NCBI RefSeq assembly: GCF_032884065.1
Contig: NC_088864.1
Location: 16,434,409 to 16,498,408 of the forward strand
DNA: 64,000 nucleotides
Direction: 5' to 3'
Source: Artemia franciscana
Lineage: Eukaryota; Arthropoda; Branchiopoda; Anostraca; Artemiidae
The notes below the pieces were generated by a model that was not told where the DNA came from, ran no database searches, and was given only the letters and a program-made list of their open reading frames with translations. This document shows, piece after piece, positions 1-64,000 of this stretch. Every line of letters begins with the position of its first letter. Position 1 is the stretch's first letter. The translations under genes and the position numbers were made by a program.

Positions 1-380
1 TTAAAGTCTGTGTCTTTTAAACAATGTATTTTTTTGTGTAAGGTGTAAATGTATCATTTTGAAAATGTTTTTTTTTTAATAAAATAGTTTCATTTTTGTT
101 TCTCCCCTTTTTGTTTCTGGTGATAGAGCCTCACAGGGAGGTCAATGTTGAAGTTTTTTGTTGTGAATTTTATTGTTGAATCAATTAATTAATATTTTTG
201 TAATAAAGGGGTAGCTTCTTTCCACCTTGTAATACCGCCAGTGCATGTAAAGAGACCAGTTCTGAAATAATGAATAAAAATTAAATTTATCTGATAAAGG
301 ACTAGGTTTATCCCCATCCCCTGGAAATTTCTTTGCAGGCTTGTCCCTGAGCAAAACTTCAGTATTCACAGAAACGTAAC
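1..380. other. AT-rich sequence, no gene seen
   Basis: Poly-T/poly-A rich non-coding sequence upstream of the LINE fragment. No reading frame with protein-like composition, RNA gene or clear repeat is visible. Confidence 0.6.
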
Positions 381-1325
381 TATTACTACTACTACTAATA
401 ATTTACTGCAGTACGAAGCCGCCTGAGGCCAACACAGTTAAACACGCTTCTCCTCCAACCTAATCTATTCAAGGACTACCTCTTTACACCCTCCCAGAAA
501 GTTCCTATTTCCTTTAAATCTTTATTTATGACATCCTCCCAACCCAGACAAGGCCGACCTGCTTTCCGTGTAGCCCCAGACGGTTGGCCAAAAAGGACAA
601 TCTTCGACAATCTGTCATCCTTCATCCGCAGAACGTGGCCTAGCCATCCCAACCTTTCTTTCATTATAGCCCTAGAAAGCGAGATTGAACCACATGTTTC
701 GTACATCCTACTGTTTGAAATACGATCAGTCAGCCGGGTACCCAGAACAATCCGTAGGCAATTTTCCTGGAAAATATCTAGTAAATTTTCATCTGCTTTT
801 CAGAGCCTCCATGTTTCAGAGCCATATTTGACCACTGTCATCACTGTAGCTTCCAATATTCTAATCTTGGTTTGCAGGCTTATCTTTCTATTCTTCCAAA
901 CTGTTTTTAACTGTGAAAAAGCACCCTGAGCCTTAGCTATTCTGCTTTTAATATCTTCACTGCTCCCACCGTCTTTACTAATAATACTACCAAGGTAAGT
1001 GAAGCTCCCAACCTGATCAATCTTTTTGTTACCCAATGTCACCTTTTCATCTTCACTTATTCCTAGCCTTAGTAACTTAGTCTTCTTAACATTAATTTTC
1101 AAGCCTATTTTAGCACCCTGAACTCGCAAAACCTCTAATAATTCATTCATTTTGCTCACACTTTCATCTAATATGCTTAAATCATCAGCATAATCTAAGT
1201 CCAGGAGCCTTTTTCCTCCCTATTTGATTCCATGGTCTCCAATTGCCTTTCCTGTTCTCCTTAAGACGAAGTACATCAAAATGATGCATATAAAGGGGGA
1301 TAGAATACAACCCCTCCAGTCATGT
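381..1325 (-). mobile_element. Non-LTR retrotransposon (LINE) 3' fragment, reverse transcriptase C-terminal half, decayed
   Basis: Read on the minus strand, one frame runs from about 1,320 to 476. It carries the reverse-transcriptase GCILSPF block, then the catalytic YADD motif (codons at 1,181-1,192), a GLKINVKKTK block, FTYLGSIISKDGG, DIKSRIAKAQGAF, an ATVMTVVKYGSETW block, and a C-terminal ERLGWLGHVLRM / RKAGRPCLGWEDV tail. These are the standard order of RT palm end, thumb and C-terminal region in many animal LINEs. The frame is broken by an in-frame TAG at 1,220-1,222 and a TGA at 800-802 but keeps register across both, so it is a fairly recent pseudogene. The 3' end runs into a TAG/TAA trinucleotide tail (381-400 on the + strand as ACT repeats), as expected for target-primed insertion. 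The 5' part (endonuclease and RT fingers) is absent. The clade is not assigned. Confidence 0.9.
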
Positions 1326-2034
1326 TATGCATAGCCATTGAATCGTTAAAGTATACATAGCTTTATGTGAAAATAGAGGAATGAGCAATTAGTCCAATCA
1401 CCACAAGGATAAGGATATCCTTAATTTGTTCACCCTCACACCAGATGGTACTCCCAGGTTAATGTCTAATTTTTACAATTTTTAAGTAATTACAGAAATC
1501 GTTAACTTCTTTGATTGTTTTTTTGAAATTAGTTTTCTACATTACTTTACGATAGAGACAAAACTATGTGCTATCACCTTTAGGGTATTTTGGAGTTCAA
1601 GTGGGTTTTGTACATTTTTCATTAGGCTTATTAATTTCAATCACAGTGAGTATTTTTTTTAGTGAAACTTTGCGGGCAGTAGAGTAGGGGTTCCAGCTCT
1701 CATGAGGGCATCCTTATTTGGACACTATAGGTGTCTATACAAAACTAGAGCACCGACCTACATACATGACCAGCTGCTGAGACAAGTATCCTACGCTTTT
1801 GTGCGAACAGCCTACATATTCCTATCAGGACATGATTAGCAAATATTTGATCTTCAGTGAATAAAAGGAGTGACCAGTTATTATGATGCTTAATATTCAA
1901 GTCATGATAATTATATGAATAATTTTTTTTCTTTTTTGAAAAAATTGCTTAGTATTAGGGATATGCATAAAGTCGAAATTAATTAAGTCGTATATATTTT
2001 AAGCGATGATATGACAGCCAATTTTTGGACTGGT
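1326..2034. other. Unannotated sequence, no gene seen
   Basis: AT-rich sequence with stop codons in all frames. No repeat shared with the rest of the window was recognised. Confidence 0.5.
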
Positions 2035-2930
2035 GAACATATTTTTTCTTTTATTATGCGGCTTCCCCAGTCGTACTCTATGGCTCGTCATCGACACTAC
2101 CTAGTTTATTGTATGTTTTCAATCTGTGTTTTTGTACGTTAGAATGATAAACACTTGTATAATGTTTAAAAAGTAGAGATTAAATACTCCAAGAAAGTGT
2201 GTGCACATGATAAAGTTATCGTTGCGTTGAATACTGAGAAATTCAAATATTTGAACTATGAGACAAACATTAATGGAGATCTAATTGTAAATATATGGGT
2301 GCGTTGTCAGAACTGTGAGATATAAAATTCCTTTGTGGTATCGAAAAGATTCAGCTCTTATGATGGTGGATATGTGAGAGTAGCATATTCAGAGAAGTTA
2401 GTAGTCAAAGATAATGCAAGCCTGAAACTAATATTGGAGATGAGGGTCAGCTTCTTGCTAATGGTTCTGGTAATACCTTACCGATTGACAGATCCTGTCC
2501 CTTTCTTTCTGGTATTAGCACTCAAATAAAAGCAAAAGATAAAAGGAAGCTAAGGCCAAAACTATGTAAAAATAATGTAGTAATAGACAGTAAAATCAGA
2601 CAATATAACAATGGGGTATAAAGATGAATTGTTGAAAAAAAGGCATGTGAATATTATTACTACAATTCATTGCATACCAACAGATATAGTCAATGAACCC
2701 AATAATACCAGGTGATGAAATTGTAACTGAAACCGTGTTACAACTTGTGTATGAACACAAAATGAAATTTTTCTTTGAAATATATGTTTTTCTATTGGCA
2801 AGTGTCATGTCAAGACAAAACATAATAAAGAGTTTTATAGAATTGATCCAGACCATTTATAATTATTTTTACGATGATATTCTATATTTCGTTATAACAA
2901 TAAAAATATTTTACACATTACTTTAGCTTA
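2035..2930 (+). pseudogene. Copy 1 of a ~1 kb tandem duplication with a decayed reading frame
   Basis: This block aligns along its length with 3,000-3,945. Shared landmarks are CCTAGTTTATTG, AATGATAAACACTTG, GTGCACATGATAAAGTT, TTGAACTATGAGACAA, AAAGATAATGCAAGCCTGAAAC and CAACAGATATAGTC. A protein-like frame starts near 2,170 (KVCAHDK, YLNYET, NG) and shifts frame near 2,320 to a second segment (SSYDGGY, VKDNASLKLI). A third segment lies near 2,670-2,760 (IPTDIV, then ETVLQLV in another frame). The segments keep their order in both copies, which suggests an ancestral coding sequence. I do not recognise the protein family. Copy 1 has more stops and frameshifts than copy 2. Confidence 0.5.
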
Positions 2931-2999
2931 GAATTTTGACCTAGAATTTTTTGCGCTCAAAATTTTTTCGGACTTCGAATATTTTGGACTCAAAATTTT

Positions 3000-3945
3000 T
3001 TAGACTGGTGAACAGGTTTTTTTGGACTTTTTTTCATGTGGCTACCCTAGCGGTACTCTAAGGCTGGTCATAGACACTACCTAGTTTATTGCATGTTTTC
3101 AATCAGTATTTTCTTATATATTGGAATGATAAACACTTGCATCATATTTTTTTAAAAAGTGGAGATGAAATATTCTAAGAAAGTATGTGCACATGATAAA
3201 GTTGTCGTCACGTTGAATGCTGACAAAGACAAATACTTGAACTATGAGACAAGCATCAATGGAAATCTTATTGGAAATGTGTGCGTGCGTTGTCATGAGA
3301 AAGAGAGAGATCAAACTCCTTTGGGGCATCGGAAAGATTCAACTCTTATGATGATGGATATTTGAGAGCAGCATGTCCAGAGAAGTTAGTGCCCAAAGAT
3401 AATGCAAGCCTGAAACTAATTGTTGACGATGAGGGTCAATTTCCTGCTAATGATTCTGGTAATACCTTACCCATTGACATATCCTACCACTATCTTGCTG
3501 GTATAAGCATTCAAAAGAAAGGGAAAAAGAAATGCCGACACCTGCACTAATGCCATAAGGCATAACATATCTATGGGCCACAACTGCAAAGATAATGTGG
3601 AAATAGACAGTGAAATCAAAGGCAAAATAAAAATGGCATTGGCAGACAATATAACAATGGCATATAAAGATGAATTGTTGAAAAGACACAGCACTTGTTA
3701 CCATTATTGCTACCATTTATTGGATACCAACAGATATAGTCTATGAACCCAATAATACCAATGATGAAATGCATGATACGATTGTAGCTGAGACCGTGCT
3801 AAAACTCGTGTAAGACAATAAAAGCGAGTAAGTGTCATGTAAAGAGAAAACGTGATGAATTATTTTATGGAATGGATTCAAATCAGTCACTTTTATTTCT
3901 ACGCTGATTTTCAACATGTCGTTATTACAACACACATAAGGTTTG
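3000..3945 (+). pseudogene. Copy 2 of the ~1 kb tandem duplication, less decayed
   Basis: Second copy of the block above. The leading segment is open from 3,159 to about 3,365 with ATG in good context (KVCAHDKVVVTLNADKDKY, YETSINGNLIG). It shifts to a second frame from about 3,335 to 3,550 (SYDDGYLRAACPEKLV, KDNASLKLIVDDEGQF, LPIDISYHYLAGISI). A further segment near 3,690-3,810 reads TIIATIYWIPTDIVYEPNN and ends in ETVLKLV. Coding-like composition persists through the frame changes and is conserved with copy 1, including many third-position differences. The function is not recognised. An old domesticated or mobile-element gene is as likely as a host gene. Confidence 0.5.
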
Positions 3946-4305
3946 CATTGCTTTGCTATGTTTCCGTTATTTGCCAGGGTACGCTAGTAAGTAGAATGTT
4001 TAGAATGTTTGTTAAGAAATCGGACATGTAATAAAAAAATTTCAGAGACAGAGATACTACCTGCAGGCTCATAGGGGATATATTAGAATCTGAGATAGGT
4101 TAAACAGGGTTTTTACCAAAGCCCAAGAGAGACAAGCTGGATTTTATTTCCAAACTCCACACAGACAAGCAAATACCCGCTCAGACACACGGACACCGAG
4201 AGAGCGAGAGACAAAAACAACTACAAACACACAGAGTCAGACACATGAACAAACAGAGATAGACGCAGAGACAAGCAAACACCCGCTCAGACACACGGGC
4301 ACAGA

Positions 4306-4363
<58 letters not shown>

Positions 4364-5059
4364 AACAACTGTTCAGACACACAGACACAGAGAAGAAATA
4401 CAAGTAGACATCTGCTCAGATACAGAGGCACAGAGAGAGAGAAAGAAACGCACACAAACACACAGATTCATGCATACAAACAGGCAAATACAGAAACGGG
4501 GACAAGCAAACACCCGCCCAGACACATGGGCACAAAGAGAAAGAGAGACAAGTAAACAGCTGCTCAGAAACACAGGTGCAGACACATAGAGAAAGAACAC
4601 CTACAAACCCACAAAGTCAGACACACAAACACACAGAAATAGACACGGGGACAAGCAATCATCCGCTCAGATACACAGACACAGTGAGAGAGACAAACAA
4701 ACATGTAGTCAGACACACAGACACAGAGAGAGAGAAGGAGAGAGAGAGAGAGAGAGATAAAGAGAGAAACAAAATCATCTAGAAACACACAGTCAGTCAG
4801 ATACACACACAAAGAGAAACAAGTAAAAAACCGCTCAGATACATTGGCACAGAGAGTGATAGAGACAAAAACACATACAAACACACAGATTCAGACCCAC
4901 AAACGCACTAGGACAGACAAGGAGACATTAAAACAGCCACTGAGACACACAAACACATAGAGAGGGAGAGAAAAAACATTTTGCAAACACATAAAGTCAT
5001 ACACCCAAACATACAAAGGTGCACATGGGGACAAGCAAACTCCCGCTCAAAAACATAGG

Positions 5060-5215
<156 letters not shown>

Positions 5216-6218
5216 AGAGACAAGTAGACAGCCACTCAGACACACAGGCACAGAGAGGGACAAAAACGCATACAAACGCACAGATTGTTACCTACAAACA
5301 GACAAATACAGATACAAGAAGAAGCAAATACCCACCCAGACACATAAGAACAGATAGACAGAGAGATAGAGAGAGAAAGAGAGAGAGAGAGAGAGGGAGA
5401 GAGAGAGAGAAGGAAAAAATCACTCAGTCAAACAGGCACAGAGAGAGAAACAAAAACACATACAGAAACACAGAGTGATATATTCCAACACAAGACACAG
5501 AAACATACGAACACCCACTCCAATACACAGGTAAACGAAAAGAGGCAAGCAAACAGTCAGTCTAACACTCAAGCACAGAGAGAAAAACAAGCAAAGACCT
5601 TCTCAGACACACCGACACAAAGAGTGAGAGAGAAAAAATACACACACAAATACAGAGTCAGAAGCACAGACACACAAAGACAGACACGGGGACAAGCAAA
5701 TATCGTGCTCAGACACATAAGTACAGAGAGAGAGAGAGAGAGAGAAGCAGATAGCCGCTCAGAAATACATATACAGAGAGAGATACAAAAAATACCTATA
5801 AACCCACAAAGACAGACACGGGGACAGGCAAACATTCGCTTAGACACACAGACACAGAGAAAGAGAGAGAGAAAACATACAGAAGTACAGAATCAGACAT
5901 TCAAACACGCAAAGACAGACACAAACACATGCAAACAATCACTCAGACACACAAGCATAGCGAGAGAGACAAGGAAATAGTCAGTCAAACACACAGGCAC
6001 AGAGAGAGAGAGAAGCAAACACCCGCTCAGACACACAAACACAAAAAGAAAGAGATTCAAAACACATACAAACACACAGAGTCAAAAATACAAATACACA
6101 AAGACAGACACGGGTAAAAGCATACATCACGCTCAGACACATAGGTAAAGAGTGAAAGACAGTGAGAGAGAGAGAGAGAGAGAAGCAAACAGCTGCTCAG
6201 ACATACAGGCACAGAGAG

Positions 6219-6313
<95 letters not shown>
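6219..6313. repeat. (TA)n microsatellite inside the minisatellite
   Basis: About 95 bp of alternating TA with one early G interruption. It replaces the GA segment of one minisatellite unit. The ACAGAGAGATATATA junction suggests a GA to TA slippage conversion. Confidence 0.95.
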
Positions 6314-6317
<4 letters not shown>

Positions 6318-6694
6318 AAAAATCCCAACAAACCCACAAAGACAGGTACGGAGACAAGCAAAAATCTGTTCAGACACACAGGCACAGAGAGAGACACAAA
6401 CAAATTCAAATCCACAGAATCTGACACACAAACACACAAATACAGACATGCGGACAAGCAAACATCAACCCAGACACACACGCACGGAGAGAAAGACAGA
6501 AACACATGCGAAAACACAAAGACAGACAACCAAACAACCGCTCTGACACACACACAGAGAGAGACATAAACACATACAAAAACACTGAGTCAGACACACA
6601 AACACATAAAGACAGACACAAGTACAAACAAACATCCGCTCAGACACATAGTTACAGTGTTTCTTCTTTGTTTTCTGCTGCCAAAGCTCTGAAA

Positions 6695-7670
6695 AATTCA
6701 GACATTGCCAGGTTTTACCATAAATTGACGTAATCAAAGCCTCGTAAATTTGAGCAATTAAGTATAAGTTAGCGTAATCAATGACATTCAACTTCATATT
6801 TCTTAGGATACGTTTTTCTCTTTCATTAATTCATTTTTATTAAAATGAACAGGAATTCTTCCGTACAGTAAATAGGCATTCATTTCCTCAACAACAAATC
6901 TTTACAACACTTTACAAGCTTTTGGGTCCGTATTTGAGTAAAATTTGAGCAAATAAGCATGAATTAATGTAAAAGAGACATCGCTTTATTTTTCTTAATA
7001 TATGTTTTTTCCTTTCATTAGTTCATTTTTAATTCTTCTTAAAGGCTCCATATTAGTCACATTTGTGATGTACCAGAAAATACTTTAAACTAAACTTTTA
7101 TAGGTCTTAAAGGAATTTGGAGATTGTCAGGTTTTAGGATAAATTGACACAATCAAAGCCCAGAAAATTTGAGCAATTAAGCATAAATTAACGTAATCAA
7201 AGACATATCACTTCATTTTTCTTAGGACATATTTTTTGTTTCATTGCTATATTTTTCTTAAAATGAATAGAAATTGTTCCGTATATAAAAGGGGCTGTCT
7301 TCTTCTCGAGACTTCGCTCTTTACAAGCTCTTGCGTCTAAATTTCGGTAAAATCTGAGCAATTAAGCCTAAATTGACGTAATCAAAGCCGTGTTGGATAA
7401 AATTTGAGGAATTAAGCATAAATAAATATGAATTAAGCAATTAAGCATAAATATAATTAAGCATAAATAAACTAAGAAAATTTGAGCAATTAAGCATAAA
7501 ATAAACTGTAAATAAAGACATACCACTTCATTTTTCTTAGGATATGAATTTTCTTTCATTAGTTCATTTTGAATTCCTCTTAAAGGCTCCATATTAGACG
7601 CGTTTTTGATAGTTCAAGAAAATACTTTGAAACTAAAACTTAATAGATCTTAAAGGAATTTGTACATATC
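6695..7670. repeat. Diverged tandem duplication, period ~430 bp
   Basis: The phrase TAAATTGACGTAATCAAAGCC followed by AATTTGAGCAATTAAGCATAA and CACTTCATTTTTCTTAGGA occurs near 6,720, 7,140 and again from 7,370. CTTAAAGGCTCCATATTAG occurs near 7,040 and 7,580. The third unit has an internal expansion of AATTAAGCATAAATA at 7,400-7,500. No coding potential. Confidence 0.75.
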
Positions 7671-7689
7671 AGGTTAAAAAACTATCAGA

Positions 7690-7995
7690 AAATAAATTTT
7701 AAAAAATAAGTTTTTTCCAACTGAAAGTAAGGAGCAACATTAAAACTCAAAACGAGCAGAAATTATTGAGTATATGAGGGGGGCCACCCCCTTGTCAATA
7801 CCCCGTCCTTTATGCTAATTTTTTGGTACTTTTAAAAGAGTTTTTTATTCTAATTAAACGGCCCTTGTGATTCAGGAGTCACTCTTAAAGAACTGGGAAA
7901 AATTTGACGAGAGGGTGACCCCCATTACATGCGTAACAATTTCTGTTCGTTTTAAGCTTTAATACTGCTCCTTACTTTCAGTTGAAAAAATTGTT
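7690..7995. mobile_element. Palindromic dispersed element (old copy)
   Basis: The left arm begins CAACTGAAAGTAAGGAGCAA and continues through AAAACGAGCAGAAATTATTG. The right arm ends GCTCCTTACTTTCAGTTG. The arms are inverted copies of about 90 bp with substantial mismatch, around a ~110 bp centre containing CTAATTAAACGGCCCTTGTG. It belongs to the family described at 58,981-60,724. No coding sequence. Confidence 0.85.
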
Positions 7996-8084
7996 GTTGT
8001 TTTTTAAATACACAAAGCCCACTTGGGTCTTTTGGCAGTGTTATTGTTCTGCCTATAACAAAAGAGATAATGTCACAGCAAAAT

Positions 8085-8270
8085 GATGTTTTTGCCGTTG
8101 TGATTCAGAGGTTATTCTTAAAGAACTGGAACAAAATTCGAACTTTAGCGTAAAGAGCGATTTATAGACGAAAAGGGGGAGCCCCCTCACATACTTAATA
8201 ATTTCTGTTCGCTTTAAGTTTTAATTATACTCCTTACTTTCTGTTGAAAAAACTTGTTTTTTCATTCAAT
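8085..8270. mobile_element. Right half of a palindromic dispersed element
   Basis: Contains the family centre (GTGATTCAGAGGTTATTCTT, AACTTTAGCGTAAAGAGCG) and the complete right arm ending TACTCCTTACTTTCTGTTGA and CTTGTTTTTTCATTCAATAA. The left arm is missing. Confidence 0.8.
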
Positions 8271-9757
8271 AACTTATATAAAAGTTATTGCTCATATCTA
8301 TGTCCTTCCTAAAAATTCCATACAAATTAGACAAAAAAGAGCAACAATCCTAAAATGCTTTATTTTCATAATTTTAAAAGTGACCTTAAATGGTTTGCTT
8401 TTACTGTATCAAAACTCCTATACTGTTTTGTATTTTCAGTAAAGCACTAGTTTTCTATAGTCCTACAAACGTAAGGAAATATCACCAGTTGGTTTGTGTG
8501 CACTAGTTTTATTCATGCATGTTAGATAAGTTGTGAATTAATAATTCTGTTGGTAAACTTCCGTCTTTACTTCCCTCAGAAAAACTTGTTTTTCTTTAAA
8601 CTTATATAATGTACTATGTTATTAATTCCTGGAAACTCAGCAATTCAAGATTTTTTCCACTTTTATTTATTTTTTTTGTTGTATAATTTGTATAATTTGT
8701 TTTCAGTGAAGCACAGATGACGCAATAGGCTTTAAAACTTTTATGGTTATACAATAGGGAATGCTGCAGCGTTGCATCTCGTTGGGTTCCGTGAAAGCCT
8801 GTTAGTTTGTTTTTGGTGTATTTAGGATTAGATTTCACGTCTGGACTACAGTAAGGGGCTCTCTCTTCCTCCCTCTCTCGTCTTTTCTGTGTTTTTTTGG
8901 GTCATGCTGATTAAGTGTTTTCCACATTATGGACAAGCACTGTTTCTTGGTTGATTTATTTAGGCTTTAACAACATAGATAAATAATTAATAGCTTATAC
9001 ATAAACTGTCAATTATCGACGATATATTGCCAATGGTTCCAGATTTTTACGTCATTCTATATATAGGTTTTATGTATAAGTATGTTTTCAGATTCACAGT
9101 GGTTTGACATTAGCATTCCGTAATGCAAGCTTCTCAAAGTATGTAAAGTAGTCTATGATTGGTTGGCTAAAAAAAATTCCTCGAATCACAAATGAATTTA
9201 CGTGCGAGAGAAGCTTATGTAAGCCAATGTGATAGGCCTATGTAGTCAGTTTGAAACACTTTTCTCACTTTTTACTTTAATTCAACCAAGCCCTTAGGAA
9301 AGGAAAAATTTTAGAATTGGGAGTCACATATCCCTCCCTATTCACAAATAGTAACAATCCTTGTACATGAAGAGTGAATCTTTTCCTTCTTTTATAATGA
9401 TTAAGCAATGGTAGGCAACTATCAAACCTTCTGTACATGGTTTCGACCCGGTGAAAAGAGAAATCACTAGATTTTAGTGATTTCCTGGTTGATTTAGCGA
9501 TTTTCTTCTAAGTGATTTATGTGCTGATTTAGTGATTTTTGATTAGACACTGCAAAAAGTCGCCAAATATAGTGATAAATTACTAGGGCCGGCAACCGTG
9601 CTTCTCTATTTGTTCTTCCTAAATCAAAAGATTACTCTCTGCAATGCTAGTCTTCAATTTGAACCGCAAAAATATGTTTCATGCCGTTCTGCCATCTATT
9701 CATAAGGAATTTTTAAAAAAGCAGAGACCTGTTCATGTTGACAAGGTTACTCATAAT
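8271..9757. other. AT-rich sequence, no gene seen
   Basis: No supported gene. A short degenerate series of AGTGATTT motifs lies at 9,460-9,540. Reading frames are short and have no protein-like composition. Confidence 0.5.
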
Positions 9758-10288
9758 TAAACTGTTTGTGGTAACAAAACCTAAGTAGGGAGCGATTCGG
9801 CCAAAAAGTAAACGAAACTCTAAAAAATGAATTTATATAAAAATGAATAGATAAAAAGAGCTAACTTTTTATATTGGTTCCAAATATATGAAATTCATTA
9901 AGTTTAATGTTACACTTCAAAAACCAAGAGCCTGAAAAATTTTGCTTGATTTCCAAAAAAGGGCGAAGAAACCCCCAAAAGTCAAGTGATCTTGAAAAAA
10001 ATCACCATGTTAAATTCATTATATGAGAAAACTGAAATCTAGTAGAAATTATTCCTTGAATGAGGGAGGGCTTTCCCTTCCTCATCCCTTGCTCTTTACG
10101 CTAAAGTTTGGTGTTTTGTCCAAATTCTTTAAGAACGACTTCGGAAACAAAGAGCCGGTGAATTTGAACGAAAAGTATTTTTTAAAGAACTTTATGACTT
10201 CCAGCTTTTTTACAGAATAATTTCTGTTCATTTTAAGTTTTAATGTTACTCCTTACTTTCAGCTGAAAAAACTAGTTTTTTTTTATTT
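9758..10288 (+). mobile_element. Composite hairpin element, internally deleted copy
   Basis: Begins at TAAACTGTTTGTGGTAAC, the decayed version of the 5' hairpin of the 58,981 copy, preceded by AAT. It then has GTAGGGAGCGATTCGGCC, CGAAACTCTAAAAAATGAAT, AACCCCCAAAAGTCA and a jump to the terminal palindromic module (TTGCTCTTTACGCTAAAGTT ... ACTCCTTACTTTCAGCTGAA). It ends TTATTT followed by AAT. The middle of the long form is missing. Confidence 0.8.
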
Positions 10289-10291
10289 AAT

Positions 10292-12485
10292 CCCCACAGA
10301 GATTAAATAGGACTTTGATAAAAAATTAATGTAACTCAAATTTACGAACTTGATGTTGCCACATGGGCACATCAACTGGTGGGGGGGCGGATTTGGACCA
10401 CCTATGTTATGTATTTTTTTTTTTTTTATTGAGAAATACCTGTTTTAGATATTTTTAATTCAAAAAAGTCGTCTCTCCCCTAAAAAAATATATTTTGTCC
10501 TTTTCGTGAACTAGTGTCCATGTTATTCCCTTAGAAAGGAATGTGTTGGTTCTGTAACCACTGAATTGCCTCTTTTACGCAAAAAGGGGGCTAACGATCA
10601 AAGCCAATCAATTGAGTGGTATCCATTTTCTAGTTTAAATTATCGCGTTGAATCAATTGGCGAAGTTACCTCCTAGATTTTCCATTTATACTTCATTTGA
10701 ATATATTTTTATTTCTTTAACCTTGTTTGTTTTTATTTATTTTTATTATTGATTTCGTAATCTATATCTCCATTCTTAAGTTTTCCCATCTTCTTTCTCA
10801 GATTTTTGTTTCAGATTTTTTGAATTTTAACTCCTATTTTATTGTACCTGTATCGTTATGACCTGGAGAAAAAGGACGTTAAACTGTATAGAACTCAAAG
10901 AGGATAGTTTTATAACAAAAAATAAAACAACCGAAAACTGGATATTGACATTTGTCCCTTTACTGCACTCCCACTCTTCCTCCCAGGGACTTTTTATGTT
11001 CGTATGACTTCACTACCATTTTTTTACATTTACCATGTAACTTGTCCAGTTTTGAGACCCCTCCCTACAACACAAATCTGCACCCCTGGAAGAAATTGGT
11101 TTCCACAAGAACTATTTAGAGTTTCGAAGATACGATAGTCTCATTTTCTCACTTGCAGAAACGATTAGAAAAGAAATTCATCAAAATTCATATTTTGCAA
11201 CTTGTCACTATTTCTATTGCTCAAACATATTTGATTGGTGACAAAGGATCTCGTAGCTCTCCGTGAGTTAACAATTTAGAAAGAACGTAGGAGATGTAGT
11301 GGGCCTTCCAAAGTTTCAATTGACGGATGGTAGATACAAAAAAAAATCGCTGCTTAACCGGAAATTTGAAATAAATAAATCTATGATATCCCTAAAACAG
11401 TGTATCCCACACTTTTGACATATGTCCACCCCCTTCTTTAATTTCGTAATGCTGAGTTCCTTGCGTGAAAAAATGGACGTATTCTAGTTACAGTAGAACT
11501 TTTAGTACACACATTAAAAAAATATAAAAGGGTACGCGTACAACACTTTGGGATTTTTTTAATGGAGATACGGCTTTTTAAAGATTTTCCACTGGGTTTG
11601 TCTCTTAGCAAAATTCTTGACTCTGCCCAATTAAAAAAAAATTATAGGAAATGTTTTACATTGCATGTCTTTTTTGCCCATTCTTATCGTTTTTCGCCCA
11701 TTCATGTTTTCATCTTCCCGGCCTCCAATGATTTTCGTTTCCAGGACCACTGAGACCTACGGAAGGGGCTGGACAGGGACTTATGCAGGTGCCACGGGAA
11801 CTTCTCCATCCCAACATCCTATTTTTTTCGACTTGGTGATTCTTGTTCCAAATATCGAATAACTTTATTCTTATATGTTTTCGCTCAGTATCAAGTGCTT
11901 TATGTCATTCTTTGGGTAGCCACTTGGATTAAAGTTATGTATTATATCATTTTGTAATTAAATGAATAGAACTGAAAATTGAACTTATTATAGCCTCCCC
12001 CTCTCCGAAAAGTTCCTGCGTGACCCACGGAAAAATTCTTCCGGGGACATAACACCACATGATATCTCCTACCTTTTTTTAAAGACTGCTACAGCTTTAT
12101 ACTTAAATGCTCTAAATCATATCTTTTTATAAATTGTGTCTTTTCTATAAAGTGCATATTAGTGTTGTATAATTCCAGATTTCATAAGTGGAAACATGGT
12201 TCAAGCCCTTTTCGATGTAGTCGTCATGACAAAACGCTTTCACCAGCTTCAGAAGGCCCTGAGTGGGTGGGTAGTCTAAATAAAGTATAGTATAGTAACC
12301 ATAAAGCTAGAATATATAAAAGGGCGGAAGTAAACACCACAAAAGACGAAAAGGGTAAAAATGAAATAACTGTTGGCAAAAGCTACTTGTGATTATTTCT
12401 GAAAAGCACATGTGACAGATTACTGGCTGATTCATGGTAATTATAAAGAGCACTTACTTTTGTGTTCGGGTTCTCCGAGTTACTT
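10292..12485. other. Unannotated AT-rich sequence
   Basis: No gene, RNA gene or recognisable element. Open frames at 11,562-11,862 overlap each other and have compositions expected by chance. Confidence 0.5.
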
Positions 12486-12964
12486 TTTATGAACACAAGG
12501 GACATCACAAGAATTGAGGGGCGTGTAGGAGAGATTGAGTCAAAGATCTGCAAGGGAAAAATAGAATATTCCTGCTAATTCGAGAGTGAAGCTACCCACC
12601 ACGATTTTGGTAGAATCTCAGAGTGTGTTGAATAAAATCAAAAACATTTTGATGAGCTCTAAAACATCTATGAGTGGCATAAGAGACATACAAAATATGC
12701 TATACAAACGAATACTAATACATTTAATTCCTGAAATACTGTTTAAAACCCTAAAACTTCAACACAAGGTATTGTTGCTTGTTGTACTCGGAATATATAA
12801 TTATAAATTAGAAAAGAAAAGCAGAAAATATACTGGATATTAAGATATAAAGGGAAAGAAAAGCGAAGAGAAGAGCGAAAGTTGTACTAGAAATCCTCAT
12901 TAAAGAAATTCTTAATTATGTTGGCATAAGGGACTTTTCACGGCGGAAGAAAGTCGATTCTTAA
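12486..12964 (+). pseudogene. Coding-like patch in shifting frames, unidentified
   Basis: Three adjacent stretches look protein-like but lie in different frames. The first starts at about 12,490 (MNTRDITRIEGRVGEIESKI). The second runs 12,586-12,780 (ILVESQSVLNKIKNILMSSK, GIRDIQNMLYKRILIHLIPE). The third runs 12,857-12,964 (RAKVVLEILIKEILNYVGIR). The helical, lysine/isoleucine-rich character continues across the frame breaks, as in a decayed gene. No family is recognised. Chance cannot be excluded in such AT-rich DNA. Confidence 0.25.
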
Positions 12965-13592
12965 AACGGCACACATGTTCGTAAGTTTTCTAACCAAGGA
13001 TAAAGATTGAAGAGTCATTTGATAACTCATTGCGATAGATGATACCCAGTTTTTGATAAAACGGAAACCCCTTTCTGCTAGACAAGCTATGTTCTTCCGG
13101 AAAATCCAGACATCTCCAGATGGGGATAAAAACCCCCTACAAAAGTCTCTATATGGAAGCGATTGAACCACGCGACACCCCCGATCCGACCACAGTTGTG
13201 TAATTAGAATAGTATGGCACTAATTGCGACGTGTATGTTTTCCAGATGTGCTGAAAGTGTGGCTCGCCGTGTGCAACGAAGTTTGATGTCAGGGTTATAA
13301 CATATGTTAACCAGACAACCCCGTGGTTTGATAATGATTACCCGTCTATACATTTAAAGCACCAAAGAGAAGGCGTAGTCGGCTCAGATCTTTTTTTTTT
13401 TTAATTGAAACAGAATATATGAACGATTTGAATTCCCATCACTTCTTATCGTAGGACTTTGGAAGTGTGAGGCTTTAATAATAAGGGAATAAGTCAAATT
13501 TGGAAAATTTAACTTAAAATAGGGGGGAGAATCTGTAAAGTATTTAGAATATAAATTTGAGATGCTTTTTCCTGTTCTCTCATTTCTAACAG
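12965..13592. other. Sequence upstream of candidate exon
   Basis: No supported gene. A 28-codon frame at 13,214-13,300 begins MALIATCMFSRCAESVARRV, which has the composition of a mitochondrial presequence. No clear splice donor links it to the exon candidate at 13,593. Confidence 0.3.
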
Positions 13593-13754
13593 AAATTGCC
13601 ATTTATTTCATCGAGAGCTCATTCCAGGAAGGCTTCTAGGACTAGAGTTAGTCGTAAGAAGTGTTTTGCTCCCAGGCCTGGTCAAATAGCCAATCACTGG
13701 AACTTCCGTTCCAGGAGAGTTCGGGCCAAACGTAAACTTTTAAAATTATTCTAG
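13593..13754 (+). CDS. Candidate terminal exon, very basic peptide (unconfirmed)
   Basis: A good 3' splice-site context (CCTGTTCTCTCATTTCTAAC then AG at 13,591-13,592) opens into a 53-codon frame ending in TAG at 13,752-13,754. The peptide is rich in arginine, lysine and serine (SRKASRTRVSRKKCF, then RPGQIANHWNFRSRRVRAKR, then LLKLF at the end). An AATAAA lies about 90 bp downstream. No upstream partner exon is established and I do not recognise the family. A nucleic-acid-binding or ribosomal-protein tail would fit the composition, but that is inference. Confidence 0.25.
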   Translation, partial: KLPFISSRAHSRKASRTRVSRKKCFAPRPGQIANHWNFRSRRVRAKRKLLKLF

Positions 13755-16700
13755 GTTGTATGTTTCTCTGTTACTTTCTTCTTATCCGTACGCTTATCTG
13801 CTACTTGTATTTTGCATTTGATGCGTATTTTTACGTTATTGAATAAAGACCAATACAGTGAAGCTAATCCTATTGACTTTCTTTGTGAACTTAAGTAAAC
13901 CGTTACATCAGACGATATAAAAGGCATATAAACAAAAGGTTTACACCCCACCTCTGTGTCCCAAAAATTTTCAGGCCAAATTCTAGCAAAATTTTCCTTT
14001 ATTAAAAATTTTTTCATTTACTAAAACATTTTTTCATTTATTTAAATTTAAGTTTTCTTAATCATTTATTTGATTATTTATTTGAAATTGGGCGTCCCTA
14101 AAATTTCTGTTCCCGGGACAAGTGTCCCCTCTGTCCCTCCATAAACCGCCCCTAGATTAAATGCGTAAGGTCGACACGATTTTTTTTTACGGGGCTCTTT
14201 TGTATTATTCTGATTTGTTTTCTACTTTTTGTTCACTGCTATCTATTTCCCTCCTGCTCTTTCTCTTTCTATCTCTGCGCTTTTCTGCTTGGTTGTCCCC
14301 TAGCTTTATTTCATTATTTCTATTTTATAAAGTGACTGTCAGTCTATTCGTTGAAGGAGTATCTGTAGCTGTGTACATTCATTTCTGTATTATTACAGTA
14401 GGACGTTTTTTATGATTAAGCCAGTCTAAATAAAGAAGAAAATGACGAAAAAAGTAAACAGTTTCATTCTTCGAAAGAGACTGTTAGGCACAGTCGTACA
14501 CGGGTTAGAGGGGATGGAAAATTTTCAAGACAAATATCCAGGATTCGTTCAGAACAACTACCATGCATTTACCTAAGAATCTGCTTTTTTCGTATTTTGC
14601 ATCGTGATTTTTAAGGATTTCCCTAAATCCTTTGAAAGTCACCGATATAAAAGTCTAAAAACTTGATTTTTGGAAGGAGCTATCAGAGACATACGATACG
14701 GGAGAGCCACTGGGCCCTCCTCCTAAAACTCTATATTTTCCCCAGTCCCTTGGCCCTTCTTATTTATACAGTCAATAAAATTTGTTTTATCACTAACACC
14801 CTCCCCCCCCAAAAAAAAATCCTGTTTTTAATCTGTCTAAATTCAAAAGGCCCTTGTGAATTCGCGAAGATATCAGAACCCGGGGAGGGGGAGCTAAGAG
14901 GTTAAAGGCCATCATGTTCGTAAGTATTTGGCTCCCCCGTATCGGAACACTTTTTAGTCCATGGTGGCCTCTTTTACATGAAAATTAAACGAACTTTTCA
15001 ATATTTTCTTTGAAAACGAAAAATTTGTATCCTTACTTTCAATTGAGCAAATATAACAATTTCTAGACATCTTGATTAGAGGAGGAGGGACTGTCTTTTC
15101 AATCTTCGCTGCTTGTATATCATACTCCTCTTCCCCAAGGTACGCGACCCCAACTTAGTTATAAAAATTACTTTTTCAGTTTAATTTTTTTACGGTAAAG
15201 ATTTTTAACATTTTAATTTGGTAAGCGTTTAACGTTTTAAAAACGTTTAAGGTTTATAAAACAGTTAAAAATTTCCGATTGGCAATTATGATTCACACTA
15301 AATTTAACAATTGGTTATTTTGTTTTCAGGAACAGGATTTTGTCACGAGCCAAAAAGTATTTTGGCACCCATCTCTTTTCTTTGTTTAGTATGTGATTGA
15401 ACAAGGTGAAACAAGAATTAATCTTAGACATTTGTATTTAAGCCAAGTTTTCGTGGATGTTCTATTGGCGGGCAAAGTCACGCTTCAAGGGTTTGAATAT
15501 CTTGCTCTTCGTTTCATCTCTACATATCAGAAAAATGTTCAGTTGAAACTGAAATGTTCAACTGGAAATCACTAAAATGATTTTCGGAAACTCCCATTAG
15601 TTTCATGAAAAATATGTTTTGGGTCTTACAATGTCTCCTTTTAAAATTTCGATCAGTGCAAAGTTCTGCAATATTCTTTATGAAGTTTTCTGTTAAGCTT
15701 CCCTCCCGCCATGGACACCCACAAATAAGGGAAAAGACCTTAGCCTCTTCCCCCCTTAGAAGACCATAAAAAACAAAAAGTTAAAAACAGTGTTACAATA
15801 AAGAAATATGACAGTTTTCATGCAAATAAAATATCCTTTTCCACGCCTTAGTCCCCCTAGAAAAATATGTCGTGGACTCTCACCCTGAAAAAAATCCTGT
15901 AGATTTCTTTAATCCCTATATAATTATTATCGTGGTAAGGTTTTTAATAAATATTTGCAAAATGGGGAGGTCTCCCAATTGGTACTAATAATTCAGCTTG
16001 AATTTTTTTTTGTTTATAACTTCACCTTTAGATGTTTTAGACACTTTCCCCCGTAGCGTAAAGGTTGGGTCTTTTGGAATAAAATCCATAAGGGTATAGT
16101 ATCAAAGTTCTATTTACTGCATAAAATTATATTCGGAGGACATATCCTCCAAAAATAAACTTTTTAGACCGAATTATTGTAAATTTTTCTAGGGGATCCT
16201 TTGACCCGACCTTTCCCTTATTTTATATTTGTGTATATTTGAAAATATTGAAACTCATAATTTTCTGTTCATTTATGTTTTCATACCATAGATAGCTCAA
16301 CCGTTTGCGAGGAGTAGCCCTAGCAAACCGGAAATTTTTAACATACAGGGACGTACCCATCGGAGGGGGGAATTTGGAAACCAAAACCCCATCTCAAAAT
16401 TCCAAATTTTCTGGGTATTTTTCTATTCAAATTATCACATAAAGCTTGTTTTATTATTGTCTCCTCCCCCGCGTGAAGAAGATTTCTGCGTACGTTCCTG
16501 CTGAAATGTCATGGTTTTCCCCCCATTCTCATACAATTAACTCGATTATGCGGTTTTATAGTATTTTCCCTCTCTTCCGAAAATCCCGTGCCTACTTGGA
16601 ATGATTTGCTGCGTAGTCTACAAACCTGATAATAATTCACCGTTTTTCTTAATCTACAATATTGCGAATAAAAAATCATTTTCGAGACATATCATTTATT

Positions 16701-16920
16701 ACGTTATTTGTTTCAGCTGCACTAATTACTGTAATTTTTCAGTAGAGCTTCATCATTTAAGTAGGTTATGTTTATCATTGAAGTCTTTCATGGGAGAACA
16801 AAAAACAATCTGTAGCCAAGTTTTAAAACTACGAAATTGGGATGGCGGGCAAAGTCATGCTTTGGAAATTCGAATAAGTCGCCAGGCGGTTAGTAAGTAG
16901 GTGGTTTCTCTCCTTTTAAA
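13755..16920. other. Intergenic sequence with a dispersed sequence pair
   Basis: No gene is supported. The phrases AGCCAAGTTTT and GGCGGGCAAAGTCA occur together, in the same order, at 15,440-15,481 and 16,816-16,857, so a short diverged duplication is present. Weak relics of the palindromic family (TTACTTTCAATTGAG) lie near 15,030-15,055. Confidence 0.5.
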
Positions 16921-17072
16921 ACCCACAATAATGGCGGGAAGCTCTACTCCACCCGCGCGGATAGTAGCTCCGCCTCCTCGTATCATAGAATCCACTTTGC
17001 TTGCCAAATAATAAGTTATTCTAATTTTAGTCGTTGACGAGTTTAGTGTGTTGAGTAAAGCAAAAGATTACA
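16921..17072 (+). promoter_or_regulatory. Proximal upstream region of the kinase-inhibitor gene with E2F-like and GC-box motifs
   Basis: A GC-richer patch stands out from the AT-rich surroundings directly upstream of the ATG. GGCGGGAA at 16,933-16,940 matches the E2F/DP consensus (TTSSCGC / GGCGGGAA). CTCCGCCTCC at 16,968-16,977 resembles an Sp/KLF GC box. No TATA box is evident. The transcription start cannot be placed from sequence. An in-frame TGA at 17,052-17,054 bounds the reading frame on the 5' side. Confidence 0.5.
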
Positions 17073-20000
17073 ATGGAAGTTGCAAGAAGAGATTTTGGAG
17101 CTACTAATATGTTGAGGCAGTTCGTACCGCCTCGATCAGAAGCACGACGTGTTAGTCGATGCCTGTTTGGACCAACGAGCCATATCGATTCTGTGTCATT
17201 TGCGAAAAATGAAATAAAAAAACAGAGAATTATGGATATGAAACGGTGGAATTTTGACTTTGAAAATGAAACACCATTACCTGGAAAACTGGAATGGGAA
17301 AAAATAAGTGTCTCTGAAGATATCAGAAAAAGGCCTTTAGTGGAGATACAACAAAATGAAGAACCATCACCAAAGGAGTTAAGGTTAGAAGCCCAAAATA
17401 GCCAAATCTCGGTTGAAGCAGTGGTCTCTTTACCAAAGAGTATATCAACATCAAAGAAAACAAAAATATCAGGTAAGCATCTCTTTTACGAATTGAAATC
17501 CTGGCAAACCTACTATCAAGTGTATTTTAGTGACAAGCCATGAATTCATTATGTATTCAAGGCTAAAACTGTAAACTAGGCTAGGTCCATTTTAGACTTG
17601 TTCAGTTTGAATGGCTGGCAAGCTACCAACCTCATAAATCAGGCTATTCATGGTTTGTCTTAGGGTAAATTTGTGGATCAATAGACCAGAGATGAAGTGA
17701 ACTAGTAGGTCTGGGCATTTATAATTTTGAAAGTCAGGTCTATTTATATTTTGTATGTGCAATGTCAAATGAATCGTTTCCGTCTTTTGCCAACGAGCCT
17801 AGGATGCTATGCTGCAATTCGTAAATTAGTAACCCTAAATTGTGCTGTATTTATTTGCAGAGCCTGCATTAAAAATGGTCCACTTTTAACTTGTGTTAGT
17901 TCCGTCTAAATTTTGTACATCAACTTATGTGTAAATGCTGAAGTGGATAAAATTCTACTTCAATTGCTTTTGGCTATATTGGAAAGGGGTTAGGAAAAAT
18001 GAAACTTTCAGGGATGGGTCTGCCGGCTAAAGTATGCCCCGGGAAGGGATTTTGAAGTGCCTACCTCCACTCTTCTCCCTCTAGAAGGTGTGTTATATAA
18101 GTGAAAACTTACTAAATAGATCTTTTGATTAAATGAAGTATAGCGAAATTTTTTTTCAGCTTCGTAACTTTGCTCAATCCTAACTTCTGAGGTTTTAAAG
18201 ATAGCCTATGCAAATAGGCTACATTTTTAAAATTCTGAAAAAGAAATATTGCTATGAAAGGCCTACTCAAATAACAGGAATTGCATTTTCAGAACTAAAG
18301 CCAGGGAAAAAGAAAGTAATTACTGTATATTAGTAATTACTGGAAAAAGAAAGTAAAATCAAGGCCAAATGTTTTTTGTCAAAATTTCAATAGGTATAGA
18401 CCTGTCATATAGGCAAATTTCAGGCCTCTCTAGAGGGAGAACGGGTGGAGGTACAAATTTTAAAATAGGCCTACCTTCCTGGGATATACTTTAGCTAGAA
18501 AACAGAAAGACGGCTGAACTTGAAAACAAAAGACAGAAATTGAAGAGCAATTGCGTCAGTCAATGCAATAATTGCAATTAATGCAATAATTGCAAATCGT
18601 TTTATTGCAATCAATGCATTAAAACTATCAGTCAGGCCATAAGCCAAAAAAGCGAAAAACGAGTTACAAATTAATGGACTTGGCTATATTGGCTGTTGAA
18701 AAGCTGTTTTTCTTTAGTGTTTGAATTCCTCAAAATACTAGTAACATAAGTTTTTATTTTTAACTGTCTGAAGTTTATAGAGGTTCCATATTTTCAAATC
18801 CCTAGTCCTTCATAAACTACTTTCAAGTATGCTTTAGCTTTTGCTGTTATCAGTTTCTCTATTGATTTTTTTTTGTTCGCCTCTTTAAATGTCCCAGGAC
18901 AATCAGTTGAATCAATACATTGAATATTGGAGTTTACTTGAACAAGTGCGAATTAGTTTTTACTTTTAACCGTCCAAATTTTATAGAAGTTCTATATTTT
19001 GAAATCCCTAGTCCATTACACTTTCAAATATATTTTAGCCTCTGCCGTTATCGGTTTCTCTATTGATCTTTTTTGTTGTTTCCTTGGTGCCCCTTTAAAT
19101 GTCCCAGGAGAGATTAGTTGAATCAATACATTGATTATTGGAGTTTACTTGAGCAAGTGCGGAAACCAACGAAGGGCAAAATCATATCCCCCTATTGCTA
19201 ATTTGAGCAATACATTTAACCGAGTGTCTGGCTTCATTTATTTGCGTTTTCATATAGGAGCATGTAAAAGTTTTAGATAAAACATATAGGCAAGGCTGTA
19301 TCCAGGATTTGTGTTCGGAGGGAGGGGGGTCATGGAAAAAAGAAGAACACATCAAATATTTATTAACATGCATTTTGTTACATTTTCCAGTTGGACAAAC
19401 ATGGGGGTTTCAAATTACCAGCCACACCTTGCGCATAGGGCACATAAAGGGGGGATGGAGAGTAGATTCCCCGTTTAACGTTACTTATAGGACAGAAATT
19501 GGACAAAGAAAATATAAATATACCATTTTATTCTCCATCCAAAGATCTTTTGAATATAATAGTCATGTCGTCGTAATTATGCCCCCCCCCCGAACAGTAG
19601 GGGAATGGGGCCGTAAGTGACCGAGGCTAAATGTATATATACTTAAGTTTGCTGATTTTATCAGTCCTTTTTTCAAATTGGTTTCATTTGGCATTATGAA
19701 TCAACTATTAATGAGAAATTTAAAAAATTGCATGCTGACCAATGGTCGGCGTAGCGCAGGTACCGATCTCCTCACTCTCTACCTTAGGCCGGGAGTGCAG
19801 TTAATGGTGGGGGACAAATCATCTGACACTTTTCATTTTGTCCCCTATATGAGAAATAAGCACAAGAAATAATGGCAGACACATAAAATTAGTGTTTCGT
19901 ATATAGCTTAGAGCAATATCTGGTCCAATTAGGGGGATGGGTGCGGTTGTGATGGTAGGGATTGTTATTTTTGGGATGAGCATCGAATAGGGAATTTAAT

Positions 20001-23000
20001 ATATACTTTTTTTGTATCCGATTTTTGTGCTGTAAGTAACCGTAACCCTGTCCTCGATGCCCCATAATCTTTAAGCTTCTACATATTCGTCTAGATTTTG
20101 CGTATAATTTGCAGTTTTATACCTGATGAAAGGAACTCCATAACAATTCCCGCCTATATGCATGATTTACGCATTAAGATATTGTGTGGGAAAAGGGCAA
20201 TTGTGTCTTATAGCAACCACACTCAAGTTCTGTCGAAGTGAAGTTTGGTTAATGCTACTAAAATAAAACAAAATATGATAAAATATAATACTTTATCAAC
20301 AAAATTATGAAAGCTTCAACTTAGAAATATGCGTCCGGAACGCAAAAGAAATGGTATTCTACTCTGAGTAAACCATGTATTGACACGCAAACCGACTTGT
20401 TTCATACATGGCCTGTCTGTACACTTCCAAAAAGGGTCTTGTCCTATGCTGCTCACTCAGGAAACGAAAGCACTTTTTCTAGGGGATAAAAGTTGACTCT
20501 TTGTTTATTTAAGATTGATTGCAAATTTTTAAGTTACCCCTTAAGGAATAAGCAAGTGGCCTTTGGGTGCAGATAGCCGTCACTCAGGATGTAATTGTAG
20601 GCCACCATATTGAAGTTTTTTTTTAGCTGTAATCAAGCTAATTATCTTACTGCCATTACTAGGTTTTAGGGCAATTATAAATTACCAAATCTGTTTATTA
20701 GGCTGCCACAAAAAGCTATTTATGGTCATCTTTAAATAATCGTTTTTGCATATTTTTTTTTTATTAACGTTTTGCTTGTATGGCTTTGAGTTTTTGTTAG
20801 AAAAAGCTAATATATACCTCTACATCAAATCATTTTATGATTTTAAAAAACTATTCGAAAGTGATTTGAAGTGCTTTTAACTTTTTAAAAAGTATTTTAA
20901 GGAACTATTTTGAATTATCACCTGACATTGCTGTATATGTTTCAAAGGTTTTCTAAGATTTGAAAATTTTCACCAAATTTTATGGTTTTGAAGTATCTTG
21001 TGCGTAAACATCCAACGGCCGTTTTCTTCTATCACTGTTACCCAGAATTCTTGCCAAACAGACCTGTGTATGTTTACATGTTTTCATCTCAAGCGACGGT
21101 TAGCTTTGCCATCCCAGTTTTCCTCCATCCTTTTAACTTGTTTGTTACCTCCAAAGACCTCGCCAATTCTCAACCGTCAATTTTTGTTTGCACACACATG
21201 CGATCGCTCTGGGCCGACAAACACTGTCATAAATTGTTTGGTCAATTGAAAACTGCCTATCGGCTGCAGAGATTAAACTGATTGCTATGAAGAAATGAAA
21301 GAAAAACTTGAGCTTTTTTGTTTGGGTCAGCACGCAGTGATCTAGTTCAATTGTTGGCTGCCCACCCTCCTCCACTTGATGTTAGTCTTGGAGCACCATG
21401 ATAAGCATATTCACGTCAGGCGTGACACTTAACACCATAGGTGTCGCGATGTATATGATTTAAATAATGGACCTCTAATACCAATTCAATTTTTGTGTCA
21501 CCCTCCCGAGTGCCTGTGTTTTGCTCCAATAAACTAAAATTGTTGCAATTAAATTATTGTTACAACTAAATAAACTAAAAGTGTTAGTTAAGAAATTGCT
21601 TCTTTTTAAAGATCGAACTTTCAAATGCGACAAAAATGAATTTGAATAGTTACAACCATATTTGAAATTGTAATAAGTAATTTCAACATGAACTGTAGAA
21701 CCAAAGAAACTTGGCTTTTTTGCAAAAATCGATACTTTCGACATAAAGGTGGCGCTAAAATCGAGCTGAAATTGAAATTTGAGCTAGGGGCGCGAACTTT
21801 CCCCTAGGTTCTCAAAAATTACTTTTTGAGTATTTTCATTAGTAAAACTGAAAAATTTACGCCAATAGATTTGGAGAAATAACTTTTTTTTTGAATCTTC
21901 ATTAAAAAATATAAAAAAAACCTTGCTCCTTGTGTTTTTATGCCTCAAGTTGAAGTCGGTAGAAATGACGTTTAAAAATAAAACTGACATATATTAATGT
22001 ACACGGCATAAGATAATTGTAGGGAATAAGTTTGCTGTTGTAACTCAACAATGCATATCACAGATAAATTTCATAAGATGCAAAACAAGGGGAAAATGCG
22101 TTATGGTATTTCGGTACTGTTATTACAAAGTATTTATTTATACTCGCCACATTCGAGTCCTTAGTCTGACAGAACCAGTTTCTTTCTGTAGTTTATTTCA
22201 GTTTCTTTACAGAATGTATTGGGGAATGAAGGACTGTTGCAAAGCTACAATTTTATTTCTAAAATGCACGGATAAAGCCAGCGATCTTCAGAATCGAAAC
22301 ATCAAATTTAGCAAAAGATAATCGATTGGAATTTTATTGCATTTTGTTAGTCTTCAAATCAATTGGAGTTATTCGTTAATTCTTTTGTATCCGTTCATTA
22401 CATAATTATTATATTTTAGCATTGTGGATTTATTGATAGAAAATATCATTGTTAGTGCGTGTATTAATGATTACATAACATGTTTCAAATCAAAAAAATT
22501 ACTTATTTTTTAATCGCAAACTACTTTCTAAACAAACTTGACTTGTGGTTTTTACATCTTGGGCGTAAATCGCCTCACCGCCTATCAACTCCCATTGGGC
22601 GGACCGCCAGAGAACTTGCCTGGACGCGTTGTTGGTGCGACGTCATACAGGTTTCCTTTTAAAAACCTTTTATAAGTCACTAAAATTGGCTCAATTTCAA
22701 GTGATGGTCATGTCCAAAACAATATTTAAATCTCTTCGGATGGGTGTAAAATCTATGTAGGTTTCTGCGTAATCTGTATAGGTTTTTAAAGACTCGTTTT
22801 GCATGTTTAGGGCAAGCATTATTGGCAGATTTTCTATTTTATGAAATTGTTTATTTTATTTTTATTTAGCTAAGCTGCGGATTGCTTTTGTGTTGCAATT
22901 GAGCTGCAGGTTGCAATAATGTTGCGACATTGTTCAAAGCCAAATTTAAAATATATTATGTAAGTTTTTTATAGCTTTGAAGTGTATGTGGCTATGGGCT

Positions 23001-23641
23001 CTGTTGCATAATCAGTAACTTCAAAATTGCTAGATACCACCTAACCCAAGCCTTAATTTGTCCAAGATTATTTTTCGCCGATAATGTGTTTTGGTTGTGG
23101 ACAGTCAAAATTTATGGGTATAGGATTTAGTAGACTTTGCCATAGAAACAACAGTACTGAGCCCGCTAGCAAGGGTAACTCAGAAGACTGCACAGCCAAT
23201 TTGCGATTGCCCCCGCCACGCCTTCCAATAAATTCCTGTGTATATACATTGTTAATACATACAATGACCTTGGTTTTCCTAGAGCGTTGGTGCAAACAGG
23301 TCCGAACCCTGGGAAGAGGGGAGTGGCTCCTATGAGAATTGTCAAGGGGACAAAAATACGTATTTCTCTGCTATTGTTTTTCTTCTTTTTTTTCCAATGT
23401 TACACCATCCTTTTCCCTTACTTTTATATGTAGGTGTGTCTTGGAGGTTTTATTGCGATATTTCAGTTTAAAATAAGATGCGGTGGATGTTTTGATTTTT
23501 ATATTTGTTTTCTCTGTGTCACATTTCTTACGTTTTATTTCTTTTTCAGATTACTTCCACGCAACAAAAAGAAATCATCCTCAGAAGAAGACTGAGCCAC
23601 AGAGCGGGAGTTCCCCTATGACAGAATGTGTTGGAATTTAA
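17073..23641 (+). CDS. dap-like: CIP/KIP cyclin-dependent kinase inhibitor (dacapo / p27-like), two coding exons
   Basis: Exon 1 is 17,073-17,472 and exon 2 is 23,550-23,641, joined by a GT-AG intron (donor CAG|GTAAGC, acceptor CTTTTTCAG|AT). The spliced CDS is 492 nt, or 163 residues. The ATG has A at -3 and G at +4 and is preceded in frame by a stop 21 nt upstream. Residues 29-33 (RCLFG) form the RxLFG cyclin-docking motif. Residues 58-63 (RWNFDF) plus GKLEW at 71-75 match the CDK-binding beta-hairpin of the inhibitory domain. Family members bind cyclin/CDK complexes in the nucleus and block G1/S entry. A lysine-rich segment (STSKKTK, 126-131) leads into ISDYFHATKR (132-141), which resembles the p21 PIP-degron region. 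The p27 FYY motif that plugs the CDK2 ATP site has no counterpart after GKLEW. There is no p27-like C-terminal TP degron. Length is close to human p21 (164). Family assignment is firm. Orthology to dacapo rather than another KIP paralogue is inference. Confidence 0.93.
18025..18495. mobile_element. Foldback (MITE-like) element in the intron
   Basis: Arm 18,025-18,088 (GGCTAAAGTAT ... GTGCCTACCTCCACTCTTC, CTCCCTCTAGAAG) is inverted at 18,427-18,495 (CTCTAGAGGGAGAACGGGTG, GAGGTAC ... ATACTTTAGCT). The identity is moderate and the arms are ~65 bp. The centre contains a smaller hairpin at 18,316-18,340 (GTAATTACT / AGTAATTAC). No coding sequence. Confidence 0.7.
18748..19161. repeat. Tandem duplication, ~206 bp unit, two copies (intronic)
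   Basis: Units 18,748-18,953 and 18,954-19,161 share AGTTTTTA(T/C)TTTTAAC, TATTTT(C/G)AAATCCCTAGTC, GGTTTCTCTATTGAT, CTTTAAATGTCCCAGGA, GTTGAATCAATACATTGA and TTGGAGTTTACTTGA. No coding potential. Confidence 0.85.
19285..19830. mobile_element. Decayed hAT-like MITE (to ~19,440) and a SINE-like fragment (19,740-19,830)
   Basis: GGCAAGGCTGTATCCAGGAT at 19,290 and GTTGGACAAACATGGGGG near 19,393 match the terminal and internal motifs of the MITEs at 43,697 and 55,530. At 19,752-19,800, GTAGCGCAGGTACCGATCTC and GGCCGGGAGTGCAG resemble the body of the SINE at 42,865. Both are old and their limits are approximate. Confidence 0.45.
19831..23549. other. Remainder of the kinase-inhibitor intron
   Basis: No further exon is required, because exon 1 and exon 2 join in frame. 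A GC-rich patch at 22,551-22,660 contains GGGCGGACCGCC and a CRE-like GACGTCA and could be a regulatory element. Overlapping frames at 20,982-21,281 are unsupported. Confidence 0.4.
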
Positions 23642-24105
23642 AGCCAAAGGAAATAATTGTGTAAATAATAATGTGTAAAGGAAAATACGACAATCGTTCA
23701 GAAGTTAATAACTCAGGGATTTGTAACTCGGAAGTGATGAGTGCCAAATATAAATGGCCGAGTGTTAAGGATTTCCCTGTTTTTTGGAACCTTTTTTTCC
23801 CGGAGTAAAACTCGTCGTGTAGTACAAAAGTATATTTGAAATTATGTTGGGTAATTCTCAACAATATACCAGTATTTTCTATTTTGTTACTTTTTTCATT
23901 AATTTTAGTTGTGCGAGTTTCAGAACTAAACGGTAGCTGATTTTTTTTATGATTGTGAACATTCAAAATTTTGTCCTTTTTTGGCTGGCATTTTCTAGTC
24001 CTAGTTTCGGATCTCAAAGAAATTGTATTTTTGTCAGCCAGTAATAATTGTATATATACTATGTTCTTATATGAAATTGTGAAATAAAAAAATTAACATG
24101 CTTAA
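23642..24105 (+). promoter_or_regulatory. 3'UTR of the kinase-inhibitor gene with two PUF-type motifs and a poly(A) signal
   Basis: TGTAAATA at 23,660-23,667 and TGTATATA at 24,049-24,056 both match the Pumilio/PUF consensus UGUANAUA. AATAAA at 24,083-24,088 is a plausible polyadenylation signal, giving a 3'UTR of about 460 nt. Mammalian p27 mRNA is a known Pumilio target, so the motifs may be functional here. That is inference, because such motifs also occur by chance in AT-rich DNA. Confidence 0.5.
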
Positions 24106-25270
24106 AAATGTTGTTTTTTAACAGTAATAGGTCGTAAATTTATTTCAAGAAGTTGCAGCTGTAACTAATAAACAGCATAGAAGGTGCAATTAATTCAGGT
24201 TTATAAGATTATGTCTACGCGAGGCTGTAGCATTTAAATATAACAAGTTTGATGGCTTTTTTCAAAATCCCAGAACAACAATCGTTTTCAATTGTACGCT
24301 TGCGTTCGCCAAGGGGTTGCTCACGAAGTCACTTTGGGTACACCTACAGCAAGATGACTGCGGTGATTTAAAGGGTGTTAAGTGATATTTTGATTAAAAA
24401 AACAATCATGCGAAGTTATATGACGGGTAGCCTACCTGAAGCGAGTATTTTCCTAATTGTACAATCGGAACAATCAAGATATAATAAAGATTTTTTTTTT
24501 CAATGCGTTTATATCCAGTTTTTTTTTCACTGACGGAAAGTTGGGAAATGGGCCTGATCATACCAAAGCCTTTCTTTGCTTTGTTTTCACTGCCTCAGAT
24601 ATGCACCCTTGTACAAACGAGGAGGTGCCAATTGTGTGGGGGGCAATTTCCTCCTTAGACCTGGCAGATACTTTTTTTTGACATTTTTCATTAATAAAAA
24701 ATGTCCACTTAGATTTTGAAAAATATTCTTTTTGAGTGGTAATCTGAAATATATTTTTCTGATGTGCAAAATTTAGGTCGTGTTGCATAACATATTTTGA
24801 GTTACCCTGACTTACTTTCCCTGCTCTTGGTTTTAGCGCCTAGAATAAGGTTTATATAAAAATACTAGTTAAAATTAGATAAAAATTACAACAACCTCAA
24901 ATATTTTGGCTAATGTGGAGAAAATAAAAAAATTGGCTAAGAGGAGGGGGAGAGTTCACCAAAAATGTTGTTATGGGGCAGTTATAACATAAGGCAGAAT
25001 ATTCACTGATGAGTCATTCGCCTTTATTTGTACAAAAATTGCTGTACGAATTTTAAATGGTAGAGATTCTGCGAGCTCTGCATCGATGCCGAGTATAGGA
25101 ATATTAACTTGAAATGGAACACATACATCTCTGAAGCTTAACTTAAAGAAGGCACGCACGTTGCGATTTTTTCAGGTGGGGGGATGATAAAGAAAAAATG
25201 ATTGTGTGCATAAGAAGTTCAGAGAAATTCAGGATTTCGGTGTGGCCCAGCCACAAGGCCCTCTCCCTGC
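24106..25270. other. Non-coding sequence; repeat-like patch at its right end
   Basis: No gene seen. 25,170-25,280 (GGTGGGGGGATGATAAAG, AATTCAGGATTTCGGTG, CAAGGCCCTCTCCCTGCTTA) resembles 29,280-29,400 and 32,795-32,890, so it is probably an old dispersed repeat. Confidence 0.45.
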
Positions 25271-25525
25271 TTAGGTCTCGGACTTGAAGTATAGAACGAA
25301 AAAAAGAAACGCCACAATAAGTAAAAATACTAGTTCCGTAAAACATTTGTCTACTGGCCGTCGATTATAATGACAACAATGTAGACTTGATGTATACGAA
25401 GTGTGTCCATTACTTTTAAGCCCAGCACAAGGACGTGTTCCGTCTGGACTTTTGACAGAATTTCCATGTAACTTGCTCAGAAAAGTAAAAATGGTAAGTA
25501 ACAGTAAAATAAAAATAGAATACAC
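25271..25525 (-). CDS. Possible small secreted/membrane protein frame (unconfirmed)
   Basis: An 84-codon minus-strand frame encodes a hydrophobic N-terminus (YSIFILLLLTIFTFLSKLHG), a polar middle with four cysteines (DGTRPCAGLKSNG, SSLHCCHYNRRPVDKC) and a strongly hydrophobic C-terminal segment (LVFLLIVAFLFFVLYF) ending KSET. This is the layout of a signal peptide, a short cysteine-containing ectodomain and a membrane anchor. There is no in-frame ATG. The frame could begin at an acceptor (ATATTTTAG just upstream) or at a GTG, so it would need an upstream exon. No family is recognised. A chance frame is quite possible. Confidence 0.25.
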   Translation of the reverse strand: MYSIFILLLLTIFTFLSKLHGNSVKSPDGTRPCAGLKSNGHTSYTSSLHCCHYNRRPVDKCFTELVFLLIVAFLFFVLYFKSET

Positions 25526-27984
25526 ATTTTTTTGCTAAAATATCGCACAGGCGAGAATGCTCAGAAACTTACCCAGAAAGGAGCAAATGGTAGGTTGGAA
25601 CTTGCTGCAAATTAAGTACTGTCAATTAGCAAGAGTAATTGGTTGCGGCAACATCGACAGGGCTGCACAGCAGAATTATTTAAGTAATGGTTCGACAATC
25701 GCTCAAAGTTCAAGAGCTGCATCGGCATTGGAGAAAAATGACCTTTTTTGGCCAAGAACCAGAATATGCCCTAATTGGACTTTATACCTTGCATTTGAAC
25801 AACTATAGGTTTTGCATCGGTTTTAGCATACATTAGCAGAGACGAATAGAAATTAGGGCCTTTTTAAATAATTCTGATCCAGTTTTTAGTATAAAATGTG
25901 ATCAGATTTTGCTAAGCATTCATATTTTTTCGCCTGAAGTGTCGAAATTATTATCAAGCAAAAATGTTTGGCGCTAGAAAAGTTACATTTGAATAATTAC
26001 TAATTAAACATTGGAGTTAGCATAAAAAAACATCTTAAAACTTTTCTAGTTATTAAAATTTCAATATCTATTTTTAAATTCAAAACAAGAACTCAGTTGG
26101 AAATAAACCACCTTAACAAAACGGAGAAACCCAACAAAACTTTTTTTTTAGCTCAGGAATAGCTTTTCACGATAAAATTGAAAATGCAATGGGAGTTTTT
26201 CCATTGCTTGTACTTTTTGTTTGCTAATTAAAACAAAATTTTGAAAAAACCTACGCGTGCTTTACAAAATTTGAGTACAGTTCTGAAATTAAGATAAAGG
26301 AATGCATTAGAAAACTTCCATAAAATTTACTTTCTGAAATATGTAACTTTCTTCAGAAAAAAGAATTACATGAAAATCCAGAGGGATAGAAACCGCGATT
26401 GCATATTCTAGTACAGAATAAATGATGCGCACAACCTACCCAGAACATTCCTTTACTGACGATAGAAAGTGATTGTTAAGATCAGGGAACTGAAACGTTC
26501 TGAATAAGTGTTCTGAATAAGCGTTCTGAATAACTGAAACCCTGAATAAGTGTGCGAGTGGACGCCATCTTGACTATCACAAGTAACTAAATAGACAAGA
26601 AAAGAAGGGTAAAAAATAAGCAAGAAAATAATAAAATAACTCATTTTCAATAAGGCAATTAGGTTGAACTTTATGATTTTATAATGGTTGCGCCAGGCAC
26701 CAGTATCATCAATTCAAGAAAACGCAATTAAGGGAAAGGGTCAAAATGACCAATAGACAGTTTTGTTTGCTTTCTTCATTGAAAATACCAAAAACATAGG
26801 GGGCAAACGCCCCCTCCGTATCTGTACCTGCCAGGTTAGAACGTACAAACTGATTTTCGAAATTGATCAAAATACTTTCAAGTCTAGGTGTCCCAGAAAT
26901 CTACGGCTTTTAAGTAGGTACATGATTTTCTTTTTAAATTAGTGTTGTTTTGTGATTTTTTTTTTTTGTTGGTGCAGTCTATGGTTTTCAGCTTCAATTC
27001 GAGGGCGTATGTGAAAAATTTTAGCTAAGGGGGAAGGGTGTCGGTATTCCATTTTCGTAAGGATTAAACTCATGTTGGAGGGATGGGGGTGCAACAACAG
27101 GCCAATGATCCTTTGGGGGAATAGTAAAATGTAATATTTTGCGTGTTCATGATGAATAAATCCTATCTTAATAACGTAAAGTCTTCATATCCACGACGTT
27201 CTTATAAATACTCACTTTACGTAATGTTAAATTTTGAGGGAGTCTAGACACTCGAAGTGTTTCGGACATTTTTATTTTAAAGAAATTATTTTAAGATACA
27301 TGAACTATATGAGCATATTATTAGGTAAAATAAATAATACAAGCTTAGTGGCAAAGTCGTAAAATTTCGTTTTGGTTGGAGGGGCTATCATAGATAGGCC
27401 CAGGTATTCTATTTCAAAGTTCAGATGTTTCTTAAATCATTGATTTATGGTCTGATAAATTCTGAAAGCAAGGCTCTGGATAATGATAAAAGGGGTCGTG
27501 TGACCAAGACATAGGCCATTTTCGTAGTTGAAACTTAGTTAAACACGAATAAAGAATACATCTGCTTCATTAGCGCTGAGTTTCAGCGCAACCTCCGAAG
27601 TTCTATGAGAAGGGTCGAGTTGAGACCATAACCTGAGTTCAGACATCCTTTTTGCAGCTGGTCTGCCCAGACAAATGGGTTTTGGCCATCTGCGAACCCT
27701 TGGGGTAGAGGGTCTAGCCAGGTTGTAAACATAAAGTCCACTTAAAAACCGGTTCAAATTTAAATTAAACAGCTGGCTATTCAGTTAAAAACCAAAAAGG
27801 AGAAGTCGTAAAATAATCGTAAAATTTTTACTATTAGAAAAGTTGTAATAAAAAATAGGATTCACTTCGTTTTACCATGGACACCAGGTCGAATGAATCT
27901 ATACTGTTTTGAACGCTTCTTTAGTGCTGATTCTTGTTCAACTTCTCTTTCAGTAGTTGCTACCTAAAAATTAAGTGAAATGAT
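25526..27984. other. Non-coding sequence; short tandem near 26,490
   Basis: No supported gene. 26,495-26,550 holds a few direct repeats of GTTCTGAATAAGYG. The rest is unremarkable AT-rich sequence. Confidence 0.45.
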
Positions 27985-28260
27985 AATAATGACACTAACA
28001 CTATTAGTAATAATAATAGTAAATAAATATAAATAATATTCTATAATATAATATAATATAATTTATAATAATATAAATATAAATAATAGTAAATAAAATA
28101 ATATAAATAATAGTAAATAATAGTAGTAAATAAACACTAATAGTAATAATAGTAAATACATATAGTACATATGGATTATGTATTATAGTATTTATAGTAT
28201 TATGAATTTAATAGTAAATAAATATAACTCTACATATAAATGATAACACTACAATATTTA
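27985..28260. repeat. Low-complexity AT repeat (TAATAGTAAATAAATA-type)
   Basis: Irregular repetition of AATAGTAAATAAATATAAAT motifs over ~275 bp. Confidence 0.85.
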
Positions 28261-28567
28261 AGGCACAGTGCAAACCTTTTAGAGGTGGTACCAAAGACTT
28301 CTTTAAAGAGGGGGGAGGATGTGTTTTAAACGATTTTTCTCAGTGACGATCCTTAGAACGGACCTTATATAGAGGAGGAATTGCCGTATCCTCTGCATGC
28401 AGGTAACCTTTGAGGGATGGGGCGATTTTATAGTTTGGGGTTTGTTGCTTGAAAAAATGAACTGTAGATGACTTAGACTTGAAATGACACTTCTTCTGGC
28501 CGTAACTCATATAAATATATCCCCCCGGCTCTGTTGAAAAATTTTCAGCTTAGTACCATCCAGACCA

Positions 28568-28570
<3 letters not shown>

Positions 28571-28616
<46 letters not shown>
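28571..28616. repeat. (TA)n microsatellite
   Basis: About 46 bp of alternating TA bounded by ATTATATA and TTATATAC. Confidence 0.95.
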
Positions 28617-28617
<1 letters not shown>

Positions 28618-30994
28618 CAAAAAAATCTTCTTCAATGAGATTTAGTCAACAGGGTTACTTGACTAAACTAACTTGGCTTGTTTTGTCTTTACAATTTCAT
28701 TGAACAAGATCGGTGAATGACCTTGCGTCACTCATTTTATCAATGTTGTCTAATCCATCGCCTAGAGCCTTGCCAATGTTTTTTAAATGACATAGTTAAT
28801 GAAAAAATTGCAATGAATGAAAGTTTTCGGAAAAAACAAGCAATATATTCGAGACTTAATGCAAGATGAAACCTAGTGAAATGCGTCGACAAATTTACTT
28901 TCTATAAGATGTAAAAAAAAAGCAATCTTTATTTTTGATAACGATAATTTTCAATAGATGCTATGGAAAAAAATAAAGCAGAAATCACACATTTTCTTTT
29001 AAGTATGGGATCTTTTTATACCATTAACCCACTAAAAATGTCTTGTTATAAGCTTAGTTGTACACAGGTCAAACTTTTAGGATGAGTGGGGGCAAGAAGG
29101 AACGAACTTGAATCTCACAACATAAAATGGAAGAAGGCTCTATCGAGGAATCTCCGGTTAAAACCCTATATTATTTCACCCTTTTGCAGGTCGAAATATT
29201 TAACCAAGAAAAAGTTCACTGATCGTATTTTTTTTCAATAGCCAAACAAGTTCACGTGCGTAATCAAGAATTCTTCTCAGGTGAGGGGGGTAAGAAAAAA
29301 AAAACAATTTTAGTCGATGATTTGAACAAGAAGTGCCGAAAAATCCGGAAATTCAGGGTTTTGGGGGAGGAGTCAGACCCTAAGGCCTTGCTCAGCGTAA
29401 GTCCCTGAACAAGTGTGCAAAGTATCTTAACGTTTTCTAAATTTTATTTTCATTTGTCGCAATTTGCCAATTAAGGACATATGGGGGATTTGCCCGAAAT
29501 CAAATAAGCCATATTTTTGCCATCTATTTTAACTCAGAAGTATATAATCAAAACATTCCATTTATATATAGATGCGCATTGACTTTTTTTTATATACAAA
29601 TAACAAACATATAACATATAACGTATAGGATATTAATATACATATATAACATTCCATATACATATAGATGCACATTGACTTTTTCTCGAGGGGGGGGGGG
29701 TATTAGAAGATTTTTCGGAGGGGAAATGACATAGATATAACCAGGACTGTGCTGGTCCAGGACCAGGACCAGGAATTGTGATGCCGAAGAAGTCAAGGTT
29801 TGGGAAATAAGGTTGGGTGATTAGAGTGGTTGTAATTAAGTAGCATGGACTGAAAATGCTAACATTTATGAGTCCAATTGCGTATGGTGCACCCTAGTAT
29901 CAAATTTGTCAGAAATAGGTTGAATAATGGAGTCCGAATGAAACCAAGGTTTGAAATATTTTCTGATACAATGAGCGGAGGACCTTGTTTTAGTATTTCT
30001 TATTGAAAAATTCTTTTTATAATTTCACAAGATAATTAAAAAAAAACATACTCCAAGATTTTGAGAAATACATTTGCCTATGCCCCCCATGTTTCGTGAA
30101 TTGACGCCACTGACTGATGCATCCGAAGACAAATAGATACCCAAAAGTATTGAAAGCCAAAGGGTCATAAGACTAGAAGCATCACATACAAGAGGTGGAA
30201 AGGGCTCTCTAATGTTTTCAGCCCAATGCTAAAAGCGAAGTACATAAAATAGCCTTTTTTTGGCAAAAAAATTCATTTTTTCTCCAACACTTTTAGAACT
30301 TTTTTTTTGTAAGGCTGCCTGCCGAAGCTTGGATTACATACATTCTAGCATGCCTTGTTATATGTTTTTCGGGAAGTTTTGCAGTTTTTCAGGAAGTTGG
30401 CAACAGGTAATTTTAAATTGCGTGCAACTTTTTGGATGTTATCGCCAACTTCAATGAAAAATTGGAATTTGCGGGAAGTTCTATTGCGGTGCAAATCATT
30501 AAGATGTTACAGAACAATAAAAATATCGATTCTACTGACTGCAAGCAATATACGTCATATTTTCATTATTGGTGACAAAAGAATAGGTAAAGATAACTTA
30601 CAAATCTCAAAACCCGTTCTTGGGCAGTCTTTCTGGATGACACCTCATTCCATAAAATCCCTCTTAAGAATAGGAACTCATGATCGTGCATCGCAATCGT
30701 TTTATCATAGTCACTACTGATACGAGGGGATTGAAACAATTACAAACAATTTAGGAAGGACAAAAAAAGAGGAAATAAACTGCCGTTGAGTGATGGACCT
30801 GAGGGTTCTCCTCGTGCAACTACCTGATCAACTCGTATAATCATAATTTTTACCATTAACAACCTTGAGATTTTGGTAATGGTAGAAGGTCTTTTAGGGG
30901 GGTTCCAAGGCCGTATCCGGGGGGTAGGTAGATAGGGTGTTTGAACCTCCCCCTTGAAATATGAGTCCGACTCATAAAAAAAAAATTAACAAAA

Positions 30995-30997
<3 letters not shown>
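28617..30997. other. Non-coding sequence; small duplication at 29,554-29,686
   Basis: CATTCCATTTATATATAGAT / GCGCATTGACTTTTT at 29,554-29,590 recurs as CATTCCATATACATATAGAT / GCACATTGACTTTTT at 29,650-29,686. A MITE-like terminus GGCCGTATCCGGGG is at 30,910. No gene is supported. Confidence 0.45.

Positions 30998-31071
<74 letters not shown>
30998..31071. repeat. (TA)n microsatellite
   Basis: About 74 bp of uninterrupted alternating TA. Confidence 0.95.
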
Positions 31072-31073
<2 letters not shown>

Positions 31074-31789
31074 GGTACGTTTTTTTAAGTTTGTTTTTGT
31101 ACCCTCTCCTGCATGTATTCTGAGCCAAAGGACCCTCTTACGTAAGTACCTGATCTGAACTCAATAGTCTTATTTTGGGTAATTGCTCTAACCTGTCGAC
31201 TAGACTATTCCAGATAAGTTGTGTAAATTCAGATATTTCACGGAGAATTATTGAACAACAATCTAAATACCGAAAAACTACTTAAGCATTCAAATCATCA
31301 AGACTCATTAACATAACCATATTCATTACAATATTAACGCAGTAACTGTCTAGCGTATAAGTGGGGCATAGTCCACATACAAAGACTTCACAACAAGGTT
31401 AGATAATTTTGGTACTTGAAAGGGTAATAACCGTGCGTTGTCTTCTTTTGAATCACTTTACTTTGAAGCTAAGAAATATATTGAATTAGTTTTTGAAAGT
31501 AAACACACCCGTCTCTCATGATCGCCATCAACCAAAAATTTAGTGGGAGGGCCAATTTTTTTTTCAATGAAAATACCGAAAAAAGTACTTTTCAAAATCT
31601 ACAGGGTTAATTGCCTTCCCCCATTTGTGTTCATCAAATCTTTATTTACGGAACGATCTGGAGGTAGATGTTCTATTCAAAATTGTATCTTTTTAGTAGA
31701 TCTCCACTGACTAGTGTCAACATTATATAGTAATCTATAAAGTAGTAGCTAGTCTAATTCGTCCATTATGCACGAGCAGGTAAGTCCAG
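31072..31789. other. Non-coding sequence, nothing recognised
   Basis: AT-rich sequence without supported reading frames or repeats. Confidence 0.5.
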
Positions 31790-32020
31790 GAATATGAATT
31801 CTTGCAGGTTTTCCCAAATGTTTATGACTTTTTCCATGTATTTTTGCATTGCCCGAATATTCCCCCTTAAATTAATTTATACGTACCTGCCTGTGTCGGA
31901 GAATATAAATTCTTGCCGGTTTTCCGATAGGTTTATGATTTTCTATATAATTTTGCATTGTCCGTACATTGACCTCCTCCTTAAATTAATTCATACGTAC
32001 CTGCGACAGAGATATGGCCA
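31790..32020. repeat. Tandem duplication, ~116 bp unit, two copies
   Basis: Both units share AATTCTTGC(A/C)GGTTTTCC, GTTTATGA(C/T)TTT, TTTTGCATTG(C/T)CCG, CTTAAATTAATT(T/C)ATACG and TACCTGC. The open frame across it is a product of the duplication. Confidence 0.85.
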
Positions 32021-33706
32021 TGAAACTTTGGAGGCTCAGTCCCTCCCCTTTAAACTGGAAATTCCACAAAATATATACAATTTTTCGCTGTATATTTTTG
32101 TAAAAAAATATGCTTAGAACTGTTGTAAATCCAAACCCATGGAATAATTTGACCTATCTGGCAACGGAAACCTGGCTACAACCAGAATAGCCCTGTGCAA
32201 ATTAATTTAGAAAAAACGCAAAAGCATATAGTCTGTATTTATACACGTGCACATACGCGTGGCCAACGCAACCTCCCCTTGCCAAAATATAGTTCTTCAA
32301 TCTTACATAGAGATTTTATCACGCACTCACGAAGGAGGAAATGTCAGGTACTTTCCCATCCCCAAATATTGTGTTAAATTTAAGGGTACCTGTGCAGATT
32401 ATAGCGACCACATTATTTTTCTTGATCTGTTGTAGAACTGGATTCTCTGTGTACATTTGGAGATAATTAGCTCGGCCCGGGTGAGATAAACTACTTTGCA
32501 GGCATATTTTAATCAAATATTTAATATATAGAATTGGTTAAGATAGGCATTTAGTCTGTATAGTGGGTTCTGGACGGCCTGCTTTCCATATTTCTCTGTT
32601 ATACTTTCCACAATTTTGTTACTACAACATTATATTTTCATCGCATTTTGGTGTATTTCATTATGAATAACTTCACTGTTTGAGTGTGGTCGCTATAATA
32701 CACAATTAACAATTTAAGTTTCCCCTCTCACTCCAAAATAAATTATACAGCAACAGCACATGGGAGCAGGCACATATACGGTATTTTTACTCGGGGAAGG
32801 AATGATAAAAAAATATAATTCACATAAAAAATGCCAGAAATTCAGAAAAATCAGCATTGGCTCCAAGCCCCCCTCCATACGCTCCTGCATAATTTTTTTT
32901 TCAATATAGTTTAGTTATTTTTGGGTATTTTGTTTCAATTTTTTCACCCCTCCCCACCTTAAAATAAATTATTGCATATTTTCCTATTTGTAGGCATAGC
33001 TCTGTAAAACGTATACTGGTAGATGAAAAAAATGGACGTAATTAATTAATTTGCTTAGCTATGATCGTGGGAGATTCAGAAAGGGTTAAAAGATAAATCT
33101 AACCGTTGAAATAAATCTTATATCTTTTCTAATTTTTGTGGTCCCACGAAAATGGTCATTTTTAGTTTCAAGTCTGTTCACTTTTCTCCGCCCCTTTGAT
33201 TAATGAGAGGAAATTTAACACAAAATTGGAAAACGAAAACGCTTCAGAACAGCTCTAAACGTAAGATAAGAAGCACTCATAAATATTAATGATTTTTTCT
33301 TTGAAAATAGCGCAACGGACATTATTGAAAAATTATTCTTTTATTCTGTGTACCTGTCAATTAGTTTTGAAACATTTTGAACATTGACTAAATCTTAGTG
33401 ACTAATTAAGGGAAGTAAAAAGATAAGAAGAAGTAAGAACATAAGACAAATTTTCGACGATGAGGCGTAGCCGGGGATCTTTTTACATTATAACATACTA
33501 AAAAGGGGGATGCTTCATAGGATCTGCAATAACTCCGGGGCGTAGGGACATATCGTACATAATCTCAGTTGGGTACGTACCTGAGGGATGAGCTGGGTAA
33601 TGGTATGAAAAAAAACATTCCCAGTCCAATTTTTTCTTCAGTACGCATCTATATAGATTTTTTTTTTTTTTTTGGGGGGGGGGGGCAAAGAACAAAAACA
33701 AAGGAC
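32021..33706. other. Non-coding sequence with homopolymer T and G runs near 33,660
   Basis: No gene seen. A T14 tract followed by a G-run at 33,660-33,686 immediately precedes the LINE fragment. Confidence 0.45.
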
Positions 33707-34333
33707 ATATTTCGGCTTCTGTTCGTTCTATCTCTACTGCTTTCTCGAATGTAGGTCTAACCCTTAACCCTGATAAATGTGAATTCCTTCATTTTGGTCC
33801 TTCTCCTAACCCATCTAGACTTAATTGTTCTGAATAGCATTCCGTGCGTGTCTTCTTTAAGGTGGTTGGGCATTACCCTTACTAACAATTTAGTCTCTTT
33901 TCGTAATGAAATTGTTTCTGATGCTAAGTTTAAACTTCAAGTGGGTTATTCTAAAATTGCTGCGAACAGGGGGAAATACAACCCCAAAGCCCTTTCACAA
34001 ATTTATTCTTGCTTTTGTGATCATTCGGTTTTATATCTTTCTGGATTGTATCCTGTTTTAAAAAGAAAAGATTTAAAGACTCTCAAGTCATCTTATTTTC
34101 GTTTCCTCCAATTTTTGTCGTATCTTCCTCCCTGGTACAAGAACAGTGATATGGTAACAAATTTCGGTGCTACACCAGAAACTATCCGACTCGATACATT
34201 TTACCATTAACCCTTTTCATGGTCTTCTAAAATGTTTTCTACAGTAATTTAATGTGTTATCACAAGTTGTTTTTTTTCTTTTTTTTATGTGTGTTTGTTT
34301 TCTACTCCGCTGTTTCAAGTGGGTCACAAATAA

Positions 34334-34376
<43 letters not shown>
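33707..34376 (+). mobile_element. LINE 3' fragment (RT C-terminal) with (ATT)n tail
   Basis: The + strand reads VGLTLNPDKCEFLHFGPSP in one frame from about 33,713. It shifts by a frameshift near 33,830 to a frame open to 34,210 with SSLRWLGITLTNN, KLQVGYSKIAANRGKYNP, QIYSCFCDHSVLYLSGLYPV and LKTLKSSYFRFLQFLSYLPP. This is the typical post-catalytic RT and thumb region of a non-LTR element. A short untranslated stretch leads to GGGTCACAAATAAATTATTA and an (ATT)n tail at 34,334-34,374, marking the true 3' end. The element is 5'-truncated and inactive. It is a different lineage from the fragments at 381 and 53,330, judging by motif spacing and tail. Confidence 0.85.
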
Positions 34377-37724
<3,348 letters not shown>

Positions 37725-37725
37725 A

Positions 37726-37905
37726 GCCGTATCCTGGAGGAGGGAGTACCCGGTTTGAACTACCCCCACCCTCCGAATTCTTTTCCGACTAGTTAAAAAG
37801 TAAGAAAAATACAAGGAAATTTTCACACGCATAAACTTTCTTAATCAGTAGTCTTTTCTACTCCTCCCCACCTCCCAAACAAAAATCCTAGATACGGTCC
37901 AGGAT
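37726..37905. mobile_element. hAT-like MITE, diverged copy
   Basis: Left end AGCCGTATCCTGGAGG and right end ATCCTAGATACGGTCC are inverted and match the GGCCGTATCCAGG termini of the copies at 43,697 and 55,530. The internal sequence is non-coding. Confidence 0.55.
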
Positions 37906-38329
37906 CTCTCCCTATTAGTTGATGAGCAATTCTCCAATGCTGCATAACCGTAGTATTTATAAGCTTGATATTCGGTTTCCAACCCCGTGGGAGAATGACC
38001 CTAGGGACTGAGAGATCATACAAAAACAGTTTTTTTCTAGTTCTGAACTAATTTGGCTCAAAATATCCCGAATATTCGCTTAGTAGAGAAATTTGTCCAG
38101 GATTCACTCCGACAGTGTTTCCTAGTGGCATTCCTTGTGACGTGATGTGATCTCTTTTGCTACTTAGAAAGGCACTAGAACTTTAAATATCCATTCGAAG
38201 AATCCAATTAAACTAGCTTACAGAAGGAGGAGTTTAGAGTTATTTTTATCGTTACGACAGGCTAAATAATATGTAGTTAGTTATTACTTTTAAGAGTAAG
38301 CGGTAGCCCCCCCCCCTGCAAAAATCGAA

Positions 38330-39600
38330 TTTGTCTTATAAAACTTAAAACGAACAAAAATTCCTATTTATATGAGAAAGCAGCCCCCCTCAACACCTCG
38401 CTATTGAAGCTAAAGTTTTTCGGCACTTTTAAAAAGTTTCTTTTTGTTCTAATTAAACGATTCTTGTGTTTCAGGAGTCGTTTTTAAGGAATTAAGGCAA
38501 AATTTAAACTTTAGCGTAAAGAGCAAGGTGTTGAGGAGGGTGACAACTCCCCTCATTTACGACATAATTTTGTTTATTTTAAGTCTTAATATTGCTCCTT
38601 ATTTTCAGATGAAAAACCTTTTTTAATTCAATTTCTGATCTTTTTTTTAATAATGCCATTAAATCCGGTTCATCTCCACGAAAAAACCAACGCCCGCGGA
38701 TATATCATCTGGACAATTAAATACCAGTGAAAATTACCCCGGACAATTATACTTAACATCCCCACGCGGAAAATTGAATCGGTAAAGAAAAAGCAAAACA
38801 TATAAAAACAAAATCGCATAGAAATTCGTGCAAATTCCACCAGCATAAAATTTCCCTGAAAAAGTCACCTCCTGGAAACTTTCCTCTCCATGAAAAATTC
38901 TCCCCGTGCAAAATCCCCCAGCAAAAAATTCGCCCTCCTCTCCCCATCCGAAAAATGTATACATACTTCCCCAAAACAAATACTATACGAAAACAATGGG
39001 CAAATTTTATAACTTAGACCTTTCCCCAGGGACTGCAGGGGTTTACGCTATCCCCAAAGACATAGTTATTGGTTCTTTCAACTATGCTGAACAAAATAGC
39101 TATCTCAGAATTTTTATCAGATGATTTTGGGAAAAAGTGGCGTGGGAGGGGGCGTAGTTACCCTCAATCTTTTTCGTCATTTAAAAAGAACACCATAGCT
39201 TTAATCTTCGTTCGAATGCGCCATGTCATGATGTTTTAGACCCATTGGGTCAATACCATCATCCCTGAAAAAAAAAATAAATAAACACGAATCCTTCTTC
39301 GCCAAAAAACTCAAAATTCCATATTTTAGCAGATAGGAGCTTGAAACATCTACAAAAGGGTTCTTTGATATGTTAATGTGTTATTTTCATTAAGATTCTT
39401 TGACTTTTACGGGGTGTTTCTCCTCTTCTTCAAAGAATCAGGCAAATTTTCTCAGGCTCGTAGCCTTTGATGGGTAATGAAACCTATATATTTGGAATCA
39501 GCACAATAAACCAATTCTTTTGATATATCTATTAGTATCGAAATTTCATTTTTTAGAGTTTCGGTTACTATTGGGTCACGTCACTCCTTTTACAGTTTCT
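38330..39600 (-). mobile_element. Composite hairpin element, minus orientation
   Basis: Read on the minus strand, the 5' module begins near 39,598 (GGAGTGACGTGACCCAATAG, AACCGAAACTCTAAAAAATG, TACGAGCCTGAGAAAATTTG, AACACCCCGTAAAAGTC). It ends in the region of CACGGATGC-type sequence near 39,280. A second module at 38,640-38,970 matches 47,340-47,650 (GGGAAATTTT / GGTGGAATTTGC). The terminal palindrome lies at 38,330-38,620 (arms with AAAACTTAAAACGAAC and ACCTTGCTCTTTACGCTAAA). It is non-coding and considerably diverged. Confidence 0.7.
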
Positions 39601-39841
39601 TACCCCGAACTGTTTGGAAACATGGCTGAGCCATATTAACGCTTCTTCACCATGATAAAAAATGTGGCCCTGATTTTTGCAATGAATTTTATGAAAATTC
39701 AACTAGGTGGGACAATTTGCGCAACTTTATCCAAAACTAGTGAAAGTAAGGCTATTTGAATTTCAAATTAGATGGATTCTAAGGAGTGTATAGATGCGCC
39801 ATGAATCGAATCTAAATTCAACGATTTGTCATTGTGCTCAG

Positions 39842-39964
39842 GGCTAATGCATATTTATGTACAGCACATTTTCAATATTAAGTCTCGAATTAGCGAAGTC
39901 AACAAGATGCAAGAGACTTCTATAAGAAAGCAAAGAAAGCAACATCCTTTACTAGCTGAATCAG
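39842..39964 (+). other. Possible orphan exon (weak)
   Basis: An AG acceptor at 39,840-39,841 and a consensus-like donor (TCAG|GTAAGT, GT at 39,965) flank an open frame with a hydrophilic peptide (IKSRISEVNKMQETSIRKQR). The product and partner exons are unknown. It may be chance. Confidence 0.15.
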
Positions 39965-40499
39965 GTAAGTGCACAAAGCGACCAGGGCCCAACCCCTCCC
40001 CCAAGCGTCAACATTTCTTAGACTTCCCGTAATTTATTTTTAAAGAAAGTTTCTTTCATTGTTATCACGCTTTACTCCCACCCCTTTCCCTCCAATTATT
40101 TTTTTTACGTGATCCTGTGAACTATACACGTTTCATAAGTGCAATAATCGGTTACTAGACAGAAACTGCACAACAGACGCACACGTAGGAGCTTTCGGAG
40201 GAGGGGAATTTGCCAAACATCTAAAACCAGCGAATCAATTGCGAAACTAAAAACCACTCATCCTTGAATGACATTGATTCTCCTTGATCTACGCACATGG
40301 AGCTAAACAACTCCTAGAATCGATCTTCAGTGTTTGTTGGGTCAACCTTCTGTTTCAATGCCGGTCTACCCCGATTTACTTATATTTTGATTCAAGGCGT
40401 TCCCCTCTGCGGAATATCCCCTCTGACAATTCCTCATATAATTTTGGATGTTCGTTAGAAGGGAAATAGAAAGTTCTGCTCACATGTTTAAGTCAGAGG

Positions 40500-41430
40500 C
40501 AATGCTATTGGAGGGAAACATGCCACCGCTCACATCGTTATTGCCCTAAACGCACCCGATCAAAATTTTGAGATAGTCATTTTGTTGAAAATAGTCCGAA
40601 GGTCAATAACCATGCCTCCGGGGTTGAGAATCCCCCTTCTAGCCCCCGGGGCAAGGACTGTAATCTGTGCAAGCTGCCATTGTTATAATATAAGGTTTTT
40701 ACGGGAAGAATGGTCGAATAAACCTTGGAGGGCGCTCTTTCAATTGGAAATCGAAAGCCCCAGTGCCCTTATTATGATTTGAAAATAATCGGAAGTCGAC
40801 CACCCCCTCCCATGCCCCTTTTCACTGTTATTAGGGAGGGTCAGATGCCTCATAGGATGCATTTTAATACCAAAACATTATAACTCTCATTGAGCCCTCA
40901 GGTAAATACAGAATTAGTTCTAAAGAAGGGGCGAGGGAGGATGGAGGTAGATATTGATATTTAATCCTTCTTGAATTATGGGCATATTTATTGTTAACGT
41001 TATTATTATGAAAGTAAAGAATAACATTAAACCCAAAAATTAACAGAATTTATTCTTATGGGAGGGGGACTGCCCCCTCCTATACCCACTGCCCCTTCTT
41101 CATTCCTAACTCCCTCCCCCCCACCCCCTCGTGGTCGTAAAAACTTTGGAGGCTGCTCATTCGATTGCAAATTGAGAGGTCTAGTCTTTTTATAAGTCAA
41201 AAGTGATTTGAAACAGGCCAGCCCCAATTTTTTTATATCTGGTCCTTCTGCTGCTCCTTAGAACATCTGATCGGTATTTTGAAATGTCCATTTGTAATTT
41301 CTCCGTGACTGCTCAATTCTGCATACGGGGAATGTTCCGCGGGGGAATTTTCCGGAGGGAAACGCGAGCTCCATTACATTTTACGTAAGTGAATCGGGAA
41401 GGGTCCTTTTCTCCCAGAATGTTGATTTTC
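40500..41430 (+). mobile_element. Strongly diverged composite hairpin element
   Basis: GATCAAAATTTTGAGATAGT, CATTTTGTTGAAAATAGTC, CAATAACCATGCCTCCGGGG and GGAGGGCGCTCTTTCA correspond to modules of the 58,981 copy. 41,005-41,110 resembles a palindrome arm (GAAAGTAAAGAATAACATTA, CAGAATTTATTCTTATGGGA). 41,330-41,370 (CGCGGGGGAATTTTCCGG) resembles the 47,340 module. Confidence 0.5.
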
Positions 41431-42531
41431 TGTTTTTCTTTATTTTCAGGAGGAATGAAAAAATTTCACAAACTTATGTGCAGTTATAAATGACTCAAGA
41501 GTCTTATTGTAAGCAGTCTTATTTGAACGTATTGGTCTCTTATGTAGGCTATTTCTTTCTTTTTACTTCACACTAAGGCTTACAACCTATCATGTGGTAC
41601 CATATCATAAACTTTAGCCTAAACAAAGCTGATATCAACGGATTTCTTTACTTCCTGCTGGGACTGACCTGATTCGAGTTTGTCATAGGGTGCAATTCCC
41701 ACGGTAAAACACCTGCTTCCGCAGGAGGGAGTGTCCCTTCTTAAAAAGTTTAATGAAATTTTGACAAGAGCCCTCCCTTTTGGAGCCCTAATTATTACAT
41801 GTATTAGAACAACAAGCAGTACAGTTTGTATCATACAGCGACGTCATAAAAAAGGAACTATTTTCAAGAGTCCCTAATAGTAACTGTATATTAACAGTTA
41901 AGAGTATGACAAGGCCTCTGGTTTAACTTCTAGTGGCACTCCTCTTAATATTCTGGTCCCACCAAGGTATATATACGGGGATTTTATTTAAATAAGGCAA
42001 AATTCAAAATAAAAGAAAGAGCAGGTAATTATGGAGTAAACAGGCAATTATGGAGAAATCGTAAATATCTAGACTTCGCTATCATTTTAGCCAGTCAATG
42101 AAGGTTCTGGCCTCTCTTGCACCCGGGACAAAATTTTATTGATGCCTCCACTGTCTCCCACAAACCATTCAGGCGACAGAACATTCAAAATATACGAGAT
42201 TTTTAATTGTCAACAAAATTATCTTCGATTAATTAATTAATTAATAATATTTTAAAATATATTTTTGTTTTATAATATAATTTCAATCATGACAAAATGA
42301 TTAGTTAGATTGTTTATTTTAAATTTTGCACCCCCTAAAATTTCCGCACCCGAGGCAAGGACCCCTTTTTTCTCCCCCCCCCCCCCTATGACTGTCTCTG
42401 AGGCCATTATGGTTGCAAGCTAATGTTTTTTTGTTGAAAAACATGGCGGCTACCACATCCGTTTTTTTCATTAATCGTTGGCACTACACCTATGGATGTG
42501 CAGGCGTAGCCGTTGAGACACCGCTGCCGTT

Positions 42532-42537
<6 letters not shown>
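41431..42537. other. Non-coding sequence, nothing recognised
   Basis: Contains an AATTAATT-rich patch at 42,225-42,260 and a C-run near 42,380. No gene. Confidence 0.5.

Positions 42538-42616
<79 letters not shown>
42538..42616. repeat. (TA)n microsatellite
   Basis: About 79 bp of pure alternating TA. Confidence 0.97.
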
Positions 42617-42618
<2 letters not shown>

Positions 42619-42864
42619 TTCATACTGGGATTTGCGGGCTTAGGCTATCACTTATATTGTGGTGCTTATTGATAACTCCAAATCATAAATATCAAACTGA
42701 ATCGAGCAATGAATACAATAAAAGCTCCGTTCAATTGTTTGCAACATGAACACAACATACCTACTACTAAAAACTGAGCACCAAGAACAACTTCTGAAAC
42801 ATAAGAGCCGTTTAATTAAAATAGGATACTTTTTCAAAAGTGCTGAAAACTTTAAAAAGGTAAA

Positions 42865-43155
42865 AAAAAGGTAAAGGATACGGCGTTAGACTTTACAGTC
42901 CGTACCGGCGGTGCTGATCTCCGTTTCTTGGCCCTTCAGCCAGGAAGTGCAATGGGGGGTTGGGGGCCAGCCATCCTGTGCTTTCGCACACCCTTCCTGT
43001 TTACCTTCCCCAGATTTCTCCAGGTACCCATTTAGAGCTGGGTCGACTCTGGCTAAGCTTACAGAGTCACGCCACTGACCCCCGTCCCAAACTGAAGAAT
43101 TGGGTACACTGGGATTCGAACCCGCGTCCTCTCAGACAAGGGATCCCGAATCCAG
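42865..43155 (-). mobile_element. tRNA-derived SINE
   Basis: On the minus strand a tRNA-like head carries a perfect pol III B box (GGTTCGAATCC, complement of 43,112-43,122) preceded by CTTGTCTGAGAGGACGCG. The body contains CCATTTAGAGCTGGGTCGAC-type sequence and the CGGAGATCAGCACCGCCGGT block. The tail is CCTTTACCTTTTTTTTTACC. A related body fragment is at 44,435-44,520 and a weaker one at 19,740. A B box, repetition and an A/T-rich tail together make a SINE more likely than a functional tRNA. No complete cloverleaf is evident. Confidence 0.75.
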
Positions 43156-43240
43156 CGCACGGAATAATTTCTGTTTGTTTTTGAATTTTAATGTTGCTCC
43201 TTACTTTCAGTGGTAAAAACCTTCTTTTTTTTATCTAATA
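43156..43240. mobile_element. Palindromic-family right-arm fragment abutting the SINE
   Basis: GGAATAATTTCTGTTTG, TTTTAATGTTGCTCCTTACT and TTCAGTGGTAAAAACCTTCT match the terminal right arm. The fragment starts exactly where the SINE head ends. Confidence 0.7.
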
Positions 43241-43661
43241 TCAAACTGAATCAATTAGTGAACACAATAAGGTCTTAGTCCATTTGCTTGTAACATGGAA
43301 CACATCAGATACCTACTGCTAAAAACTAAGCATAACACCACTGAGGGCAAACACAGATGTCCCTGCTCGCACTCTGCCCAATTTTGTTCTAGACCTTACT
43401 CTTTACTCCCTCCCATTAAATTCCAATTTCTTTTATTTTTATGAGCTCTTCACACTCCTTTTTGTGACTGATCGTTCGGCTCCACTTGGACGGCAACAAA
43501 ACACGATTTTCGTCAACATTTTATCCTTTATCAGTAATATTTAACCTAGTCATCTTAGCCTTAACTTTGTTATAGCACTCGAAATTGACACAGGACCATA
43601 TTTTTTACTACGATTTATTATTGGATATACAGTCAGTGAAACGAGCACCTGAAACTAGTCA

Positions 43662-44080
43662 TTAGAAATTATCCCTGAAAGCATCTATCATATCTTCAGG
43701 GCCGTAGCCAGGATTTTTTTCGGATGGTATTTTACAAAAAGATTTTTCTGTTTTTTTTTTACAAAAAGTTTTAAAAAGGCAACAACATTTTTTTACGTTT
43801 TTACGAGTTGGACAAACATTTAGTGGTGGGGGCAGGTTGGTCAAACTCATCCCACCAACTCCCTGAATACGGCCTTGCATATATTCACCGGATTTTCGAA
43901 TTTCTAAACTTATTTCAAGTGCCAAAACATGCTGCACTTTGGCTATTCTACGTTTTACATTGTCGTTACACTCCCCCCCATTCTTACTAGTCATTCCAAC
44001 TAACGAAGTTAAACTATCCATTTGATAGATTTTCCCATTACCTAACACTACCTCTTCGTCCTTATTTATCACAACTCTGA
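43662..44080 (-). mobile_element. LINE RT fragment interrupted by a MITE
   Basis: Minus-strand peptide VVLGNGKIYQMDSLTSLVGM followed by TSKNGGECNDNVKRRIAKVQ aligns with VTLGNKKIDQVGSFTYLGSI and SKDGGSSEDIKSRIAKAQ of the fragment at 381-1,325. The frame then enters the MITE at 43,877 and re-emerges after 43,697 (EDMIDAFRDNF). It is a short, decayed piece of the same or a related LINE family. Confidence 0.75.
43697..43877. mobile_element. hAT-like MITE with 8-bp target-site duplication
   Basis: The termini are inverted: CAGGGCCGTAGCCAGG on the left and CCCTGAATACGGCCTTG on the right. The 8 bp outside each end are CATATCTT (43,689-43,696) and CATATATT (43,878-43,885), one mismatch apart. An 8-bp duplication is characteristic of hAT transposons. 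It is 181 bp, non-coding, and inserted inside a LINE fragment. Confidence 0.75.
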
Positions 44081-44281
44081 GAAATGTGTTTGGTCTTGCG
44101 AAGGTTATAACGCAGACACCCTTATGGGGAATAAACAGGACTTTTGCGTTCCCCTCTCATAAGAAGATCGAACCGTTCGATATTGTAACTTTTGAGGAAA
44201 AACGCAGCTCTCTTCAGATTTCTTTCCAGACATTTACCACCTCCCATGAATATTGTCTTATTTCAAAAATATATTTCTTTT

Positions 44282-44757
44282 AGGTACTTGTTAATTAAAC
44301 ACAACAGACTCAAGAATTATGCTTAGGTCAGATATGGGAAAACTGGTTTCATAGACACAAAGACGAGTGACAGAATATATTAAAAATAAATAATTTAGGC
44401 TATATATTTTCACATTAGGGGGTGGGTAAAATAAAAAGGTAAAAAAAATGTAAAGGATGCGGTACTAGACCCTTAAGGTCCGAACCCGCGGTGCTGATCT
44501 CCGTCTCAAGGCCTCCGCATAGTGGGTATGCATGCAAAATGTGTTAGCTACAATTATTCTGCATATTGTTAAATAAAAATTGTTTTCTTACTTAATGCTA
44601 TCTTAAATACTTTACCCCCCCTTAATGTGCAAATATATATCCAGAATTGTATATTTCCCACCTATTCTGTCACTTATCTTTGTGGCTATGAAACCAGTTT
44701 TCTCAGATCTAACCTAAGCGTAATTCTTGAGTGTGTTTCGTTTAATTAACAAGTACC
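44282..44757. mobile_element. Foldback element with a SINE fragment between its arms
   Basis: The left arm 44,282-44,374 (AGGTACTTGTTAATTAAAC, CTCAAGAATTATGCTTAGGT, AAAACTGGTTTCATAGACAC, GTGACAGAATA) is inverted at 44,664-44,757 with about nine in ten positions matching. The ~290 bp between the arms includes the SINE body at 44,435-44,520. No coding sequence. Confidence 0.8.
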
Positions 44758-45345
44758 TTCTTTTATTTAGATTTTTAAAAATAGCAAAAAAAACTTTGCC
44801 TTCCCCTCTTAATTTTCTTGAATTGGAATCCCCAACAACAATGAAAAAAAGAAAAAAACGTCTTGATAAGTAACAACCCGTTCCCAGGAAACCCCACTGT
44901 TCAAACGTAGATAACATCCGATTAAATAAGATAACATTGGACTGACCAAAAACTAATTTTGATCATCAGAGCCGCTCAGTAATTTATGGCCATGGTTTTT
45001 ATAACTTGATCCAATTGCTTTTTCAACTATCATATAGCTCTATTGATGATGGCTAGCTGACAGGGAAATAGTAATAAATTCTTAGCTTATCTTAAAAGCT
45101 ATCGATATCTAACTTTTGTTCCAATTTTTAATAACTGTTGCAGTACTGAATTTGAGTTAGCTTAAATTTGCGGCTAAATCAAGTTTCACTACATTATAAC
45201 TTTTAATGGTTTTTAATTGTCCATATTTTTATTAATAGTTTAATACATTTTTCTTAATAAGTTTTAAATTTAAAGACTAAACACAGTTTAATTAATTTTA
45301 AATTTACTAAACTTAAATGGCTACGATTGTTCCGAGCTAGTGTTT
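44758..45345. other. AT-rich non-coding sequence
   Basis: No gene or repeat recognised. Confidence 0.5.
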
Positions 45346-45579
45346 CTTCTGAAAATGTGATAAACGTCTCCCAAATCTCTTCTAAAAACCTGGATTTATA
45401 CAGCTTACGACTGTTTGAGTCAGTCTGAGTGGTGGCTTTAGCAGTATACCCGCAGAAATTCTGAAATCGGGGCCAAAATAGCATTTTCATTTTTAAGCAT
45501 TTTCAGCGCGTTCTCTAAAAATATGATAAGCATCTTCTAAAAACGTGGTTTTATACAGCGTAAGAATACTCGAGTCAGT
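45346..45579. repeat. Diverged direct duplication adjoining a composite element
   Basis: CTTCTAAAAACCTGGATTTA / TACAGCTTACGACTGTTTGA / GTCAGT at 45,379-45,425 recurs as CTTCTAAAAACGTGGTTTTA / TACAGCGTAAGAATACTCGA / GTCAGT at 45,534-45,579. The composite element starts directly after the second copy. Confidence 0.7.
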
Positions 45580-47960
45580 TAGTAAGGAGCGACCCAGCTC
45601 AATAGTAACCGAAACTCTAAAAAATGGAATTTTGATACCAATAGTTACATAAAAAAAATATATTTTAATGCTGATTTTAAATATATAACTTTCATCAAGA
45701 TTAGTCGTACCTATCAAATTTACGAGCCTGAGAAAATTTGCCTCATTTTAGAAAATAGGGGAAACACCCCCTAAAAGTCATACAATCTTAACGAAAATCA
45801 CACCATCAGATTCAGCGTATCAGAGAACCTTATTGTAGAAGTTTCAAGCTCCTATCTACAAAAATGTGTAATTTCGCATTTTTTGCCAGAAGACAAATCA
45901 CGGATGCGTGTTTATTAGTTTTTTTTTTTTCAGGGATGATCGTATCGACCCAGTGGTTCTAGAATGTCACGGGAGGGCTCAGTCTAACGGAAATGAAAAG
46001 TTCTAGTGCCCTTTTTAAGTGACCAAAAAAATTGGAGGGCACCTAGGCCCCCTCCCACGCTCATTTTCCCCCAAAGTCATCGGATCAAAATTCTGAGTTA
46101 GCCATTTTATTCACCGTAGTCGAAAAACTCACAACTATGTTTTTGGGGACGACTTACTACAACGCAGTCCCCGTGGGAGGGGTTGCAAGTTACAAACTAT
46201 GACCTGTATTTACGTGTAGTAATGGTTACTGGGAAGTGTATGGACGTTTTCAGGGGGATTTTTTTGGTTTGGGAGGGAGAGTTGAGGTGGGGGGGGTACG
46301 TGGGAGGATCTTTCCATGGAAGAACTTCTCAGGCAGGATTTTTTTGCATTATTTAAAAAAAAATGGAAAAATAAAAGTGAGAAGTTTTTTTGCTAATTAA
46401 ATTGAGGAGCAGCATTAAAACTTAAAACGAACAGAAATTATTGCGCATATGAGGGGTTTACCTCCTCGTAATACCACGCTCTTTACGCTACAGTATTTTC
46501 AGTAATTTAAATTATTTATTCTACGGCCTTTGTGATTCAAGGGTCATTCTTAAGGAATTGGGACAGAATTTAAGCTTTAGTGTAAAGAGCGAGGTATCGA
46601 CGAGGGGTGAACTCCCTCATATACGCAATAAAAATATACGAATATAGAAGTTCGTTACGTAAGTTAATTCGTAAATTACGTATATATTTTAATAATGAAA
46701 ATGTTCGTAAAACAATTAAAAGTTCTAGTTGCCTTTTTAAGTAATCAAAAAATTGGAGGGCAACTAGGCTTCCCCCCTCTCTCCTTTTTTCTCAAAATCT
46801 TCCGATTAAAACTATGAGAAAGCCAATTAGCCAAAAAGAAAATATAATGCAAATTTCGTTTTAATTATTTATGTGCGGAGAGCCAAGATCAAAACATGCA
46901 TGAATTAAAAAACGTCCAGAAATTAAATAAAAAAACAAGTTTTTTTTTAAATGAAAGTAAGGAGTGACATTAAAACTTAAAACGAACACAAATTACTCCG
47001 TATATGAAAGGGGATTTTCCTCCTCAACGCCCCGCTCTTTCAGCTAAAGTTTTTTACTGTTTTAAAAAGTAGAGTTAAGAGAAAGAGTCAAACTTTAGCG
47101 GACATTAGAAGTTCTAGTAGCCTTTTCAAGTGATCAAAAAAGTCGGAGGGCAACCTGGCCCCCTTTTGCGCCCATTTTTTCTCTAAGTCGTCAGATCAAA
47201 ATTTTGAGATAGCCATTTTGCTCATCAGACCCAATAACTATGCCTTTGGATATAGCGTGACCCCCCCCATCAGCCCCAAGGGAAAGGCCTTTAAGTTATA
47301 AAATTTGCCCATTGCTTACACATAAAATTTGTTATTGTGAAGTATGTATACAATTTCGAGTTGGGGGGGATATTTCCGAAAGCTGTTTTTCCACGGGAAA
47401 ATTTTCCATGGGGGTGAAGTTTCCGAGGTGGAGGAAATTATACACTGGGGGAATTTGCCGGAATTCCTATACAATATTTTTTTTTATAAGTCTTGGTTTC
47501 TCTTTTCCGCCTCAATTTTACGCGGAGAGTTGTTAAGGGTAGTTGCCCGGGGTATATTTTCATCAGGATTGAATTGTCTAGATGATATTTCCGTGGGAAT
47601 AAGAATTAATCCGTGGAGGTGGGGCCAGATTTTCCGGTGTTATTTAAAAAACGGTCTGAAATTAAAAAAAAAGTTTTTCAACTGAAAGTAAGGAACAACA
47701 TTATAACAAAACGAATATAACTTGCCCCCTCCTCCACACCTCACTCTTTCCACTAAAGTTTGAGTTTTGTCCCAATTCTTTAAGAACGACTCCTGAAACA
47801 CAAGGGTCATTTAATTAGAACAATAGGAAAGTTTTTAAAAGTACTAAAAACTTTAGCACAAAGAGCGAAGTGTTGAGGAGGGACAATCCGCTTCAAATAC
47901 GTAATAATTTCTGTTCGTTCTAAGTTTTAAGAATAAAAGTTTTTTTTAAATATATTTAAT
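45580..47960 (+). mobile_element. Composite hairpin element, rearranged mosaic copy
   Basis: Starts TAGTAAGGAGCGACCCAGCT and runs collinear with the copies at 56,525 and 58,981 through the CGTATCGACCCAGTGG, GGAGGGCACCTAGGCC, GATCAAAATTCTGAG, CAGTCCCCGTGGGAGGGG and middle-palindrome modules, to a terminal left arm at 46,945-47,050. There it breaks at AACTTTAGCG|GACATTAG and continues with a second TTCTAGTAGCC / GGAGGGCAACC module (47,100-47,290), the 47,340-47,650 module and another palindrome (47,660-47,950). Two elements seem to have been joined or one rearranged. Open frames here are not genes. Confidence 0.75.
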
Positions 47961-48334
47961 TTCACACAAAAGAGCAACACCGCTAACTATGCAAAAGTAA
48001 TAAGCCTATCATTTTTCATTTTTTGCACCGATTCAATCCAAGAGCTTTATTAATTGGCTTTAGATCCTGTCTACATTCACTCTGTTCTAGTCTACAGTCT
48101 ATTTTGATTTGTCTCCTTTCAATCGGACATTTTAAAACTCCCCAAGGATTCAAGAAGGGGAGATATGGGTAAAATGAGTGCTTTTATCTTGAAAGTTGAT
48201 TTAAGGGAAATGAAACTTTCACAGATGGGTTAGTGAAGAAAAGTTTCAATGGACAAAAATATAGGCTTGCTTAAATTATATACTCTTTAGAATTTCAATA
48301 GTGCGACTATTTTCTTCTTATTAGTTATAAGTAT
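47961..48334. other. Non-coding sequence
   Basis: Nothing recognised. Confidence 0.5.
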
Positions 48335-48404
48335 ATATTATATATAGTATATATTATATATATATATATATATACATATTTGCCGTATATATTATACGGC
48401 AAAT
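48335..48404. repeat. TA-rich tract followed by a perfect 12-bp hairpin
   Basis: TATATATA repeats to about 48,373 are followed by ATTTGCCGTATA (48,378-48,389), a 3-nt loop and TATACGGCAAAT (48,393-48,404). The arms match perfectly. Confidence 0.85.
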
Positions 48405-51400
48405 GGTGAATAAGCGGCAGAAAAAAAAGATTGTCACCATCGAAAATCCAAAAAGTGTATATAATTGGGCTATATATTTGTCTATTAGAGGGGGGAGGGG
48501 GTAGAGTACTAGAGAAAAAGAGATGTACTTTTAGGAACGATTTAAGTGAGTATTCTAGAACGTTTTAAAGTAGTTTCTAGAATCTTATAGTGATTCCTCA
48601 TGGATAGCTGAACCACTAAATATTTACCAAGAGTTCAATTACCCATTCAACATTATCTCCGAAGATAATAATCTCTACCGCGACAATCGCGACCCCCCCC
48701 CCATGAAGCTATATAGCCCTTGACGATGTGCAAAAATGGTTGATTTTGTTGGTTTGCATTCTTTTTTGTACTAATTGGTTCATATTGTGAAATAATAACT
48801 ATTTGATATCACGGTACTATCTTCAAAATTAGGGAGGGCCTTTAGATCCAACGAGGGGATAAACTGAGAATTGAAGCAAATGTTGTAGATTTTCACAAAA
48901 TCCTTACTTTTAAAGAACTATCCATTTCCACAATGAAACAAGTCTAAAGTTGACACATTTTATTTTTTCACTCCTCAAATCCAGTTACTAAAAGCCATTG
49001 CACATAAATCACTTAGATTGGGAAGGTCGCCCCGCTTTTGAAGGTCACAGTAGTATTTTTAATGATTCCTCACTTTTTAAGAATAGTCCGTTCTTAAATT
49101 CAAAATTTATCCACATTTGAGGCAAAATAAAGACCTATTACATAACTAATATTCTAGATGACACAAAATAATCTACTTCTTCCTCAAAGTTTAAATAGTC
49201 GTCAGTGAAGCATCAAGTAACGTTATCACAACATAGAAGAACTGGCATTTTAAACACATGAAATCACATACTAGACTGATTGTAAAGTAACAATGTCTGT
49301 CTTATCCATTACGTAAAGAATATGTTCAACGAGCCAAATTCGGGCGTGAAAAAAAAAAGAATCCTGTTTGATTTTTTTCCTTTTATAAATATAGTATATG
49401 TAAATTAAATTAGCTTCAGATCTCTATTGGAAAGAAAACCGCACCTATGAGTCACTGTGTTGAAAGCAACATAGTACGACCATTTCATCCTGTATCATAG
49501 CCTTCTTTCCCACTTAAGTTTGATTAAGTATTGGATGAATTTTGAAAAAAAGAAGCAAATAATATGACTATTTAATAATTACTATCTTGTCTTGACCAGT
49601 TGAAACCCAAACACGTGAGTCACGGAGTCTCTTCGGGTCAGATCTCGTTTGGAATCATAAGATCTCTCGAGATTTCTATAATCCTTCCCTCAATATTTTC
49701 ACATATTTCGCCATTGGTTTCGTACTTCATAAATCTCCTCACCCTTCTAGAAATGAATCCCCATAGCTTACGAGGAAACAAGATGATACTGTTAAATTAA
49801 TTAAATTATTATATTACTTCAATTGAATTCCAATTAAATAAAATTATTTAATACATTGAATTTAAATTAGATTAATAATTAAACTTCGAATTATTAAATT
49901 ATGAAACTAATAATTATTTAATACAATGAAAATTTACTGTACGTACAAAATTAGGAAGAAAGTTTCTACCAAGCAGAGCAGCCACTTAAGAGGATATTGT
50001 TATGGCACGTGCTATAGCACTAAATAGTGCCATTTCTCGTCTTGCTGAAAAACAGTGAGAAATAACACCAAGGAGGAGCGTTGAGAGGTGAAAGAGAGGA
50101 TCGTCGGGCCAGTTACAACTCACAATTAATTTGAAATTTGCATAACGTTTAAATTGCTAGATATTTAAAGTTTAGCTATTAAAGGTTAAATTATAAAACA
50201 CAATTGCCATGCTGGTGAGCAGTGATAATTCTTGCCTGGGGGCAACAATTTTCTACAACCCGAGACGCATCTCAGAACGCAACGTGTGACCCAGAGTTCC
50301 GCCACGCTTGACGGATTTTGCACCACGCCTGGCATGCTTCTACCATATTTGGCATACTACAAATGGTGAACGTGATATCTGAAAGCGGGCACCCCCTCGA
50401 GCTGTTTTAGTGGCTAGAGTTCCCTTAAGAAATTTCACTTCCAGTGTCAGTACTCCAACATTGAATCAGGCTTTTATTTTGCCAGTGTGAGCTTTTTACA
50501 GAGAGCAGGCTAGCCCGTAAGTAGGGGGGGGATTTGACATCCAAATTCTGAGGATTTTCCCATTTTGACTAGTTTTTTTTTTCTTTATTTTATCTCCTTC
50601 CCTTAAATAAAGTTCTGTTACATGCCCAAAGGAACAAATCTTCAAACTAGGGGTCATAAACTCGGTGGGTAGGTGCAAAATATTTATAAAAAGTGTGTGC
50701 TATTTCTTAGTAGAAGCCCTTGTTGAATTAGTAACAAAAACTCACAAAAGAATTACTGGAAGAAAACCTTGTTTCATCAAAAGATTTTTTTTTATTCTGC
50801 TTTAATTAAGCTGAACACAAATCCAAACTTGAATGCATTTAAATTGGCAACAACATCTCATTTCAGTTTTTTCTTTTTTTTTTATAACAAGTATCTTCAA
50901 TAAAAAAAAACAGATTCGACTTCGGCATTAAAATCTTAAATAGGGGTTTAATAAAGGTTATTAGGTAAAAGCTTCTTTTACACCCCGTCCTGCACATGCA
51001 ATTAATATACCAAACGCATCTGATGTTGCCACCAAAATCAACTATGGGTCAAATCCTCAAAAATAAATCAAATAAAATTAATCTTTGGGGCAAAGTCAAT
51101 TATCCTAAATGAAACTAAAACGATTCAAAACACATGTTCTGCCCTAAATCTCGAATCCAATGGACAGACCAGGTGTACAGGGTCCATAAATCTGTCTCAA
51201 TGATACTACTGATATCTGATTCTTGTACCCAAATCAACCCCCTGCTTCGTAATGACAGGGTTACAGCCCACGCAGACCACTGTTTATATACTGCTTCGTT
51301 TTTTAGCTGCAGTGGGAGACACCCACAAAACAATACAAATTTCAAAGAAATCACTATACGAAGAAAAACATTAACGCCCACCATTTTTTATCTACTGGAA

Positions 51401-52985
51401 AACTAAAAACTTAGTTTTAACAAAAGAAACGGTCCATTTACTAGACACGCCCTTTCATGATAGCCCTAACATTACTTTGTACATGGAGTTCAATATGGAA
51501 GCTATATTGAAGAGTGAAAAGCTACAATTTTCCACAAGGAAAAAAAAGGTTGAACAATTTAGGATATATGATTTTGGGTCATTATAAGAACGTATAGTTA
51601 TTAGCTGATTGTAGAGAACATCGTCCAAAAGGATATGGACTGATAGATATACATGATCAGAAATACTGAAAGGTTAGATTAATGTGAGAACTGTGTTTTC
51701 TTTATCCAGCGATTATGCTGATCCACTTCCCAACAACAAATGTCTCAAAGACTGAGGTGTAGGTGCTGGCAAGATTTTTAAGTAAATTACTATAATATTT
51801 TAATAGCATTGTATAATTATACATTCAATATGTATATTTATTTTTAATATTTTTCAGAAGTCAACATTTTCAGGCAAATTATTCTTAAAAAGGACATATT
51901 ATTTAAAATATATGGACTATATGTTACAACAGGGATGCACGCTTGGAAGGGGGTCAGAGGCCCGGGCACCCTAAATCCTAAGTTGTTTTGGATTTTGGGC
52001 ACTCCTTGTTCAATTTATCAAATAAAATATGGTTTTGTGTTGTTGGCCTCTGAAATGTTTCATCGTTTCCCCCCGCCCAAAGAAAATTCCTTCGTACGTG
52101 TCAGTCTTAAAAACGTGGAAATTTCGACGGAGAGGGCGATATTTAATGATAACCCAAGGAGTAACAATGATCACCGAGGAGTAAATAGATGGGGAGCTTA
52201 ATTTTGGTAAGAAATCAGGTAACCAGTTAAGAACATGCCCATCATTTGCGTTCGAGGATATGGGGAGCGTAAGGATTTGAAGTGCTTAATTCGATTCATT
52301 TATCGGTGCCAAATTATATATTATCTGAGAAGTAAAAAAGATGAATTTGGGTTTTGAATACCTACCCATCTATTTACGCCCTTGTCTTCGATTGAAGCCA
52401 ACCACGGATAAATACAACCAATCACAAACGGTTTCATTATTTCCGCGGAGTGAACATACTTTATCCGTAAATTTAGATATAATACAGTTTGATAGACATA
52501 TGCTACAAAGATATAAGTCAAGGTTCCTTCAAATTGAATGCTAAGTCTAAAAAACACAAAACATACAACGAAAAATATTAAAACAAACTAGGCTAGGTTA
52601 AAAGCTATGTCAAAGGAAAAAAAAATACTTGGGTTGGCCATTGAAAGAATGTTCCAGTCAGGATTGCCATTAGTTCTCAATTTCTTTCTTTTCTGAGTTT
52701 AAAAATATTTCTAGTCTGTAGTATTTAGCCTTTTCTTTGTAGCTATATTTGGCCGTAATCACACTTGTAAACTTGTAGTCTTCTATCTTTGTTCTCTATC
52801 AACGCATGTCGAATCTAGCGATGAGGAGTAGGCCATTAAACATTTCCCATGATATTAGGCCTCATTTCATCGCGCCAGCAAATAAAAAATGTTAATGGTA
52901 AAAAATAATAGATTACAGCCAGAACTAGGTCTACAACCCTAGAGCTAGGCCTAGGCCTACAACTGAAAGTCAACAAAAAAATGCC
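48405..52985. other. Long stretch without recognised genes
   Basis: No supported coding sequence. 49,790-49,930 is a TTAAATTA-rich low-complexity patch. Overlapping open frames on both strands at 51,115-51,406 and 52,321-52,557 cannot both be real and neither is recognised. A short inverted motif (GTAAATAGATGGG) occurs at 52,181-52,193 and, inverted, near 52,366. Confidence 0.45.
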
Positions 52986-53291
52986 TTGTTTTCGGTTTCA
53001 AGTCTTTATTGTTACTTCAAGAACAACGAAGGAAGTAGGCGAGGACATTATAGGCTGAATAATACCACTTTCACTAGCTTTAGAACCAGTTTCCCTGACT
53101 CTCCGTCCCAAGGCAGCAAAGATAATCCATTAACACACCTCGAAGTGGTGAAGGGGTGTAAACAGCACTTAGCTCAAGTGCTCAGAATCTCTGCCAAGAA
53201 GAAAGAGGTTACCAACAAAAACTTCCTCACATACAAAGTGCTGCGACAAGAATGTCACAAATCAGCAGGAATTGACAAAACGGCCTACTAG
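52986..53291 (+). CDS. Unrecognised 101-codon frame next to a LINE
   Basis: An open frame with fairly protein-like composition (HYRLNNTTFTSFRTSFPDSP, THLEVVKGCKQHLAQVLRIS, KKKEVTNKNFLTYKVLRQEC) ends in TAG just before the end of the minus-strand LINE. No family or motif is recognised and no promoter or splice sites are evident. It could be part of a host gene exon, a transposon gene, or chance. Confidence 0.25.
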   Translation: MFSVSSLYCYFKNNEGSRRGHYRLNNTTFTSFRTSFPDSPSQGSKDNPLTHLEVVKGCKQHLAQVLRISAKKKEVTNKNFLTYKVLRQECHKSAGIDKTAY

Positions 53292-53329
53292 TACAACGTT
53301 GCTAGCGGTATGGAAAAAACCGTATCACG

Positions 53330-54914
53330 GAACGAAACTCTAAAAAACGTTCAAGCTGCATCCAGGCTCATTGTGGCACCCAGTAGACGACGGCTTGTCT
53401 TTTTCCAGAGGTTTCTCTCAAGGGTGGCAGGCTCTACGATCTCCAGCCACTGACGATACCGACAATGGCCTTATTTTCTGAAATCTCCGATTGGCTCAGA
53501 TCAAACTTCACCGTCGCGAGCCACGTCTTCTTTTAACTTACTGGTCTCTTCTCCCATACCGCTAGTGGTAGACATTTGAGGCTTCTTTTGCTTATTTGGT
53601 TATCTGGTCGGTGCATTATGTAGCCAAACTATCTCAGTTTCCTCTGCTTGACAATATCGGAGACAATTGAGCGATCCCCACATCTTCTCCTGATTTCGTC
53701 TTTCGAGACTCTATCTGAGAGGCGGATGTCCAGCATATAACGCAGACATTTGTGGTTGAAAGTATTCAAGATCAGCGCTTTTGCTGATGTCAGTGATTAT
53801 GTCCCAAATCCATAAAGGAAAACAGACAGTTTTGTTTTTGCTAGAATTATTTGGAGGCCAGTTGAGATTGCCTTGTCTGCTACGTCATTGATGCCTGGGC
53901 TTCCGCAACGCAACCAGCAAGCATGTCCACATCGTCAGCGTAGTCAACACCCATGACGGAGTAGGCCAGGCTTACTACAACGCCTTTATACTTTTCCTGG
54001 GCCTTGAGGATCCAATCGATAACAAAGTTGGCGAGAGGACGCAGCCTTGACGTACACCCTCCTCAATCGAGAACAGGTCTAAAAGCTCGCCAACAACTTT
54101 GACTCGAGCCTTTGTTCCAGCATAGCATGCCCTAATTAGGCCGATGATCTTCTCAGGCACACGATCCTCTCTCTTTGCTTCCTATATTTCATCACGGTGG
54201 ACCGAATCAAAGGCAGTGATGAAGTCTATGAAGATTTGGATTGTTTCCTGCTGGCGTTTAAACCGGTGTTTAAGGACCTGTCGCACGATAAAGATGTGCT
54301 CAAAGCAGCCCATGCCTTGCCTGAATCCTGCTTGGTTGGGTCGTGTTTGGTTGTTTCTGACATCTCCAAATCTGTTTGAAAGTATGATTGCGAACAGCTT
54401 GGCAGCAATAGGAATAAAGGATATCCCTCGGTAATTTTTTACAATCCACTCGGTCACTTTTTTTAAAGATAGAGACAATTATCGAGGTCTTCCACTCATC
54501 GGGGATGTAATTATTGTCTCAAACTTTGGTGATTAAACTATGAAGCTCAATCACCACCGGCTCGGGAAGAGCTTTCCGTAGCTCGGCAGAAATACCATCT
54601 ATTCCTGGGCTTTTATGGTTTTCCAGTTCTTTGGTCCCCTTGGTCACATAATCCTTGAAGGGGGGGGGGTCTGTACGCACATTTTCATACGCATGTTGGT
54701 CTGGTAGGTTCTGGGGAGCTGTAGGTGGTTGATTTTGGTTATTAGTACCTCCTGGTCTCAATAGCTCTTGGAAGTGTACTCGCCATCTTTCTAACCATTC
54801 CTCGCTGCTTTTGAGTATCATCCCATCTTTCGTCTTAAGCAAAATGATAGTTTGGGTCTTCTTCCAAGCACATTCTCCAAGTATCTGATAAAATTTGTTC
54901 TTTAACGAAAACAA
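53330..54914 (-). mobile_element. LINE reverse-transcriptase remnant, 5'-truncated and frameshifted
   Basis: On the minus strand, from high to low coordinates: a linker with EEWLERWRVHFQELL (about 54,800), SPGIDGISAELRKALPEPVV (about 54,590), NYRGISFIPIAAKLFAIILS (about 54,420), RPNQAGFRQGMGCFEHIF (about 54,340), the catalytic FIDFITAFDSVHRDE block (about 54,210), EGVRQGCVLSPTLL (about 54,050), and the catalytic YADD (codons 53,931-53,942). A thumb/C-terminal region reads LNTFNHKCLRYMLDIRLSDR and DIVKQRKLR. At least two frameshifts (near 54,500 and between 54,160 and 53,942) and several stops inactivate it. The endonuclease domain is absent. It belongs to a broad animal LINE group with this RT signature; the clade is not assigned. 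Confidence 0.9.
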
Positions 54915-55529
54915 GGGAAAAAAGATTTGAGATATAAAAGATATTTCGTCTATTTATAAAATATTTCACATCTCTTTTTGTTGAGTTTTGAATAAAGGGC
55001 ATATTTAATGCTAGCAGGCTTATGTATAAGAGTGGAACAAAAGGAGGGAGCTCATTAGCCAACTGGCACTCATTTTACTTGAGCAGCAGCATAGGCCTTC
55101 GCACTCTCCAAATTACAGCTCGTTTTGTCATTAGCTTGAATAAATTGCAAAAAGGCATGCATACCCTTTAAAATCACATGTCACACATATTTTATCTAAT
55201 GCGTCAACTATGCAATATTTTGCGCAGTTTCCAGTCAGACACGTATGACTGAACTTGTTTCACTGGGAAACAACGTTTTAGGAGGCACATATTTTTATCT
55301 CGATATCTTTTAAGATGGGGAAGAGGCATAACCCCGCTAAGTCTCAAATGTAGGTTTCAAATGAATCAACATGACACAAGATGAGCTACTGTTGCACAGG
55401 ATCTCCTTTGAAACTGTGTGCAATATAAAAACCTAAATCGAATCGATATTCACACAAGTTAACGAGATTCATTCCCATGGAACAAGGTTAACGAAAAAAA
55501 AATATGTTGATAATTTGGTTACGTCTAGG
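54915..55529. other. Non-coding sequence between LINE and MITE
   Basis: No supported gene. Confidence 0.45.
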
Positions 55530-55693
55530 CAAGAGCGTATGCAGGATTTTTATCTGGGGAGGGGGCTACAGAATAAATTTGAAAAACATATGCATTTTTT
55601 TATTCATTTTTGTTACGTTTTTGCGAGTCGGACAAACATTTCGGGGGGGGGGGAGGAGTTCCAACCCCCTAACCCCCCTGGATACGACCGTGT
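55530..55693. mobile_element. hAT-like MITE with near-perfect 8-bp target-site duplication
   Basis: Left end CAAGAGCGTATGCAGG and right end CCTGGATACGACCGTG are inverted. Flanks CGTCTAGG and TGTCTAGG differ at one position. The internal motif GAGTCGGACAAACATTTCGG matches the copy at 43,697. It is 164 bp and non-coding. Confidence 0.75.
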
Positions 55694-56366
55694 GTCTAGG
55701 TCGGAGTCTTTTCTTATTTTTAGACGGGGTATGTTATGGTACTTGTTAAATGAGAATATTAAAAGTAGTGATTTAAGTGAATTTAAAAGTCTGTTGAAGA
55801 ATGAATTATTTTTAAGATATGGTTTTAATGATTAATTTAATAGGGATAGAATATCCTATAGAATATAATATATAGATAGAACAAAAAAGCATTAAATCAA
55901 AGAAAATAGTATTTGATTTTGATTGATGTGTGTTAGGGAAGGAGTTGAGAGTTAAGTTAGCGGTCGTAGGGTACGTGATGTTGTAGTTATGTTGTTGTTT
56001 TTTTTTTTAATCCTTCTGAGGTTAATGTTAATCAACTTTCTGGATTTGTTTGATCATTCCTCCTCCGCATCATGTTGTGGCTTTTTGAGGGAATACATGC
56101 ATGTATTTTTTTTGTTAGTAATTGATATTAAATTGAATAAAAAATAATTTAAAAATGGGTAATCTTTATTTTATATGAATTTGACCCAGCACATATCGTT
56201 AGACAGAAAGCGGTGCTTTGAAGACCTCTAATAATTTCTTTGGGTTGCCTCGTTTTGTGAAATCGTGTGCAATTCCTAATACGATTCTCCTGTCTGTAGT
56301 TCATTCTCATTAGATAAATACTTGGCATATTTATTTCAATTTATTCGTATTGTCGCTGTTATGCCA
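55694..56366. other. Non-coding sequence
   Basis: Nothing recognised beyond T- and A-runs. Confidence 0.5.
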
Positions 56367-56524
56367 AAAGGTCGTATCTGATATTTTGAATCTCCTGAAA
56401 CAGTTGGCAAAAAGGCTTCATTGAGACACGCCTAAAGGTCGTATAAGGCATTTTGAATGTCCTGAAACCATCGCCAAAAACCGCTTGCTGAGATAGCCTA
56501 AAGGTCGTATCTGACATTTCAAAT

Positions 56525-58093
56525 CAAACGAACTGTAGTAAAGAGCGACCCGGCTCAATAGTAACCGAAACTCTAAAAAATGGAGTTTCATCAAGATCAG
56601 TTATACCCATCAAAAGTTACGAGCCTGAGAAAATCTTAACGAACAATCTTAACGAAAATCACACCATCAGATTCAGCGTATCAGAGAACCTTGTTGTAGA
56701 AGTTTCAAGCTCATATCTACAAAAATGTGGAATTTCGCATTTTTTGTCAGAAGACAGATCACGGATGCGCGTTTATTTGTTTTCTTGTTTTTTTTTTGTT
56801 TTTTTTTTTTCCCCAGGGGTGATCGTATCGACTGAGTGGTCCTAGAATCTTGCAAGAGGGCTCATTCTAACGGAAAATAAAAGTTCCAGTTCCTTTTTAA
56901 AGTGAAAAAAAATTGGAGGGCACCTAGGCCCCCTCCCACCCTCATTTTCCCAAAGTCACCAGATCAAAATTCTAAGATGCCATTTTATTCACCATAGTCG
57001 AAAAACCTAATAACTATATCTTTGGAGACGACTTACTCCCCCGCAGTCCCCGTGGGAGGGGCTGCAAGTTGAAAACTTTGACCTGTGTTTACATATAGTA
57101 ATGGTTACTGGGAAGTGTACAGACGTTTTCAGGGGGATTTTTTGGTTTAGGGGGGAGGATTGAGGGGGGGTTACGTAGGAGGATATTTCCATGGAGAGAC
57201 TTCTCATTGTAAAAGAAAATTTCAATGAAGGGGGCGCAGGATTTTCTAGATTTATTTGAAAAAACAATGAAAAAATAAATATGAAAAGTTTTTTCAACTG
57301 AAAGTAATTAGCAGCATTAAAACTTAAAACGAACAAAAATCATTACGCATGTGAGGGGTTTACCTCCTCGTTATACCTCACTCTTTCCGCTAAAGTATTT
57401 TTAGTAATTTCAACTATTTATTCTACGGCCTTTGTGATTCAGAGGTCATTCTTAAGGAATTGGGACAAAATCTAAGCTTTAGTGTAAAGAGCGAGGTATT
57501 GACGAGGGTTGAACCCCCTCATATACGCAATAAAAACATACGAATATAGAAGTTCGTTACGTAAGTTTAATTCGTAAGTTACGTATACTTTTTACCAATG
57601 AAAACGTTTGTAAAAAATTAAAAGTTCTAGTTGCTTTTTTAAGTAATCAAAAACTTGGAGGGCAACTAGGCCTCCTCCTTCGCTTCTTTTTTCTCAAAAT
57701 CTTCCAATTAATTGCAATTAATTAATATGCAAATTTTGTTTTATTTTTTTTGTGCGGAGAGCCAAGATCAAAACATGCATTAATCCAAAAACGTCCAGAA
57801 ATAAAAAAAAACAATAAGTTTTTGTAACGGTAAGTAAGGAGCGACATTAAACCTTAAAAAGAACAGAAATTACTCCGTATATGAAAGGGACTTTTCCTCC
57901 TCAACGCCCCGTTCTTTACTCTAAGGTTTCTTACTGTTTTAAAAAGTAGAGTTAAGAAAAAGGGTCAAACTTTAGCGTAAAGAGCGAGGCATGGAGGAGG
58001 AAAAGTCCCTTTCATATACGGAGTAATTTCTGTTCGTTTTAAGTTTTAATGTCGCTCCTTACTTACCGTTACAAAAACTTGTTTCTTTCATTT
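56525..58093 (+). mobile_element. Composite hairpin element, near-complete copy
   Basis: Begins CAAACGAACTGTAGTAAAGA (part of the 5' hairpin arm is missing) and ends TTTCATTT, flanked by AAT on both sides (56,522-56,524 and 58,094-58,096). Module order is the same as in the 58,981 copy: GACCCGGCTCAATAGTAACC, a T-rich tract near 56,790, GGAGGGCACCTAGGCCCCCT, CAGTCCCCGTGGGAGGGGCT, a middle palindrome at 57,290-57,530, a second GGAGGGCAACTAGGCC module, and a terminal palindrome. No coding capacity, so it is non-autonomous. Confidence 0.85.
57816..58080. repeat. Terminal palindrome of the 56,525 element, 114-bp arms
   Basis: Arms 57,816-57,929 and 57,967-58,080 are inverted copies with about eight mismatches. 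Both arms carry the copy-specific variants GTAACGGTAAGTAAGG and AAGGGACTTTTCCTCCTC. Confidence 0.9.
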
Positions 58094-58113
58094 AATCTCC
58101 AGAAACAACTGCG

Positions 58114-58244
58114 AAAAACCGTTTGTTGAGCTGCATTCAGAGGGAGAATCAGCAGGTCAATTTATGTTCAGTCATACTTCGATTCTTCTGACCTACATTA
58201 TCCTGCCGATTCTCTCGTTGAGAACAGCTTAGCAAACGGTTTTT
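58114..58244. repeat. Inverted repeat adjoining the tandem array, ~47-bp arms
   Basis: AAAAACCGTTTGTTGAGCTG ... GAGAATCAGCAGGTCAA is inverted at the right end as CCTGCCGATTCTCTCGTTGA ... GCAAACGGTTTTT. The arms are imperfect. Confidence 0.75.
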
Positions 58245-58901
58245 GTGAACAATCTCAGCTATTTGAAAATGCCAGGCATGATCTTTAAGCGCAATAGCTA
58301 TCATCAAGGGTGCGTCATCTATCATCAAGTATGAAAGCTGAATTTTTAGACAACATACACATTGCTATATTTTTATTTTACGTTGGCTTACTGAGGGACT
58401 GGGGTTATACTTGTACGCTAAGGTAAATATCCTGATCAAACCCTATTATGAGATTATATAGATTAAGTTCTTTGTCAGATTGTTTTCTTAACCTATCACT
58501 ACTCCGTGTAAATCAATTTGATGCTACGAAATGTCACGTTTAAGTATTTTTACCTTTCTTTTGTGCCTATTTCAACAATGACAAAAGATTGAAAGAAAGC
58601 GGACGAAAATTAATAAAACCTAGAAGAATTCAATAAGCTGTTGCTTATTGTTCTTTCCAAGGACGTATCTAATTCACTGATACTTGAAAAAAAGAGGTTT
58701 TTTTTGGATATTCAACAAAAGGGTTCTTAAATTCCGTCTTCTAAAGATATTCATCCAACCTGAAACGAATAGACAATCACTCAAGCATGGAAAATAAATA
58801 GTACTAACAGTCAAAGTTACGCTGTATAAAAGGACCTTTAATCCGGCAAATAGATAAACAGCCTCATGTTTAAATAAAGAACATTTAAGCTAAAGGACAG
58901 T
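58245..58901. other. Non-coding sequence
   Basis: No gene recognised. Confidence 0.5.
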
Positions 58902-59930
58902 ACTTTAGGGGGAAACCATGGTTCCCCGGGTTTCAAGAAACGATTGAAAAGATTCAGATAATTTCTTGTTTTGAAATAATCAAACAGTTCGTGGTAACGA
59001 ACTGTAGTAAGGAGCGACCCGGCTCAATAGTAACCAAAACTCTAAAGAATTGAATTTTGATACCAATAGCTGCATCAAAAGAATCGCATTTTAATGCTGA
59101 TTTTAAATATATAAGTTTCATCAAGTTTAGTCCTACCCATCAAAAGTTACGAGCCGGAGAAAATTTGCCTTATTTATGAAAATAGGTGGAAACACCCCCT
59201 AAAAGTCGTAGGATCTTAACGAAAATGACACAATCAGATTCAGCGTATCAGAGAACCCTACTGTAGAAGTTTCAAGCTCCTATCAATAAAAATGTGGAAT
59301 TTTGTATTTTTTGCCAGAAGACAAATCACGGGTGCGTGTTCATTTGTTTTTTTTTTTTTTTTTTTTTTTTTTCCAGGGGTCATCGTATCGACCAAGTGGT
59401 CCTAGAATGTCGTAAGAGGGCTCATTCTAACGGAAATGAAAAGTTTTAGTGCCCTTTTTAAGTGACCAAAAAATTTGGAGGGCGTCTAGGCCCCCTCCCA
59501 CGCTCATTTTTTCCCAAAGTCAACGGATCAAAATTTTGAGATAGCCATTTTGTTCAGCATAGTCGAAAACCATAATAACTATGTCTTTGGGGATGACTTA
59601 CTCCCCCACAATCCCTGGGGGAGGGGCTGCAAGTTACAAACTTTGACCAGTGTTTACATATAGTAATGGTTATTGGGAAGTGTACAGACGTTTTCAGGGG
59701 GATTTTATTTTATTTGGGGGTGGGGCTGAGGAGAGGGGGCTATGTTGGAGGATCTTTCCTTGGAGGAATCTGTCATGGGGGAAGAAAAATTCAATGACAA
59801 GGGCGCAGGATTCTCTAGCATTACTATAAGAAAACAATGAAAAATAAACATGAAAACGTTTTTTCAAATGAAAGGAAGAAGTAGCATTAAAACTTAAAAC
59901 GAACAGAGATTATTACGCATATGAGGGGTT

Positions 59931-60008
59931 CTAAAAATACTTTAGCATAAAGAGCGAGGTATTTAGGAGGAGATAAATACCTTGCTCTTTATGCTAAAGT
60001 ATTTTTAG
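59931..60008. repeat. Nested 35-bp inverted repeat inside the composite element
   Basis: CTAAAAATACTTTAGCATAA ... at 59,931-59,965 is inverted at 59,974-60,008 with one mismatch and an 8-nt loop. The equivalent site in the 56,525 copy lacks this duplication. Confidence 0.9.
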
Positions 60009-60436
60009 TAATTTCAACTATTTATTCTACGGCCTTTCTGATTCAGGGGTCATTCGTAAAGAATTGGGACAAAACTTACGATTTAGTGTAAAGAGCGAGG
60101 TATTAACGAGGGTACAAACCCCCTCGTATACATAATAAAAATATAAGGTTATGAAAGTTTGTTACGTAAGTTAATTCTTAAGTTACGCATATTTTTTACT
60201 AATAAAAACGTTCGTTAAAATTAAAAGTTCTAGTTGCCTTTTTAAGTAACCGAAAAATTACAGGGCAACTAGGCCTCCTTCCTCACCCCTTATTTCTCAA
60301 AATCATCTGATCAAAACTAAGAGAAAGCCATTTAGCCAAAAAAGGAATTAATATGCAAATTTCATTTTAATAATTTATGTGCGGAGAGCCAAAACCAAAC
60401 ATGCATTAATTCAAAAACGTTCAGAAATTAAATAAA

Positions 60437-60717
60437 AAAAAACTAATTTTTTTAGCTGAAAGTAAGGAGCGACATTAAAACTTAAAACGAACAGAAATTA
60501 CTCCGTATATGAAATGGGTTGTCCCCTCCACAATCCCTCGCTCTTTACGCTAAAGTTTGACCTTTTGCCACAATTCTACTTTTTAAAACAATTAAAAGCT
60601 TTAGCGTAAAGAGCGAGGGATTGTGGAGGGGACAACCCATTTCATATACGGAGTAATTTCTGTTCGTTTTAAGTTTTAATGTCGCTCCTTACTTTCAGCT
60701 AAAAAAATTAGTTTTTT
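60437..60717. repeat. Perfect terminal palindrome, two 119-bp arms
   Basis: Arms 60,437-60,555 and 60,599-60,717 are exact inverted copies separated by 43 nt. The similarity continues imperfectly outward through ATTAAATAA / TTATTTAAT. Landmarks are TTAGCTGAAAGTAAGGAGCG, ACTCCGTATATGAAATGGGT and CTCGCTCTTTACGCTAAAG. Confidence 0.95.
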
Positions 60718-61256
60718 GTTATTTAATATTCATAAAGCTTCAGTAGGACATAGCAGCCCAAAGTTTGTTCTCACACTTCACGATCTCAGAGAGAATCGTA
60801 CGGCTGAAAAAAATAAATAAAAAACAATGTAACAAAAAAAAAAAAAAATCAAATAAATAAAAAACCCTGTGGCACAAAAATAAAATAAATAAAAATCAGT
60901 CTCAGGAAAAAGCAAATAAATGTTTTGAACACTCATACTTTAGGGGGAAACCATGGTTCCCTGGGTTTCAAGAAATGATTGAAAAGATTCAGATAATTTC
61001 TTGTTTTGAAACAATATTCATAAAGCTTCAGGAGGACATAGCAACCCAAAGTTTATTCTCACACCTCACGATCTCAGAGAGAATCGCGCGGCTAAAAAAA
61101 ATAAATAAAAATCAATGTAACAAAAAAATATCATAAAAATAAAAATAAAAAAAATAAATAAAAATAAATCAATCAAATAAATAAAAAACCCTGCGGCAAA
61201 AAAAATAAAATAAAAATCAGTCTCAGGAAAATGCAATTAAATGTTTTGAACACTCA

Positions 61257-61877
61257 AGGCGATAAAAGGTATTGAATGCTCTTTTCTATCACTCAATAGC
61301 AAGGAGGAGTCGAGCCTGCCCACTAACGAAATCCCAAAATTTCCTGAATTTCTGGGAATTTGTATTCAAATTACCAAATATGAAGCACTTATTATTATTA
61401 CCCCCCCCTTCCAAAAAAATTACTCCTAGATCAATAGTCCTGTGTCCTAGCTCAATAGTCTATAATAAGATAAGCGAAATAAGATAATTTCGCTCGCAGG
61501 AATAATTTTAGGCTAATCCTTCACTTTATTTGTAATGAAATTAGGTTTCATTGGTAATCTTTAATTGCGTATCAGATATAATGCGAGGGGGGAGAGTCAT
61601 TGTTTAGCTGGGGGTAGGGTAGATTCCTACAAAAATACATTTTAATGGACAAACTGCTTACTTTTTGTGAGGCTTCAGATAAATGTTGAAAGAGGTAGGG
61701 GGAGTCGAAATTGATTAAAATGTTTTTCTATACAGCTAATATGTTACAATCCCACATCTACTAGCACAGAGGTGGAAAAGGCAAGGCAGATCATCATCAG
61801 CCCCATCAGAAACTTTCTTTGGGGTGGCAAATACTGCTAGGAACTTCGTTCTCAGCAATTTTAGATGGTAATATTTT
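61257..61877. other. Non-coding sequence
   Basis: No gene recognised. C-run at 61,400. Confidence 0.5.
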
Positions 61878-62192
61878 TCTTTTTCTTGCCAGGAGAAAAA
61901 TCACAGATGCGTGTTTATTTGTTTTTGTTTCCAGGGTGATCGTATTGTCCCAGCACCTCGCTCTTTACGCTAAAGTTTAAATTGTGTCCCAATTCTTTAA
62001 AAATGACTCCTGAAACACAAGGGTCGTTTAATTAGAGCCAAAAAATAAGTGCCAAAAAAGTATAGCGTGAAGAGCGAAGTGTTGAGGAGGAGGGCAACCC
62101 CCCCGCAAATACGTAATAATTTCTGTTCGTTTTAAGTTTTAATATTGCTCTTTACTTTCAACTGAAAAAAACTTGTTTTTTCTTTATTTAAT
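61878..62192 (+). mobile_element. Composite hairpin element, short deleted form
   Basis: A piece of the middle module (TTGCCAGGAGAAAAATCACA, GATGCGTGTTTATTTG, GGGTGATCGTATTGTCCCAG) is fused directly to the inner left arm of the terminal palindrome (CACCTCGCTCTTTACGCTAA). The complete right arm follows, ending TTTACTTTCAACTGAA and TTTATTTAAT. Confidence 0.8.
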
Positions 62193-62652
62193 AAAAATTA
62201 AAGATAAACATGTTTCCAAAGGCAATTGAAAAAGTATGCCAAATAAAGCAAAAGTATAAAAAAATGAAAAAAGTAAGTAATTATAAAAAATACACAAAAC
62301 AATAGCCTACTTACAAAAACTAAGATATAAACTCCCAGCATTCACTTCTGTTGAGCAATGCCGAAGCGTTGGACAGATATTATAATATCGACAGTTTTGA
62401 ACATGGCTATCCAATAACAAAATATTTAATGCCTTAATGGCAGGTGGACCAGGGCCCACCTTCCCCCCCCCTGCCGGCTCCCATGCTTAGAGACAATAAG
62501 GAAATATTCCTCAAAACAGTGGAACCCAATTCAGTGGATATTTCGACCCTATGTACAAGGGTCGTTTTCAGCACAGCACCAACAAATATATATATATAAC
62601 TGAACAATAAAATTCTTTAAACGAAATAAAATAAATAAACAAGTTTTCAAAG
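62193..62652. other. Non-coding sequence
   Basis: No gene recognised. A short TATATA run lies near 62,588. Confidence 0.5.
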
Positions 62653-63720
62653 CTAATTTTTGTTTTTTACAGCAAGCCTTAAAGGTCTTTTTGTCACAGT
62701 TTCACTGCTATTATCTATTGGTTTAGTAAAATAATTAGTTAGATCATTTTTGATTAAATTTGTGGATAAAGAGTTTAATGAATAATCTCCGAAGTCCCTA
62801 CTTAAAGAAACATTTTTATTTATTTTGAGTCTAATTTCCTTTGATTTCCGAACTACCTGTTTGATGTCCAAATAATTATTAATGAGAGAAGATTTTTCAA
62901 AAAGTATTGCGTGGCTGGGGTTATCAAAAATATGCCTACCTTGAGCAGTTACAAAGAGGCTATTAGAATTGTTACAAAATAATTGCCACAGTCACATGGC
63001 ATTTAATAAACCCCTCTTTGGAGAGTAACTGGGGTTTTATCTTTACCAGAGTTAAAAAATTTGTGATTGAAAATTATTAGTGAAAACTACATACAGATTA
63101 TTTTGTGTGCAAACATTTTTTAATTCTGTGGTGATTTTTGGGATGCATGGGAGATGGATTATATTTGGGGATATCAGGAGCCTCAAATTGTGCAATATCT
63201 TTGATTTTACGGTAATATCTTCTTAGTCTACGGTTGATTGTATTATTGATAAAACGAATGGGGTATCCTTCTAAAAAAAAATATCTCTGATAAAATTTAT
63301 ATCTGCTTTTATTGGTACCGTATCCTGCAGGCGCCAGGGTGCCACTTCAGGGTGCCATCTGCATGATACATAAAGCTATAAGACTGGTTAGTCTCTGTCT
63401 GAATTTATCTTAATAATAGAACCGTCTGATGTCAACACACCCCCATGTAAGGTATATGTCTGTTCCCTGTTCCATGCATGTCTGTTCCCTGGATCCTTGA
63501 GAGAGGTAGACACTGGTCAAGTTTTTCGGAGATTCTCCTCAGGGTTTTCCCTTCTCTGAACTCTTTGAATAATAACCAGACTGTCTAAAAAAGTAGCTGA
63601 TACTTCTGTTGTTGTTTTTTTGCCATACTGTATCGTGTTGTGGGATTAGTTGCGTATCAATAAGGTGACGATCGCCTCCTTGGAACCAGTATTGGATAAT
63701 ATCAAAAGGTCTAATAATGT
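62653..63720 (-). mobile_element. Penelope-like element remnant (RT tail plus GIY-YIG endonuclease)
   Basis: On the minus strand, 63,290-63,130 encodes RYFFLEGYPIRFINNTINRR and RRYYRKIKDIAQFEAPD, which resembles the end of a Penelope-like RT. 63,040-62,970 encodes TPVTLQRGVY, a stop, and MPCDCGNYFV, which resembles the start of a GIY-YIG nuclease with its characteristic CxCG. 62,930-62,653 (HAILFEKSSLINNYLDIKQV, VRKSKEIRLKINKN, then SRDFGDYSLNSL) resembles the C-terminal endonuclease part. Stops and frameshifts are present. Upstream (63,720-63,300) is more decayed but continues in the same orientation. Penelope-like elements are the animal group that couples RT to GIY-YIG. Confidence 0.7.
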
Positions 63721-64000
63721 GAAATCTGTTTTTGTATTATTCTTATTCTAAATGTTCAAACTTTAAGCATATTATCTTGCACTACATCACGAGTTCATTA
63801 CCAGCAATTCGGATTCCACTCTGGTTTGAGTTTTGTAGGACAAGGTCTAAAATCTTATTTTATGTCCCCTTTTTATCCGGCTTTAAGGTTGCCCTTACAG
63901 TTTCTACTTGATTAAATATAATAAATGAATATCTATAGCTTGTAGTATGTATTTTCAGCAATTCCTATTTTATTTTCAGACATTCATGCACAAAATTGAT
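63721..64000. other. Window edge, nothing recognised
   Basis: Possible continuation of the Penelope-like element beyond recognisable similarity. Confidence 0.4.

Follow-up and report, generated by a model that had tools for sequence, protein, structure and literature searches.

Arm homogenisation and inversion of a terminal palindrome in Helitron-like elements of Artemia franciscana

In a family of Helitron-like elements of Artemia franciscana the two arms of a long palindrome at the 3′ end have been homogenised within source lineages, its spacer or almost the entire palindrome has been inverted recurrently, and both changes are found at the terminal palindrome only and not at the hairpin that lies inside the same elements. 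The reading that we consider probable is that arms are homogenised, and occasionally inverted, in source copies, most likely by template switching of DNA polymerase, and that the confinement to the terminus comes from transposition favouring an intact 3′ hairpin. The analysis started from one window, i.e., the whole analysed stretch of 64,000 nucleotides, and was extended to related loci of the genome.

The features of the window are collected in Table 1. Copies A and B have a layout in common, that is composed of a 5′ head, a first unit with a decayed hairpin, a second unit and the terminal palindrome of about 300 bp, with arms of about 120–130 bp and, in both copies, a spacer of 37 bp; in an older family the spacer is about 80–90 bp. 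When folded as single-stranded DNA (301 nt), the terminal palindrome reaches −152.9 kcal/mol, compared with −26.3 ± 4.0 in 100 shuffles. The base directly 3′ of copy A (60727) is a host T, and for copy B the neighbouring tandem repeat acts as its empty site. The only stop-to-stop frames of at least 100 aa in copy B are of 117 and 110 aa. Near the 5′ end of copy A a short palindrome, CAGTTCGT-GGTA-ACGAACTG (58985–59004), adjoins the subterminal repeat and is mostly absent from copy B. In the three-unit tandem of copy C another unit starts at 47099, directly after the truncated second hairpin, which looks as if units get added or 3′ ends read through. At a genomic locus, L116, a partial second spacer and right arm (442–592 of the locus) stand in tandem after the hairpin, which suggests repeated hairpin units. 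A long run of AG/CA-rich tandem repeats occupies positions 4000–6650 of the window, where A exceeds T with a skew of 0.39 (4001–8000).

Table 1. Helitron-like copies and related features of the window, with the basis of each assignment
Feature	Position	Strand	Basis
Copy A, non-autonomous Helitron-like element of 1747 bp, complete	58980..60726	+	sharp 5′ TC and TTTAA|T 3′ end common to related insertions; empty-site paralog
Copy A, terminal palindrome, left arm	60427..60558	+	complementarity and arm alignment
Copy A, spacer, orientation O1	60559..60595	+	aligned to spacer of copy B in reverse complement (score 39 versus 8)
Copy A, terminal palindrome, right arm, extending to the element 3′ end	60596..60727	-	complementarity and arm alignment
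Copy A, 5′ subterminal repeat GTAAGGAGCGAC	59007..59018	+	inverse in right arm at 60681-60692; read from sequence
Copy A, internal decayed hairpin (unit 1)	59842..60131	+	diverged arms, spacer about 75-80 bp; side-specific pattern
Nested 35-bp fold-back within the copy A internal left arm	59931..60008	+	97% complementary
Copy B, element	56524..58095	+	junctions compared with neighbouring tandem repeat
Copy B, terminal palindrome, left arm	57802..57929	+	complementarity and arm alignment
Copy B, spacer, orientation O2, inverted versus copy A	57930..57966	-	alignment
Copy B, terminal palindrome, right arm	57967..58094	-	complementarity and arm alignment
Copy B, internal decayed hairpin (unit 1)	57275..57533	+	alignment
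Copy C and downstream, three tandem units	45580..47965	+	5′ boundary approximate
Copy C, second hairpin: left arm and spacer kept, O2, right arm absent	46930-47098		alignment
Copy C, third unit, ending in a long-spacer hairpin, O1	47664-47945		alignment
Older element with one unit: head, body and a single long-spacer hairpin (O1 as read along the element)	38339..39618	-	alignment
Older long-spacer hairpin, arms partly matched (O2 if element on +)	7701..7992	+	alignment
Empty site: paralog of both copy A flanks, insertion absent	60935..61110	+	sequence comparison

The earlier note on this DNA had described the arms of copy A (its 58,981 element) as identical over 119 bp and those of copy B (its 56,525 element) as sharing other variants, and both descriptions were borne out. 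Copy A has an uninterrupted 119-base run of identity and its arms are 98% complementary over 132 nt, and both arms of copy B carry AACGGTAAG and AGGGACTTTTCCTCCTC, that differ from copy A. The arms of copy B are only 90% complementary, with a longest identical run of 42, and this mismatch is partly side-specific variation common to many copies of the B family and not decay alone. When the terminal hairpins of A and B were compared, the claim that arms match within a copy and differ between copies held as well, with 15 within-copy, 0 same-side and 0 cross sites, of which about 13 are solid (12 substitutions and 1 gap), since two are columns in which the gap results from B having been trimmed unevenly, and among which neighbouring sites may be single events. 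Transversions account for 7 of the 12 solid two-arm substitutions and one column is a gap, which argues against stepwise compensation via wobble pairs. The internal hairpin shows the opposite pattern, the ratio of within-copy to same-side sites being 2:34 for A and B, 4:34 for A and C, and 0:49 for B and C. The older copies named in the earlier note have diverged arms: the hairpin at 7.7 kb is 82% complementary over 87 nt (80% identical in arm alignment) and that at 47.66 kb is 68% identical.

Related loci were taken from one draft assembly by hairpin similarity, as the best 40 of 732 candidates for the copy A query, of 4929 for copy B, of 741 for locus L027 (a flipped form) and of 5310 for the C3-type hairpin; 40, 30, 20 of 40 and 20 of 40 loci, respectively, were used. 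The A, B and L027 sets together gave 89 orientable loci, L060 being dropped as not orientable. The duplicates L007 and L030 were left out of the age test, the consensus arms, the re-pairing shuffle and the trimmed nearest-arm count, and were retained in the orientation, untrimmed nearest-arm and variant-carrier counts, while L114 was left out of the C3-type consensus comparison. L003 and L007 have identical flanks, on the unplaced contig C428 versus C19, and are perhaps an uncollapsed haplotype; L029 and L030, also with identical flanks, are a local duplication on C10.

At the level of families the arms are matched. When consensus arms were made for family A (37 copies), B (26), G (6) and C3 (19), left equals right at 97.5–99.2% (120/121, 117/120, 120/121 and 119/121), the left and right arms are sisters in a tree for 4/4 families, and left arms do not group apart. 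The six pairs of families differ at 4–14 within-family sites in the terminal consensus arms, with 0 side and 0 cross sites, and the internal hairpin consensus of A versus B gives 0 within and 40 side sites. Left and right arms are thus sisters in the family consensuses and the two window copies, as the earlier note expected for most young copies, but not in single copies within a family. After trimming of edges (87 loci), of 174 arms only 3 had their own partner as the strictly nearest arm, in 71 it shared the first place with others, and in 100 an arm of another copy was nearer; with untrimmed edges it was nearest in 1 of 89 left arms. The ties are mainly in the A family, in which the arms do not differ within or between copies.

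Across the 89 loci, variants found in a single copy are carried by both arms versus one arm in a ratio of 3:78, those in 2–3 copies 12:69, in 4–10 copies 9:43 and in more than 10 copies 423:69, i.e., family-defining variants alone reliably sit on both arms. Among eight mid-frequency variants five lie at edges or are single C>T sites, for which repeated mutation is plausible, while those at columns 101 and 106 are common to copies of the same family. Homogenisation is incomplete, since family B has kept side-specific differences at column 102 (16 copies) and column 106 (21 copies), in each case on the left arm alone. When arms were shuffled between copies of a family, the number of discordant cells rose from 224 to a mean of 303, the lowest of 200 shuffles being 274, a comparison in which kinship of copies is a confounder. 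The suggested relation between arm identity and copy age did not appear, as there was no within-family correlation in A (n = 38, rho 0.20, p 0.23) or B (n = 27, rho −0.24, p 0.23), among loci picked by hairpin similarity. Column 98 has G on both arms in 17 loci and A on both arms in 38, and mixed states occur in L039 and in L029 with its duplicate L030, where the left arm has A and the right arm G, and in L079, where G is on the left and A on the right. From their sequences these mixed states read as a change of one arm that was later copied to the other, repeated mutation being the less simple alternative. Taken together, the arm-to-arm copying proposed in the earlier note stands for element lineages, on the strength of the four matched consensuses, the one-arm intermediates and the two-arm transversions and gap, but not as a routine event in each copy, since 78 of 81 single-copy variants are one-armed. 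The one-armed rare variants and the few arms nearest to their own partner therefore place homogenisation in source lineages, before amplification.

The spacers of copies A and B are inverted relative to each other, which was absent from the earlier note. Relative to the left flank, the A query gave 39 loci in O1 and 1 in O2, the B query 26 in O2 and 3 in O1 (29 orientable) and the L027 query 17 in O2 and 3 in O1, while C3-type loci were O1 in 20/20; the loci being picked by hairpin similarity in one assembly, flip frequencies are not to be read as rate estimates. A direct case is provided by L043 (O2, on C11) and L047 (O1, on C19), in which 1162 of 1188 upstream positions match, the downstream sequence agrees at 97.5% over 398 bases, and between these collinear flanks almost the entire palindrome is reversed (at least 250 bp, with one mismatch). 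Side-marked arm variants have swapped sides along with the inversion. The 3′ flank common to both loci, which resembles the head of another element copy, makes the two loci products of a larger composite or of a duplication, as though such composites moved or were duplicated as one. A tree of 79 element bodies requires at least 8 orientation changes, several of them at weak nodes. The internal loop, in contrast, is unflipped in all 67 loci that have one (2 loci have none).

On sequence grounds, the elements resemble non-autonomous Helitron-like transposons, neither the Helitron nor the Helentron definition being fully matched; Helitrons constitute 8.81% of the Artemia franciscana genome (PMC11492255). 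The 5′ TC is present in 28 of the 30 A-query loci scored for their ends (two duplicate pairs are among them, and the 25-base search string itself starts with TC), as well as in copy B and the 39.6-kb copy, the 9.76-kb copy having TT. The host base before TC in the 28 loci is A in 20, G in 6 (L029/L030 being counted twice) and T in 2, and at the 3′ end TTTAA is followed by T in 30/30. Junctions of separate insertions have no direct repeat, although the two empty sites alone would also permit a 3-bp AAT duplication. Canonical Helitrons such as Helraiser likewise have a 5′ TC and a 3′ hairpin, and their preference for insertion between A and T with no visible target duplication may apply here too, but their 3′ end is CTRR, their hairpin of 16–20 nt lies 11 nt inside the terminus and A always precedes the 5′ end (PMC4778049; PMC4067079). 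The A-query loci have no CTRR, the end being TTAA (CTAA was found in the 43.2-kb fragment only), and in place of the small palindrome they carry one of about 300 nt, which takes in the 3′ end itself. The Helentron-derived HINE/DINE-1 elements are similar in their subterminal inverted repeats (11–15 bp there, 12 bp in copy A), the short palindrome beside the 5′ repeat, the 3′ stem-loop and the repeated central units, yet they insert between T and T and have stems of 5–11 bp (PMC4067079; PMC2374699), while here A or G stands before the 5′ end in 26/28 loci and the stem is about 130 bp. The foldback transposons Galileo and Tetris also have long inverted repeats and a fold-back structure, but there the inverted repeats flank the whole element and target duplications occur (PMC4168063; PMC4079207), whereas here the palindrome is at one end only and the two ends have just short subterminal repeats in common. 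A possible homogenisation of tandem repeats internal to the TIRs was described for Tetris (PMC4079207), and the conversion terms looked for do not occur in the Galileo paper (PMC4168063). The absence of a repeat at junctions of separate insertions speaks against a TIR transposon with target duplication, and that of TTAA from the empty sites against a TTAA-target transposon; both were rejected. Rfam gave no match at gathering score, and exact arm or 5′ patterns had no match in viral_contigs or genome_contigs.

According to the model that we favour, one arm of the terminal palindrome would repeatedly be copied onto the other in source copies through DNA-polymerase template switching between the arms, with an occasional inversion of the spacer or almost the entire palindrome. 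A homogenised source would then amplify and its daughter copies would inherit matched arms, which after insertion would mutate independently. Transposition would favour sources with an intact 3′ hairpin and thereby confine the matching to the terminal palindrome, and a hairpin left inside the element would lose this maintenance and decay. In yeast, template switching between inverted repeats leads to both arm homogenisation and spacer inversion (PMC8604942), and both features are present in the Artemia franciscana palindromes. New fold-backs arise in the same way (PMC8604942; for RNA hairpins PMC8794818). For rRNA hairpins an enrichment is reported of inversions of just the loop and of multiple compensatory changes, but not of arm change combined with loop inversion (PMC8794818). 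Unlike these cases, with arms up to 16 bp, inverted spacers of 2–5 bp with 2–5 substitutions and arms already perfect in 9/10 genes in yeast, and short loops in rRNA (PMC8604942; PMC8794818), the arms described here are of about 120 bp, inversions span from 37 to more than 250 bp, the family is mobile and the terminal palindrome alone is affected. Arms that change in concert are also known from long, perfect inverted repeats of nematomorph mitochondria, but these repeats lie in coding mitochondrial genes and not in mobile elements, and spacer flips are not noted in the available part of that report (PMC6649704). A nested 35-bp fold-back, which is fixed in family A (39/40 A-query loci, 1/29 B-query loci), indicates that snap-back copying occurs in the DNA of these elements. 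As to the confinement, C3-type terminal hairpins have matched consensus arms with spacers of about 80–90 bp and internal hairpins with similar spacers are unmatched, which points to terminal position, and hence to transposition or selection on the 3′ terminator, as the likely cause.

We infer template switching in preference to homologous recombination between arms, in which non-crossover events would convert the arms and crossovers would invert the spacer or palindrome core, as in large mammalian palindromes. Since the inversions are far larger than in yeast (at least 250 bp in L043/L047), recombination fits them as well, and about 120 near-identical arm bases could suffice for it. However, a spacer of 37 bp would give scant room for pairing two arms of one molecule, and the nested fold-back of family A requires snap-back or switching and not a crossover, so that we regard recombination as an unlikely contender, even though conversion is known from the palindromes of Y and X (PMC8981503). 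A still less probable course is that renewal is coupled to transposition: a single-stranded rolling-circle intermediate would snap back at the terminal palindrome, one arm would template the other and the hairpin would sometimes be resolved flipped. The restriction of matching and flipping to the terminal palindrome would follow from it, the matched C3-type arms are in agreement with it, and Helraiser transposition forms circles with the 3′ hairpin as a stop signal, but its circles form also without the hairpin (PMC4778049). Hairpins that flip-flop as in parvoviruses yield both orientations each round in similar numbers. Against this background the orientation skew of 39:1 and 26:3, together with the few near-identical flipped loci (among the matches listed for L027, a single further locus reaches 99% and three reach 98%), makes flipping in every round look unlikely, and it is not decisive, as the lists are of best matches picked by hairpin.

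Explanations that dispense with arm-to-arm copying fare considerably worse. Each family palindrome could have been made once by fold-back in a separate source, the flipped forms being assembly errors, and indeed fold-back duplication does happen in these elements and the assembly is a scaffolded draft (contig N50 383 kb; PMC11492255). This is very improbable given that the four families are related, have homologous arms and contain spacers of either orientation, that mixed-arm intermediates exist, and that the inversion in L043/L047 carries arm markers along. Least credible of all is selection for pairing alone, with arms that mutate independently and compensatory changes selected because the 3′ hairpin is needed. 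Compensatory mutations were proposed by Yang and Barbash for the DINE-1 stem (PMC2374699) and would agree with the fact that only the terminal hairpin remains paired, but the 119-base identity, the transversions and the gap column speak against it, and selection neither inverts a spacer nor transfers arm markers, so that the inversions already disfavour it.

Arm homogenisation and spacer inversion as a process are already known. What is new is the size of the palindrome, the confinement to the terminus and the flips of whole palindromes in a Helitron-like family; among the open-licence papers searched no report was recognised of spacer inversion or concerted evolution of a hairpin at a transposon end. 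It has long been asked how an extended hairpin can remain paired when its sequence changes, and the usual answer is compensatory mutation. In the Artemia franciscana family, which amounts to a natural experiment, the copying explanation becomes measurable: candidate copies run into the hundreds, a control hairpin with unmatched arms is part of the same molecules, and there are both intermediates with mixed arms and direct inversions. A tree inferred from palindromic ends of transposons can be misleading and calls for caution. If renewal were coupled to transposition, the element would have a built-in repair of its own terminator, and a rolling-circle transposon would include a parvovirus-like hairpin step. 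More generally, the findings suggest that copying from arm to arm can preserve the integrity of rolling-circle-like transposon ends.
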